DNA of 48,499 nucleotides from Virgibacillus sp. 7505. GTDB lineage: Bacteria; Bacillota; Bacilli; Bacillales; Amphibacillaceae. Of the stretch, positions 1-48,499 are shown piece by piece. Every line of letters starts with the position of its first letter. Position 1 is the stretch's first letter. Where the stretch lies: positions 1-48,499 of the forward strand of contig NZ_NPBF01000016.1 in the NCBI RefSeq assembly GCF_002272135.1, in the 5' to 3' direction. The position numbers and the translations under genes are program-made. The notes beneath the pieces are model-generated. The model was given only the letters and a program-made list of their open reading frames with translations. It had not been told where the DNA came from and ran no database searches.

Positions 1-185
1 TTTAGCATGATATCACCATCTGTAATACTCTCCAGCTGGTTCACCATACGAAGTAAAGTTGTTTTACCGCAGCCGGAAGGACCCAGCATGATGACCAGTT
101 CGCCTTGCTCAACTGTAAAATTCATATTTTCGATTGCTTTGACGTTGCCGTTGTATATTTTTGTCACGTCGTTGAAATGTATCAT
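1..185 (-). CDS. Glycine betaine/carnitine/choline ABC transporter ATP-binding protein (partial, C-terminus outside window)
   Basis: Only the first 61 or so residues are present, read leftwards off the window edge. They carry a complete Walker A motif (GPSGCGKT, residues 35-42) followed by LLRMVNQLE, as in the OpuCA/OpuBA/ProV family of osmoprotectant importer ATPases. The subunit would hydrolyse ATP in the cytoplasm to drive the permease encoded just upstream (13 bases apart, same strand). The ATG follows an AAGGGTG ribosome binding site. The substrate-binding protein, which would settle the substrate, is outside the window. Confidence 0.85.
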   Translation of the reverse strand, partial: MIHFNDVTKIYNGNVKAIENMNFTVEQGELVIMLGPSGCGKTTLLRMVNQLESITDGDIML

Positions 186-198
186 ATTTTCACCCTTA

Positions 199-852
199 TT
201 ATTTTTTTACACCCTTTGGCGTAAATAGATTTTCGATCAAGCGCAAGAACAAATCAGCAATCAATGCCAAAACCGCAACCGCGATTGCACCTGCAAGGAT
301 CATCGTGTTATTGGTACGCAGAATCCCTTGATAGATGATGCCGCCAAGGCCTCCTGCGCCGATTAGCGTAGCAATAGCACCGACACCGATATTCAGTACT
401 GTTGCAGTACGGATACCAGCCATGATCAAAGGCATGGCATTTGGGAGCTCGACTTTATAAAGGCGTTGAAAGGTTGTCAGACCAATCCCTTTTGCTGCAT
501 CGCGTATATCGGGATCGACATTGCTGATCGCCGTGTACGTATTCCGGATGATCGGCAGCTGTGAGTACAGTACAAGAGCGATAATAGCTGGCAACGTACC
601 GATTCCTTCGTTGATGAGTGAAAGGACTGGAATCATGATTCCAAATAAAGCGAGACTTGGAATAGTCATCATGATAGAAGCAATTTGGAGAATGGTGGAG
701 GCTGCGTATTTATTGACGGAACAATAAATACCTAATGGTACACCGATCACGATAGCGATGATAATTGCTAAACCAACAAGCTTGATGTGATCCCATGTGT
801 ATCCAAGTATAAATGTGAAATTACTGATGAAATATTCGATTAAAGCTGTAAT
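199..852 (-). CDS. Osmoprotectant ABC transporter permease (OpuCB/OpuBB-like), apparent ATT start
   Basis: Membrane permease of about 217 residues with several hydrophobic segments and the family's cytoplasmic loop (PDIRDAAKGIGLT...ELPNAMPLIMAGIR), which contacts the ATPase encoded next. The first ATG/GTG/TTG in frame is a GTG at 750, which would cut off an upstream segment that is typical of the family (IEYFISNFTFILGYTWDHIK). That segment is in frame and preceded by AGGAGG nine bases before an ATT codon at 852. I therefore take ATT as the start. A one-base frameshift in the nearby run of seven A (871-877, complement) that disconnected an ATG at 880 is the alternative. The permease-then-ATPase order differs from the ATPase-first opu operons of Bacillus subtilis. 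Confidence 0.8.
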   Translation of the reverse strand: MTALIEYFISNFTFILGYTWDHIKLVGLAIIIAIVIGVPLGIYCSVNKYAASTILQIASIMMTIPSLALFGIMIPVLSLINEGIGTLPAIIALVLYSQLPIIRNTYTAISNVDPDIRDAAKGIGLTTFQRLYKVELPNAMPLIMAGIRTATVLNIGVGAIATLIGAGGLGGIIYQGILRTNNTMILAGAIAVAVLALIADLFLRLIENLFTPKGVKK

Positions 853-914
853 GGGAGGGCACCTCCTGTTTTTTTGTCATGCAAAAGTTCTTGTCAGACT
901 TTTGCTATCAACTT

Positions 915-940
915 ATACCCAAATATATGAGCATCCTAAC
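915..940 (-). promoter_or_regulatory. Possible sigma-B type promoter of the osmoprotectant transporter
   Basis: On the minus strand GTTAGG (940-935) and GGGTAT (920-915) are separated by 14 bases. This resembles GTTTAA-N13-15-GGGTAT. The -10 box is perfect but the -35 matches at only three of six positions. Sigma-B control of osmoprotectant uptake is known for other Bacillus opu genes; here it is inference. Confidence 0.35.
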
Positions 941-1091
941 ATGAAAAATTAACCAGTTAAAGCTGGGATCAACGCATGGCACAAAGTATGGTGTAAAAAG
1001 GGGTGACTTTTGAGGATGGCTAGGCATCAGTTAAGAAGGCTGAAATTAAAAAATGCGCTAATACAAGGGTATTCCGTATATTCGTTGATTA

Positions 1092-1130
1092 AAAAAGGAC
1101 CTCCACGCATTATCCGTGGAGGTCCTTTTT
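1092..1130 (-). terminator. Intrinsic terminator, bidirectional
   Basis: Arms AAAAGGACCTCCACG and CGTGGAGGTCCTTTTT form a near-perfect hairpin with A and T runs on both sides. It lies downstream of the leftward CarD-family gene. The rest of the 853-1173 gap holds only the possible promoter at 915-940; no gene is seen there. Confidence 0.9.
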
Positions 1131-1173
1131 AGTGATTTTAATGTAATTGAGGGAATTACATTGATACAAGATG

Positions 1174-1674
1174 TCACCTAAAATTAGGTGCATCAATATT
1201 AAAACGTTCTTCAACTAAAGATTTTACATCAGAAGAGGCTTGATCATATGAAATATTCTTTATTTCTTGAATCTCTCCAATAAGAAACTCTTCTGCATTT
1301 TTATATACTTTTTTGTCTGATTGAGATAAACGACCATCCGTTGTATGGAAGTGCATTAGATCTCTTATTATCTGACTGATTTCTAACGTAGTACCTAATT
1401 TCATCTTACTGTCCAAGACTTTAGATCGTTCACTTACTGAAGAAGGCAAAGGAACACCATTGTCATAGAAATCTAATTTTACTTGCTCTAATTGTTCTAA
1501 AGAAATGATTGGGCGTAGACCATTCTGGTTTTCGCTTTGACTCGGTACAAACACATGTAACTTTTTATAAGGAAAGAATATCTTGAAATACTCTCTTTCC
1601 CTCATAATTTCTGTTGATTCTATGGTCCCTGTTCCGTGAAAAGGATAGAATACACTATCTCCGCCTTTAAGCAA
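1174..1674 (-). CDS. CarD/CdnL-family transcriptional regulator
   Basis: The 166-residue protein starts with GDSVFYPFHGTGTIESTEI, the RNA-polymerase-interacting Tudor-like fold shared by CarD, CdnL and the TRCF interaction domain. A mostly helical C-terminal part follows (residues about 70-166). CarD proteins bind the RNA polymerase beta subunit and tune open-complex stability at promoters; Bacillus subtilis YdeB is the closest relative I know. The start is TTG at 1674, eight bases after GGGAG; no ATG is available. It stands alone between a terminator downstream and the T-box array behind it, so context gives no target. Similarity to YdeB is from memory of the fold, not from a search. Confidence 0.8.
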   Translation of the reverse strand: MLKGGDSVFYPFHGTGTIESTEIMREREYFKIFFPYKKLHVFVPSQSENQNGLRPIISLEQLEQVKLDFYDNGVPLPSSVSERSKVLDSKMKLGTTLEISQIIRDLMHFHTTDGRLSQSDKKVYKNAEEFLIGEIQEIKNISYDQASSDVKSLVEERFNIDAPNFR

Positions 1675-1893
1675 ATTAACAATCTCCCTTCAAAGATACT
1701 TCTATTATAACACAAACTGGTCCGGTGCATTTTTTGCTTGTAGGATTATTGTTTAGTGGGGTCATCTTCTCTATTCAAAATGTATGGGCAAGCTCAATGA
1801 TTAAGCGGTTAAAATCATACAAGGTAGTTACTGCTAATGAGCATTGTCTTTGGATTATATGTGAGCTGAATGAAATAAAATAACAAAAAAATG

Positions 1894-1922
1894 TTGATTT
1901 TTTGTAATGTTTCCTGTAGGAT
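1894..1922 (+). promoter_or_regulatory. Sigma-A promoter of the T-box/permease transcript
   Basis: TTGATT (1894-1899), 17-base spacer, TAGGAT (1917-1922). It lies about 30 bases before the first T-box stem I and is the only good promoter seen ahead of the three leaders, so one transcript probably runs through all of them. Confidence 0.6.
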
Positions 1923-1939
1923 ACTCATTATATTAATAA

Positions 1940-2192
1940 TTGAGCGTTGAACGGATTACAGTAATGTGTGTTCTCCCTGTTAAAGAGAGCTGACGGTTGG
2001 TGCAAGTCAGTACAAAGAACAGCATGAATTACAGTCCAGGAGCATCTTCTTCGAACCGGTTGGTGAGGGGAAGACGGTGAAGAGCCGTTATGATGAAATG
2101 AGAGATTGACATAATAGCCGTGTCAATAATTAGGGTGGTACCGCGTAAAATCACGTCCCTGCTGATACATTTCAGCAGGGATTTTTTGTTTT
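1940..2192 (+). promoter_or_regulatory. T-box leader 1 with terminator (likely tRNA-Leu, UUA specifier)
   Basis: Canonical T-box sequence AGGGTGGTACCGCG at 2132-2145, followed by a terminator (CCCTGCTGA/TCAGCAGGG, 2157-2180, then T-rich). Stem I base GGATT (1953-1957) pairs with AGTCC. The specifier loop shows AGTA on the 5' side and GAA (2026-2028) followed by TTA (2029-2031) on the 3' side, read as a leucine codon. AUU (Ile) or UAC (Tyr) readings, shifted by one base, cannot be fully excluded. The UGGU of the T-box pairs with ACCA, fitting a tRNA with discriminator A such as tRNA-Leu. This copy is the most diverged of the three. Confidence 0.9.
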
Positions 2193-2209
2193 GAAAGCTA
2201 AATATAATG

Positions 2210-2460
2210 ATAAGTGATGAATGGATTGAAGTAGTGTATGTTCTCCCTGATACAGAGAGCTGACGGATGGTGCGAGTCAGTGCAAAGAACAGCATGAATT
2301 ACGATCCAGGAGCTTTCTTCTTCGAACCGGCTGGTGAGGGGAAGACGGTTTATAGCCGTTATGAGGAATGAGATATTGACATAGCTTATATGTCGATAAT
2401 TAGGGTGGTACCGCGTAAAATCACGTCCCTGCTGATACACTTCAGCAGGGATTTTTTGTT
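2210..2460 (+). promoter_or_regulatory. T-box leader 2 with terminator (likely tRNA-Leu, UUA specifier)
   Basis: T-box AGGGTGGTACCGCG at 2402-2415 and terminator hairpin at 2427-2450 followed by T-rich sequence. Stem I base GGATTG (2223-2228) pairs with CGATCC (2302-2307). GAA (2296-2298) and TTA (2299-2301) occupy the specifier loop. The unit starts about 270 bases after the first. Confidence 0.92.
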
Positions 2461-2475
2461 TTAAATAGCTAAATA

Positions 2476-2725
2476 ACAAGCATTGAATGGATTGAAGTAG
2501 TGTATGTTCTCCCTGATACAGAGAGCTGACGGATGGTGCGAGTCAGAACAAAGAACAGCATGAATTACGATCCAGGAGCTTTCTTCTTCGAACCGGCTGG
2601 TGAGGGGAAGACGGTTTATAGCCGTTATCTTAAATGAGAGATTGATATAGTTTATATGTCGATAATTAGGGTGGTACCGCGTAAATCACGTCCCTGCTGA
2701 TACATTTCAGCAGGGATTTTTTGCT
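2476..2725 (+). promoter_or_regulatory. T-box leader 3 with terminator (likely tRNA-Leu, UUA specifier)
   Basis: T-box AGGGTGGTACCGCG at 2668-2681, terminator at 2692-2715 with a T-rich tail. Stem I base GGATTG at 2489-2494 and specifier TTA at 2565-2567 after GAA. Almost identical to leader 2, with small changes in the stem II/III region and one A fewer after the T-box. Readthrough here leads straight into the small ORF and the permease. Confidence 0.92.
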
Positions 2726-2754
2726 TGGTTGGACAGTTAAGGAGGTGGTTAACC

Positions 2755-2859
2755 ATGGATGATGACTATTATTATACAAAATTAATCAGAACAGGATTTG
2801 ATATAGAAAGAGGAGAAGAAGATGAGTCAGAATGGTTTGCGGAAAGAGCTTTTACCTAG
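2755..2859 (+). CDS. Small ORF (34 residues) overlapping the permease start
   Basis: ATG at 2755 follows a strong GGAGGTGG site with six bases spacing. The ORF encodes a very acidic peptide beginning MDDDYYYTKL and ends at TAG 2857-2859, 38 bases inside the permease gene in another frame. Its 3' part contains the permease's own ribosome binding site (GAGGAG). I do not recognise the peptide and see no signal peptide or membrane segment. The layout suggests translational coupling: ribosomes on the small ORF would open or occupy the permease start. It could also be a chance ORF behind a fortuitous SD. Confidence 0.5.
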   Translation: MDDDYYYTKLIRTGFDIERGEEDESEWFAERAFT

Positions 2860-4186
2860 GCACGTACAGTTTTTAGCATTAGCGGGTATGATCGGTACCG
2901 GTATTTTCAAAGGAAGTGGTGAGACATTAGGGATTGCAGGGCCTGGTGTAGTCGTTTCTTACTTATTGGGCGGGGCCCTGCTGCTGATAGTAATGGTTGC
3001 TTTAGCTGAAATGGCCGTCGTATATCCGAATCATAATGTCCAGCACTTAGTTCATAAGGCATTTGGCTTTCATATATCCTTCATTGTTGGATGGCTGTAC
3101 TGGATTAACTGGACACTTGTTACCGTTGTAGAAATACTAGCTGCAGGCTCATTCTTGCAGTTTTGGTTTTCCAATACGCCGCTTTGGCTGTTAAGTGCAA
3201 TTTGTGCAGCACTTATCATTGGAATAAACAGCCTACAAGTTAAATTCTACGGAGAAATGGAATTTTGGTTTGCTAGTATTAAGATTATTGCTCTTGTACT
3301 ATTTATCCTATTAGGCGGTGCGGTGCTGCTAGGTTTGACGGATTTTGCCCCAGATACACCAACACAGCATCTATTCGGCCATGGCGGCTTCTTCCCGAAT
3401 GGTATGCAAGGAGTATTTGCAGCATGCTTGATAGTCATGTTTTCCTTCGGGGGATCTGAGTTAATCGGGGTAGCGATTTCTGAAACAAAAGATGTGAAGA
3501 AGGTTTTGCCTAAAGTAATCAAAGGCGTCGTTTGGCGAGTATTGCTGTTTTACATTCTCCCAATCACAATCATTGCGGGACTGATTCCTTGGAACCAGGT
3601 CGCTGGAACAGAAAGTCCATTCATTCAAGTAATGGATGCTATCGGCATACCAGGCGTTGCGCACGTAATGAATTTCATACTTTTGACCGCAGTTCTATCT
3701 GCTGCTAACTCTGGTATGTTTGCCACTTCCAGAACGATGTTTTCACTGGCTGAAAAAGGTGAAGCACCAAAACTATTAACGAAGACTTCTAAATCAGGTG
3801 CACCGATCAACGCTATATCTTTAAATGGTGTGCTATTGTTGGTAGGTGCAGGACTTGCTTATTTTGCGCCTGAAAGTATCATTGGAACGATGATGACAAT
3901 TCCTGGCTTCACTATGCTGCTGCTATGGCTTAGTATTTGTGCAGCGCAGCTGAAATTGCGTCCGGAATATGCAGATATGCCGCATTTCAGAATGAAGCTG
4001 TTTCCTGCGACGACAATTGTCGGGATTGCAGGGCTGGGAATCATTCTGGTAGGTTCGACATTCAGTAAAGGGATTTCAGTAGGAACGGTTGTATGTTTTA
4101 CAGCTTTAGCAGTCCTGACCGTATTGGCAGTAATTATGGGTCGGAAAAGAAGAGAAAAAGAAACCAAATTAAAAAATGCTCAATGA
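2822..4186 (+). CDS. APC-family amino-acid permease, YvbW-like (probable leucine/branched-chain)
   Basis: The 454-residue protein has about twelve hydrophobic segments and the APC signature at the N-terminus (LAGMIGTGIFKGSG, residues 21-34). The start and the whole N-terminal half resemble Bacillus subtilis YvbW, a permease under a leucine T-box; this is from memory. It would import an amino acid by proton symport. Three T-box leaders upstream make expression depend on uncharged tRNA, probably tRNA-Leu, which supports leucine or another branched-chain substrate. ATG at 2822 follows GAGGAG. The C-terminus is a short charged tail (RKRREKETKLK). Confidence 0.85.
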   Translation: MSQNGLRKELLPRHVQFLALAGMIGTGIFKGSGETLGIAGPGVVVSYLLGGALLLIVMVALAEMAVVYPNHNVQHLVHKAFGFHISFIVGWLYWINWTLVTVVEILAAGSFLQFWFSNTPLWLLSAICAALIIGINSLQVKFYGEMEFWFASIKIIALVLFILLGGAVLLGLTDFAPDTPTQHLFGHGGFFPNGMQGVFAACLIVMFSFGGSELIGVAISETKDVKKVLPKVIKGVVWRVLLFYILPITIIAGLIPWNQVAGTESPFIQVMDAIGIPGVAHVMNFILLTAVLSAANSGMFATSRTMFSLAEKGEAPKLLTKTSKSGAPINAISLNGVLLLVGAGLAYFAPESIIGTMMTIPGFTMLLLWLSICAAQLKLRPEYADMPHFRMKLFPATTIVGIAGLGIILVGSTFSKGISVGTVVCFTALAVLTVLAVIMGRKRREKETKLKNAQ

Positions 4187-4206
4187 AATTAAATAGACAA
4201 GGCCGA

Positions 4207-4233
4207 AAGAGTCACTACAAGTGGCTCTTTTTT
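4207..4233 (+). terminator. Intrinsic terminator after the permease
   Basis: GAGTCAC and GTGGCTC pair around a five-base loop (TACAA) and are followed by six T. Confidence 0.85.
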
Positions 4234-4304
4234 CAATGAATGAAAGCGGAAATTTATCAAGGTGAAACACAATACGTCAATTTTTCTCCAAATAGTCTAA
4301 ACAA

Positions 4305-4333
4305 AAAGGAGCACGCTATTACGCTGCTCCTTT
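4305..4333 (-). terminator. Intrinsic terminator after the leftward AraC gene
   Basis: AAAGGAGCA (4305-4313) pairs with TGCTCCTTT (4325-4333); on the minus strand it is followed by a T-rich tail. Confidence 0.8.
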
Positions 4334-4363
4334 CTTTGTGTGTTTTATTAGATTAACGAAGTA

Positions 4364-5281
4364 TCAGAAGCTCGAATCAACATCCATTTTCCAGAATTTA
4401 TCTTTGGTGATTTTTTTATATGCCAGTGGTGTCATACCAACAGACTCGCGAAATTTAGCAATAAAATAGCTAGTACTATTAAAGCCTACTTGATAACCCA
4501 CATCCGTGACACTTGTATTTGGATCCTGCAGCAGGAGCAGGCTTCTTTTAATACGATAATCCATTACATAATTCAAAGGGGATTGTTTCACTATTCGCTG
4601 GAAATACCGACAGGTTTCGGAACGGCTTAATTGACCGGCTTTTGCGATATCAGATAAAGTTATTCTCTCATTAAAATGAGCATGAATATAAATAAGCATT
4701 TGTTTCATGCGCTGATTCTTTACTATTTCTGTTTCTTTGTGTTCCAATGGTATTCCGTTCATGATTAAGTTTTGCCATATGAAATTAAGGTGATGGAGGA
4801 CACTTATCTCAAAATAAGGTGATTTTTGCTCGATTAATTGGTGAATTTCCATCACGGCCCTTAAAATGTTTTTCTCCCAATCTCCATCTGTTCCTATCTT
4901 TACATAAGCCAGATTTGTCGCTTGGATATAGGGATAAACATATTTAGCGTGCAGATCCTCTGTTAGAAGTGTGAGGGGCGAAGCATTTAAGCATATATAA
5001 ACACAGTTCGATGCAGCTTGATCATCTGCTCTGTGCAGACAGTTGCTGTTAATAAAAATTCCTTCCCCTTTTTGAACGACCACTTCCTCTTCATTTATCT
5101 GAAATAAAGCCTTGCCGCTCGTAACTAGCACAAATTGAATCTCATTATGCCAATGAAGTGGAATATGTCCATGTACATTTTGTTTAATGGTTGTCTCATA
5201 ACATGCTACAGGCAATTGAACTGTTTTGTGTTGAGTTAATTCTTCTAGTTGCGGAGTGATCAAGAAATCTCTAATTTGCAT
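4364..5281 (-). CDS. AraC-family transcriptional regulator (cupin + AraC HTH)
   Basis: The 305-residue protein has an N-terminal cupin-like half (about residues 25-120, with HGHIPLHWHNEIQFVLV giving the metal/ligand-binding histidines). Two AraC-type helix-turn-helix motifs sit at the C-terminus (ITLSDIAKAGQLSRSETCRYF and TSVTDVGYQVGFNSTSYFIAKFRE). Such proteins sense a small molecule and activate neighbouring genes. It is divergent from the EamA transporter at 5386 with 104 bases between, so control of that exporter is the likely job. ATG follows GAGGTAA. Confidence 0.88.
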   Translation of the reverse strand: MQIRDFLITPQLEELTQHKTVQLPVACYETTIKQNVHGHIPLHWHNEIQFVLVTSGKALFQINEEEVVVQKGEGIFINSNCLHRADDQAASNCVYICLNASPLTLLTEDLHAKYVYPYIQATNLAYVKIGTDGDWEKNILRAVMEIHQLIEQKSPYFEISVLHHLNFIWQNLIMNGIPLEHKETEIVKNQRMKQMLIYIHAHFNERITLSDIAKAGQLSRSETCRYFQRIVKQSPLNYVMDYRIKRSLLLLQDPNTSVTDVGYQVGFNSTSYFIAKFRESVGMTPLAYKKITKDKFWKMDVDSSF

Positions 5282-5385
5282 GCTGTTACCTCAATATAGT
5301 TATAATTTTATATACAAATTTAGTATTAAATTGCTGTTCTTTTATTTATGATGACACTATTGTAACAGAATGAGGAGGTTATCAG

Positions 5386-6285
5386 GTGAAAGATAGTCGT
5401 GTGTTAGGTATAGTCTTAGTGCTCACCGGAGCTACTTTATGGGGTGTTTCTGGAACAGTAGCTCAATTTCTATTCCAGGTGAAAGGATTCAGTACGGAGT
5501 GGCTTACAGTGGCAAGACTTCTTGTTGCAGGAGTCATCTTATTGACGATTTCTTATATAAAAGAAGGGGAAAAAGTATGGGGGGTCTGGACAAGTAAAAG
5601 TGGCGCGCTACGTATTATTTTATTTGGGATACTAGGAATGCTTGCAGTACAGTATACATATTTTGCTGCAATTGAACACGGTAACGCAGCGACCGCAACC
5701 ATTCTTCAGTATTTAGCGCCAGCACTCATCACATGTTATTTGGCTTTGCGATCAAGACGTCTGCCATCATTTACAATTATTATATCTGTCGTAATAGCAA
5801 TTATAGGTACATTTCTTTTAGTTACAGGAGCTAACCTTCAATCTCTTTCCGTGTCAGGGCGGGCCGTATTTTGGGGCGTTGCTTCAGCATTCGCTTTGAG
5901 TTTTTATACTTTACAGCCCTTAAGACTACTTGCGGACTGGGGATCGAAGATTGTTGTTGGTTGGGGCATGCTGATTGGTGGTGTTAGTTTCAGCTTCATA
6001 CATCCACTATGGAAGGTACAAGGGGATTGGACATTATCTTCTCTAGCAGCTGTGCTATTTGTCATCATTTTCGGCACGATAATTGCTTTTTATTTTTACC
6101 TGGAAAGCACAACACATATTGCAGCTTCCAAAGTGAGTCTGCTGGCTTCTGTGGAACCATTGTCTGCAACATTTCTTTCTATCTTGTGGTTTCATATTCC
6201 ATTTGGTTTAGCAGAGTGGATAGGTACGATGTTAATTTTAAGTACTATTACGATTTTATCGATAGTGAAGGATGACAGGAAGTAG
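5386..6285 (+). CDS. DMT-superfamily EamA transporter
   Basis: The 299-residue membrane protein has about ten transmembrane segments arranged as two EamA repeats (roughly residues 8-140 and 155-292). Each has the family's helix pattern, e.g. TLWGVSGTVAQFLF early in repeat 1 and LLASVEPLSATFLSILWF in repeat 2. EamA proteins export amino acids, metabolites or drugs; the substrate cannot be read from sequence. The start is GTG at 5386, seven bases after GAGGAGG. It is transcribed away from the AraC regulator, its likely controller. Confidence 0.88.
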   Translation: MKDSRVLGIVLVLTGATLWGVSGTVAQFLFQVKGFSTEWLTVARLLVAGVILLTISYIKEGEKVWGVWTSKSGALRIILFGILGMLAVQYTYFAAIEHGNAATATILQYLAPALITCYLALRSRRLPSFTIIISVVIAIIGTFLLVTGANLQSLSVSGRAVFWGVASAFALSFYTLQPLRLLADWGSKIVVGWGMLIGGVSFSFIHPLWKVQGDWTLSSLAAVLFVIIFGTIIAFYFYLESTTHIAASKVSLLASVEPLSATFLSILWFHIPFGLAEWIGTMLILSTITILSIVKDDRK

Positions 6286-6527
6286 CAAGCTTAAATTGCG
6301 TAAGCTAAAATCCGGAAAAGTAAGGAAATCACGTTGGAATAGTTTGGGTTATTTGGTTCTACACCATGAGATTAATGGATAGTTCGGCGTAATTTTGTGA
6401 CGAAATTAAGAGTGGAGAATGGCTTTTGGTTATCTAACAAGTGTTATTCATTAGAGTATAATAGGCAATTGCTGTGACAAATGATAGAATGAGGTGTCGT
6501 ACATATAAAAATCAGGGAGACGTTTCT

Positions 6528-7376
6528 ATGGCAAATGAGAAAAAACTGGAAGTAGCAGCAGATAAAGAATTATATAATTTTCTTTGCGATAATATAGATA
6601 AATTGAATGATGCTTGGTTTGCAGGACTTAAAAAGACAGAAGGGGTTTATGGTTCTGATGATCAAGCAGTTATTGATGTATTAAAAGAACAAAATAAAGG
6701 TTTCCATACCCGTTTCTGTGAGTTATTTGATCCGGAAAATCCTCTATCTTACGAGCTATTCGAGGAATGGATAGTGGAGATATCAAAAGATGAGCAGCAT
6801 TTAATTACACCGATAGATGATATTATTGATGAATTCAATAGAACGGAATCATTATATTTGGAGCTATTGGAAGACTTTGTGGCTGAACATGATTTATGCG
6901 GTAAGGAAACACTTAGTTATACGAGAAAGATTACTAGCGCTTTTAATCAGATCATTGTCTGGTTTACTAGAGAGAATAAAAAACAAGCAGAATTCAAGCT
7001 GGCTGCACAGCAAGCAATGATCCTGGAGCTTAGTACCCCAGTTATTTCATTGACTCCAGAAGTTGCACTGCTTCCCCTTGTAGGTGATATTGATACAAAC
7101 AGGGCTAAGTATATGATGGATAATGTTCTTTCACAGTGTGCGAAATTGGGAGTGGATTACTTATTCATTGACATGTCAGGTGTGGTAATTATCGATACAA
7201 TGGTTGCTCACCGTATATTTAATATAGTCAACTCTTTGAAGCTGCTGGGAGTAGAAACTATTTTATCTGGTATAAGACCTGAAATAGCGCAGACTGCAAC
7301 GCAATTAGGAATTGGTTTTGATGTTAAAACTACGCATTCTTTAAAAGCTGCCGTAGACAGATATATATTGAACTAA
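6528..7376 (+). CDS. RsbR-family stressosome protein (STAS domain)
   Basis: A non-heme-globin-like N-terminal domain (about residues 10-150) is followed by a C-terminal STAS domain (about 165-280). Both threonines phosphorylated by RsbT in RsbR proteins are present: T190 in GDIDTNRAK and T224 in IIDTMVAHR, 34 residues apart like T171/T205 of RsbRA. The protein would be a stressosome sensor subunit controlling sigma-B. I chose ATG 6528, which follows GGGAG by eight bases, over the longer ORF starting at GTG 6474, which has no SD. It is a single gene, away from any rsb operon in this window. A TATAAT at 6457-6462 may be its -10 box, without a clear -35. Confidence 0.88.
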   Translation: MANEKKLEVAADKELYNFLCDNIDKLNDAWFAGLKKTEGVYGSDDQAVIDVLKEQNKGFHTRFCELFDPENPLSYELFEEWIVEISKDEQHLITPIDDIIDEFNRTESLYLELLEDFVAEHDLCGKETLSYTRKITSAFNQIIVWFTRENKKQAEFKLAAQQAMILELSTPVISLTPEVALLPLVGDIDTNRAKYMMDNVLSQCAKLGVDYLFIDMSGVVIIDTMVAHRIFNIVNSLKLLGVETILSGIRPEIAQTATQLGIGFDVKTTHSLKAAVDRYILN

Positions 7377-7386
7377 GACAGAAAGA

Positions 7387-7430
7387 AACTCTCCATTTTT
7401 CGTTTAATATAAATGGAGAGTTATTTTTTT
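7387..7430 (+). terminator. Intrinsic terminator after the RsbR-family gene
   Basis: AACTCTCCATTT and AAATGGAGAGTT form a long hairpin followed by ATTTTTTT. It overlaps the 3' end of the small leftward gene. Confidence 0.88.
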
Positions 7431-7570
7431 GCTTTATATTGAATTGCTTCTTTTAAAAGTGCTATGTCTTGGTTTATATGTTTTTTTATAGATTCATCTG
7501 GACATCTATCGAAATCATGCATTAGATTGGCAAGCTCTCTGTAGATTAATTTCTTTTCATTTAAGCGCAT
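7421..7570 (-). CDS. Small hypothetical protein (49 residues)
   Basis: The ORF starts MRLNEKKLIYREL, six bases after a purine-rich GGGGGGAAGG site, and ends in a basic tail (YKAKK). The protein looks fully helical and charged, without membrane segment or signal peptide. I do not recognise the family. Strong SD and heptad-like leucine/isoleucine spacing suggest a real small protein. Its stop codon lies within the terminator hairpin of the convergent RsbR-family gene. Confidence 0.55.
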   Translation of the reverse strand: MRLNEKKLIYRELANLMHDFDRCPDESIKKHINQDIALLKEAIQYKAKK

Positions 7571-7674
7571 TTCTTGCCTTCCCCCCAACCTTAATACTTT
7601 GCCCAATATTTGATTACCTCAAACCTTTATTTCTAATTGAGGGAAACTTTACATATTCCATTCCCCATCTTTTA

Positions 7675-7721
7675 TTAAAAATAAAAGCAACCCAATTCCT
7701 ATTTTATAAGATTGGATTGCT
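7675..7721 (-). terminator. Intrinsic terminator after the aldo/keto reductase gene
   Basis: AGCAACCCAAT (7686-7696) pairs with ATTGGATTGCT (7711-7721), with one G-U pair; read leftwards it is followed by TTTTATTTTTA. Confidence 0.8.
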
Positions 7722-7735
7722 GCTTTGATAAATAT

Positions 7736-8716
7736 TTAGTTAGGTCCAACTATGGAATGTGGTACATAAGGTTCTTCGAGAAAGGCAATATCTGCAGCTG
7801 TTAGCTTAAGTGATAAAGAACCTACAGCATCTTCAAGATGGGATATTTTCGTAGCACCGATAATCGGGGCTGTAATGTTTTCTTTTGAAAGCAGCCAAGC
7901 CAGCGCAATGTGGATACGAGGAACACTATGTTTCTCTGCCAGTGAGGCTACTCGTTCTGCCACCAATCTGTCTGCATCAGCAGTTGCATCATATTTGGAT
8001 TTTTGGATTTGGTCCGTTTTGGAGCGATATGTTGTTTCTGCCCAATCACGTATCAATCTTCCGGAGGCAAGCGGGCTGTAAGGAGTCACTCCTATTTTTT
8101 CTTCTTTGCAGAGAGGAAGCATTTCCCGTTCTTCTTCACGGTATAAGAGGTTGTAGTGATTCTGCATCGATACAAAGCGTGTCCAATTATTTTTCTCTGC
8201 TACATGTAATGCTTTCTGGAATTGCCAAGCGTACATGGCAGAAGCACCGATATATCTTGCTTTTCCAGCTTTCACGACATCGTGCAATGCTTCCATTGTT
8301 TCTTCGATAGGGGTATTGTAGTCCCAGCGATGGATGATATAAAGGTCTATATAATCTGTGCCGAGTCTTTTAAGGCTTTTATCAATTTCACTCAAGATGG
8401 CTTTTCGGGAAAGCCCTGCACCGTTTGGACCTTTATGCATACATCCGTGAACCTTTGTTGCTAACACAACTTCGTCGCGATTGGCATAATCCTTTAAAGC
8501 ACGACCTAGGAATTCTTCACTGGTTCCCATCGAATACACATTAGCTGTATCAAAAAAATTGATTCCAAGATCAAGAGCTTTTTTTATGATAGTGCGACTT
8601 TGCTCCTCGTTAAGAACCCACTGATGAATCCACTTTTCTGCTTCACCAAAGCTCATACACCCGAGACAGAATCTAGAGACATCCAAACCCGTATTTCCTA
8701 GTTTTATATATTCCAT
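7736..8716 (-). CDS. Aldo/keto reductase
   Basis: The 326-residue protein is of normal AKR length, with the catalytic tetrad visible as D56 and Y61 (FFDTANVYSMG), K88 (ATKVHG) and H129 (YIIHRWD). It also has the C-terminal nucleotide-binding segment APIIGATKISHLEDA. It would reduce aldehydes or ketones with NADPH in the cytoplasm. It is divergent from an AraC-family regulator of the AraC_N type, the pairing known for E. coli YqhC with aldehyde reductases, so induction by reactive aldehydes is a reasonable inference. ATG is preceded by AAAAGGAGG. Confidence 0.92.
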   Translation of the reverse strand: MEYIKLGNTGLDVSRFCLGCMSFGEAEKWIHQWVLNEEQSRTIIKKALDLGINFFDTANVYSMGTSEEFLGRALKDYANRDEVVLATKVHGCMHKGPNGAGLSRKAILSEIDKSLKRLGTDYIDLYIIHRWDYNTPIEETMEALHDVVKAGKARYIGASAMYAWQFQKALHVAEKNNWTRFVSMQNHYNLLYREEEREMLPLCKEEKIGVTPYSPLASGRLIRDWAETTYRSKTDQIQKSKYDATADADRLVAERVASLAEKHSVPRIHIALAWLLSKENITAPIIGATKISHLEDAVGSLSLKLTAADIAFLEEPYVPHSIVGPN

Positions 8717-8750
8717 TGATATAATCCTCCTTTTATATTTTGTTCATTAC

Positions 8751-8768
8751 TGTCTCTTAGATTGTCTC
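8751..8768. promoter_or_regulatory. Direct repeat TGTCTC, possible AraC-type operator
   Basis: TGTCTC occurs at 8751-8756 and 8763-8768, twelve bases apart (near one helical turn), between the divergent aldo/keto reductase and AraC genes. Direct repeats of this spacing suit AraC-type half sites. No binding data are available. Confidence 0.35.
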
Positions 8769-8896
8769 ATATAGACTAATTAAACATGAAACCCATTCAT
8801 ATCAAGTTTTTGCCTGATCCTCTCAAAAGCCTTTCAAAGTAAAAAAATATCAATTAAAATGAACACATCTAAAATAGAAGGGATGGCAAATAAGAC

Positions 8897-9805
8897 ATGA
8901 GTAAGGATTCTGAAAAGCAGCAAGTACTGAGCAGACTTATCAGCAGACAAACCACTCAAGATGGCGTTCATGCTACTTCTATCGAATCGTTATTTCTCAT
9001 CCGCGAATCCTTGATCAGCGAACCTATAGCTAGAGTTAACGAGACTTCTTTTTGCATTATTGTCCAAGGAGAAAAAGAGGTGTGGCTGGGAGAAGAATGC
9101 TTTAGATATGGACCAGGCAATCATATCGTGGCATCTGTAGAGCTGCCAGTAACAGGGCAAGTCATTCATGCCTCAAATGATTATCCCTATTTGGCCCTCA
9201 AACTTGAATTTACACCAAAAGAAATCTTAGAGATCCTTAATGAAACAGACACAAAATCCGGGAAGAAACGTGATACAAAACGAGCCATGTTTATCGGTAA
9301 CTCAGACTCCTCTTTGTTAGATGCGGTAATTAGGCTAGCTAGTTTGTTAGACAGCCCAAAGCATATCCCGATACTCGCTCCATTATGTAAGAAGGAAATA
9401 CTGTACTGGGTTATGCAGGGACCAAATGGGGACGCACTTGAACAAATGGTATTAGAAGGCAGCAATGCTGTCCGAATTAGAAATGTAATTGAATATATCA
9501 TTTCTGACTTTGATAAACCTTTCCGAATAGAGGATTTAGCGGAGATAGCGAATATGAGTATCTCTTCTCTGCATCGGCATTTTAAAGAAGTAACTTCATT
9601 GAGTCCGATTCAGTTTCAAAAGCAGTTGAGGTTGCAGGAAGCCAGGCGTTTGTTATTAGCTGAGTTACCGGATATAGCGGAAGCTGCTTTTCGAGTAGGT
9701 TATGAAAGTCAATCTCAATTCACCCGCGAATATGCCCGGATGTTTGGTTTTTCACCTAGAGAAGATATAAAGAGACTTAGGGTGGATTCGGCGGAAAAAG
9801 TTTGA
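8897..9805 (+). CDS. AraC-family transcriptional regulator (AraC_N/YqhC type)
   Basis: The 302-residue protein has an N-terminal cupin-like AraC_N domain (about residues 15-175; EPIARVNETSFCIIVQGEKEVWLG) and a C-terminal double HTH (FRIEDLAEIANMSISSLHRHFKEV and PDIAEAAFRVGYESQSQFTREYARMFG). It faces the aldo/keto reductase gene across 180 bases and probably activates it. The start ATG lacks an ideally spaced SD; the nearest is GAAGGG 15 bases upstream. The start could therefore be wrong by a few codons. Confidence 0.88.
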   Translation: MSKDSEKQQVLSRLISRQTTQDGVHATSIESLFLIRESLISEPIARVNETSFCIIVQGEKEVWLGEECFRYGPGNHIVASVELPVTGQVIHASNDYPYLALKLEFTPKEILEILNETDTKSGKKRDTKRAMFIGNSDSSLLDAVIRLASLLDSPKHIPILAPLCKKEILYWVMQGPNGDALEQMVLEGSNAVRIRNVIEYIISDFDKPFRIEDLAEIANMSISSLHRHFKEVTSLSPIQFQKQLRLQEARRLLLAELPDIAEAAFRVGYESQSQFTREYARMFGFSPREDIKRLRVDSAEKV

Positions 9806-9820
9806 GGGTTGAAAAGAAAA

Positions 9821-9855
9821 AACAAGTTGTCGAGGTCTTTCCGACAGCCTGTTTA
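9821..9855 (+). terminator. Probable terminator after the AraC_N regulator
   Basis: AACAAGTTGTCG (9821-9832) and CGACAGCCTGTT (9842-9853) form a hairpin with two mismatches; the T tail is weak (TTTATCT). Confidence 0.4.
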
Positions 9856-9949
9856 TCTAGTTAGGTCTAATCAATACCTTACCAAGGCTGTCTGGTTGGT
9901 CTTCTGTTTTGCTCCTGAGTTTTATGATGTCAGAAGGGATCATTAGTTA

Positions 9950-9991
9950 TATAAAAAAGAGCCATCAGTACTTTTACAATACGGATGGCTC
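9950..9991 (-). terminator. Intrinsic terminator after the MerR-family gene
   Basis: GAGCCATC (9959-9966) and GATGGCTC (9984-9991) pair; read leftwards they are followed by TTTTTTATA. Confidence 0.85.
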
Positions 9992-9997
9992 GTTCTA

Positions 9998-10414
9998 TTA
10001 AGGGACAGCTGGAATTTCAATTTTGTCGTTTTTATGTATATCTTCCGTACCAGCTTCTAAGGCAGTTTTGTAATAAAAGCATTTATGCTCGATAAGTTTC
10101 ATTGTTTCTTTTAATTCTTCCATTTGTTTTTCCACCACGGATTTTCGTTCCATAAACATGTCAAATCTCTGCTGCAACGTAACATCTCCATCTGTACACC
10201 AATCGATGAAGGTCTTTATTTCCTTTATCGGCATACCAGTTGATTTCAAGCATTCAATGATATTTAAAGCTGCAATATCGGATTCTTTAAATAAACGCTG
10301 GCCGCTTGCTGTACGTTCAACAAAAGGCATCAATCCTTCCTTGTCATAGTAACGCAAGGTGTACGCTGTAACATTTAATTCCTTTGCTGCTTCACTGATC
10401 GTATATGTCTTCAT
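9998..10414 (-). CDS. MerR-family regulator (AdhR/NmlR-like)
   Basis: The 138-residue protein has the MerR winged HTH at residues 3-70 (TISEAAKELNVTAYTLRYYD), then a dimerisation coiled coil (about 80-120). A cysteine at position 55 sits where AdhR/NmlR-type aldehyde sensors have their conserved cysteine. It is divergent from a zinc alcohol dehydrogenase, like Bacillus subtilis adhR and adhA. It would activate that gene in response to formaldehyde, methylglyoxal or related electrophiles. ATG follows AGGAGAGC. It has its own sigma-A promoter (10472-10500), followed by an operator-like dyad. Confidence 0.88.
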   Translation of the reverse strand: MKTYTISEAAKELNVTAYTLRYYDKEGLMPFVERTASGQRLFKESDIAALNIIECLKSTGMPIKEIKTFIDWCTDGDVTLQQRFDMFMERKSVVEKQMEELKETMKLIEHKCFYYKTALEAGTEDIHKNDKIEIPAVP

Positions 10415-10440
10415 CGTAGCTCTCCTTTTCCATAAATATA

Positions 10441-10460
10441 TAGACTTCGAGTCACTCTAT
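10441..10460 (-). promoter_or_regulatory. Operator-like dyad downstream of the merR promoter
   Basis: On the minus strand ATAGAGTGACTCGAAG resembles the adh operator (TTAGAGT-TG-ACTCTAA). It lies just after the expected transcription start of the MerR gene, a position fit for autorepression. The match is partial. Confidence 0.4.
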
Positions 10461-10471
10461 GAATAGGAAGG

Positions 10472-10500
10472 ATTCTATCATAGGATTTCATGAACGTCAA
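10472..10500 (-). promoter_or_regulatory. Sigma-A promoter of the MerR-family gene
   Basis: Minus strand TTGACG (10500-10495), 17-base spacer, TAGAAT (10477-10472). Confidence 0.65.
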
Positions 10501-10548
10501 AGTGAAGGAGGGTTTAATACATAGTGATAAAAATATTTACTCAGATGC

Positions 10549-10579
10549 TTGACTTAGAGTTGACTCTAAAGTTTACAAT
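10549..10579 (+). promoter_or_regulatory. MerR-type promoter of the alcohol dehydrogenase with 19-bp spacer and operator
   Basis: TTGACT (10549-10554) and TACAAT (10574-10579) are separated by 19 bases, the over-long spacing typical of MerR-activated promoters. The spacer holds a perfect dyad: TTAGAGT (10554-10560), TG, ACTCTAA (10563-10569). This is the expected target of the divergent MerR regulator. Confidence 0.85.
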
Positions 10580-10655
10580 TGTTTACAAGAGAAGAAAGGA
10601 TAAAGTCTGTCCATGTTATTCTCTGAAACTATAAACTTTATTGGAGGATTTCTAA

Positions 10656-11696
10656 ATGGTTATCGCTAAAGCACGCGCTGTTGACGGTCCAGACAAACCC
10701 TTTAGAGCTGCTGAAATTGAAAGACGTGATCTTGATTTACATGACGTTTTAATCGAAATCAAGTTTGCCGGAATTTGCCACTCTGACATACATACTGCTC
10801 ATGGAGAGTGGGGACCAGTAAACTATCCGCTTGTACCTGGACATGAAATCGCAGGGATCGTGACAGATATCGGTTCAGAAGTTACTAAATATAAGATCGG
10901 TGACAGAGTAGGCGTCGGATGCATGGTTGACTCATGCGGAGAATGTGAAAATTGCGTAAAAGGGGAAGAGCAATATTGCCATAAAGGAAATATCCCAACT
11001 TACGCTGGCGTAGATAAATATGGCGAACCTACACAGGGAGGCTATTCTTCCCACATCGTTGTAACGGAAGAATTCGTTGTAAGTATCCCTGATAATATTG
11101 AACTTGATGCTGCAGCTCCGTTGCTTTGCGCTGGTATCACGACATTTTCTCCACTAAATCACTGGGGAGCTGGACCAGGTAAAAAAATTGCTGTTGTTGG
11201 TTTAGGTGGTCTAGGTCATATGGCTGTCAAAATTGCACATGCAATGGGTGCTGAAGTGACAGTTCTATCACAATCATTGAAGAAAAAAGAAGATGGCCTG
11301 CAATTTGGTGCGAGCAACTACTATGCCACAAGTGATCCAGAAACATTCGACAAACTTGCGGGATCCTTTGACTTAATCATTAACACAGTTAGTGCAAAGA
11401 TCGATCTGAATGCATATCTCGCCTTACTAAATCTTGATGGCACTATGGTTAATGTCGGCGCTCCAGCTGATCCGTTGTCATTAAACGTACAGTCTCTCAT
11501 CGGTCATCGTCGCTCGTTTGCAGGATCCTTGATCGGAGGAATCCGCGAGACACAAGAAATGTTAGATTTCTGTGCAGAACATAATATTGCTCCTGAAATT
11601 GAAGTGATAGCAGCTGACCAAATCGACGAAGCCTATCAACGTGTTCTGGCTTCAGATGTAAAGTATCGCTTTGTTATCGACAATAGTACGTTGTAA
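10656..11696 (+). CDS. adhA: Zinc-dependent alcohol dehydrogenase (AdhA-like, cinnamyl-alcohol-dehydrogenase type)
   Basis: The 346-residue medium-chain dehydrogenase has catalytic zinc ligands C41 (CHSDIH), H63 (GHE) and C158. Structural zinc ligands are C94, C97, C100 and C108, and GLGGLG (182-187) marks the Rossmann fold. It would interconvert alcohols and aldehydes with NAD(P) in the cytoplasm. The MerR regulator, the 19-bp-spacer promoter and family resemblance to Bacillus subtilis AdhA point to aldehyde detoxification. ATG is seven bases after GGAGG. A terminator follows, so it is monocistronic. Confidence 0.9.
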
Positions 11697-11717
11697 CATT
11701 TGTAACTTTTAATCTTA

Positions 11718-11755
11718 AGGATGTCCCGTTGCTCTGACCTGGGACATCCTATTTT
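11718..11755 (+). terminator. Intrinsic terminator after the alcohol dehydrogenase
   Basis: AGGATGTCCC (11718-11727) pairs perfectly with GGGACATCCT (11741-11750), followed by ATTTTAAT. Confidence 0.88.
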
Positions 11756-11817
11756 AATATGAAGCTAGTACAGGTAGTGATGAAACTTACGAAACGTTCC
11801 TGAGGAAGGTGTAACTT

Positions 11818-12072
11818 ATGCTGGTCACTAAAATAACAGTAAATCTTCACCGAGGATTACAGGCAAGGAATACGGCAATATTTGTTGATAAAGCATGTTC
11901 CTTTACAAGTGATGTAATCCTTTCTAAAAACGGGATGTCCAGTGATGGAAAGAAGCTCATGAGAGTGATGGATTTGAATGTCAAGGATGGTGATGAAATC
12001 ACGCTTATGGTGAATGGCTGTGATGAGCATGTTACTTTTGATACGTTGAAGAGTTTCCTTATAGATAAATAG
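11818..12072 (+). CDS. HPr/Crh-like protein lacking both phosphorylation sites
   Basis: The 84-residue protein aligns without gaps to HPr and Crh (GLQARNTAIFV around position 15; SDVILSKNG around 31-39). The PTS phosphorylation histidine 15 is Gln, as in Crh. The regulatory Ser46 of HPr and Crh is Lys, and the following IMG is replaced by LMR. The protein should thus neither carry PTS phosphate nor be a substrate of HPr kinase. Crh genes usually sit in the yvcJKL cluster; this one stands alone after a terminator. SD GAGGAAGGTG precedes ATG. It may be a decoy, a partner-binding scaffold, or a decaying copy. Confidence 0.8.
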   Translation: MLVTKITVNLHRGLQARNTAIFVDKACSFTSDVILSKNGMSSDGKKLMRVMDLNVKDGDEITLMVNGCDEHVTFDTLKSFLIDK

Positions 12073-12220
12073 AAATATAGGGCACGTAATCTTGGGCAGA
12101 ATCAAAATGCAAATCAAACTGTGACCTCAATAGAGATTTTTAAGGTGAAAAAGCAAGACATCCGGATATAGCTTGCCTCAAACACAGCTGCAAGAGATGA
12201 CAAGCTAATGAATGTATATA

Positions 12221-12267
12221 AAAGGAACGATTTGAAACTAAGAAGTATTCGAAGCGTTCTTTTTTTA
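12221..12267 (+). terminator. Strong intrinsic terminator in the 12.1-12.3 kb gap
   Basis: AAAGGAACG (12221-12229) pairs with CGTTCTTT; an inner helix TTTGAA/TTCGAA extends it; seven T follow. It ends at the first codon of the histidine-phosphatase remnant, so that remnant is not served by transcription from the left. The 12073-12220 stretch shows no gene. Confidence 0.75.
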
Positions 12268-12464
12268 TGTCTTCATGGAAGGAAGTCTCAGCAGAAAGAA
12301 TTGCTGCCAGCTGCCAAGAAATCATGGAAGAAGATAAGGAAGTTGTTTTAGCTGTCTCTCATGAAGCGGCTTCCTATTTAGGAAACGGCTTATTTAACAT
12401 TCTCCGTGTGTATTCTCATTTAAAAAAGCTGCACTATGGCAGCATGGTTGAACATTTATTATAA
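12267..12464 (+). pseudogene. C-terminal remnant of a histidine phosphatase/phosphoglycerate mutase-like protein
   Basis: The 65-residue reading frame resembles the C-terminal third of the histidine phosphatase superfamily: SWKEVSAERIAASCQEIM, then VVLAVSHEAA with the second catalytic histidine. The N-terminal RHG motif and the rest of the domain are missing, and no related sequence was seen in the other frames just upstream. The ATG has no SD and starts in the T-run of a terminator. A deletion probably removed the 5' part. The frame ends six bases inside the convergent DUF1349 gene. Confidence 0.55.
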
Positions 12465-13094
12465 GTAAGCTTCGTTTGGGTCAGAAAGCTCTTCTATAGC
12501 TAGAAAATCAAAACGCACAGTCTGATCCTTGCCTTGGGGACTGCATGCAAATAATCCAGCTGCAATAGGGGAGTCATCTGGAAGATCTAAAAAAGCGATG
12601 CGCATTTGCATCCATTCTTCGCCATCCCAGGAAAAGTCGACATAACAATTTTGATTGATCCTCGATAAACGTAAGTATAAGTCAATCTCTTTATCCTTGA
12701 CATATTGTGTTGACCAATCGGAATACCCTCTATTTGTAACTACTGCGCCAAGCTTACTCAAATTAGGTGTTATATATTCTAAGGAGGATTTAACCCAGGT
12801 GTTTTTGGAGTGGCGAATCATTAATCCTGCATGGTCATATTTTGAATTTGGCATAGCTTTAACTTTTGTGGTCATTCTAAAGTTCTTATTTGTCTTTATA
12901 TACAGAAAATGCCCGTTATCATTTTCAAAGCCATAATGTGTTTTTTGCCAGAAATCAGTTTCCTCATCGGTTTCTAAAACTAATTGGGAACTCGTCGTAT
13001 CTATAGACCATTTACTCGGTTCATTATGCCATCGGAGTAAATTACTTAATTCTCTACTTTTGAATTTCTCATCTAAAAGAACTGATTTCACCAT
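12459..13094 (-). CDS. DUF1349 (concanavalin A-like) protein
   Basis: The 211-residue protein has the DUF1349 pattern: RWHNEPSKWSIDTTSSQLVLETDEETDFW near the N-terminus, then KYDHAGLMIRHSKNTWVKSSLEY and a C-terminal SPIAAGLFACSPQG. The fold is a lectin-like beta sandwich; the function is unknown, with sugar or cell-surface ligands often suggested. No signal peptide is visible. The ATG at 13094 follows GGAGG and is preferred over an upstream ATG (13208) that lacks an SD. The gene is convergent with the phosphatase remnant. Confidence 0.8.
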   Translation of the reverse strand: MVKSVLLDEKFKSRELSNLLRWHNEPSKWSIDTTSSQLVLETDEETDFWQKTHYGFENDNGHFLYIKTNKNFRMTTKVKAMPNSKYDHAGLMIRHSKNTWVKSSLEYITPNLSKLGAVVTNRGYSDWSTQYVKDKEIDLYLRLSRINQNCYVDFSWDGEEWMQMRIAFLDLPDDSPIAAGLFACSPQGKDQTVRFDFLAIEELSDPNEAYL

Positions 13095-13215
13095 CTTGAT
13101 TCCTCCAAATTTTTCATTTTTTAGCATTTCATTATGATTATACTTTCCCTGTCTCCACGTTAGAATAGGGTAATATACTCTATTAACTGACCTGTCCATT
13201 TGATTCAAATATGAC

Positions 13216-13244
13216 TTGATTTCTTAAGTAAGACCTTATACAAT
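13216..13244 (+). promoter_or_regulatory. Sigma-A promoter of the guanidine exporter operon
   Basis: TTGATT (13216-13221), 17-base spacer, TACAAT (13239-13244), about 30 bases before the riboswitch. Confidence 0.7.
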
Positions 13245-13273
13245 GTAGTGAATTGAATATTGCTAAATGTTTT

Positions 13274-13390
13274 CTAGGGTTCCGCAGCTTGGCTGGTCTG
13301 GTCCGAGAGAAAACTCACAGTATTCACTGTGTCACGGAAGGATAAAAGCCTGGGAGAAACTGTTTAACAGTTACTCCCAGGCTTTTTATC
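13274..13390 (+). promoter_or_regulatory. Guanidine-I (ykkC) riboswitch with terminator
   Basis: The conserved ykkC elements appear in order: CTAGGGTTCCG, CTGGTCCGAGAGA, AAACTCAC, CACGGAAGGATAAAAGCC and TGGGAGA. The 3' part can form the terminator AAAAGCCTGGGAG/CTCCCAGGCTTTTT (13344-13386), the usual expression platform. Guanidinium binding would disrupt the terminator and allow transcription of the two SMR genes downstream. Confidence 0.95.
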
Positions 13391-13426
13391 TTTTCATGGA
13401 CAAACTAAAATTCGGAGGTGGAAGAA

Positions 13427-13768
13427 TTGAACAAACATTGGTTCATGGTAATCATTGCGGCAGTTTTTGAAGTCTTATGGGTTATTGGATTAAAGCATGC
13501 AAGTGGTGTCTTGGAATGGATTGGAACTATAATAGCGATCGCGATTAGCTTTTATCTGATGATTAGGGCTGGGCGCTATATACCTGTCGGGACGGTTTAT
13601 GCTGTATTTGTAGGACTGGGAACAGCAGGTACCTTTTTCTCGGAAATTCTCTTCTTTGAGCAGCCATTCGTTCTTAATAAGTTCTTGCTTGTAGCTTTAT
13701 TACTTGCAGGGGTCATTGGATTGAAACTAGTAACGAAGGATCATGAAGCAGAGGGGGCAGAACAGTAA
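13427..13768 (+). CDS. ykkC: SMR-family guanidinium exporter subunit (YkkC-like)
   Basis: The protein has about 113 residues, four transmembrane segments and the essential glutamate at position 15 ([15 protein letters not shown]), with the Gdx-type [15 protein letters not shown] in the third helix region. It has a short hydrophilic tail. With the next gene it should form a heterodimeric proton-coupled guanidinium exporter, matching the guanidine riboswitch. I place the start at TTG 13427, eight bases after GGAGG; the GTG at 13418 overlaps that SD and is unlikely. The stop overlaps the next ATG by one base. Confidence 0.9.
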
Positions 13769-14082
13769 TGGCATGGACATTTTTAATTTTAGCAGGACTG
13801 TTTGAAATGTTTGGTGTAGCAATGATAAATAAACTGCATAAGGATAAAAGCTGGAAACCAGCAGTCTTCCTGATTCTTGGATTCGGCGCTAGCTTTCTCT
13901 TTCTCTCTATAGCGATGGAAAGCCTGCCTATGGGCACAGCCTATGCCGTGTGGACAGGAATTGGTGCTTCTGGTGGAGCGATTGTGGGGATGTTATTCTT
14001 TAATGAATCAAAGGATTGGAAAAGGATTTTGTTTATTGCTTTGGTACTGGGTGCAGCAGTAGGATTAAAACTGGTTTCTTAA
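13768..14082 (+). CDS. ykkD: SMR-family guanidinium exporter subunit (YkkD-like)
   Basis: The 104-residue protein has four transmembrane segments, glutamate E13 (GLFEMFGVAMIN) and the SugE/Gdx motif GTAYAVWTGIGASGGAIVGM. It is translationally coupled to the upstream SMR gene (TAATG overlap). The two paralogous subunits probably pair in the membrane. No clear terminator follows; a weak GC-poor hairpin near 14194-14230 is possible. Confidence 0.9.
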   Translation: MAWTFLILAGLFEMFGVAMINKLHKDKSWKPAVFLILGFGASFLFLSIAMESLPMGTAYAVWTGIGASGGAIVGMLFFNESKDWKRILFIALVLGAAVGLKLVS

Positions 14083-14209
14083 AAAGTCAGCTCCAAATTG
14101 GCATCCTCCTAGTTTCAGTGGACTGCTTATTGTTGGGGATGTAATGAGGGAAGCCTGCGATGTACCGTTAACTTAGTATGAAATAAAACTACTCAAGCGG
14201 AATCCTGCT

Positions 14210-14237
14210 TTGGGAATATTTTTATAAGTGTTATCAT
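14210..14237 (+). promoter_or_regulatory. Sigma-A promoter of the RpiR-family gene
   Basis: TTGGGA (14210-14215), 16-base spacer, TATCAT (14232-14237). It fits the gene starting at 14311. Confidence 0.5.
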
Positions 14238-14310
14238 ACAGGTAGGATTCATAATTGACGGTTGACGTAGGAAGAACTCATGTCATATCTCATCAGGAGC
14301 AGGTGATACA

Positions 14311-15162
14311 TTGGGAGACCTAATTCATAGATTGCAAACCAAAGCATTCGAACTAACAGAAGCCCAGCGGAGAATTGCTGATTATGTTGTACAGCATCCC
14401 ATGGAAGTTGCATTTCTTACTGTTGACAAATTAGCTTCAACTGTAGGAACAAGTACAGCTACTATAATGAGATTTTCGGCAGCAGTTGGCTATTCCGGCT
14501 TTTCAGAACTACAGAGGGAACTTCAAGCAAACATGAAGCATAAAGCTGCTCCTCAAACTAGGTTAGAGGCCAATTTGAAGGATGCTGATAAAAGCGATCT
14601 TTTGCAGCAGCATGCTGAATTGCAATTAGAAAATATCCAATATTCCTTAGACAATATAGCTGAGAGTACTTTACAGGAAATAATAGAAAAGATAGCGGCA
14701 TCAGATAATATTATATGTACAAGTGTGCGGAGCGGAAGACCAGTAGGAGAATACATATCATTTGGGATAAACAGGATTTTAGGGAATTGCAGGTATATTG
14801 ATGCGGATAAAAGTGAATGGGTTGATGAATCCGTCAGTCTTACTTCGTCGGATTTAATAATAGCCGTGAGCTATCCGCGGTATGCTGAACGAATCGCAAA
14901 TATGTTAGAAGTAGCTAAGTCCTGTGGTACTGAAATCATTTTGATTACCGATGGTTATTCTTCTCCAATGACAAAGTATGCTGATTTGATTTTACCTTGT
15001 TCTTCAGCGAGTGCAGCTTCTCATAATTCCATAGTGTCAGCCATTTTTATCGTTGACTACATTCTAAGTGCTTTAGCTATCAATTATCCTGAAAGAACCA
15101 AGCCTAGACTTGATAAAATCAATGAAATCCTTACAAAAATGAGTTACCACACAAAACGTTAA
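14311..15162 (+). CDS. RpiR/MurR-family transcriptional regulator (HTH + SIS)
   Basis: The 283-residue protein has an N-terminal HTH_6 domain (residues 1-77; LTEAQRRIADYVVQHP, then KLASTVGTSTATIMRFSAAVGYSGFSELQREL). A C-terminal SIS sugar-phosphate-binding domain follows (about 110-260; CTSVRSGRPVGEYISFG, IIAVSYPRYAERIANMLEVA). It would sense a phosphorylated or acidic metabolite and control the adjacent operon at 15310, whose leader has two matching palindromes. The start is TTG 14311 behind an AGGAGCAGGTG site. A terminator overlaps the stop codon, separating it from the operon it faces. Confidence 0.9.
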   Translation: MGDLIHRLQTKAFELTEAQRRIADYVVQHPMEVAFLTVDKLASTVGTSTATIMRFSAAVGYSGFSELQRELQANMKHKAAPQTRLEANLKDADKSDLLQQHAELQLENIQYSLDNIAESTLQEIIEKIAASDNIICTSVRSGRPVGEYISFGINRILGNCRYIDADKSEWVDESVSLTSSDLIIAVSYPRYAERIANMLEVAKSCGTEIILITDGYSSPMTKYADLILPCSSASAASHNSIVSAIFIVDYILSALAINYPERTKPRLDKINEILTKMSYHTKR

Positions 15163-15186
15163 TTGTGCGGTAACTCATTTTTATTT
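15135..15186 (+). terminator. Intrinsic terminator after the RpiR-family gene
   Basis: AAAATGAGTTACC-CACAA pairs with TTGTG-GGTAACTCATTTTT with one mismatch; a T-rich tail follows. It includes the last codons of the gene. Confidence 0.88.
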
Positions 15187-15200
15187 TGAATATTTTTCCG

Positions 15201-15214
15201 TGAAAGCGCTTTAC
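15201..15214 (+). promoter_or_regulatory. cre-like site (CcpA) overlapping the -35 box
   Basis: TGAAAGCGCTTTAC matches the cre consensus TGWAARCGYTWNCW at 12 of 14 positions and is nearly palindromic. It overlaps the -35 of the catabolic operon promoter, a position suited to repression by CcpA with HPr-Ser-P. Confidence 0.65.
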
Positions 15215-15238
15215 CAAAATGAGATAGAATGGTATGAT
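15210..15238 (+). promoter_or_regulatory. Sigma-A promoter of the rraA-dehydrogenase-permease operon
   Basis: TTTACC (15210-15215), 17-base spacer, TATGAT (15233-15238). Confidence 0.65.
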
Positions 15239-15250
15239 CGCGTTATCAAA

Positions 15251-15264
15251 GTAATATATATTAC
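15251..15264. promoter_or_regulatory. Palindromic operator-like site 1
   Basis: GTAATATATATTAC is a perfect 14-base palindrome just after the expected transcription start. A second copy lies 30 bases on, three helical turns. Likely target of the RpiR-family regulator encoded upstream. Confidence 0.65.
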
Positions 15265-15280
15265 TCTAATTTTAATTTAA

Positions 15281-15294
15281 GTAATATTTGTTAC
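15281..15294. promoter_or_regulatory. Palindromic operator-like site 2
   Basis: GTAATATTTGTTAC shares 11 of 14 bases with site 1 (GTAATAT identical; second half TTGTTAC against ATATTAC). It sits next to the SD of the first gene. Confidence 0.6.
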
Positions 15295-15309
15295 GGGAGG
15301 AGCTTAGAT

Positions 15310-15981
15310 ATGGAAAGTGTATCGTTATTACCAAACGAACTAATCGAGCGAGCAAAAAAGTTGAATACAACACTTCTTGCCGATGTGATGGGCTGTACAG
15401 GTTCGATGGATTACCGCATCAAACCAGTAAGCACTGGTATGGAATTTGTGGGAACAGCTATGACAGTGAGCTTAAGACCCGGAGATAATTTATTTCTTCA
15501 TGAAGCTATCTATTCGGCAAGGAAGGGACTTGTACTGGTAGTCGATGGAAAAGGACACACAAATAATGCTTACTTAGGAGAACTTATGGCTAGTTCAGCC
15601 CAAGCCATCGGAGTAGAAGGTATAGTCATTGATGGACTTGTAAGAGATAAAAAAGCACTGGAAGAGCTGAAATTTCCTATATACAGTAAGGGGTTTAATC
15701 CGAATGGTCCTTTCAAAGATGGTCCAGGAGAGATAAATGAAGTCATCTCTTGCGGGGGTGTCCGTGTTGCGCCAGGTGATTTAGTTGTAGCGGATGATGA
15801 TGGTGTAGTTATCGTACCAGTCGATAAAATTGACGAAGTACTTATGAAGGCGTCAGAAAAATTGTCTTATGAAAAAAAACGCCTGGAAGCAATTGCCCAG
15901 TATTCTCATCAGGAACATCCTGATCCAAAGTCTTTAGCACCGAAATGGCTGGAAAGTAAAATGAAACAATACCAAGAATAG
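15310..15981 (+). CDS. RraA-family protein (aldolase/decarboxylase-like)
   Basis: The 223-residue protein has the RraA/HMG-aldolase fold motifs: LLADVMGCTGSMD near the N-terminus and GELMASSAQAIGVEGIVIDGLVRD in the middle. The family includes 4-hydroxy-4-methyl-2-oxoglutarate aldolases and oxaloacetate decarboxylases with a divalent metal, as well as RNase E inhibitors. The D of the DGLVRD segment is the usual metal/substrate residue region. Here it opens an operon with a dehydrogenase and a carboxylate-type permease, so a catabolic lyase is far more likely than RNase control. SD GGAGGAGC precedes ATG. Confidence 0.85.
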   Translation: MESVSLLPNELIERAKKLNTTLLADVMGCTGSMDYRIKPVSTGMEFVGTAMTVSLRPGDNLFLHEAIYSARKGLVLVVDGKGHTNNAYLGELMASSAQAIGVEGIVIDGLVRDKKALEELKFPIYSKGFNPNGPFKDGPGEINEVISCGGVRVAPGDLVVADDDGVVIVPVDKIDEVLMKASEKLSYEKKRLEAIAQYSHQEHPDPKSLAPKWLESKMKQYQE

Positions 15982-15993
15982 GGGTTGAGAGAT

Positions 15994-16887
15994 ATGAAGT
16001 TAGGTTTTGTCGGGTTTGGAGAAGCTGCTTATGAAATGGCATCCGGACTGCATAGTGAAGGCATTGATAGATTCTATGCATTTGATCCACTTTTAGATGA
16101 TGTGAATCTTTCCGAACGTATAAGAGACAGAGCTTCCAAAGCAAATGTAGAGCTGCTGGCAAGTGCTAATGAAGTATTGGAGATATGTACAATTGTTATT
16201 GCTGCAGTACCTGCCAACAAGACGTTAGAAGCAGCACAATCACTAACCGATAGCTTTAAGGATGATTTGATTTATGTCGATGTATCTGCTGCCACACCAG
16301 AAATCAAGAAACAGGTAGCCAGTGTAGTAGAGGATGGAGGCTCTTTGTTTGTAGATGCAGCGATGCTAGGGCCACTACCTGTTTATAAACATAAGGTACC
16401 AATCTCGGCAAGTGGAAACGGGACAGATTCCTTTATAAAAAAATTAGCGGGATACGGCATGCAAATCACTAAAATAAGTGATAATCCTGGGGATGCTTCA
16501 GCTCTTAAACTTATAAGAAGCATCTATATGAAAGGCGTCGTTGGTTTGATGGTTGAATTTTTAGAAGCAGCTAAGACATATGGAGTTGAAGAACCGGCCA
16601 TTCGTTCTATTAACGAAACAATGAATGCCAAGACTTTTGTTGAAACAATGAACCGGCTTGTAACAGGAAGTGCACTTCACGCGCAAAGACGGGCAGTGGA
16701 ATTGAGTGGTTCAATCGAGATGCTGCAGGAATCGAATTTAGATGCGAGTATGTCGATTGCTGCACAGAAGAAATTGGAACGTCTAGCTGATTTAAATATT
16801 TCCGAAAAATATAAAGGAAAAAAGCCAGACACTTGGGAAGAAGTCCTTGCGTTGCTAATGAACGAAAACGAAGTATATCACACTTAG
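15994..16887 (+). CDS. NAD(P)-dependent hydroxyacid dehydrogenase-like protein (NAD-binding 2 + DUF1932)
   Basis: The 297-residue protein opens with a Rossmann motif (LGFVGFGEAAYEMA, residues 3-16), followed by a 6-phosphogluconate/beta-hydroxyacid dehydrogenase-like N-terminal domain. The C-terminal part (about 185-260, DNPGDASALKLIRSIYMKG onwards) matches the DUF1932 helical domain. It would oxidise a hydroxy acid whose product could be split by the RraA-like protein. ATG 15994 follows AGGGG by nine bases; an upstream TTG (15985) is less likely. It is 12 bases after the previous gene, hence the same operon. The substrate is unknown. Confidence 0.85.
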   Translation: MKLGFVGFGEAAYEMASGLHSEGIDRFYAFDPLLDDVNLSERIRDRASKANVELLASANEVLEICTIVIAAVPANKTLEAAQSLTDSFKDDLIYVDVSAATPEIKKQVASVVEDGGSLFVDAAMLGPLPVYKHKVPISASGNGTDSFIKKLAGYGMQITKISDNPGDASALKLIRSIYMKGVVGLMVEFLEAAKTYGVEEPAIRSINETMNAKTFVETMNRLVTGSALHAQRRAVELSGSIEMLQESNLDASMSIAAQKKLERLADLNISEKYKGKKPDTWEEVLALLMNENEVYHT

Positions 16888-16889
16888 AA

Positions 16890-16903
16890 TGTAAGCGTTT
16901 TAA
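16890..16903 (+). promoter_or_regulatory. Intra-operon cre-like site
   Basis: TGTAAGCGTTTTAA matches the cre consensus at 13 of 14 positions. It lies between the dehydrogenase stop and the permease start, where CcpA could act as a transcription roadblock. Confidence 0.6.
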
Positions 16904-16932
16904 AATACAGAGACCAAGGGGAGGGAGACCAA

Positions 16933-18276
16933 ATGACGGGTTTTATCGCACTGGTTGTGTTTATAGCAGTTATTATCATCTGGAATGTAATAGTAAAGCG
17001 CAACATGGGTGAAGCGATGTTTCTAGGATTCGTTGCCACTGTTTTGTTTGGAGGAACTGAGGCTCCAAGATTATTTTGGGAAGGATTAGTATTTGCCTCT
17101 ACTTATGAAGTATTATACGCTGCTGTTGCCTTTGTTTTCATGGCTTACTTAGTTGATCAGCTCAACTTGATTCAAGCTCTTTTACGTATATTCAACTCAC
17201 TCATAGGCAAGCTGCCAGGTGGTGCAGCCTACATGAGTACGGTAGGTTCTGCCATTCTTGGCGCTCTTTCAGGATCCAATTCAGCCAATACAGCAACAAC
17301 TGGATCAATTACTGCACAATGGATGATTAGATCCGGATGGAGCCGTGAGACGACAGCGACTATCCTGGCTGGTAATGGCGGTTTAGGCGCTGCATTGCCA
17401 CCGAATTCTTCCATGTTCATCATGCTTGGATTTGCACCGATAGGAGCAGTGGTTACAGAGGGTGACTTGTATATTGCTCTTTTGATCGGAGGTGCTTACC
17501 AAGTTATTTACCGAATGATTTTAGTATTCTTGCTCGTTAAGAAAAATGGTATCAAGGCTCTTCCATCAGAGGATATCGTTGGTTTCAGGGAAGCTCTTAA
17601 ACAAGGATGGAAATCCATTTTTATATTCCTCGGTGCGTTGATTCCTATACTTGTCACTGTCGGTCCGCTTGCGGAAGCGCTGGAAAACAACCCTGATATT
17701 GGACCAGAGGCAATGGATCAGATTTCATTGATTACTTGGATACCTATACTTATCATGATTATAAGTTTGATCATCGGCTGGAACAAAACACCTGGTTCAC
17801 TTGTGAATTGGTCACGGATGTTATCATCTGCTATACCGCAATTTACGACGATTGGCGCGCTCATGTTATTCGCAGTAGCAGCCAGTGAAGTCCTCTCACA
17901 ATTAGGACTTGCGAATGATCTTAGTCAAATTACTTCTTCTCTTGATATACCAAAATGGCTGATGGTCCTTATGGTAGGTATATTGGTTACTTTAGTAGCG
18001 GGACCGCTATCCTCTACAGCTACGCTTACAGCAGTTGGTTTAGTATCATTTTCTGCTTTAACTTCTGCCGGAGTAGACCCATTGGTGGCAGTAGTAGCTA
18101 TACTGGCCTTCTCTTCAACTGAAGGGGCCTCACCTCCAGCTTCAGGATCGATATTCATTGCCTCCGGACTAGCAGGAGCAAGACCGGAAAAAACTTTCAT
18201 ACCATTAATCGTATATTACATGCTGCCAATAGTAGGAATCGGGTGGCTGATCGGCATGGAGATATTACCAGTATAA
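16933..18276 (+). CDS. TRAP-type large permease (DctM family)
   Basis: The 447-residue membrane protein has about eleven to twelve hydrophobic segments and the DctM-type re-entrant motif region: ILGALSGSNSANTATTGSI, then GWSRETTATILAGNGGLGAALPPNSSMFIMLG. A mirror motif follows late in the protein (GPLSSTATLTAVGL). It would import an organic acid by sodium symport. No periplasmic-type binding protein (DctP) is encoded nearby, and the following gene makes only a very short membrane protein in place of DctQ. SD GGGAGG precedes ATG. Confidence 0.85.
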   Translation: MTGFIALVVFIAVIIIWNVIVKRNMGEAMFLGFVATVLFGGTEAPRLFWEGLVFASTYEVLYAAVAFVFMAYLVDQLNLIQALLRIFNSLIGKLPGGAAYMSTVGSAILGALSGSNSANTATTGSITAQWMIRSGWSRETTATILAGNGGLGAALPPNSSMFIMLGFAPIGAVVTEGDLYIALLIGGAYQVIYRMILVFLLVKKNGIKALPSEDIVGFREALKQGWKSIFIFLGALIPILVTVGPLAEALENNPDIGPEAMDQISLITWIPILIMIISLIIGWNKTPGSLVNWSRMLSSAIPQFTTIGALMLFAVAASEVLSQLGLANDLSQITSSLDIPKWLMVLMVGILVTLVAGPLSSTATLTAVGLVSFSALTSAGVDPLVAVVAILAFSSTEGASPPASGSIFIASGLAGARPEKTFIPLIVYYMLPIVGIGWLIGMEILPV

Positions 18277-18297
18277 AAGGGATAGGAGTTGGTATAG

Positions 18298-18549
18298 ATG
18301 CGTAAGCTTGCAGAACTGTTGTTTAAACTATTTCTTATAGCATTCCTGGCATGCGGTACACTGCTGGTGTTTGGGCAGATTCTGGGCTTGATCCTGCAAA
18401 ATGGAGACCTGATCATCCAGAGCGCAGAATGGTTTAAGAATCCAACCATTATTTTGAGTGCCATATTCAGCCTTGTCGGCTTCACTTTGAACTACTTGCC
18501 GAAAGAGAAAAATAGTGATGACCAAGATAAAAGTATGTCTGGCAGTTGA
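18298..18549 (+). CDS. Small two-helix membrane protein, possible reduced DctQ-like partner
   Basis: The 83-residue protein has two hydrophobic segments (about residues 7-33 and 48-67) and a charged C-terminus. It starts 21 bases after the permease behind AGGAG. DctQ subunits usually have four helices and about 160 residues, so this is either half of one or an unrelated accessory protein. The position as last gene of the operon suggests it works with the permease. I do not recognise a family. Confidence 0.65.
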   Translation: MRKLAELLFKLFLIAFLACGTLLVFGQILGLILQNGDLIIQSAEWFKNPTIILSAIFSLVGFTLNYLPKEKNSDDQDKSMSGS

Positions 18550-18562
18550 TCCATGATACAGC

Positions 18563-18602
18563 AAAAAAGACCTGAGCTATAATGACTCAGGTCTTATTAT
18601 TA
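18563..18602. terminator. Bidirectional intrinsic terminator
   Basis: AAGACCTGAG and CTCAGGTCTT flank a seven-to-eight-base loop, with A-run upstream and T-rich sequence downstream. It ends both the rightward RraA/TRAP operon and the leftward clpP gene. Confidence 0.88.
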
Positions 18603-18652
18603 TTTGATGTGTATACCTGGGGAAGAATGGAAGCCTTCTTTCCCATTGATCT

Positions 18653-19234
18653 TTACTTCCGCAGTAACACCTGGTCAATGATCCCATAATCCTTCGCTTC
18701 CTCTGCACTCATAAAATAATCCCTGTCGGTATCGGCAGCTACCTTCTCAATCGGCTGGCCGGTAAAGTCTGCAATCATCTGGTTGATATGCTGTCTTTGT
18801 TTGATTATCCTCTTGGCAGTGATTTCAATATCAGCTGCTTGACCTCTGGCTCCACCAAGCGGCTGATGAATCATGATCTCACTATTTGGCAGTGCATATC
18901 TTTTCCCAGGAGTGCCTGCAAGCAGCAACATTGCACCAAAAGAAGCAGCCATGCCTGTGCAAATCGTTTGCACTTCCGGTTTGATAAACTGCATTGTATC
19001 CAGAATAGAAAAACCTGCGGATATCGAACCACCAGGACTGTTGATGTACAGCGAAATGTCTTTCTCTGGATCATCAGCAGCTAAGAATAACAGCTGTGCC
19101 ACAATGGCATTAGCCATACTATCATTAATTTCCTCACTGACCATAATGATCCGATCCTTTAACAGCCTGGAATAAATATCATAGGATCGTTCTCCCATAT
19201 TCGATTGCTCCACTACATAAGGTATTGCAGTCAT
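18653..19234 (-). CDS. clpP: ATP-dependent Clp protease proteolytic subunit (probable second ClpP)
   Basis: The 193-residue protein has the catalytic triad S98 (GMAASFGA), H123 (MIHQPLGG) and D172 (DTDRDYF). It has the full ClpP core and length, including the N-terminal [27 protein letters not shown]. It forms the barrel peptidase for ClpX/ClpC substrates. The residue after the active serine is Phe instead of the usual Met. Several core positions also differ from the Bacillus subtilis ClpP that I remember, which suggests a paralogue, with the housekeeping gene elsewhere. No CtsR-type heptad repeat was seen upstream. SD AAAGGAG precedes ATG. Confidence 0.92.
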
Positions 19235-19296
19235 TGCTTACACTCTCCTTTCGTTCTTCATAATTAGAACGAATCCAGAATGACATACGATACGGG

Positions 19297-19327
19297 CAAA
19301 AAAAATAACTGCATCCTCAGGCTGCAG
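19297..19327 (-). terminator. Weak terminator after the sigma factor gene
   Basis: On the minus strand CTGCA...TGCAG form a five-base stem overlapping the stop codon, followed by TTATTTTTTTT. The short stem keeps confidence low. Confidence 0.4.
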
Positions 19328-19955
19328 CCATGTATGGATTCGAATTTTTTTGAAGGTAGGGCTTGGGGATATGAAACAACCTAGGAAGAATTCGAATAAT
19401 ACCTGCTGGATCACCTTTGTTGAGAGACAATTCTACCAGCTCAAAAAACTCTTCCTGTTTTACATTATCCCACGAGCTCTGGACGAGGGGGTGCATCCTC
19501 TCCGTTTGAATATTCATGCGTCCTCGATGCAGGAGCGCTTTTACAGCTGATTCTTTTAGTTCAAGCAGATCTGCAATTTCGGCAGATTGAAAATGAAAAG
19601 CTTCCTTTAAGACAAACACAATCAACTGCTTTGGAGTGAGTTTTCGCAATTGCTCCATCTGCTGTTCATTGTCCTGTCTTACAGCTGGCGTTTCATCCTG
19701 AATTTCAGGCACAAGTTCTTCTTTCTTTTGTTTACGTATTCTGTCTATCCAGGCGTGATAAGCAATCTTTTTCAACAGACTGACCGGGGGTGGAAACGTT
19801 TCTTCAGGATAGTTCGTCAGCGTCTTTAAGACTGCCTCTTGCGTTATTTCTTCGCTATCCCATTTATTCTTCGTTAGATACAAACAGTAATGCGTTAACT
19901 TCTCCATAGTTTCCTCTATCTGTGATTGACGATCCATTTGCTTGGGCTGCGCCAT
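19317..19955 (-). CDS. ECF-like sigma-70 family factor with C-terminal extension
   Basis: The 212-residue protein has sigma region 2 (about residues 15-80; WDSEEITQEAVLKTLTNYPEE, then SLLKKIAYHAWIDRIRK) and sigma region 4 (about 100-150; KLTPKQLIVFVLKEAFHFQSAEIADLLELKESAVKALLHRGR). A further 60 or so residues follow (EEFFELVELSLNKGD...), reminiscent of ECF factors with a C-terminal regulatory part. No anti-sigma gene is adjacent. It is divergent from the MFS-liaFSR operon. SD AAAGGGGTG precedes ATG. Confidence 0.82.
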   Translation of the reverse strand: MAQPKQMDRQSQIEETMEKLTHYCLYLTKNKWDSEEITQEAVLKTLTNYPEETFPPPVSLLKKIAYHAWIDRIRKQKKEELVPEIQDETPAVRQDNEQQMEQLRKLTPKQLIVFVLKEAFHFQSAEIADLLELKESAVKALLHRGRMNIQTERMHPLVQSSWDNVKQEEFFELVELSLNKGDPAGIIRILPRLFHIPKPYLQKNSNPYMAAA

Positions 19956-20183
19956 ATATTCACCCCTTTATTGCTTATACGTTTTCAACTTCTACAAAGA
20001 TATGGGTATTCATTTATTTTACTATAAAAGATTTCTTACAGGAGGCAACACTTATATCCACATTGGAACTTGACGGAAAAAGGACTCCGTCTTAAGGCGG
20101 ATACAAGTCCATTCCTCAGGATGTTTTCTTGTTATTTCCAGTCGTTTATGCTTAGGGTAACAAATGGAAAGAAGGTTGGGAGA

Positions 20184-21449
20184 ATGGTAGAAGAAGCAAG
20201 AGTAAGCAAATGGCAGCTGTTTCGGAATCGCAATTTTAGACTCGTTTTTATTAGTATGTTATTTTCTGCTCCAGGTTATTATGTGTACTTAATGGGAGCG
20301 GAGTGGCTGATGCTGTCCATCACGGAAAATCGCTTTTATTTTGGAATGCTCTTTTTTGCAGCATCGGTGCCTCGGCTATTATTCATTGTTATTGGCGGTA
20401 TAACAGCCGATCGTTTTTCAAAGAAGATAATCCTGCTGCTATCAGACGGCTCCAGGGCAGTGCTGGTAGGTATTGTCATCGGACTGTTGCTGACAGATGT
20501 ACTGCAGCCTTGGCACTTACTTGTACTCTCTGCCCTTTTCGGTGTTTCGGATGCTTTTTCTTACCCAGCGGCAGGATCGTTATTACCGGAAGTACTTAAA
20601 TCGGAAAACTTGCAGCAAGGGAATGCCATGGTACAGATGACGAATATGATCAGTCCTATTCTGGGTCCGGCAATTGGTGGAAGTCTCATTGTGTTAGGTG
20701 GCTTTTCAGCAGTATTCACTCTTGCTGTTGTCATGTTATGTGCCGCCACGTTATCTATATCCTTGCTGCGGATCTCTTCTAAGGACGAGACAACTGCAGA
20801 AGTGAAAAAATCCCCATTAGAAGACGTAAAAGCAGGTTTTCACTATGTTAAACATCATCCACTGATCCGTACAATTATGACAGTAAGTTTCTTTATCAAT
20901 TTTTTCCTGACAGGTCCTGTCTCTTTATCTGTAGCTTTGCTGGCAAAGGACGTTTTCCAGACAAATGCGCTAGGTCTGACTATTTTGGAAGGTGCTATGG
21001 GAATTGGATCTCTTACTGCTGCTCTTAGTCTTGTATTATCGAAAAATCTTAAAAGTCCAGGTTATACAGTGATATTCAGTTTGATCATCATGAGTGCATT
21101 TTTCATCCTATACGGTTCTGCGCTTCATTTCTGGTCTTCGGCTGCAGCTATATTCGTTATTGGTGTATGTTTGCAATTTACCAATATCCCGATTTCAACT
21201 ATGCTGCAGCAAACAACTGATCGGCGGATGATCGGCAGGGTGATGAGCATTATGGCACTTGCTTCGACTGGCTTGATACCAGTGTCTTATATGGTTACAT
21301 CAACACTGCTTGGAATGGGAATCAGTATTCAATTTCTTTGTGTAACCGGAGGAATACTCGTGATGGTTACTGGGATTTTATGTTTGCGAAATAAACAACT
21401 TACTTCATTTAACAGTTATAATAAGGTAGAACAACAAGAAACGGTATAA
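20184..21449 (+). CDS. MFS transporter (DHA3-like drug efflux type)
   Basis: The protein has about 421 residues and twelve hydrophobic segments. MFS signature A-like GGITADRFSKK lies in the loop between helices 2 and 3, and the N-terminus WQLFRNRNFRLVFISMLFSAPGYYVYLMG is typical of macrolide-efflux-like DHA3 members. I chose ATG 20184 (eight bases after AAGG) because the helix-rich part begins there; the frame is open back to TTG 20070 without a good SD. It precedes liaF by 14 bases, so it is probably co-expressed with the envelope-stress system. Confidence 0.82.
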   Translation: MVEEARVSKWQLFRNRNFRLVFISMLFSAPGYYVYLMGAEWLMLSITENRFYFGMLFFAASVPRLLFIVIGGITADRFSKKIILLLSDGSRAVLVGIVIGLLLTDVLQPWHLLVLSALFGVSDAFSYPAAGSLLPEVLKSENLQQGNAMVQMTNMISPILGPAIGGSLIVLGGFSAVFTLAVVMLCAATLSISLLRISSKDETTAEVKKSPLEDVKAGFHYVKHHPLIRTIMTVSFFINFFLTGPVSLSVALLAKDVFQTNALGLTILEGAMGIGSLTAALSLVLSKNLKSPGYTVIFSLIIMSAFFILYGSALHFWSSAAAIFVIGVCLQFTNIPISTMLQQTTDRRMIGRVMSIMALASTGLIPVSYMVTSTLLGMGISIQFLCVTGGILVMVTGILCLRNKQLTSFNSYNKVEQQETV

Positions 21450-21463
21450 GCAGGTGGGTTATT

Positions 21464-22240
21464 ATGAAACGTTTATGGAGCAATCTTTTTGCAATCGCAA
21501 TAATAGTGATCGGTCTGGTGCTGATTTTGTCTAACATTGGTGCAATTGACTGGAGCTACAGCCAAAGCTGGCATTATCTATACCCCGTATTCATCCTGTT
21601 ACTAGGGCTGAAATTATTGATTGATTTCTTAAGGGGCGAAGTGGGATTCTGGTTTGGTATATTCTGCATGCTGTTTGGCGGACTGCTGATCCTTGATCGG
21701 TTTGAAGTCCTTACATTTGAATTTAATGATATTTTAAAGCTTTGGCCGCTTCTTATCATTTACTTTGGATTCAGTCTGCTTCGCTCAGGCAAGAAGGGGA
21801 AGAGGCGTCAAGCTGGAGTGAATATGGAATGGGAAACTGGAAGTCAAAAGAAGAAGGGCAAAAGAGCTTATAAAAACTATCATAATTATGCAGTGGGAGA
21901 GCACAGGTTTGATAGTGAGGGCTGGACAGTTGAACCCACCCAGGTGAAGAATGCGGTAGGCGAGTATTATGTGGACTTTACAAAAGCCTTTATACCGAAC
22001 GACGAAATACCATTTCATCTTAAAGGCTGGGCAGGGGAAGTACGAATCATTCTCCCCGATAATGTGGAATTCCGCTTGGAAGCTTTGATTAAGGCTGGAG
22101 AGATAAATGTTTTTGGAGAACTTTCAGAAGGCATAAATCGACGAACGTATTACGAAACCCCCGGATATGCAGATGCAACCCGCAAGCTGGATATTTTTAT
22201 TGATTATAAGGCTGGACAAATAAGAGTGGACCGGATATGA
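21464..22240 (+). CDS. liaF: LiaF-like membrane protein, inhibitor of LiaRS signalling
   Basis: The 258-residue protein has four N-terminal hydrophobic segments (residues 7-105). A positively charged linker (KKGKR) and a C-terminal cytoplasmic DUF2154-type domain (about 150-258) follow, with GEYYVDFTKAFIP and LKGWAGEVRIILPDNVEFRLEALIKAGEINVFG. LiaF keeps the LiaS kinase off until cell-wall damage. The order liaF-liaS-liaR is conserved here. ATG follows GCAGGTGGG. Confidence 0.9.
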   Translation: MKRLWSNLFAIAIIVIGLVLILSNIGAIDWSYSQSWHYLYPVFILLLGLKLLIDFLRGEVGFWFGIFCMLFGGLLILDRFEVLTFEFNDILKLWPLLIIYFGFSLLRSGKKGKRRQAGVNMEWETGSQKKKGKRAYKNYHNYAVGEHRFDSEGWTVEPTQVKNAVGEYYVDFTKAFIPNDEIPFHLKGWAGEVRIILPDNVEFRLEALIKAGEINVFGELSEGINRRTYYETPGYADATRKLDIFIDYKAGQIRVDRI

Positions 22241-22250
22241 GGTGGCAGTG

Positions 22251-23291
22251 ATGCTGAAAAAACTTAATAGTATTCGATACTCGTATATCAAAACAAACTT
22301 ACGCACAATGTTCCTGAATGCAATTCTGCTTCTTGGCGTCCTGCTGTCCATCCACGTTTTGCTGGAGCCGATATGGCTTAGTGTACAAGCAATCTTTACA
22401 TTTTTGCTCCTATATATCATGCTTCATTCCCTTACATCCATATTTGTTGGATTTCAAGACAGCAAAGAAATAAAGGATCGAATGGATCATATATCTTTGT
22501 TTATTACAATGGTTGCCAATGGCAATTATCAGGCGAAGATTGTAGACAACAGCCATGATGAAATTGCTCGGATAGGTAAGGATTTAAATGAGTTGACAGA
22601 TAAGATGCATTCGCAGGTCAAATCACTTCAACGTTTGGCTGATGAAAAGGCAGAGCTTGCCGAGGGTGCACATCGAGCAGCTGCAATGGAAGAGCGGCAA
22701 CGACTTGCAAGGGATTTACATGATGCGGTCAGCCAGCAATTATTTGCGCTTACGATGATGTCAAAAGCGGGCATGAAGCTATTTGATAAAAATTCGGAAG
22801 CTGCAAGGGACAAATTCGCAGAAGTTTCACAAATTGCGCAGCAGGCTCAGACAGAAATGCGTGCATTGCTTTTGCATTTGCGACCTGTTCATCTTTCTGG
22901 TGACTCTTTAAGCAGCGGGGTGAGGAAGCTGATCGATGAGTTGAAACAACGTACCCAACTTGTTTTTCATATACATATAGAAGATACGATGCAGTTGTCG
23001 AAATCGGTGGAAGAGCATCTGTTTCGTATAATTCAGGAAGCTTTGTCGAATACACTGCGTCATGCTGAAGCGAGTGAAGTGACGGTCGAGTTGCTGACAA
23101 GAGGAATGGATGTGGCAGTTACTATCCAGGATAATGGCAAAGGCTTCGATACAGCAGCTATGCAACAGCGTAAAACATCGCTTGGGTTAAGGTCCATGCA
23201 AGAACGCTGCGAAGAATTAGGAGGGACATTTATGCTGCGGGCGAGCGTAGGTGTTGGTACACAAATAGGTCTCCGAATACCAACTAAGTGA
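22251..23291 (+). CDS. liaS: LiaS-like sensor histidine kinase
   Basis: The 346-residue protein has two N-terminal transmembrane segments with a short outside loop (about residues 20-67), a HAMP linker (MVANGNYQAKI), and a HisKA_3 domain with phospho-accepting H157 (ERQRLARDLHDAVSQQL). The HATPase_c domain shows the N box (IIQEALSNTLRHAEA) and G boxes (DNGKGFD, LGLRSMQER). It acts on the LiaR encoded next and is held off by LiaF. ATG 22251 follows GAGGTG; upstream in-frame GTG codons overlap that SD. Confidence 0.92.
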   Translation: MLKKLNSIRYSYIKTNLRTMFLNAILLLGVLLSIHVLLEPIWLSVQAIFTFLLLYIMLHSLTSIFVGFQDSKEIKDRMDHISLFITMVANGNYQAKIVDNSHDEIARIGKDLNELTDKMHSQVKSLQRLADEKAELAEGAHRAAAMEERQRLARDLHDAVSQQLFALTMMSKAGMKLFDKNSEAARDKFAEVSQIAQQAQTEMRALLLHLRPVHLSGDSLSSGVRKLIDELKQRTQLVFHIHIEDTMQLSKSVEEHLFRIIQEALSNTLRHAEASEVTVELLTRGMDVAVTIQDNGKGFDTAAMQQRKTSLGLRSMQERCEELGGTFMLRASVGVGTQIGLRIPTK

Positions 23292-23304
23292 AGGAGTAGG
23301 CAGG

Positions 23305-23931
23305 ATGATAAGAATAGCAGTCATAGATGATCATGATATCGTAAGAAAAGGACTGATAGCGTACTTAGAAACAGAAGATGGTTTCACTATCATTGGCCAA
23401 GCGAGCAGCGGCCGGGAAGGCATCCGCTTGGTTCTGACGGAGAAGCCAGATGTCGTACTCATGGATTTGATCATGGAAGATGGTACAGGGATAGAGGCCA
23501 CTAAAGAAATAATGGCAGCGGGATCTGCTGCTAAAATTATCATTCTCACTAGCTTCTATGATGATGAACAGGTATTTCCAGCCTTGGAGGCAGGTGCTTT
23601 CAGTTATATGCTGAAAACTTCAACAGCTGAACAAATTGCTGAAGCCATCAGGAAAGCAGCCATCGGTGAAACGGTAATGGAAGCAGCTGTTGCAGCGAAA
23701 GTAATGCACAGCTTTCGCCAAAAAAAACAGCTCCTGCATAATCAATTGACCGAAAGAGAATTCGAAGTATTATGCTGTATCGGCCATGGAATGACGAACC
23801 AGGAAATTGCAGATAAGCTTTACATAGGCATCAAAACAGTTAAAACACATGTGAGTAATACACTGGCAAAACTGCAAGTGAATGATCGCACGCAGGCAGC
23901 GGTGTATGTGCATCAGAATAAATTGCTTTAG
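23305..23931 (+). CDS. liaR: LiaR-like response regulator (NarL family)
   Basis: The 208-residue protein has a receiver domain with acidic pair D8/D9, phospho-acceptor D54 (VVLMDLIMEDGTG) and conserved lysine in YMLKT. The C-terminal LuxR-type HTH (LTEREFEVLCCIGHGMTNQEIADKLYIGIKTVKTHVSN) binds DNA. It activates envelope-stress genes when phosphorylated by LiaS. The usual liaIH target pair is not next to it in this window. ATG follows AAGGAG. Confidence 0.92.
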   Translation: MIRIAVIDDHDIVRKGLIAYLETEDGFTIIGQASSGREGIRLVLTEKPDVVLMDLIMEDGTGIEATKEIMAAGSAAKIIILTSFYDDEQVFPALEAGAFSYMLKTSTAEQIAEAIRKAAIGETVMEAAVAAKVMHSFRQKKQLLHNQLTEREFEVLCCIGHGMTNQEIADKLYIGIKTVKTHVSNTLAKLQVNDRTQAAVYVHQNKLL

Positions 23932-23989
23932 CATGCTGATATGTTTGGGTTTACCTCAATAAATAGAAACTATACTTTTGTGCTAATGG

Positions 23990-24017
23990 AGAATGCTATA
24001 TGCAGCATTCTTTTTTC
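23990..24017 (+). terminator. Intrinsic terminator after liaR
   Basis: AGAATGCT and AGCATTCT pair around a short loop and are followed by TTTTTCT. Confidence 0.85.
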
Positions 24018-24049
24018 TAATTTGCTACTGACTCCTTTTCAAATAGATG

Positions 24050-24319
24050 TTACTTTCTATATCTCCTGCACGTTATTGCTGTTTGAAGCTTCATATAGTT
24101 ATAGATAGTTTGTGCATGTCGTCCTTCTTGTGTACGGGAATTGATTAAAGGGCGCAGCCGTTTCAAAAACATCTGATCGCATTCACATCGATTACCATGT
24201 TTTTGATAGCATATATCATGCTGTTTACATGCAGCATCTACCCTATTTACGGGAGCACCAGGGCCGCTGCAACCGGGACCGCACCAATTATATCCCGGGA
24301 AAATACAGAAACGTGGCAT
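24050..24319 (-). CDS. Small phospholipase A2-like protein
   Basis: The 89-residue protein has the PLA2 calcium loop (YNWCGPGCSGPG, residues 10-21), D28 and the catalytic pair H34-D35 in CKQHDICY. Further cysteines could form disulfides (C5, C13, C17, C31, C37, C45, C47). The pattern resembles the parvovirus VP1-like PLA2 domain found in some Bacillales proteins. No signal peptide is visible, so it is cytoplasmic, a spore component, or released on lysis. SD AAGGAGG precedes ATG. Activity is inferred from motifs only. Confidence 0.75.
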   Translation of the reverse strand: MPRFCIFPGYNWCGPGCSGPGAPVNRVDAACKQHDICYQKHGNRCECDQMFLKRLRPLINSRTQEGRHAQTIYNYMKLQTAITCRRYRK

Positions 24320-24650
24320 TATTATTCCTCCTTATAAGAAACTCTATAGTCCAACCTATTCATCATGCATATAAAATGTATATGCGATTATCATTTTAAG
24401 ATAAAAAAAGGGGCAGCTCTTTGTTGGAAGAGAAGGGAATAAAGGAAATGCAATTATATTTTTGGGTGTGACTAGTGTTAGTACTACGTAGATTGGATGG
24501 ATATCTCAACTGCAATTACATGCATAAAAAAAACTGCGTATCAGCAGCTTTTTTACTAGTCGAATATTTAGTCATTGAAGTATCTTAAGGCACTATCAAA
24601 GATTACCGGATATAGAAAGAGCATATTTTCACTCTAATGATTAGCCAACT
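24320..24650. other. Intergenic stretch without recognised gene
   Basis: AT-rich, no ORF with convincing SD beyond a few codons. It contains a likely terminator for the leftward ATPase gene at 24525-24556 (AAAAAACTGC paired with GCAGCTTTTTT, one bulge). Its left end carries the upstream region of the PLA2-like gene. Confidence 0.5.
24525..24556 (-). terminator. Probable terminator after the YlmA-type ATPase gene
   Basis: AAAAAACTGC pairs with GCAGCTTTTTT with one bulged base; read leftwards it ends in a run of T. The GC stem is only four pairs. Confidence 0.5.
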
Positions 24651-25442
24651 CTACTTATTTGCCATATACGCCCTAGAAAGGACTGGACGGCTCTGGTCCC
24701 ACATGACGTTGACTGGAATCCCGAAGAAATCTGAAAGCCGTTCACTGGAAATCATGTTAGATGTACATCCAGAGGCAAATACTTTCCCGTCCTTAAGCAG
24801 AAGTGTTTGATGAAATATAGGCAATATCTCTTCAATATGATGCGTTACATAGATGATAGTAGGTGCATCAGGTTTCTTACTGATTCTTTCAATGGATTCC
24901 AATAATGATTCGCGTGCTAAAAAGTCCAATCCATTGGCAGGTTCATCTAATATGAGCAGAGGCGGGTCTGCCATTAAGGCTCGTGCAATTAAAACGCGCT
25001 GTTTTTCTCCGAGCGAGAGCGTTTCGTAGCGGCGATTTGCATAAACAAAACAGCCAAGATCATGCAATAGCTGTGCGGCTCTAGTTCTCATCTCATCGGT
25101 AGGTGTTTCGAACAGCCCGATGGATGCAAAAGCACCGCTAAGTACAACTTCAAAAGCATTATCACTAGAGTCGAATCTTTGCTGGAGCGAAGAGGAAACA
25201 AAGCCAATTTGTATCCGCAGTTTTTCGGCAAGATAAGTCTTTCCAAATTCCATCCCCAAAACACGCATATTCCCGGTAGTGGGGAAGGTGTAGGCATTCA
25301 GTAAACTCAACAGAGATGTTTTGCCGGAGCCATTCAGCCCTAATAATACCCAATTTTGTCCCTTTTCCACCTTCCAGTTCAAATCCTTTAAAATCCAGTT
25401 ACCGCCTCTTTTAAGAGAAACATCCTTCAATTCAACTATCAC
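24651..25442 (-). CDS. ABC transporter ATP-binding protein, YlmA/ModF-like
   Basis: Single nucleotide-binding domain of about 263 residues: Walker A (GLNGSGKT), signature LSLGEKQR, Walker B (LLILDEPANGLD), H-loop (VTHHIEEI). No permease gene is adjacent, as with YlmA/PhrA-type ATPases, whose role is unclear. I place the start at GTG 25442, eight bases after AGGAGG; the ATG at 25448 is only two bases from that SD. A longer in-frame extension to 25586 has no family similarity. It lies 118 bases after the 2H phosphoesterase on the same strand. Confidence 0.85.
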   Translation of the reverse strand: MIVELKDVSLKRGGNWILKDLNWKVEKGQNWVLLGLNGSGKTSLLSLLNAYTFPTTGNMRVLGMEFGKTYLAEKLRIQIGFVSSSLQQRFDSSDNAFEVVLSGAFASIGLFETPTDEMRTRAAQLLHDLGCFVYANRRYETLSLGEKQRVLIARALMADPPLLILDEPANGLDFLARESLLESIERISKKPDAPTIIYVTHHIEEILPIFHQTLLLKDGKVFASGCTSNMISSERLSDFFGIPVNVMWDQSRPVLSRAYMANK

Positions 25443-25560
25443 ATCCATTACCTCCTGCAGGCTGTTATCTATTAGGCTAATTAAATCAGATTGAGTAATC
25501 ATTATCGAAACATTAAGATAATTTAGCGCATGGGGAACTGCTTTACTAGCAAGCAGCTTC

Positions 25561-26079
25561 CTATAATGAAATGATCTGTAATGCAATTACTTCACGTTCA
25601 GTAATTTGTATAAGTGCTAATTTGGTCAAGATCCCTGAAAAAGGATATATCCTTTGCTGTGCCAGCTGCTGAACAGCTGACTGTTGATCTGGGTTAAGGT
25701 GGTTGGCAATTGTCATATGCGGAATCCAATTTTCCGGTGTGTAAAGAGAAGATACAGCTTGCAAGTTAAAGATTTCCCGGTGTAATTCAGTTAATGCTCT
25801 GCTCGGATCGGGAAGCAGCAGAAACGAATCACTTCTCATAAAGCTGCCAAATAGTCTAAAACGTAAGGTGAGGGCTTCATAGGAATTCGTTAACCGCACA
25901 ATCTTTTGTGACAAACCTGGGCTAAATTCAGTGAAGGATGAGAAGGTAAGGTGGGGGAAGTGTCCCTTACGACGAAAAGGATAATCAGTGATTTCTTTTT
26001 CACGCAATTCTTCCCACAACTTCACTATTTTATTTTCGGTTACGCCGTCAAAATAACCTATTATCGCATACAACGTCAT
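25561..26079 (-). CDS. 2H phosphoesterase (2'-5' RNA ligase-like)
   Basis: The 172-residue protein has two HxT motifs, H43-L-T45 (FPHLTF) and H121-M-T123 (IPHMTI), the hallmark of the 2H phosphoesterase/LigT fold. It would act on 2',3'-cyclic phosphates or related phosphodiesters in RNA or nucleotides. Its start overlaps the stop of the upstream ATP-grasp gene by four bases (ATGA), so the two proteins are probably co-produced. The substrate is unknown; a link to the ATP-grasp pair is inference from the operon. Confidence 0.85.
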   Translation of the reverse strand: MTLYAIIGYFDGVTENKIVKLWEELREKEITDYPFRRKGHFPHLTFSSFTEFSPGLSQKIVRLTNSYEALTLRFRLFGSFMRSDSFLLLPDPSRALTELHREIFNLQAVSSLYTPENWIPHMTIANHLNPDQQSAVQQLAQQRIYPFSGILTKLALIQITEREVIALQIISL

Positions 26080-26924
26080 CCCTCCATAAGCTGCTGTATA
26101 TATTCCAAATAAAGCCGGACGATATTCACATCGCTTACTGCACTCAATGTTCTGCTTCCGACAACATCCTCAATCTCATTGAACAATAAGCCACCATTTT
26201 CATCAATTAGAAAGTCGATGCCGACAAAGCCAAAGTCGTAATGATCGACAATGCGTTGGACAAGCTTTTGCTCTGATGTATTCAATGTATAAAGGGAAGC
26301 GCTTCCTCCCAGAGTATAGTTTGCTCGGAAATCCTGCTCACTGCTGCGGAGCACAGCTGCTATGATTTCCTTTCCGATCACAAAAACACGTACGTCTTTT
26401 CCAGGTCTTGGTGCTAACTGCTGCATGAGGACAGACTGATCTGTATATTGCATCTGTAAATCGTTATACTGTGCTTCATTTTCAACTAAATGAACTTCTT
26501 TTCCGCCACGGCCACTGGCTGTTTTCCATACAAAAGGAAAGTCTAGCGGCGGCTGAGGTAGAGGGGCATTAGTCTGAAAGTGCATGTCCACCATCGGGAT
26601 ATCCAGTTTTGCAAGTTCGAGATGGGTTTTAATTTTGTCGTTAGTAAGAGCTGCAATCTCGGCATTATTAAAGCAGGCAATACCCGCTTGCTGCAGCTGT
26701 GTGGTCAACAACGGATCGATAGTCCGCACGATACTGAAGTCTGGGGGCTCCTGTGTTTCTTTTGTATGTACAACTACTTTTCCATTTTGGAGTACCACAT
26801 GAATGTCGTCTGTGTAGATGACCTGTAAATCTATGTTTAGCAAATCACTTTCCTCAAGGAACCAATCAATAAAAGCCGAATTACGTTCTGCATTCACTCG
26901 ATCGTATATCAGCCAGCCTCTCAT
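26076..26924 (-). CDS. RimK-like ATP-grasp ligase (second of a tandem pair)
   Basis: The 282-residue protein has an N-terminal preATP-grasp part (about 1-95) and an ATP-grasp domain with FPFVWKTASGRGGKEVHLV, GKDVRVFVIGKEIIAAVLR, FRANYTLGGSA and GFVGIDFLIDENGGLLFNEIEDVVG. These carry the lysine, glycine-rich loop and metal-binding Glu/Asn of RimK-type amino-acid ligases. Such enzymes add an amino acid (often glutamate) to a carboxylate through an acyl phosphate. It overlaps both neighbours by four bases. The substrate is unknown. Confidence 0.85.
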   Translation of the reverse strand: MRGWLIYDRVNAERNSAFIDWFLEESDLLNIDLQVIYTDDIHVVLQNGKVVVHTKETQEPPDFSIVRTIDPLLTTQLQQAGIACFNNAEIAALTNDKIKTHLELAKLDIPMVDMHFQTNAPLPQPPLDFPFVWKTASGRGGKEVHLVENEAQYNDLQMQYTDQSVLMQQLAPRPGKDVRVFVIGKEIIAAVLRSSEQDFRANYTLGGSASLYTLNTSEQKLVQRIVDHYDFGFVGIDFLIDENGGLLFNEIEDVVGSRTLSAVSDVNIVRLYLEYIQQLMEG

Positions 26925-27814
26925 GATAGCACCTCTTTAATGTAAGAGATGATTGATTCCGTTACATCTACACCTGTACAGTCGTAGATTGAACGAATAT
27001 GCGCATTGGAATTCACTTCACATACAAGCGGTTCTCCTCCGGGACCAAATAGCAAATCTACCCCGGCGAAATCAGTTCCAACGGCTGTGGCAGCTGCAAT
27101 AGCAAGCTCGGACTCTTTTTCTGTTGGTGTATACTGCTGCATACTGCCTCCGCGTGAAACATTGGCTCTAAAATCCGTCTCTGATGTACGGATCATGGAA
27201 GCGACAATCTTGCCGCCGACGATATTGATTCGTATATCTCTGCCGTGGCTTGTTTGGATATATTCCTGTAAGACGAATGGGTTAGTGCCAATTTCGGTGA
27301 TTTTCTGATGTAATGCCTCTTTATTATGAACCAGATATACTTGTTCTCCGAAGGACCCGAAAGCCTCCTTAACGACCATTGGAAAGCCAAGTTCCTTCAT
27401 TGCGGGTTCAAAAGAATCCAATTGTATTGGCATTGTACCAGGGAAAATTTTCGGTGCGATAATCGTTTTTGGTATTCTAATGCTTGCTTCAGCTAATGCT
27501 TGATACATAAGGATCTTATTGTCACATACGGCGATCGATTTGCTGGAATTATATAGTGGAATTCCCATTGCTTCGAGCTGCTGGGCAAGCGGAATATCCT
27601 TATCGCTGAAAACGACAAAGTCCGGCAGCTGCTGTTCTTCCTTAAGCAGGCTTTTGTCTGCTCCAACCATACCCAGCAACGCATTATTTTTAATGATTTT
27701 CATGTCAATATTCTGGGCATTGGCAGCGCGCTGTATCCATTCCGCAAAATCGAGAAACTTCTTACCGCCAAGATGGCCGTTATAAATGACCCAGCCAAGT
27801 TTCGGTGTAGCCAT
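26921..27814 (-). CDS. RimK-like ATP-grasp ligase (first of a tandem pair)
   Basis: The 297-residue protein is a paralogue of the next gene's product. ATP-grasp motifs are FPMVVKEAFGSFGEQVYLV, GRDIRINIVGGKIVASMIR, FRANVSRGGSM, FAGVDLLFGPGGEPLVCEVN and the terminal NSNAHI metal-binding asparagines. I chose ATG 27814 behind AAAGGA; the frame is open further but unlike the family. It is divergent from folC across 112 bases. FolC is itself an ATP-dependent glutamate ligase, so a shared glutamylation theme is possible but unproven. Confidence 0.87.
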   Translation of the reverse strand: MATPKLGWVIYNGHLGGKKFLDFAEWIQRAANAQNIDMKIIKNNALLGMVGADKSLLKEEQQLPDFVVFSDKDIPLAQQLEAMGIPLYNSSKSIAVCDNKILMYQALAEASIRIPKTIIAPKIFPGTMPIQLDSFEPAMKELGFPMVVKEAFGSFGEQVYLVHNKEALHQKITEIGTNPFVLQEYIQTSHGRDIRINIVGGKIVASMIRTSETDFRANVSRGGSMQQYTPTEKESELAIAAATAVGTDFAGVDLLFGPGGEPLVCEVNSNAHIRSIYDCTGVDVTESIISYIKEVLS

Positions 27815-27888
27815 AACTGTAGTTCCTTTCTTTAGGTGATGCCCAACAAATGAAGAAATTATTTCTATAGTGGCAGCACAAACTAGTT

Positions 27889-27897
27889 TGATATAAT
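27889..27897 (+). promoter_or_regulatory. Extended -10 promoter of folC
   Basis: TGATATAAT is a perfect extended -10 element 30 bases before the folC start; no good -35 box is needed or seen. Confidence 0.6.
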
Positions 27898-27926
27898 AGT
27901 CAATTATACATGGAAGGAGATGCTTT

Positions 27927-29162
27927 ATGTTTGCAAACCTAGCACAAGCGGAAGCTTTTTTAGCCAGCCGCAGGCATCTTGGCATCAAACCGGGACTGCA
28001 TCGGGTGCAGCAGCTGCTGCAGGCATCAGGCAATCCCGAACGTCGAATGAAAAGTATACATATAGCTGGAACGAATGGCAAAGGATCTACTTCGGCTTAT
28101 CTAGCCAAAGCAATTACATATAACGGATATAAAGCAGGCAGTTTCATTTCCCCAACCCCCGGCGGATTCCTGGAGAGCATTCAAGTAGATGGCCAATGGA
28201 TAAGTGAGAAGGAGTTCATCGCGGAATGTAATGCACTACTTTCTACTATAGAAGATATGGACCAGCAGGACAATCATCCGAGTGAATTCGAAATTCACGT
28301 GTGTATCGCTTTTTCCTACCTTGCAATGCATGCTGATATTAGTGTGATAGAAGCAGGTATGGGCGGACGTGGTGACGCGACGAATGTGCTGCGTCAGCCT
28401 TTACTCAGCATTATTACCAATGTCGGCCTGGACCATCAACGTTTCCTTGGGGATACGATTGAAAAGATTGCTGAGGAAAAGGCAGGTATTATAAAAGCGG
28501 GAGCTCCGGTCGTCAGTGCAGTAACACAAGTTGAGGCAAGAGCAGTTATAGAGAACCAGGCGAATAGAGCAGGTGTAACGATTACTTGGATAGACGCCAA
28601 GGATGCTGATCGACTTCATATAGATCCACAGATGAAGGGCGCTCATCAACGAGTGAATGCTGCGCTTGCAACCGAGGCATGTCGTTTGCTGCAGGAGAAG
28701 GGAATCTCGCTAGGTTCGGGTAAAGTGAATGAAGCTATAAGCCAGGTGCAGCTTCCAGGTCGATTTGAACGTGTGGAAAACGCACCTGCAATCATCCTGG
28801 ACGGGGCTCACAATGCAGAAGGAATGGCTGCTTTCATTGAAACGGTCAAGGAAAATCACTCAAATAACAGGATAGTAATTTTGTTCAGTGCTTTTCAGGA
28901 CAAGCCATTTGCCCAGATGATTCAGCAGCTACAAGAAATTACACCAAACATAGCTTTGACTACTTTCGATCATCCACGTGCAGCAAATTTGGAGACTTTG
29001 TCAGAAGCATTTCCGGCAGTGGAAGTTGTTGCCGATTGGCAGGAGTGGGTAAAGCAGATTTATGGAGACTACCAAACAGACACAATCTATTTTGTCACAG
29101 GTTCCCTGCATTTTATATACCAAGTCAGAAACTATATTGTTCAAATTAGAAAAATGTGGTAG
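27927..29162 (+). CDS. folC: Bifunctional folylpolyglutamate/dihydrofolate synthase
   Basis: The 411-residue protein has the Mur-ligase-like P-loop (IHIAGTNGKGSTSAYLA, residues about 45-61), the omega-loop GSFISPTPGG, EAGMGGRGDATN and the C-terminal ILDGAHNAEGMAAF. It adds glutamates to folates. In Bacillus it follows valS and precedes comC/spoIIB; here valS is absent from the left side and the gene has its own promoter. SD AAGGAG precedes ATG. Confidence 0.95.
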   Translation: MFANLAQAEAFLASRRHLGIKPGLHRVQQLLQASGNPERRMKSIHIAGTNGKGSTSAYLAKAITYNGYKAGSFISPTPGGFLESIQVDGQWISEKEFIAECNALLSTIEDMDQQDNHPSEFEIHVCIAFSYLAMHADISVIEAGMGGRGDATNVLRQPLLSIITNVGLDHQRFLGDTIEKIAEEKAGIIKAGAPVVSAVTQVEARAVIENQANRAGVTITWIDAKDADRLHIDPQMKGAHQRVNAALATEACRLLQEKGISLGSGKVNEAISQVQLPGRFERVENAPAIILDGAHNAEGMAAFIETVKENHSNNRIVILFSAFQDKPFAQMIQQLQEITPNIALTTFDHPRAANLETLSEAFPAVEVVADWQEWVKQIYGDYQTDTIYFVTGSLHFIYQVRNYIVQIRKMW

Positions 29163-29212
29163 TTTAAATTATCTGAATATTTTTGTGCGGGTAATAGGAA
29201 GGAAGAAGCTAG

Positions 29213-30952
29213 ATGGTTAATAGCAGCAAGAAACGATGGATCTGGGCAGCTTGGGCTATCATTTGGCCGGCTTCCCTTTTTCTAATCTATCGACAGACAA
29301 ATTTGGATGATTTGAATTGGCTTGATTTAGGAGCATTCACCGCATTGGCGATTATTGTGGCGCTTTTTCCGATCATGATAAACCAAATTCCAGTCTTTTT
29401 CCTCAACGGTATTACGCTTGTCATTTATTTGAATTTTGGTTTGTTCGTGGAACTGATCATTACCACCATCAGTGTCACAATTGTGCTGCTGCAAGTGCGG
29501 ATGACTAAACAAGACCTATTTCGCATACCACTGAATTACCTAATGTTTTTCCTTATGAGTGTATCTGCGGCGGGAGTATATCGTTTATTCGACCTCCCGG
29601 GAGACGCTGCTCAAGCATTGGAAACACCATTGCATATCATTGGTATTCTTGCATACTCCATGACACTGTTCATGATGAACCATATCCTGATTACGCTGAC
29701 AAGAAGATATATCTACGGAAAGAAAGATAAGTTTTTTGAACGCAGTTTTTTCTGGGAGTTCATGACGACTATCTACATCCTGCCGGCTGCATTGCTTCTG
29801 CACGTTCTTTATCATCAGATTGGTGGAGTCGCGGTTGTCTTTATTGGTTTTTCAATTGTGAGTACATCCTATATATTGCGTCTCTATTACAGAAGCAGCA
29901 GTATGAATGAGCATCTTCGCAATGTCAGTGAAGTGGGGCACGAATTAACCGCTCAACTAAATGTGAAAGAGACATTGGATCTGTTTATGGAACGGATAGT
30001 ATCGCTCGTGCCGGCTGATCAAGCCTATCTGTATGATGTAACAGATGGCGAGGAGCTGAAATTAATCCGATTGTATGATCCGAAAAAGCGCTCCTTCTAC
30101 AACCAAGGTGATTGGAAGAAAGAAGGCGAAGGAATAGCTGGTTTCGTATGGAAAAAAGGCGCCGGTGTCCGCTATGGGAAACGAAAACAATGGGCTGACA
30201 AATGGAAAGTTACAGCACCAATCGATAGCGAAAGTCTTATGTGTTTGCCGATAGAACGTGATAATGAAATAATAGGTATCCTTGTTCTTTTGTCTGAACA
30301 ACGGAACATCTATGAGAAGTATCAATTCATGCTGATTGAACTGCTGGCGAATTTCATGGCTGTAAGTCTGCTCAATGCACAGCATTATGAACAAACAAAG
30401 CAGATCAGTGAACGATGTGCATTAACCGGTTTATATAACTACCGTTACTTCGATGATGCACTCAAGGGACTATTTCAGGAGGGTGCTCCTGAAAGTCCTG
30501 TATCGTTGATCATGATGGATTTGGATCATTTCAAACAAGTGAATGATACGTATGGACATGAAGCTGGAAATGATATTCTTCGAGAGGTTGCTGACAGATT
30601 AGAAAAAGCTGTGGAAGAGGAAGCAGTGCTGGCACGGTATGGCGGAGAAGAATTTGCAGTCATTTTACCAGGAAGCAGTTCCGCTCAAGCAGCTGAGGTA
30701 GCAGATACACTATGGCGCTGTATCACTGCCCAGCCTTTCCAAACAAAAAATACATTAGATTCTGGTCAGACAGTTACACTGAATATGACAGTCAGTGTTG
30801 GTGTAGCATCTTATCCGGAGAATAGTGAAGATGACTTGGAATTGGTCCGGCATGCAGATCGCGCGATGTACGTCGGTGCCAAACAAAAAGGGCGGAATCG
30901 AGTAAGCATCTACCATGAACTGAATCAAAAGCCTGAAAACATTCCTTCGTAA
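29213..30952 (+). CDS. Membrane-bound diguanylate cyclase (GAF-GGDEF)
   Basis: The 579-residue protein has about seven N-terminal transmembrane segments (residues 10-225), a GAF-like domain (about 240-395) and a C-terminal GGDEF domain with intact active site GGEEF (477-481). The metal/substrate motif DLDHFKQVNDTYGHEAG is present. It would make c-di-GMP. The RxxD inhibitory site that normally lies just before RYGGEEF is EEEA here, so product inhibition through it is probably lost. It is inserted between folC and comC, 50 bases after folC. SD GGAAGGAAG precedes ATG. Confidence 0.92.
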   Translation: MVNSSKKRWIWAAWAIIWPASLFLIYRQTNLDDLNWLDLGAFTALAIIVALFPIMINQIPVFFLNGITLVIYLNFGLFVELIITTISVTIVLLQVRMTKQDLFRIPLNYLMFFLMSVSAAGVYRLFDLPGDAAQALETPLHIIGILAYSMTLFMMNHILITLTRRYIYGKKDKFFERSFFWEFMTTIYILPAALLLHVLYHQIGGVAVVFIGFSIVSTSYILRLYYRSSSMNEHLRNVSEVGHELTAQLNVKETLDLFMERIVSLVPADQAYLYDVTDGEELKLIRLYDPKKRSFYNQGDWKKEGEGIAGFVWKKGAGVRYGKRKQWADKWKVTAPIDSESLMCLPIERDNEIIGILVLLSEQRNIYEKYQFMLIELLANFMAVSLLNAQHYEQTKQISERCALTGLYNYRYFDDALKGLFQEGAPESPVSLIMMDLDHFKQVNDTYGHEAGNDILREVADRLEKAVEEEAVLARYGGEEFAVILPGSSSAQAAEVADTLWRCITAQPFQTKNTLDSGQTVTLNMTVSVGVASYPENSEDDLELVRHADRAMYVGAKQKGRNRVSIYHELNQKPENIPS

Positions 30953-30967
30953 AAGGAATGTTTTTTT
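30936..30967 (+). terminator. Intrinsic terminator after the GGDEF gene
   Basis: AAACATTCCTT (30937-30947) pairs with AAGGAATGTTT (30953-30963), followed by TTTT. Confidence 0.9.
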
Positions 30968-30979
30968 ATAAAGTAATGC

Positions 30980-31008
30980 TTGACGTAATGAAGTGATTAA
31001 TATATAGT
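30980..31008 (+). promoter_or_regulatory. Sigma-A promoter of yceI
   Basis: TTGACG (30980-30985), 17-base spacer, TATAGT (31003-31008). Near consensus. Confidence 0.75.
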
Positions 31009-31026
31009 TACTTACATAAAGTAACT
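31006..31026. promoter_or_regulatory. Palindromic operator overlapping the yceI start site
   Basis: AGTTACTT (31006-31013), five-base spacer, AAGTAACT (31019-31026): a perfect 8+8 dyad that touches the -10 box. MarR/DUF24-type repressors of the Bacillales use such sites; the cognate regulator is not in this window. Confidence 0.65.
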
Positions 31027-31058
31027 TAATAAAGAAATACCACTGAGGAGGAACAAAC

Positions 31059-31586
31059 ATGGCAGTTTTGAAATTGGATAAAGCACACAGCAGCATCTCA
31101 TTTACGGTGAAACATATGATGGTTTCGAAAGCAAAGGGGAAATTCGAAGACTTCGACGTACAATTCAGCGGAGACTTGAATGATATGGATAACTCATCCG
31201 TTACGGCAACAATCCAAGCAGCTACAATCAACACAGGCAACGCGGACCGCGACGGCCACTTGCAATCCGGGGACTTCTTCGACGCAGCGAATTATCCTGC
31301 CATGACTTTCAAAAGTAAATCCGTGAAGAAAATATCCGATGATGAATTCGAAATCACTGGAGACTTCACAATTAAAGACGTAACGAACGAAGAAACATTC
31401 AAAGTAGAATATAACGGTACTTCCAAAAACCCAATGGACGGCAGCACAATCGCCGGCTTCGAAGTGGAAGGGAAAATCAACCGTGAAGCATACGGCCTGA
31501 CTTACAACGCAGCACTTGAAACAGGCGGCGTATTGATCGGTAAAGATGTGAAGTTCACTGCTGACTTTGAGTTTGTAGTGGAGTAA
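31059..31586 (+). CDS. yceI: YceI-family lipocalin-like protein
   Basis: The 175-residue protein has the YceI pattern: LDKAHSSISFTVKHMMVSKAKGKFEDF at the N-terminus and ADRDGHLQSGDFFDAANYPAMTFKSK in the middle, ending GKDVKFTADFEFV. YceI proteins form an extended lipocalin barrel that binds polyisoprenoids or amphiphiles. No signal peptide is present, so it is cytoplasmic, as usual in Bacillales. The palindrome at its promoter suggests stress-dependent repression. SD GAGGAGG precedes ATG. Confidence 0.92.
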   Translation: MAVLKLDKAHSSISFTVKHMMVSKAKGKFEDFDVQFSGDLNDMDNSSVTATIQAATINTGNADRDGHLQSGDFFDAANYPAMTFKSKSVKKISDDEFEITGDFTIKDVTNEETFKVEYNGTSKNPMDGSTIAGFEVEGKINREAYGLTYNAALETGGVLIGKDVKFTADFEFVVE

Positions 31587-31593
31587 GAAGGAT

Positions 31594-31633
31594 ATAGAGA
31601 GACCTATCCCTGGGGGATAGATCTCTCTATTTG
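31594..31633 (+). terminator. Intrinsic terminator after yceI
   Basis: TAGAGAGACCTATCCC and GGGATAGATCTCTCTA form a long stem with one mismatch, tail TTTG. Confidence 0.75.
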
Positions 31634-31864
31634 ATAAGAATGCAAGCGATTTACTGATGTAGGGTTTATGTTCTCTGTTACTAAGATTGACTCTACGTAA
31701 GTTGTGTAATTAATGTTAAATTTGAGCTTAATCAAAAAACCTTTAAATAGAGTTTGGTACAATTTATTGGAAGTTATATGCGAGCAGTCTAATGAATTAT
31801 TAAAGGAGGCACAGAAATAATTAGAAAATGATTTATCGTGTAATCTCTGTAAAGGAGTGGATCT

Positions 31865-32635
31865 ATGTCAGTTTTTTTCTTGATTTATTTCGTTGTTCTA
31901 GGAGCTTTATTCGGGTCATTCTACAATGTTGTGGGCATGAGAATACTTGAGGAGAGAATGTTCAAGGCAGAACGTTCAATTTGTCCGGACTGTAAGCAGC
32001 AAATTAAACCCTATGATCTGATACCTATCATTTCCTATCTGATATTACGTGGTAAATGTCGAAACTGTAAACAGAATATTTCACTTATCTATCCTTTGAA
32101 TGAGCTTGCAACCGGTCTGCTTTTTGGTTACAGCTATTATTTGTTCGATATAGGATGGGATCTCGGTTTGGCTCTTCTATTGGTATCAATCGGGGCAATT
32201 TTATTTGTGACGGATATACGATTTCTACTCATTCCAAATAAAGTCCTTCTATTTTTCCTCCCTCTATTCATCGTTCTTCGATTTATTACTCCATTGGATC
32301 CATGGTGGGACTCCATAATCGGATCAGTCTTTGCGTTTATCCTGCTTTTCCTTGTCATTCTATTAAGCCGTGGTGGTATGGGTGGTGGAGACTTAAAATT
32401 ATTTGTACTGCTAGGCTATATACTTGGCTGGAAGGGCATTTTGCTTACTTTTGCATTTGCATCAATATTAGGTGCGATAATTAGTATTTTCCTTCTTTAT
32501 ATAAATGTTATTAAGAGGAACCAATTAATTCCTTTTGGTCCATATATTTTAGCTGCAGCACTATTTTCATATTTTCACGGTGATACATTTATGTGTTGGT
32601 ATAGTCAATTAACCTTCACATCAGTTTGTGAATAA
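31865..32635 (+). CDS. comC: Prepilin peptidase (competence)
   Basis: The 256-residue membrane protein has the cytoplasmic zinc-type cysteines C40/C43 and C65/C68 (CPDC, CRNC), and both A24 aspartates, D117 (FVTDIRFLLIPN) and D176 in GGMGGGDLK. It cleaves and methylates prepilin-like ComG proteins needed for DNA uptake. The position between folC and spoIIB matches Bacillus. An extended -10 (TGGTACAAT, about 31754-31762) may drive it. A clear two-half ComK box was not found. SD AAAGGAG precedes ATG. Confidence 0.92.
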   Translation: MSVFFLIYFVVLGALFGSFYNVVGMRILEERMFKAERSICPDCKQQIKPYDLIPIISYLILRGKCRNCKQNISLIYPLNELATGLLFGYSYYLFDIGWDLGLALLLVSIGAILFVTDIRFLLIPNKVLLFFLPLFIVLRFITPLDPWWDSIIGSVFAFILLFLVILLSRGGMGGGDLKLFVLLGYILGWKGILLTFAFASILGAIISIFLLYINVIKRNQLIPFGPYILAAALFSYFHGDTFMCWYSQLTFTSVCE

Positions 32636-32736
32636 AATAGAACAAATCGACGTGACAAATGCTTCGGAAAACAGCTATATTGCAACGATATCTTTACGGG
32701 TATTTTATAATCCTGCATCTTAATTCGTAGAAAAGC

Positions 32737-32775
32737 GTGTTTGATAGGTTCATCCTGTCGAACACTCTTTTTTTG
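32737..32775 (+). terminator. Intrinsic terminator after comC
   Basis: GTGTTTGATAGG pairs with CCTGTCGAACAC (two G-U pairs) and is followed by TCTTTTTTT. The 32636-32736 stretch before it holds no gene. Confidence 0.85.
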
Positions 32776-32851
32776 TCTCGACAGCATTTCTCTTACTTCT
32801 ATTATTAGCTGTGCTAGAGTTGAGCCAATCAATCATAAAAGAGGTGCCAGG

Positions 32852-33679
32852 ATGGAAGAGAAAAAGGGGTTTTCCGTCAAGATTGGCGGTAAGAAGCCGA
32901 AGAAACAACAGCAGCAGTCAAAAGAAGAGATGATCGGTGAGGGAAGCTACACACTTTATGACGAAGAAGCGGCGGCAACGGTCGAAAAGGATGTTCCTGT
33001 ATTGGATCAGCTGAATAAGAAGAAATCAGAGAAAAATGCAGTATCTTTGTCTCCTTTTGCGAAGAAGCTGGCTGCAGCTGCACTTGGTGCTGCGCTCATA
33101 GGAGTTGTGTTAGGATTCCTGCTGCTGCGTTATACAGCAGGTATTGAATCGGAGACAAGCGGTGTGGCGGCCCCGATCGCGACAAAGGAAGCCGCTGCTA
33201 ATGCGGGAGCGTTTGGTGATCTGACAGCTTACGTTGTCCAGGGCGGCGTCTATAATCAAGAAGATATCGGGCAGGATGTTGTACAAAAGTATGCTGATGC
33301 AGGGATCCCGGCAGTGTTATGGGAAAAGAACGGCCAGTTCTTCTTGTTGACAGGGATGGCAGGTTCGCAGGAAGAAGCTGACACACTTGGCTCCCAGCTG
33401 CAGGCGCAGGGATATGAAAGCTATGTGAAGCAATGGGATCCTGGAGTCGAGGCTGCCAGCAGTGCTTGGCTGGACGAGCTGGCTGTTTTGCTTGCAGCAG
33501 GGGATAACCAGGATGCGGCTCTTTGGAAAGCTTGGCAGGAGAAAATCCCAGAAGAAGCGAAGAGTGTCAAAGCAGTATCTGATGAAGCAGTCAGCGCTAT
33601 GGAGCAAGGGACATTTACAGCTAGTATGCTGCTGCCGGTATGGCATGAAGCTGCCACTCTAGTTGCTGAAGATCAATGA
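32852..33679 (+). CDS. spoIIB: SpoIIB-like SPOR-domain sporulation protein
   Basis: The 275-residue protein has a charged, lysine- and glutamine-rich cytoplasmic N-terminus and one transmembrane segment (about residues 75-92). An outside SPOR domain follows (about 128-200; YVVQGGVYNQEDIGQDVVQKY, then FFLLTGMAGSQEEADTLGSQL). SpoIIB helps septal peptidoglycan thinning and engulfment. ATG 32852 follows GAGGTG; the upstream ATG at 32741 lies within the comC terminator. In Bacillus maf would come next; it is missing here. Confidence 0.88.
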   Translation: MEEKKGFSVKIGGKKPKKQQQQSKEEMIGEGSYTLYDEEAAATVEKDVPVLDQLNKKKSEKNAVSLSPFAKKLAAAALGAALIGVVLGFLLLRYTAGIESETSGVAAPIATKEAAANAGAFGDLTAYVVQGGVYNQEDIGQDVVQKYADAGIPAVLWEKNGQFFLLTGMAGSQEEADTLGSQLQAQGYESYVKQWDPGVEAASSAWLDELAVLLAAGDNQDAALWKAWQEKIPEEAKSVKAVSDEAVSAMEQGTFTASMLLPVWHEAATLVAEDQ

Positions 33680-33760
33680 ACTTGATTTTCTTGATCTAAT
33701 TACTTCATTATCTTATAGAGAAACTTATTAAAATTTCTATTTAGTAATTTGAATAGTGAG

Positions 33761-33831
33761 CCGTCTTCCGATAAGCTTCTCGTAACCTGTCAGCCACACA
33801 GGAATCCGAGTCAGAAGGAAGGCGGTTTTTT
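33761..33831 (+). promoter_or_regulatory. Structured terminator/attenuator whose 3' arm holds the radC ribosome binding site
   Basis: CCGTCTTCC (33761-33769) pairs with GGAAGGCGG (33817-33825), followed by six T. Inner helices TCTCG/CGAG and CCTGT/ACAGG are possible. The GGAAGG of the 3' arm is the only good SD for radC (TTG at 33830). It thus ends spoIIB transcription and may also limit radC translation. Confidence 0.65.
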
Positions 33832-34519
33832 GCTGCATACTAAAATGGCTATAAAATCGGTACCAAAGGAGGATCGTCCGCGGGAAAGGCTGCTGGAGCT
33901 AGGACCTGCGCATTTGTCCAATGCAGAATTATTCGCCATCCTATTAGGAAGCGGAACGAAGGACGAGTCTGTCACATTGCTTGCGCAGCGGCTTTTGATG
34001 CATTTTGAAGGTTTGCAGCTCCTGCGTGATGCTACCATTGAGGAGCTGACAGCTATCAAAGGAATCGGTACTGCAAAAGGAGTGCTTATTTTGGCTGCAA
34101 TCGAACTCGGGCAAAGACTGTATCGATACAAGCCGGCAGAACGTTACACGATCCGAAGCCCAAAGGACGGGGCAGATTATGTAATGGAAGAAATGCGCAA
34201 TCTAAGCCAGGAGCATTTTGTCGTCTTATTTCTCAATACGAAGAATCATATCATCCATCGTCAGACAATCTTCATTGGCAGCCTCAACGCCTCCATCGTC
34301 CATCCCCGCGAGATATTCCGCGAAGCTGTCCGTCGTTCTGCTGCCAGCATCATATGTGCTCATAATCATCCCTCTGGTGATCCTTCACCCTCACAGGAGG
34401 ATATCCATGTGACAAAGCGATTGCTGGAGTGCGGGAAGATGATTGGGATCGAGCTTTTGGATCATCTTGTCATTGGTGACCGAAAGTTTATTTCATTGAA
34501 GGAAAAAGGATACCTGTAA
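33830..34519 (+). CDS. radC: RadC/YsxA family JAB-domain protein
   Basis: The protein has about 229 residues: an N-terminal helix-hairpin-helix region (LSNAELFAILLGSGTKDESV, then IKGIGTAKGVLILAAIELG) and a C-terminal JAMM metal site (HNHPSGDPSPSQED). The family's biochemical role is unsettled despite the name. I give TTG 33830 as start because GGAAGG is seven bases before it; ATG 33845 lacks an SD but would start in the family-typical place. An ORF start at 33749 would include the terminator and is unlikely. Confidence 0.9.
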   Translation: MLHTKMAIKSVPKEDRPRERLLELGPAHLSNAELFAILLGSGTKDESVTLLAQRLLMHFEGLQLLRDATIEELTAIKGIGTAKGVLILAAIELGQRLYRYKPAERYTIRSPKDGADYVMEEMRNLSQEHFVVLFLNTKNHIIHRQTIFIGSLNASIVHPREIFREAVRRSAASIICAHNHPSGDPSPSQEDIHVTKRLLECGKMIGIELLDHLVIGDRKFISLKEKGYL

Positions 34520-34569
34520 TTACTATCTATTTTTTTGGTTTTCTCGTATAATTGGAACTAGCTTTGTAG

Positions 34570-34610
34570 AGAAGCGCCTAGCATGGTACACCTTACTAGC
34601 TGGCGCTTCT
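34570..34610 (+). terminator. Possible terminator between radC and mreB
   Basis: AGAAGCGCC (34570-34578) pairs with GGCGCTTCT (34602-34610) around a 23-base loop; the tail is T-poor. Between it and mreB a TATAAT at about 34653-34658 may be a -10 box for mreB. Confidence 0.4.
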
Positions 34611-34765
34611 TCTGATGGTATGCTTTATTACCTTGCAACGATGTCTATTGGATATAATATCTGATATGATAAAGTACAACATAATGAGACAATATATGAA
34701 AAGTATGCACTGCTGCGTAACAGCTTTGCTGAAACACGAACGGACTCGGAAAAGGAGAATTAATT

Positions 34766-35806
34766 GTGGCGAAATTCAGTTTTTCACAAGACCTGGGCAT
34801 CGACTTGGGCACAGCAAATACATTGGTTTTTGTAAAAGGAAAAGGCGTAGTCGTCCGTGAGCCTTCTGTCGTGGCGACAAATGTAGAAACAGGCCAGGTA
34901 GAGGCAGTTGGCGGCGACGCTCGTAATATGATTGGCAGAACACCAGGAAATATCCGTGTCATCCGTCCGATGAAGGATGGCGTCATCGCGGATTACGATA
35001 CAACAGCGACAATGATGAAGTATTACATCAAACAGGCACAGCGTAATCGTTCTTCATTCGCTAAGAAGCCTAACGTAATGGTTTGTGTGCCATCTGGTAT
35101 CACAATGGTTGAGGAACGTGCGGTTATCGACGCAACCAAACAAGCAGGTGCAAAGGATGCTTTCCCAATTGCTGAGCCTTTCGCTGCTGCAATCGGTGCT
35201 GGTCTCCCTGTATGGGAACCGACTGGAAGTATGATCGTCGATATCGGCGGCGGTACGACTGAAGTTGCAATCATCAGCTTAGGTGGTATTGTTACAAGCC
35301 AATCGATCCGTACAGCCGGAGACGATATGGATGAAGCAATCATCCATTACATCCGCAAAACGTACAACTTGATGATCGGGGAACGTTCTGCAGAGCAATT
35401 GAAGATGGATCTTGGTCATGCTGGTGTACCGGAGGGAGATGAAGAAACAGAAATTCGCGGACGCGATTTGCTGACAGGTCTTCCGAAAACAATCAGTGTG
35501 AGCGCGAAGGAAATCTCAGGAGCTTTAGCCGACACAGTCAGTGCGATTGTGGATGCTGTGAAACTCACATTGGAAAAAACACCGCCTGAATTGGCTGCTG
35601 ATATCATGGATCGCGGTATTGTTCTTTCTGGTGGCGGCGCATTGCTTCGCAATTTGGACAGCGTCATCAGCGAAGAAACTAAAATGCCGGTGTTCGTTGC
35701 GGAAAATCCGCTTGACAGTGTAGCTATCGGTACAGGTAAATCACTTGAATTCATCGAGCATTTCCGTTCGCATCCACATGTGTTTTCCAAAGCTACTAAA
35801 AATTAA
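34766..35806 (+). CDS. mreB: Rod-shape-determining actin-like protein MreB
   Basis: The 346-residue protein has actin-fold motifs: phosphate 1 [15 protein letters not shown] (residues about 10-24), phosphate 2 [18 protein letters not shown], adenosine [14 protein letters not shown]. It forms membrane-bound filaments that guide cell-wall synthesis with MreC and MreD encoded next. The start is GTG, nine bases after AAGGAG. Confidence 0.97.
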
Positions 35807-35818
35807 GTTGGGTGAATT

Positions 35819-36715
35819 ATGAATTTCTTTAAGAAAAAAAGGATGTTCTTATTCCTGATTGCGATCATCATCCTAGTCGGGTTGATTGGTTTTTCAACCA
35901 GGGATCGGAGCAGCCAGACATTACCAGAACAAATAATCAGTGATACCGTAGGGTTTGTGCAGAATATCTTCTCCAAACCTGCACAGTTCACCTCTACGGT
36001 AGTGACGAATATTAAAGATCTTAAGAACACCTACGAAGAAAATCAGGTGCTTAAATCGAAAGTAGACGATTACAAAGGCTTGCAATTCCGCTATCAGGAA
36101 TTGGAAAAGCAGTACGACGACCTGAAAGCAACCAATGATTCTTTCAATCAGTACACGTCGATGGATTACAGTCCTATTCCAGCTGATGTCATCGTACGCA
36201 GTCCAGAAGGCTGGTTTGACCAGCTGACGATTGATAAGGGATCTGACGATGGCATCGAGACGAATATGGCTGTGATGACAGCCAGTGGCATGATTGGGAA
36301 AATCGAGGATGTCAGCCGCAGTACTTCTTCCGTGCAATTGTTGAGTGGGTTCAACGAGACTAATCGTATTTCTGCTCAGATATCTGGTGGAAAGAACGAA
36401 GACGGTGAAGAGCAGGACACAATCTTCGGCTTGATCGAAGGCTATGATGAGAAAGATGGGATGTTGCTGTTTACAGGTGTGAAACCTGAACTGGAAGTGA
36501 AGAAAGGTTCTACAGTTTTATCCTCTGGCCTGGGTGGTGTATTCCCGGAAGGGCTTCCGATTGGGGAAGTTGATTCTGTTGAATTGGACCAATATGGTTT
36601 GTCTCAAACTGTCCATGTCAAACCAACAGCTGACTTGTATGACATCGAAAAGGTGATCGTGGTAGATGCTGCATCTGAAGACGCCTCGTCAAGTAACGGA
36701 GATGAGGGTCTGTGA
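35819..36715 (+). CDS. mreC: Rod-shape-determining protein MreC
   Basis: The 298-residue protein has a short cytoplasmic N-terminus, one transmembrane helix (about residues 8-24), a coiled coil (about 65-110; KNTYEENQVLKSKVDDYKG) and the double beta-barrel MreC domain (IPADVIVRSPEGWFDQLTIDKGSDDGI, then GLGGVFPEGLPIGEV). It scaffolds the elongasome outside the membrane. It follows mreB by 12 bases and overlaps mreD by one. Confidence 0.95.
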   Translation: MNFFKKKRMFLFLIAIIILVGLIGFSTRDRSSQTLPEQIISDTVGFVQNIFSKPAQFTSTVVTNIKDLKNTYEENQVLKSKVDDYKGLQFRYQELEKQYDDLKATNDSFNQYTSMDYSPIPADVIVRSPEGWFDQLTIDKGSDDGIETNMAVMTASGMIGKIEDVSRSTSSVQLLSGFNETNRISAQISGGKNEDGEEQDTIFGLIEGYDEKDGMLLFTGVKPELEVKKGSTVLSSGLGGVFPEGLPIGEVDSVELDQYGLSQTVHVKPTADLYDIEKVIVVDAASEDASSSNGDEGL

Positions 36716-37254
36716 TGAAAAAGCTATACTTGCCCCTGATTATGCTTTTGATCGTTTGTTTGGAAGGAGTTGCCACCGCCATGCTGCCAGAGCAGTTCAT
36801 TGGCGGTGACACTTGGCTGATTCCGCATTGGAGTCTTTTGTTCCTTGTACTGATCGCAATGCTTTATGACTTGGATAATTCGTATTACAGTCTGTTATAT
36901 GCACTTGTTTTCGGGCTTCTGAAAGATATTGTCTATACAGATATGCTTGGTGTTTATATGTTCACATATGGATTCAGCATCTACTTGATCCTGGAACTGC
37001 GCAGAGTGCTGCATGGGAATATCCTTGTAGCTGCAGTGCTGGGGATGCTGTCGATTGTTTTCGCCGATATAATCGGCTATTTTATCTATCATTTAATTGG
37101 CATCACGCCGCTGGGATTCGGTACATATTTATTGCACCGCCTCTTGCCGACGCTTGGCGCCAACCTTATCATGCTTGTAATCTTGTATCTGATTTTCCAC
37201 AAGCCTCTGCAGAAATGGTCCGATTCGCAGCTTAGAAGAACGACTAGCTTATAG
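36715..37254 (+). CDS. mreD: Rod-shape-determining protein MreD
   Basis: The 179-residue membrane protein has about five hydrophobic segments and the MreD segment YALVFGLLKDIVYTDMLGVYMFTYG. ATG 36715 overlaps the mreC stop (TGATG) and is six bases after AGGG; GTG 36712 would be too close to that SD. It works with MreB and MreC in side-wall growth. Confidence 0.93.
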   Translation: MKKLYLPLIMLLIVCLEGVATAMLPEQFIGGDTWLIPHWSLLFLVLIAMLYDLDNSYYSLLYALVFGLLKDIVYTDMLGVYMFTYGFSIYLILELRRVLHGNILVAAVLGMLSIVFADIIGYFIYHLIGITPLGFGTYLLHRLLPTLGANLIMLVILYLIFHKPLQKWSDSQLRRTTSL

Positions 37255-37289
37255 AGAAGAAAATCAGACGAGGAACGGAGGTGACCATC

Positions 37290-37976
37290 TTGATTGGAAA
37301 CAAACAGATTATCACGATAAAAGGTACCCGGGAAGGGTTGTCCTTGCATATGGATGATGCCTGCTCTTTCGAGGAATTGCTGAAGGAATTGGAGGAGAAG
37401 CTTGCTGCTAATCGTATTGATTCGGCTGATCACCTTGTTGGTGTACATATTCAATTAGGTAACAGGTATTTGTACAAGGAGCAGGAGGAAACCCTCCGTA
37501 AGATGATTACGAGTAAACAGCGATTAAAAATAGAATCCATCCATTCTGATGTCATTACGAAACAAGCGGCGACTGAGTGGAAGGAAGAAGCGGAAGTGAA
37601 GGCTGTCAGCCGCGTCGTCCGTTCTGGTCAGGTACTGGAAGTAAAGGGTGACTTACTGCTGCTTGGTGATGTGAATCCCGGAGGCTGTGTGACAGCTACC
37701 GGAAATATTTTCGTCATGGGGAATCTGCTCGGGATAGCGCATGCGGGCAAGGAAGGCAATGCTGATGCTGTCATCGCTGCTTCCTATATGAATCCGACTC
37801 AGCTTCGGATAGCGGATTATATCAGCCGCGCGCCCGATCATGAGACAGATGGTGTTTATATGGAATGCGGACATATCGATGATGAACAGGAAAAGATTAT
37901 CATTGACCGTTTGCAGGCAGTAATTCGCAAACGTCCGGGCATCAGCAGTTTCGAGAGGAGAATGTTAAATGGGTGA
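37290..37976 (+). CDS. minC: Septum site-determining protein MinC
   Basis: The protein has about 228 residues: an N-terminal FtsZ-inhibiting domain (IITIKGTREGLSLHMDDACSFEELL) and a C-terminal beta-helix dimerisation/MinD-binding domain (VVRSGQVLEVKGDLLLLGDVNPGG, GNIFVMGNLLGIAHAG). It blocks Z-ring assembly at the poles with MinD. TTG 37290 is eight bases after GGAGG; GTG 37281 overlaps that SD. It overlaps minD by eight bases. Confidence 0.94.
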   Translation: MIGNKQIITIKGTREGLSLHMDDACSFEELLKELEEKLAANRIDSADHLVGVHIQLGNRYLYKEQEETLRKMITSKQRLKIESIHSDVITKQAATEWKEEAEVKAVSRVVRSGQVLEVKGDLLLLGDVNPGGCVTATGNIFVMGNLLGIAHAGKEGNADAVIAASYMNPTQLRIADYISRAPDHETDGVYMECGHIDDEQEKIIIDRLQAVIRKRPGISSFERRMLNG

Positions 37977-38766
37977 AGCAATCGTTATTACATCCGGTAA
38001 GGGAGGAGTAGGTAAGACGACTACTTCTGCCAATCTGGGAACAGCGCTTGCACTGATGGAGAAAAAAGTATGTTTGATTGATACGGATATCGGTCTGCGG
38101 AATCTTGATGTTGTGATGGGTCTTGAAAATAGAATCATCTATGACATCATCGATGTAATTGTCGGCAGATGTGCGCTGAAACAGGCGTTGATCAAAGACA
38201 AGCGTTTCGATCATCTTTACTTACTGCCAGCTGCCCAAACAAGCGATAAAACGGACTTGACACCCGATGGGATGGAAAAAATCGTAGCCGAGCTGAAGCC
38301 GGAATTCGATTACATCATCATTGATTGTCCGGCCGGTATCGAACAGGGCTATAAAAATGCTGTAGCAGGAGCGGATAAAGCGATTGTCGTCACCACACCG
38401 GAAAAACCTAGTGTACGTGATGCGGACCGCATTATCGGCTTGCTGGAGCAGGAGGATATCGAACCTCCTAAATTGATCGTCAACCGGATCCGCAATCATA
38501 TGGTGCAAGAAGGCGACATGCTGGAAGTGGATGAAATTGTCCAAGTACTGTCGATCGACTTGCTCGGTATTGTTGCAGACGATGAAGAAGTTATCAAAGC
38601 TGCCAATCATGGGGAGCCGGTTGCTTTTCAACCGAATACGAAAGCGAGTATTGCTTATCGCAATATCGCACGACGCATTCTTGGTGAGTCAGTGCCGCTT
38701 ATGAGCTTTGAGAGTGAAAAAGGCATGTTCAGCCGGTTGAAAAAACTTTTTTCCAAAAGTAAATGA
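37969..38766 (+). CDS. minD: Septum site-determining ATPase MinD
   Basis: The 265-residue protein has the deviant Walker A GKGGVGKTT (residues 10-18), switch I/II (DTDIGLRNLDVVMG, DCPAGIEQG) and a C-terminal amphipathic membrane-targeting helix (FSRLKKLFSKSK). It recruits MinC to the membrane. Its start overlaps the end of minC, and it is followed by a strong terminator closing the mre-min operon. Confidence 0.97.
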   Translation: MGEAIVITSGKGGVGKTTTSANLGTALALMEKKVCLIDTDIGLRNLDVVMGLENRIIYDIIDVIVGRCALKQALIKDKRFDHLYLLPAAQTSDKTDLTPDGMEKIVAELKPEFDYIIIDCPAGIEQGYKNAVAGADKAIVVTTPEKPSVRDADRIIGLLEQEDIEPPKLIVNRIRNHMVQEGDMLEVDEIVQVLSIDLLGIVADDEEVIKAANHGEPVAFQPNTKASIAYRNIARRILGESVPLMSFESEKGMFSRLKKLFSKSK

Positions 38767-38775
38767 ACTTATGGT

Positions 38776-38813
38776 AAACTCGTAGCTCTGGTAAGAGTTA
38801 CGAGTTTTTTTTA
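38776..38813 (+). terminator. Intrinsic terminator of the mre-min operon
   Basis: AAACTCGTAGCTCT and AGAGTTACGAGTTT pair around a short loop, followed by TTTTTA. Confidence 0.92.
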
Positions 38814-38843
38814 TTTCCATTACAAACAAGGGGAATGTACAAC

Positions 38844-39449
38844 ATGACATGGGATATTTTCAGTATTATCGGTACTGCTGCTTTCGCAATAAGTGGTGCC
38901 CTCGTCGCCATGGACGAGAAGTATGATGTGTTCGGCGTTTATATATTAGGTTTTGTGACTGCATTTGGCGGAGGAGCGATTCGTAATTTATTAATCGGAT
39001 TGCCAGTCTCTTATTTATGGTCCCAAACGACTTTATTTTATATTTCACTTATTTCCATTACCATCATTTTGATTTTCCCAAAGCTTATGAGCTATTCATG
39101 GAAAAAGGCAGGTTTGTATGCTGATGCAATAGGTTTGGCGGCATTTGCCATTCAGGGAGCGCTGCATGCTGCCAGTCTTGATCATAGTCTGCTAGCCATA
39201 ATGGTTGCTGCATTCCTGACAGGAAGCGGAGGCGGCATACTTCGAGATGTGCTGGCCGGCAGGAAGCCGTATGTCTTCAAAGCAGAAATCTACGGAACAT
39301 GGGCTGCATTGGCGGGACTTGTCATTGGGCTTGGAGCTTCTGATCATCCCGTTTTGCTTTATGCTTTGTTTGCAGTCATCATTTTCCTGCGTATTTTTTC
39401 CTTCCATCGGAAATGGCAGCTGCCTGTTCCGAAAATGCATTATCAATGA
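38844..39449 (+). CDS. TRIC-type trimeric cation channel (UPF0126 family)
   Basis: The 201-residue membrane protein has about seven hydrophobic segments and two UPF0126 repeats, each with the glycine-rich signature: VTAFGGGAIRNLL (about residues 37-49) and LTGSGGGILRDVLAG (about 123-137). Members are prokaryotic TRIC potassium channels; some were linked to glycine transport. ATG 38844 is preferred over 38835, which is one base from the AAGGGG SD. It is an addition between minD and spoIVFA relative to Bacillus subtilis. Confidence 0.88.
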   Translation: MTWDIFSIIGTAAFAISGALVAMDEKYDVFGVYILGFVTAFGGGAIRNLLIGLPVSYLWSQTTLFYISLISITIILIFPKLMSYSWKKAGLYADAIGLAAFAIQGALHAASLDHSLLAIMVAAFLTGSGGGILRDVLAGRKPYVFKAEIYGTWAALAGLVIGLGASDHPVLLYALFAVIIFLRIFSFHRKWQLPVPKMHYQ

Positions 39450-39478
39450 AGATCAGCAAATTGCTGGTCTTTTTTTGT
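39449..39478 (+). terminator. Intrinsic terminator after the TRIC-type gene
   Basis: AAGATCAGC and GCTGGTCTT flank a five-base loop and are followed by TTTTT; the stem begins at the stop codon. Confidence 0.85.
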
Positions 39479-39603
39479 TATAATTAGGAAAAAAGAGGAT
39501 GACTATGGACAAGGAGCATCATCCATAACAACGGGGCAGCCATAATATACGCTCTCCTCCCTGATTTACTTGAACACTAGCCCACAAGTAAAGGAGGAGA
39601 ACG

Positions 39604-40353
39604 ATGGGGTTATTTAATTTGTTATTGGAAGACAGCGTCAAAGCCTTCACAGGATGGGATTTTTCTTATGTCGAGGATACAGGCCGAGTTCAATATGAAC
39701 CTTTGCCATGGTCCTATGGCAGTAAAGCACGGAAATATCTTTTCGGTGCCGGGAGTGCACTTGATATGGGAACCGGCGGAGGAGAGTTTTTGTCTAAGCT
39801 GCTGCCGCTTCCGGAGTATACCGTGGCGACAGAGAGCTATCTGCCGAATGTGCCAATCGCCAGAAACAGACTTTCACCATTAGGAGTAGATGTCGTCCAA
39901 ATTAAGGAAGACGACCAATTGCCATTCTTGGATGAATCATTTGAGGTTATACTGAACAAACATGAATCTTACGATGTAAGCGAAGTATGGAGAGTGGTGA
40001 AACAAAACGCCATTTTCCTTACGCAACAAGTAGGAGGTACTGATTCTAAAGAACTCAATCAACTCCTGGGAGCGCCGCTCAACCCGGATTTCGAAAATTG
40101 GAGTCGGCAGACAGCTGTCGAGGAACTGGAAGATCGGTTTACCATACTAGAGTCGGCAGAAGCATTTCCGTCCATGCGTTTTTATGACATAGGAGCAGTC
40201 ATCTACTATTTGAAGGCTATTCCTTGGCAAGTGCCGCAATTCACAGTGGATGCTTATCGGGATGCTCTGTTCGAGATGCATCTTTTTATAGAGAAAAATG
40301 GTTATTTAAACGTTCGGCAGCATCGTTTCCTTTTAGCCGCTAGATCGAAGTGA
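39604..40353 (+). CDS. Class I SAM-dependent methyltransferase
   Basis: The 249-residue protein has motif I ALDMGTGGGEFL (residues about 52-63), the acidic end of strand 2 (VATESYLPNV), and a methyltransferase-11-like core ending DESFEVILNKHESYD. The C-terminus adds a helical part (VDAYRDALFEMHLFIEKNGYLNVRQHRFLLAARSK). The substrate is unknown. It is preceded by AAAGGAGGAG and flanked by terminators, so it is a single-gene unit. Confidence 0.85.
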   Translation: MGLFNLLLEDSVKAFTGWDFSYVEDTGRVQYEPLPWSYGSKARKYLFGAGSALDMGTGGGEFLSKLLPLPEYTVATESYLPNVPIARNRLSPLGVDVVQIKEDDQLPFLDESFEVILNKHESYDVSEVWRVVKQNAIFLTQQVGGTDSKELNQLLGAPLNPDFENWSRQTAVEELEDRFTILESAEAFPSMRFYDIGAVIYYLKAIPWQVPQFTVDAYRDALFEMHLFIEKNGYLNVRQHRFLLAARSK

Positions 40354-40359
40354 TGTATC

Positions 40360-40385
40360 GCCTCCCTTATTGGGAGGCTTTTTTC
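40360..40385 (+). terminator. Intrinsic terminator after the methyltransferase
   Basis: GCCTCCC and GGGAGGC pair around a five-base loop, followed by TTTTTTC. Confidence 0.9.
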
Positions 40386-40393
40386 GCTTGTTT

Positions 40394-40422
40394 TAATAAC
40401 TCGTCCTCTTACTTCATAGACT
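40394..40422 (+). promoter_or_regulatory. Probable sigma-E promoter of spoIVFA-spoIVFB
   Basis: TAATAAC (40394-40400), 14-base spacer, CATAGACT (40415-40422). The -10 matches CATACAHT at seven of eight positions and the -35 matches KMATATT at five of seven. Mother-cell sigma-E control is what the operon has in Bacillus subtilis. Confidence 0.6.
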
Positions 40423-40452
40423 TGTACAAAGAAGGGGAGAGGGGTTCTTATT

Positions 40453-41217
40453 ATGGGCAAGAATCTGCATTCGGTACGGAAAGGAATTGCTGAACGTAAA
40501 CGTATGAAAGGGGAACAAATTCAGAAAGGCATGGCAAATACAGTTAGATCATTTCCAGTGGATGAAGAAGAATCTCATGGGTTCCCGCCGCATCCAAAAT
40601 ATGATCCGCCGAATTCGAAGGATAATTCGAAATTTGCTTCTCGATTCATGTTGCGGCTGATCGTATCTGCCAGTCTGTTCTTTGGGACGGCCATCTACCT
40701 GCAAGCTGACCATCCGATTATCGAAAAAACAAAGGCAACAGTACTGACAGCATTGACGGAAGAGTTTCCTTTCGCTACTGTGAATAGCTGGTATCAGGAA
40801 AGATTCGGTGATCCAGTGGCGCTAAGCCCTGGTGGTGATAGTACTGATACTGTAGAAGCACAGGCGATGCCGGTGAATGGAACCGTCGTGCAGCCATTTG
40901 AAGAATCAAAAGAGGGGATTCTAATCGAATCATCGCAGCAATCCGACGTGGTAGCAGTTGACGAAGGGATCGTCATTTTCGCAGGGAATGATCAAGATAC
41001 AGGTAAGACCATCATTCTCCAGCATGCAGATAAAAGCAAAAGTATCTATGGCCATTTGCATGCTATTGAGGTGAATCAATACCAGAGAATCGGGGCCAAT
41101 GAAAAAATAGGTGAATTTGTACCGAATGCAGAAAATGCCCAGTCTGTCTATTTTGCCTTGCAGCAGGGGAATAAGTATTTGAATCCAATCCAGGAGGCAG
41201 AAGTTGACGCGCCATGA
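40453..41217 (+). CDS. spoIVFA: Stage IV sporulation protein FA (M23-like)
   Basis: The 254-residue protein has a basic cytoplasmic N-terminus, one transmembrane segment (about residues 65-82) and a C-terminal M23/LytM-like domain (about 155-245; ILIESSQQSDVVAVDEGIVIFAG, HADKSKSIYGHL). The zinc ligands of active M23 enzymes are incomplete, as expected for SpoIVFA. It holds the SpoIVFB protease inactive until the forespore signal. Its end overlaps the start of spoIVFB by 14 bases. Confidence 0.92.
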   Translation: MGKNLHSVRKGIAERKRMKGEQIQKGMANTVRSFPVDEEESHGFPPHPKYDPPNSKDNSKFASRFMLRLIVSASLFFGTAIYLQADHPIIEKTKATVLTALTEEFPFATVNSWYQERFGDPVALSPGGDSTDTVEAQAMPVNGTVVQPFEESKEGILIESSQQSDVVAVDEGIVIFAGNDQDTGKTIILQHADKSKSIYGHLHAIEVNQYQRIGANEKIGEFVPNAENAQSVYFALQQGNKYLNPIQEAEVDAP

Positions 41218-42058
41218 TTGGCTGCCGCCGATTCACTTACATCCGGTATTCTGGGGTTTCCTGCTGCTTGCTGTATTGACCGGGATGCTTATGGAAGTAC
41301 TTATTCTATTCATCATAGTACTGCTGCATGAAATGGGACATTATTTGGCGGCACGTCATTTTCGCTGGCGTATCCGCCGTATCATGCTATGGGTTTTCGG
41401 CGGTGTGATGGAAACCGATGAACAAGGAAATCGAAGGGCTCTGGAAGAAGCAATCGTGATTCTTTCAGGACCAGCTGTCCACCTAATTCTGTATGCGGCG
41501 CTATACAGCCTTTCTGCTATATCTATACCGCAATCCGTACTGGAGACAGCTTATATGTATAATACGACCATTCTTCTTTTTAACCTGCTGCCTATTTGGC
41601 CGCTTGATGGCGGTAAATTGATTGGATTATTACTGTCCTTGCAAATGCCCTACCGGAAGGCTCATACCACCCTTATCCTTGTCAGCTGGATGATTGGTAC
41701 AGCTGTTCTTCTGTATGTGTGCATGGCCATGCCATTTACATTGAGTACAGTCAGCCTTCTCTGTTTTCTATTGTGGGAAAATCGGCTAGAATGGAAACGA
41801 CGCTATTATGTCTTTCTGCGTTTCCTGCTGCAGCGTGCTACATACGGGACGAATGCTGGAATCAGCACGCCGATTTTTGCTACATCGGAAACGGCTCTCC
41901 TGGATGTACTGTCACAATACAGGAGAAACAGGCGGCATATAATTGTAGTGAAGGGGAAAAATGCATTACTGGACGAACAGCAATGCAGTGATATGTACTT
42001 CAAGCGGAAACAGGCACATTGTACAGTGGCGGATATTCTGCAACAAAACAGACAGTGA
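41204..42058 (+). CDS. spoIVFB: Stage IV sporulation intramembrane metalloprotease FB
   Basis: The 284-residue membrane protein is an S2P/M50B protease with zinc site H42-E43...H46 (LLHEMGHYLA) and D135 in NLLPIWPLDGGKL. The C-terminal part (about 215-284) resembles a CBS-type domain. It cleaves pro-sigma-K in the mother cell. TTG start, six bases after AGGAGG, within the end of spoIVFA. Confidence 0.94.
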   Translation: MTRHDWLPPIHLHPVFWGFLLLAVLTGMLMEVLILFIIVLLHEMGHYLAARHFRWRIRRIMLWVFGGVMETDEQGNRRALEEAIVILSGPAVHLILYAALYSLSAISIPQSVLETAYMYNTTILLFNLLPIWPLDGGKLIGLLLSLQMPYRKAHTTLILVSWMIGTAVLLYVCMAMPFTLSTVSLLCFLLWENRLEWKRRYYVFLRFLLQRATYGTNAGISTPIFATSETALLDVLSQYRRNRRHIIVVKGKNALLDEQQCSDMYFKRKQAHCTVADILQQNRQ

Positions 42059-42066
42059 GGAAAGCA

Positions 42067-43479
42067 ATGCTATCATTATATATGTTTTTCAAAGGAACAG
42101 AAAAAGCAGCTTTAACAGTGAATCGCGGCCAAGTGCAGGAAGTGTTCTTGGATCGGCCGGGTATGGGCTCGAAAGTTGGAAGCATTTATAAAGGAATTAT
42201 ACGGCATGTGGATCACGGCCTGCAGGCGGCCTTCGTCGATTATGGAGAAGACCGGCAAGGATTTTTGCAGCGTGAGGAAGTTCCAGCATGCAAACAAGAT
42301 CAATCGCTCCGTATCGAGCAGGTAATACAGGAGAGACAGGCTCTTTACGTTCAAGTACAAAAAGACGCCTATGGTACAAAAGGGGCGAAGCTTTCCGCTA
42401 TTATCACTATTCCGGGGACCGGCCTCGTTTATTTGCCGGATGGGAACTACGTAGCTGTATCTAAGAAATTGCCGGAAGAGAGAGCAGCTAAATGGAAAGC
42501 ACAGATGACGAATCTCCTGACACCAGGAGAAGGCGTCATTGTACGTACAGAAGCAGATAGATTATCAGAAGAAGTTTTGTTGGAAGAACTGGAGCGTCTC
42601 CGAGATAAGTGGCGTGCTTTGTCAGCGCAGAAAGTTAATCCGCCTGCGGTTGTTTTCCGAGATGCTCTTATTCCAGATCAGCTGCTCCGTCGCTTTCCAG
42701 CAGGAACTTTAGGTGAGGTCGTGGTAGATGATGGGTTCGAAGCGAGACAGCTTCGCCAGCAATATCCAGAGCTTAGCGAGAAGATCAGGTGGGAACGAGA
42801 GGCAGAAACACTCCTGCCTCAGCCGCTGTCTGTACTTTGGGACCGTCTGGTTTCGCCGATTACGAGTATTGACAGAGGCATCACCTTGCATATCGATCAA
42901 ACAGAAGCAATGACGGTCATTGATGTAAACAGTGGCGGCTACACAGGTCATTCGGATAAAAATCAGACAGCTGTCATGGTCAATCAGCTGGCGGCAAAGG
43001 CAATTGCCCGGGAAATTCAACTGCGCAATCTGTCAGGGATCATACTGATAGATTTTGTATCCATGAAACGGCCGGATCAACAGCGCGCTGTTTTGCAAAC
43101 TTTTCGGCAAGCACTCCAGCAGGATACACGGCGGACGGAAGTCTATGGATTTACGAAGCTTGGCCTTTTGGAAATGTCGAGGAAACGAGAACGGCCGTCC
43201 TTAATGGAACAGCTGCAAGCTCCGATCCTCAGAGGTTTATCCTTTGAGACGAAATGTTTTCTGCTTGAACGGGAAATCATTAGTCTGTCAGCAGACAAGA
43301 TATATCTTCTCTCAGGCAGAAAGGAACAGATCAATCATTTTCTTAAGCTGACAGGCAGCAATCCTGCCTATGAAGCCGTATTTGTGAATTTCCAGGATAC
43401 AAATGAACTCAAACTGACGGAGACAGATATGGAAACTGTAAGAAGAGATGGGTTAGATAGTCTTGACAATCTTTTTTGA
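42067..43479 (+). CDS. RNase E/G family ribonuclease lacking the zinc-link motif
   Basis: The 470-residue protein has an S1 RNA-binding domain near the N-terminus (SKVGSIYKGIIRHVDHGLQAAFVDYG, about residues 35-60). The DNase I-like catalytic core carries the metal aspartates in VIDVNSGGYTG and ILIDFVSMKRPDQQ. The RKRxRPSLxEQL segment is present, but the CPxCxGxG zinc link that normally follows is replaced by APILRGLSFETKC. Bacillus subtilis has no such enzyme; other Bacillaceae carry it before rplU. ATG 42067 follows GAGGAAAG; it starts eight bases after spoIVFB. Confidence 0.9.
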   Translation: MLSLYMFFKGTEKAALTVNRGQVQEVFLDRPGMGSKVGSIYKGIIRHVDHGLQAAFVDYGEDRQGFLQREEVPACKQDQSLRIEQVIQERQALYVQVQKDAYGTKGAKLSAIITIPGTGLVYLPDGNYVAVSKKLPEERAAKWKAQMTNLLTPGEGVIVRTEADRLSEEVLLEELERLRDKWRALSAQKVNPPAVVFRDALIPDQLLRRFPAGTLGEVVVDDGFEARQLRQQYPELSEKIRWEREAETLLPQPLSVLWDRLVSPITSIDRGITLHIDQTEAMTVIDVNSGGYTGHSDKNQTAVMVNQLAAKAIAREIQLRNLSGIILIDFVSMKRPDQQRAVLQTFRQALQQDTRRTEVYGFTKLGLLEMSRKRERPSLMEQLQAPILRGLSFETKCFLLEREIISLSADKIYLLSGRKEQINHFLKLTGSNPAYEAVFVNFQDTNELKLTETDMETVRRDGLDSLDNLF

Positions 43480-43490
43480 AGTGTGATAAC
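43463..43490 (+). promoter_or_regulatory. Promoter of the rplU operon
   Basis: TTGACA (43463-43468) is a perfect -35 inside the end of the RNase gene. GATAAC (43485-43490, spacing 16) or the overlapping TAACAT (spacing 18) serves as -10. Confidence 0.6.
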
Positions 43491-43494
43491 ATCA

Positions 43495-43590
43495 GTATGT
43501 TACACGAGGTTAGCACCCGTGCTACAACCGCGCAGATCAGGTTTCAAGCTTACGAGCGCCTGTGATGGCGAGTCTGAGTTTAAGAGGAGG
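43495..43590 (+). ncRNA. Ribosomal protein L21 leader
   Basis: The 5' untranslated region before rplU holds the L21 leader pattern known in Bacillales: GAGGTTAGCACCCGTGCTACAACCGCGCAGATCAGG region with hairpins, including CGAGCGCC...GGCGAGTC, ending at the AGGAGG of rplU. It is taken to mediate feedback of the L21 operon. Confidence 0.7.
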
Positions 43591-43598
43591 TGCGTTAC

Positions 43599-43907
43599 AT
43601 GTACGCAATTATTGAAACTGGTGGAAAACAAGTTAAAGTAACAGAAGGACAAACTATCTACGTTGAGAAATTGGACGGAGAGAACGGTGCGGAAGTTACT
43701 TTTGACAAAGTATTGGTAGTTGGTGGCGACGATGTTAAAATCGGTGCTCCATTCGTTGAAGGTGCGACGGTTACTGCAACTGTTGAGAAGCAAGGCCGCG
43801 CTAAAAAGATCAACGTGATCAAGTTTAAAGCGAAGAAAAACTACAAACGCAAACAAGGCCATCGTCAACCTTACACTAAATTGACAATCGGCAAAATCAA
43901 CGCGTAA
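43599..43907 (+). CDS. rplU: 50S ribosomal protein L21
   Basis: The 102-residue protein starts [11 protein letters not shown] and ends with the L21 pattern [24 protein letters not shown] 43599 is eight bases after AGGAGG; the GTG at 43590 lies in that SD. It is the first gene of the conserved rplU-prp-rpmA operon. Confidence 0.98.
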
Positions 43908-43915
43908 GGCGAACC

Positions 43916-44550
<635 letters not shown>

Positions 44551-44560
44551 TGTTTGAAGA

Positions 44561-44593
44561 GAGACTCTAGCCTTCGGGTTAGAGTCTTTTTTT
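44561..44593 (+). terminator. Intrinsic terminator after rpmA
   Basis: GACTCTAGCC, a TTCG tetraloop and GGTTAGAGTC (one G-U pair), followed by seven T. Confidence 0.93.
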
Positions 44594-44679
44594 CTAATCC
44601 ACATCTATTGCACCACATATTGTTGAGTATGAAAAAGGAGTTGCCCTCTCCACTTCTTTTTCGTAAAGGAGGAATACGG

Positions 44680-45213
44680 TTGGAATATCATGAAGTGATG
44701 ACGCTGTTAGGATTTACACGCCATGAATGGATGAATCGGCTCCAACTCCTACATAGCTATTCTAAATTAGGTAAGGATGAAAAGGTACAGGAAAAAATCG
44801 AGGAAGCCATTCACTTGGCAGATGAGGAGCGAAAGCTCTCCAATCTGAACATTCCAGAGACTTTCGTCTGGATTCTCTCTTTCAACTGGACCTACTCTCA
44901 GTTTCGGATTAAATTCCAAGTGGACGAGCCTATACCGAAGATTTGGGAATATGACAAGAGGATTCGAGAAAACTTAGAAACAGTAGTGGATGCATTAAGT
45001 GAAAGTGCACAAGAGATGGAATTGTATGAAGGCTTGCTCCATGTAAAGACGCGGCAGGAAGAGCCGGTCATAGAAATGTCGTTTGTCGGGACGTTTACTG
45101 GCTGGGATAATTTACAATTGATCGGCCAGAAGGAATGTGTCCGGGAAGTGAAAATCGAATCATTGCCAGAGAAGAAATCACGCTGTACCATCGTACTGGC
45201 GTGCAATATATGA
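44680..45213 (+). CDS. spo0B: Sporulation phosphotransferase Spo0B
   Basis: The protein has about 177 residues. The phospho-accepting histidine is H15 in FTRHEWMNRLQLLHSYSKLG, within the helical dimerisation hairpin; a degenerate ATPase-like C-terminal domain follows. It relays phosphate from Spo0F to Spo0A. TTG 44680 is seven bases after GGAGG; the frame open to 44554 runs through the rpmA terminator and is not coding. It is nine bases before obg. Confidence 0.9.
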   Translation: MEYHEVMTLLGFTRHEWMNRLQLLHSYSKLGKDEKVQEKIEEAIHLADEERKLSNLNIPETFVWILSFNWTYSQFRIKFQVDEPIPKIWEYDKRIRENLETVVDALSESAQEMELYEGLLHVKTRQEEPVIEMSFVGTFTGWDNLQLIGQKECVREVKIESLPEKKSRCTIVLACNI

Positions 45214-46503
<1,290 letters not shown>

Positions 46504-46530
46504 TTCTGTGTGAGCCAAGGTGGGGATAGC

Positions 46531-46980
46531 ATGGCAGAGAAGGAAGAACAATTTTACCTCGTACGCAGTGATGTACTGCCGGAATCGATGAAAAAAACAT
46601 TACAGGCAAAGGAACTGCTGGAGCGGAAAAAAGTTGCTTCTGTTTTCGATGCAGTGCAGCAGGTTGACCTTTCCCGCAGTGTGTTTTATAAATATCGGGA
46701 TGCGGTATTCCCGTTCCGCGCCATGGTGAAGCAGCGGATGATTACCCTATTCTTCCACTTAGAGGATCGGACTGGTACGCTGTCTGAGCTATTGGCTATC
46801 GTAGCTAGGTCAGGTGGAAACATCCTGACAATTCACCAGACGATACCCCTGCAAGGAAGAGCCAACGTAACCATATCATTGAATACGGCTGGTATGCATA
46901 CCGATATCCAGTCGCTGCTTGATGAACTGAGAGCTTTAGCATATGTAGATAAAGTAGAGATTTTGAGTTCGGAAGCTTAG
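46531..46980 (+). CDS. pheB: ACT-domain protein PheB
   Basis: The 149-residue protein has a C-terminal ACT domain (about residues 70-145; [33 protein letters not shown]), preceded by a helical part ([11 protein letters not shown]). It stands before pheA as in Bacillus; the exact function is unsettled. ATG 46531 is eight bases after AAGGTG. Confidence 0.92.
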
Positions 46981-46998
46981 GCAAGGGAGCAGAGGAAT

Positions 46999-47862
46999 AT
47001 GAAGATCAGTTATCTAGGACCAAAGGGAACATTCACGAAAATGGCAGTAGATGCGTTATTCCCTGGGGAAGAAGCATACAGCTATGCGACGATTCCGCAA
47101 TGTATGGATGCTGTCACAAACGGGGAAATGGATTATTGTGTCGTTCCAGTCGAGAATACGATTGAAGGTACGGTGCCAATAACGATGGATTATCTGATCC
47201 ATCAAGCAAAACTGCCGATTGTCGGAGAGATTGTCATACCGATAAGACAGCATTTACTGACAAAGGATGTCATGGAGTTAAGTGAAATTGAAGCGGTATA
47301 CTCCCATAGTCATGCGATTGCACAATGTCATCAGTTTTTGCATACGAAGCTCCCGCAAGCAGTTACCCATGCTACTTCCTCCACTGGTACAGCGGCTGAG
47401 ATGGTTGCTGGAATGGAGGAGGCTGCCGCTGCGATCGGCAATGAACTGGCTGCGAAAGAATTCGGTCTGACGATTTTACAAGAAGATATCCATGACTATG
47501 CAAATAATCACACACGCTTCTTTATCTTGGCCGACCCTGCAGCGAAGGTTCCTGATACAATCGTTTCAGGAAGTAACAGAAAAACGTCTTTGTACGTAAC
47601 GCTTCCTAGTGACTACGCAGGTGCACTGCATCAAGTATTGGCAGCATTTGCTTGGCGGAAGATCAATATGTCGAAGATTGAATCCAGACCGATGAAAACT
47701 GGACTGGGAAATTACTTTTTCATCATGGATGTTACATGTGAAGCGGAGGATATACTCTTTCAAGGTGTCCAGCAGGAACTTACAGCATTAGGCTGCAGTC
47801 TGACGGTACTTGGAAGCTACCCGATTCATCAATATGAGAAAAAAGCCGGAGCGAATTTATAG
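46999..47862 (+). CDS. pheA: Prephenate dehydratase
   Basis: The 287-residue monofunctional enzyme has YLGPKGTFTKMAV at the N-terminus, the catalytic TRF motif (NNHTRFFIL, about residues 172-180) and a C-terminal ACT domain with the phenylalanine-binding ESRPMKTGLGNYFFIMD. It makes phenylpyruvate for phenylalanine synthesis and is feedback-inhibited through the ACT domain in related proteins. Confidence 0.96.
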   Translation: MKISYLGPKGTFTKMAVDALFPGEEAYSYATIPQCMDAVTNGEMDYCVVPVENTIEGTVPITMDYLIHQAKLPIVGEIVIPIRQHLLTKDVMELSEIEAVYSHSHAIAQCHQFLHTKLPQAVTHATSSTGTAAEMVAGMEEAAAAIGNELAAKEFGLTILQEDIHDYANNHTRFFILADPAAKVPDTIVSGSNRKTSLYVTLPSDYAGALHQVLAAFAWRKINMSKIESRPMKTGLGNYFFIMDVTCEAEDILFQGVQQELTALGCSLTVLGSYPIHQYEKKAGANL

Positions 47863-47877
47863 CGTGCCGGCTTTTTC
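47839..47877 (+). terminator. Intrinsic terminator after pheA
   Basis: AAAAAGCCGG and CCGGCTTTTT pair, followed by CTATTTC; the stem includes the last pheA codons. Confidence 0.85.
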
Positions 47878-47951
47878 TATTTCAACCTTTTTGAATTTGA
47901 TGCATAAGATGGTGAAGTAGTGCGTGAGTTCATGAAAGGGGAGTTTCAGTT

Positions 47952-48499
47952 TTGAAGATTCATATTGTACAGAAAGGCGATACCATGTGGAGTATCGCAA
48001 GAAAATACGGTGTAAGCTTTGATGAATTACGACAATTGAATGGGCATATCCGTGAACCGGAGCTTGCGGTGCCAGGAATGAAGCTCAAAATACCGTCAAC
48101 AGCAAAAGCAGTAGCTACGGAAGCGGTCTTGCGCTCTGAAGCGGAAGGAGGTACTCCTCCTGTAAATGCAGGACAACAAACACCAGCTCCGACGTTCCAT
48201 AATACACCGCCTATCCAAGAGGATGACATGTCTGCTACTCCATATCCTATTATGCCGCAGATGCCGCAAATCTCTATGCCAGGTCAAGGTGGAGGTTCCA
48301 TTCCTAATCTGCCGCAGCAGCAAGCGTACATGGGGGCTCTTCCTACGCAGCCGATTACACAAATGCCGCCAGGCCAGCAGATGCATGGCTTTCCATCTTA
48401 TCAACCCCATCAAGGTGCCTGGCAGCAGGCGCCGCAGCACGGTAGCTGGCTGATACAGCAGCCAGGATACGGCGGTACGCCGATGCCTGGAGGGTGGAA
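47952..48499 (+). CDS. safA: LysM spore coat assembly protein SafA (partial, runs off the window)
   Basis: The visible 182 residues start with a LysM domain (IHIVQKGDTMWSIARKYGVSF, to about residue 48). A low-complexity region rich in proline, glutamine, methionine and glycine (PQMPQ, PPGQQ) follows, typical of SafA. It recruits inner-coat proteins to the spore cortex. TTG 47952 is eight bases after GGGGAG. The position after pheA matches Bacillus, but nadR/yrxA-type genes between them are absent. Confidence 0.88.
   Translation, partial: MKIHIVQKGDTMWSIARKYGVSFDELRQLNGHIREPELAVPGMKLKIPSTAKAVATEAVLRSEAEGGTPPVNAGQQTPAPTFHNTPPIQEDDMSATPYPIMPQMPQISMPGQGGGSIPNLPQQQAYMGALPTQPITQMPPGQQMHGFPSYQPHQGAWQQAPQHGSWLIQQPGYGGTPMPGGW

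Follow-up and report, generated by a model that had tools for sequence, protein, structure and literature searches.

A recurrent gene set of Terribacillus predicted to take up, oxidize and cleave an organic hydroxy acid

The window, a 48,499-nucleotide stretch of DNA from a soil bacterium of the genus Terribacillus, carries an rpiR gene upstream of an operon encoding an RraA-like lyase, a DUF1932 dehydrogenase, a DctM-type permease and an 83-amino-acid membrane protein, a gene set which recurs widely in other genomes and which we regard, with somewhat more confidence than doubt, as a substrate-induced, carbon-catabolite-controlled module for hydroxy-acid catabolism. The RpiR-family regulator (14311–15162), which is composed of HTH_6 and SIS domains, is probably transcribed as its own unit and is probably the cognate regulator of the operon. 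It is followed by the lyase, of the HMG/CHA-aldolase branch (15310–15981), the NAD(P)-dependent dehydrogenase (15994–16887), the permease (16933–18276) and the hydrophobic membrane protein, probably of two helices (18298–18549), all on the forward strand, with intergenic gaps within the operon of 12, 45 and 21 bases when the dehydrogenase is taken to start at the ATG at 15994 and not at the TTG at 15985. Profile matches bear out the families assigned in the sequence-only reading, including RpiR (HTH_6, 59.4 vs. a cut-off of 28.3 bits; SIS, 44.3 vs. 25 bits), RraA-like (162.4 vs. 24.5 bits), NAD_binding_2 (27.5 vs. 21 bits) with DUF1932 (44.9 vs. 25 bits) and DctM (173 vs. 23.8 bits, E 9e-51); the short membrane protein is also as described there.

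The possibility that the four genes stand together in this genome only fails clearly, as the permease was found at 60 named loci. In Bacillus altitudinis and B. safensis it is 82% identical to that of the window. Among 299 sampled genomes of the window's order, both the dehydrogenase and RraA lie within 5 kb of 12 of 13 permease genes, and RraA lies within 5 kb of all 21 dehydrogenase places, these counts being the scored part of the first-look candidates per genome. In the window's genus, a dehydrogenase of at least 80% identity occurs in 7 of 10 sampled genomes, and in all seven the five genes are found together. A chance neighbourhood of these genes was rejected on their recurrence and linkage in the sampled genomes. 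One dehydrogenase among the 21, in genome G360, carries an internal stop. When plasmids were searched with the permease, 103 records came up; every one is below 60% identity, and only two cover most of the permease. Among the matches listed from the open-access literature, no published pathway was found which combines RraA, a DUF1932 dehydrogenase and a DctM permease.

The dehydrogenase and RraA form a single reading frame in 23 of the 27 frames tested, with actinobacterial rows removed from both profiles (1/23 and 4/30) and Pfam run on two of the fused frames, and in 22 of the 23 the fused frame stops 6–266 bases ahead of the permease match; L079 is of the type fused in actinobacteria. Because the picking of open reading frames was unreliable in GC-rich loci, tblastn and profiles were used. 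These fusions suggest that the two enzymes very likely act in sequence, which backs the earlier proposal of a module that has a regulator of its own and serves uptake, oxidation and cleavage; taken as a whole, the earlier interpretation of the module is partly supported.

Lys172 of the dehydrogenase is invariant in 30 sequences and occupies what we take to be the place of the catalytic lysine in the beta-hydroxyacid dehydrogenase superfamily. The three closest structures (3qsg, 4ezb and 1i36) are all without an assigned function, and a fold search returned, after them, imine reductases and beta-hydroxyacid dehydrogenases with no substrate named; thus, oxidation of a hydroxyl group is suggested at the level of the family, and the direction could be reductive. 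At two loci where this dehydrogenase was not found (L089 and L097), a gene for a D-2-hydroxyacid dehydrogenase adjoins RraA.

RraA falls in the RraA-like superfamily, of class II pyruvate aldolase type, and the solved protein nearest to it is the HMG/CHA aldolase 3noj (E 1e-35). According to the account of that enzyme consulted in PMC5065237, Arg123 is essential and Asp124 is a metal ligand, and their equivalents in the window's protein, R112 and D113, are invariant in 30 aligned sequences. The alignment to 3noj shows that the equivalents of Asn71 and Lys147 are also kept, and that those of Arg40 and Thr145 are not. This kinship speaks for an aldol variant, in which a 2,4-dihydroxy acid would be imported, converted by the dehydrogenase to a 4-hydroxy-2-oxo acid and split by RraA into pyruvate and a second carbonyl compound. 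Gene neighbourhoods elsewhere point the same way, as a DUF1932 dehydrogenase is located beside galB, CHA aldolase and 4-oxalomesaconate tautomerase in Pantoea, beside CHA aldolase and 4-oxalomesaconate tautomerase in Klebsiella, and near gallate genes in Burkholderia. However, the gallate-context dehydrogenases are about 27% identical to that of the window, no ring-cleavage gene is present among the window's five genes, and RraA falls below the NCBIfam cut-off for LigK (150.8 vs. 304.5 bits), as it does for PRK09262 (161.8 vs. 179 bits). We consider the aldol variant unlikely; decarboxylation of an oxaloacetate analogue, as the product passed on by the dehydrogenase, is favoured.

The permease, which scores 69.3 bits against TIGR00786 (cut-off 268.45 bits), is nearest to TRAP-M structures by fold. 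Neither DctP nor DctQ was found in 63 permease loci reaching at most 6 kb on either side of the permease, using profiles from 13 and 12 sequences, respectively; the search for DctP did find two controls. The only DctP of the genome adjoins another DctM on contig C35, and the idea that the permease borrows it was rejected on that ground, in-trans use being possible. A conserved hydrophobic small protein is encoded 3′ of the permease in 62 of the 63 loci, of which only L152, L153 and L154 count as independent because the profile had been built from the window together with the named permease loci; at the sole locus without it (L094), the DNA ends 58 bases past the permease. The short membrane partner proposed earlier is thus a constant companion of the permease. 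The 83-amino-acid protein matches nothing in Pfam or NCBIfam at E ≤ 0.001, and a PDB sequence search gave a single match at E 0.71. A shortened DctQ was rejected as its identity, since the DctQ profile probability was 0.5% vs. 0.6% for the reversed control. The absence of DctP and DctQ near the permease and the constancy of the small protein had not been remarked on in the sequence-only reading.

In SIS domains, the serines and threonines of a conserved motif bind phosphate. In the alignment to the solved RpiR protein 4ivn, AVSSSGSTKEV corresponds to AVSYPRYAERI in the window's protein, whose Arg190 and Tyr191 each recur in 95% or more of 38 orthologues; by both comparisons, the Ser/Thr phosphate motif is missing from this regulator. 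The solved protein 3sho likewise has RY at this position, and the pocket variant is thus not unique to this RpiR group. The loss of the usual motif argues against a sugar-phosphate ligand, and the earlier view that an RpiR regulator limits the choice of ligand to phosphorylated sugars or sugar acids could not be upheld. As well, it weakens the proposal that RpiR senses such a compound and that the enzymes have an aldonate or uronate derivative as their substrate, on the model of the DEHU pathway. That proposal draws on RpiR relatives which sense sugar phosphates, according to the portion of PMC12713135 consulted, and on FlDet, described in the text on that enzyme as an RraA-like KDGR dehydratase/decarboxylase of the DEHU pathway (PMC8563752). 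Sugar kinase, dehydratase and isomerase genes are also missing from the module, and we hold a sugar-acid route to be improbable.

Two palindromes, predicted to be operators, are located between rpiR and the lyase gene, the first, GTAATATATATTAC, at 15251–15264 and the second, GTAATATTTGTTAC, at 15281–15294, starting 30 bases from the first. A strict pattern for the pair has one match in the 3.66-Mb assembly and none in the reversed control. Each of the 30 upstream regions tested, which come from the window and from 29 loci of Bacillota clusters (L072, without upstream DNA, was dropped), has a pair 29–31 bases apart; these are not 30 independent events since the clusters are kin. The same rule, which takes the second site 14–60 bases from the best one and hence partly conditions the spacing, gave 0 of 3946 random window pieces, a background of mostly coding DNA. 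The paired palindrome is beyond chance. It precedes the first gene whatever that gene is (RraA in 23 clusters and the permease in 7, n = 30), and a third palindrome lies one step further in six clusters (L063, L065, L068, L069, L070 and L096). Moreover, the palindromes stand ahead of RraA in 7/7 RpiR clusters lacking this permease and are absent in 5/5 clusters without a recognized RpiR orthologue. Against this, L152 has palindromes and no RpiR orthologue within its 14 kb, and L158 has a second RraA copy without palindromes. At the RNA level, the two palindromes are also able to base-pair with one another (z −4.1), as would fit a leader RNA element in place of RpiR operators; yet each site is itself palindromic, the distance between them stays close to 30 bp, third sites occur in six clusters and presence tracks RpiR (7/7 vs. 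0/5), which makes an RNA element very improbable beside operators bound by RpiR. The same operator at rpiR's own promoter was rejected, as no site of at least 11 was found in 12 upstream regions (best 9/12).

As to control of the operon, the four genes and the paired palindromes 30 bases apart held from the earlier account, while its promoter and cre matches are at chance level in the window. A promoter-like TTTACC-17-TATGAT (15210–15238, forward strand) came from a promoter scan with 11 hits against 11.5 expected. A cre-like site, TGAAAGCGCTTTAC (15201–15214, forward strand), overlaps its first hexamer. The cre pattern with at most two mismatches has 50 matches in the window against 50.8 expected, and significance of the match by itself was therefore rejected; a loose form of the pattern was found ahead of 30/30 clusters vs. 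971/2966 random 240-bp window pieces, and it is this conservation that supports the site. A second cre-like match with one mismatch, a pattern match in the window alone, lies between the dehydrogenase and the permease (16890–16903). A terminator-like hairpin at the rpiR end (15135–15182, forward strand; −24 kcal/mol, z −7.7), not picked up by a simple terminator scan, and another between the operon and a convergent clpP-like gene (18567–18595, z −5.1) suggest that rpiR is a separate unit and that the operon proper comprises four genes.

Sister clusters offer a hint of the substrate class. A Nocardiopsis cluster (L107) carries in line a CoA-transferase III, a RipC_Ccl-like lyase, the permease, the small protein, RraA and the dehydrogenase. 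The best match of this lyase is RipC_Ccl, an enzyme of itaconate degradation, at 159 bits, which is short of the cut-off of 375. A Bacillaceae cluster (L047) has CoA-transferase III, an HMGL-like lyase, RraA, the dehydrogenase, TctC and TctA, and L163 has RraA, CitMHS, HMGL and CoA-transferase III. Such CoA-transferase and citramalyl-CoA-lyase-like genes may indicate a C4–C6 hydroxy-di- or tricarboxylate. Other contexts include PIG-L with DUF6282, an amidohydrolase-like protein and gallate-type genes, and in L064 and L164 the permease and small protein accompany CoA-transferase III, enoyl-CoA hydratase and acyl-CoA dehydrogenase in place of RraA and the dehydrogenase (Pfam on L064). Since the contexts vary, one substrate for all clusters is unlikely. 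RraA and the dehydrogenase could accordingly be a generic oxidation and lyase cassette, whose compound is set by the transporter and side enzymes of each clade, and the window's compound may then fall outside the dicarboxylates. The RpiR–RraA–dehydrogenase core indeed also occurs without this permease (L155–L159, L113 and L114); in Bacillota, however, permease, small protein and palindromes stay with the core despite reordered clusters, and we look on several related substrates as possible but doubtful.

In the module as we prefer to read it, RpiR would occupy the two operators immediately 3′ of the promoter and block transcription until a carboxylate ligand binds, and CcpA would act at the cre site. 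The DctM-type permease and its small partner, without a binding protein, would import an organic hydroxy acid, most likely a C4–C6 hydroxy-di- or tricarboxylate (a substituted malate, for example). The DUF1932 dehydrogenase might then convert the hydroxyl group to a 2-oxo acid with NAD(P)+, and the RraA-like enzyme would break this product via a metal-bound enolate, by decarboxylation of an oxaloacetate analogue or by aldol cleavage of a 4-hydroxy-2-oxo acid. More tentatively, and with doubt slightly outweighing confidence, the clusters might represent an undescribed multi-phylum route, in which an importer that consists of a lone TRAP-M and a new small subunit, and lacks both binding protein and DctQ, supplies a two-step dehydrogenase/RraA pair, bifunctional in Actinomycetota, by which a branched hydroxy-dicarboxylate would be converted to a central 2-oxo acid. 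If true, three protein groups would gain a function, namely the widespread DUF1932 dehydrogenase domain, one branch of the RraA family, whose members are often misnamed, and a new family of small membrane proteins without Pfam, NCBIfam or PDB match in the searches made. It would also provide a natural test case of how a TRAP-M subunit can work when no binding protein is present. With the operator sites and the fusions, the prediction is sharp enough to be tested directly in laboratory strains of Bacillus.

Compared with TRAP transporters (DctPQM; SiaQM and IseQM structures), the permease is likewise DctM by Pfam and TRAP-M by fold, but no DctP or DctQ was found in its 63 loci, where a small protein of another family stands instead. 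Itaconate/C5-dicarboxylate degradation, named as a pathway in the part of PMC12290011 consulted, resembles the Nocardiopsis cluster in its CoA-transferase III and RipC/Ccl-like lyase, whereas the window's module is without CoA transferase, hydratase and citramalyl-CoA lyase. The HMG/CHA aldolase (LigK type) is a relative of RraA by sequence and by the kept Arg-Asp pair, Asn71 and Lys147, yet in RraA Glu replaces Asp102, the module is without aromatic-cleavage genes and the LigK and PRK09262 cut-offs are not reached. In the DEHU pathway of Flavobacterium UMI-01, the RraA-like FlDet also acts on the product of an oxidation, but the substrate is an alginate-derived uronate and the text on FlDet names no DUF1932 enzyme; FlDet is, according to the same text, 20% identical to HMG/CHA aldolase (PMC8563752), whereas the window's RraA belongs clearly to the HMG/CHA-aldolase branch.

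The genes of the module all lie on the + strand, within a locus whose nearest named matches are in T. saccharophilus and which is syntenic with other loci of the genus Terribacillus. The rpiR gene (14311-15162, +), which ends in a strong terminator hairpin according to folding, is followed by an operon of four genes: the rraA-like gene (15310-15981, +), located 3' of a promoter-like site, a cre-like site (15201-15214) and two palindromes (15251-15264 and 15281-15294), the DUF1932 dehydrogenase (DH) gene (15994-16887, +), the DctM-type permease gene (16933-18276, +) and, lastly, a gene for an 83-aa hydrophobic protein (18298-18549, +). Between the DH and permease genes there is another cre-like match (16890-16903; one mismatch), and a hairpin 3' of the small protein gene closes the operon, facing a convergent clpP-like gene. 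The module also adjoins, at 13263-14082 (+), a Guanidine-I riboswitch (84.7 bits) immediately 5' of an SMR gene pair, which probably encodes a guanidinium exporter, since the riboswitch directly precedes both genes. As well, the window carries, at 1938-4186 (+), three tandem T-box leaders (139, 125 and 128 bits) 5' of an APC-type amino-acid permease, and a cell-envelope stress unit with LiaF-like and LiaS-like genes (21464-23291, +).

The gene set is a conserved unit. Among 299 sampled genomes of the host's order (permease E <= 1e-40, DH E <= 1e-25, neighbourhood of 5 kb), the permease was present in 13, and in 12 of these both DH and RraA were located within 5 kb. The sole exception (G274) possesses the permease and the small protein in a cluster arranged like that of Peribacillus asahii (L064), where the permease neighbours are CoA-transferase III, enoyl-CoA hydratase and acyl-CoA dehydrogenase. 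DH occurred at 21 places in 19 genomes, each with RraA within 5 kb, and RraA itself was found in 75 of the 299 genomes, mostly without such a DH. Across 60 named loci found via the permease, tblastn detected RraA in 58 and DH in 49, and a profile search added DH in six more; the five without DH were L064, L072 (at a contig start), L089, L097 and L104. A D-2-hydroxyacid dehydrogenase is present in L089 and L097 according to Pfam, and L104 has an ORF that corresponds in length and place. At an identity of at least 35%, 28 of the 60 loci carried an RpiR orthologue, every one from Bacillota, to which, going by organism names, we take 32 of the loci to belong; the other four comprise L064, both Enterococcus loci, and L062, on a contig that stops after the small protein. 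Gene order follows three clades, with RpiR in front, with RpiR behind, or with the permease first and RraA and DH behind.

Upstream of all 30 clusters compared (the window and 29 loci, L062 included) lies a near-palindrome pair, GTAATANNTATTAC, 29-31 bases apart, which precedes RraA-first (23) and permease-first (7) clusters alike, and six loci (L063, L065, L068, L069, L070 and L096) have, ahead of RraA, a third operator-like palindrome 27-30 bases further on. Such a pair occurred in none of 3946 random pieces of the window, and its strict pattern has one occurrence in the genome. A loose cre pattern was found in 30/30 upstream regions versus 971 of 2966 random pieces; relative to the operators, it is upstream in two clades (the window's and the permease-first one) and downstream in the third. 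Moreover, the operator pair precedes RraA in three further DctM-type clusters (L152-L154) and in all seven RpiR clusters that lack this permease (L155-L159, L113 and L114), and it was absent from all five clusters without a detected RpiR orthologue (L046, L047 and L162-L164). The second RraA copy of L158 has no operator pair, and L152 has the sites with no RpiR orthologue within its 14 kb. Because the presence or absence of the operators across clusters follows RpiR, it is likely their cognate protein, and it would act as a repressor of the operon, since the window's operators sit between promoter and start codon. Where the solved RpiR protein 4ivn has serines, alignment places CTSVRSG and an RY motif in this SIS pocket, so a carboxylate seems a likelier ligand than a sugar phosphate; the solved protein 3sho shares the RY. 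The RpiR-RraA-DH core is mobile, because two Priestia plasmids (L113 and L114) carry it together with the operators and different transporters. In addition, the RpiR gene of one genome (L158, 3079-15384) is flanked by two RraA copies; a PIG-L gene and a TRAP-like fused permease come after one copy, and DH after the other.

The solved protein closest to the RraA-like enzyme is HMG/CHA aldolase (3noj), in which Arg123 is essential and Asp124 binds metal, as described in a part of PMC5065237, where class II pyruvate aldolases are also said to have a pyruvate enolate in common and to decarboxylate oxaloacetate. The corresponding R112-D113 pair is invariant in 30 RraA-like sequences, while the metal ligand at position 102 is mostly Glu, with Asp in five, Gly in one and Ile in L061 (4393-5061, Paenibacillus sp. 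FSL H7-0326), which bears an Asp three residues past the Asp of that pair, suggestive of a relocated metal ligand. In DH, Lys172, Arg175, Lys180, Arg232 and Arg233 are invariant (30 sequences), and its AlphaFold2 model (pLDDT 94.4) has as its three best fold-search matches structures without assigned function. DH and RraA form a single polypeptide of ~450 aa upstream of the permease in 23 of the 27 frames tested, all actinobacterial; in the other four (L089 and Nocardiopsis L105-L107), RraA is separate. This fusion is the strongest single sign that the two enzymes would act in sequence. Judging by family chemistry, a substituted malate would suit both enzymes, since members of the DH superfamily act on beta-hydroxy acids by oxidation and the 2-oxo acid that RraA chemistry requires must bear a carboxylate or carbinol at C4.

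Clues to the substrate come only from sister clusters. Nocardiopsis L107 carries, on one strand, CoA-transferase III, a RipC/Ccl-like lyase, permease, small protein, RraA, a 255-aa ORF (its counterpart in L105 is IclR by Pfam) and DH; L047 carries CoA-transferase III, an HMGL-like lyase, RraA, DH, TctC, TctA and Ldh_2; and L163 has CitMHS, HMGL and CoA-transferase III together with RraA. Other contexts point elsewhere, such as PIG-L and DUF6282 adjoining RraA and DH (Pfam; L049 and L050), a Priestia plasmid that encodes an amidohydrolase-like protein, and gallate-type genes in proteobacteria. We infer that the imported compound is probably a C4-C6 hydroxy-di/tricarboxylate, specified to class only, and the explanation as a whole is moderately probable. 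Among the comparison loci, L117 (CP125156.1) is a Klebsiella record of 5.37 Mb listed as a plasmid, which looks like a misfiled chromosome.

Every module protein falls in a known superfamily. No pathway matching the assembly, the permease lacking DctP and DctQ, or the DH-RraA fusion was found among the papers listed from an open-access library; because the search covered that literature only, a published assignment may exist, for instance in subscription journals. The permease model (pLDDT 83.3) best matched TRAP-M subunits (7qha_B, E 4.8e-12), followed by further members of the ion-transporter fold. Neither DctP nor DctQ was detected by profiles in 63 permease loci (both controls were detected), and the small protein was found in 62 of them; among 23 other RraA-cluster loci, it occurs only in the four having this permease (L152-L154 and L164). 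The Rhizobium plasmid cluster L116 has no small protein, and the annotation splits its permease gene in two. Profile comparison revealed no similarity between the small protein and DctQ. The absence of DctQ is notable, since a passage of the review PMC5812351 describes it as essential to TRAP function.
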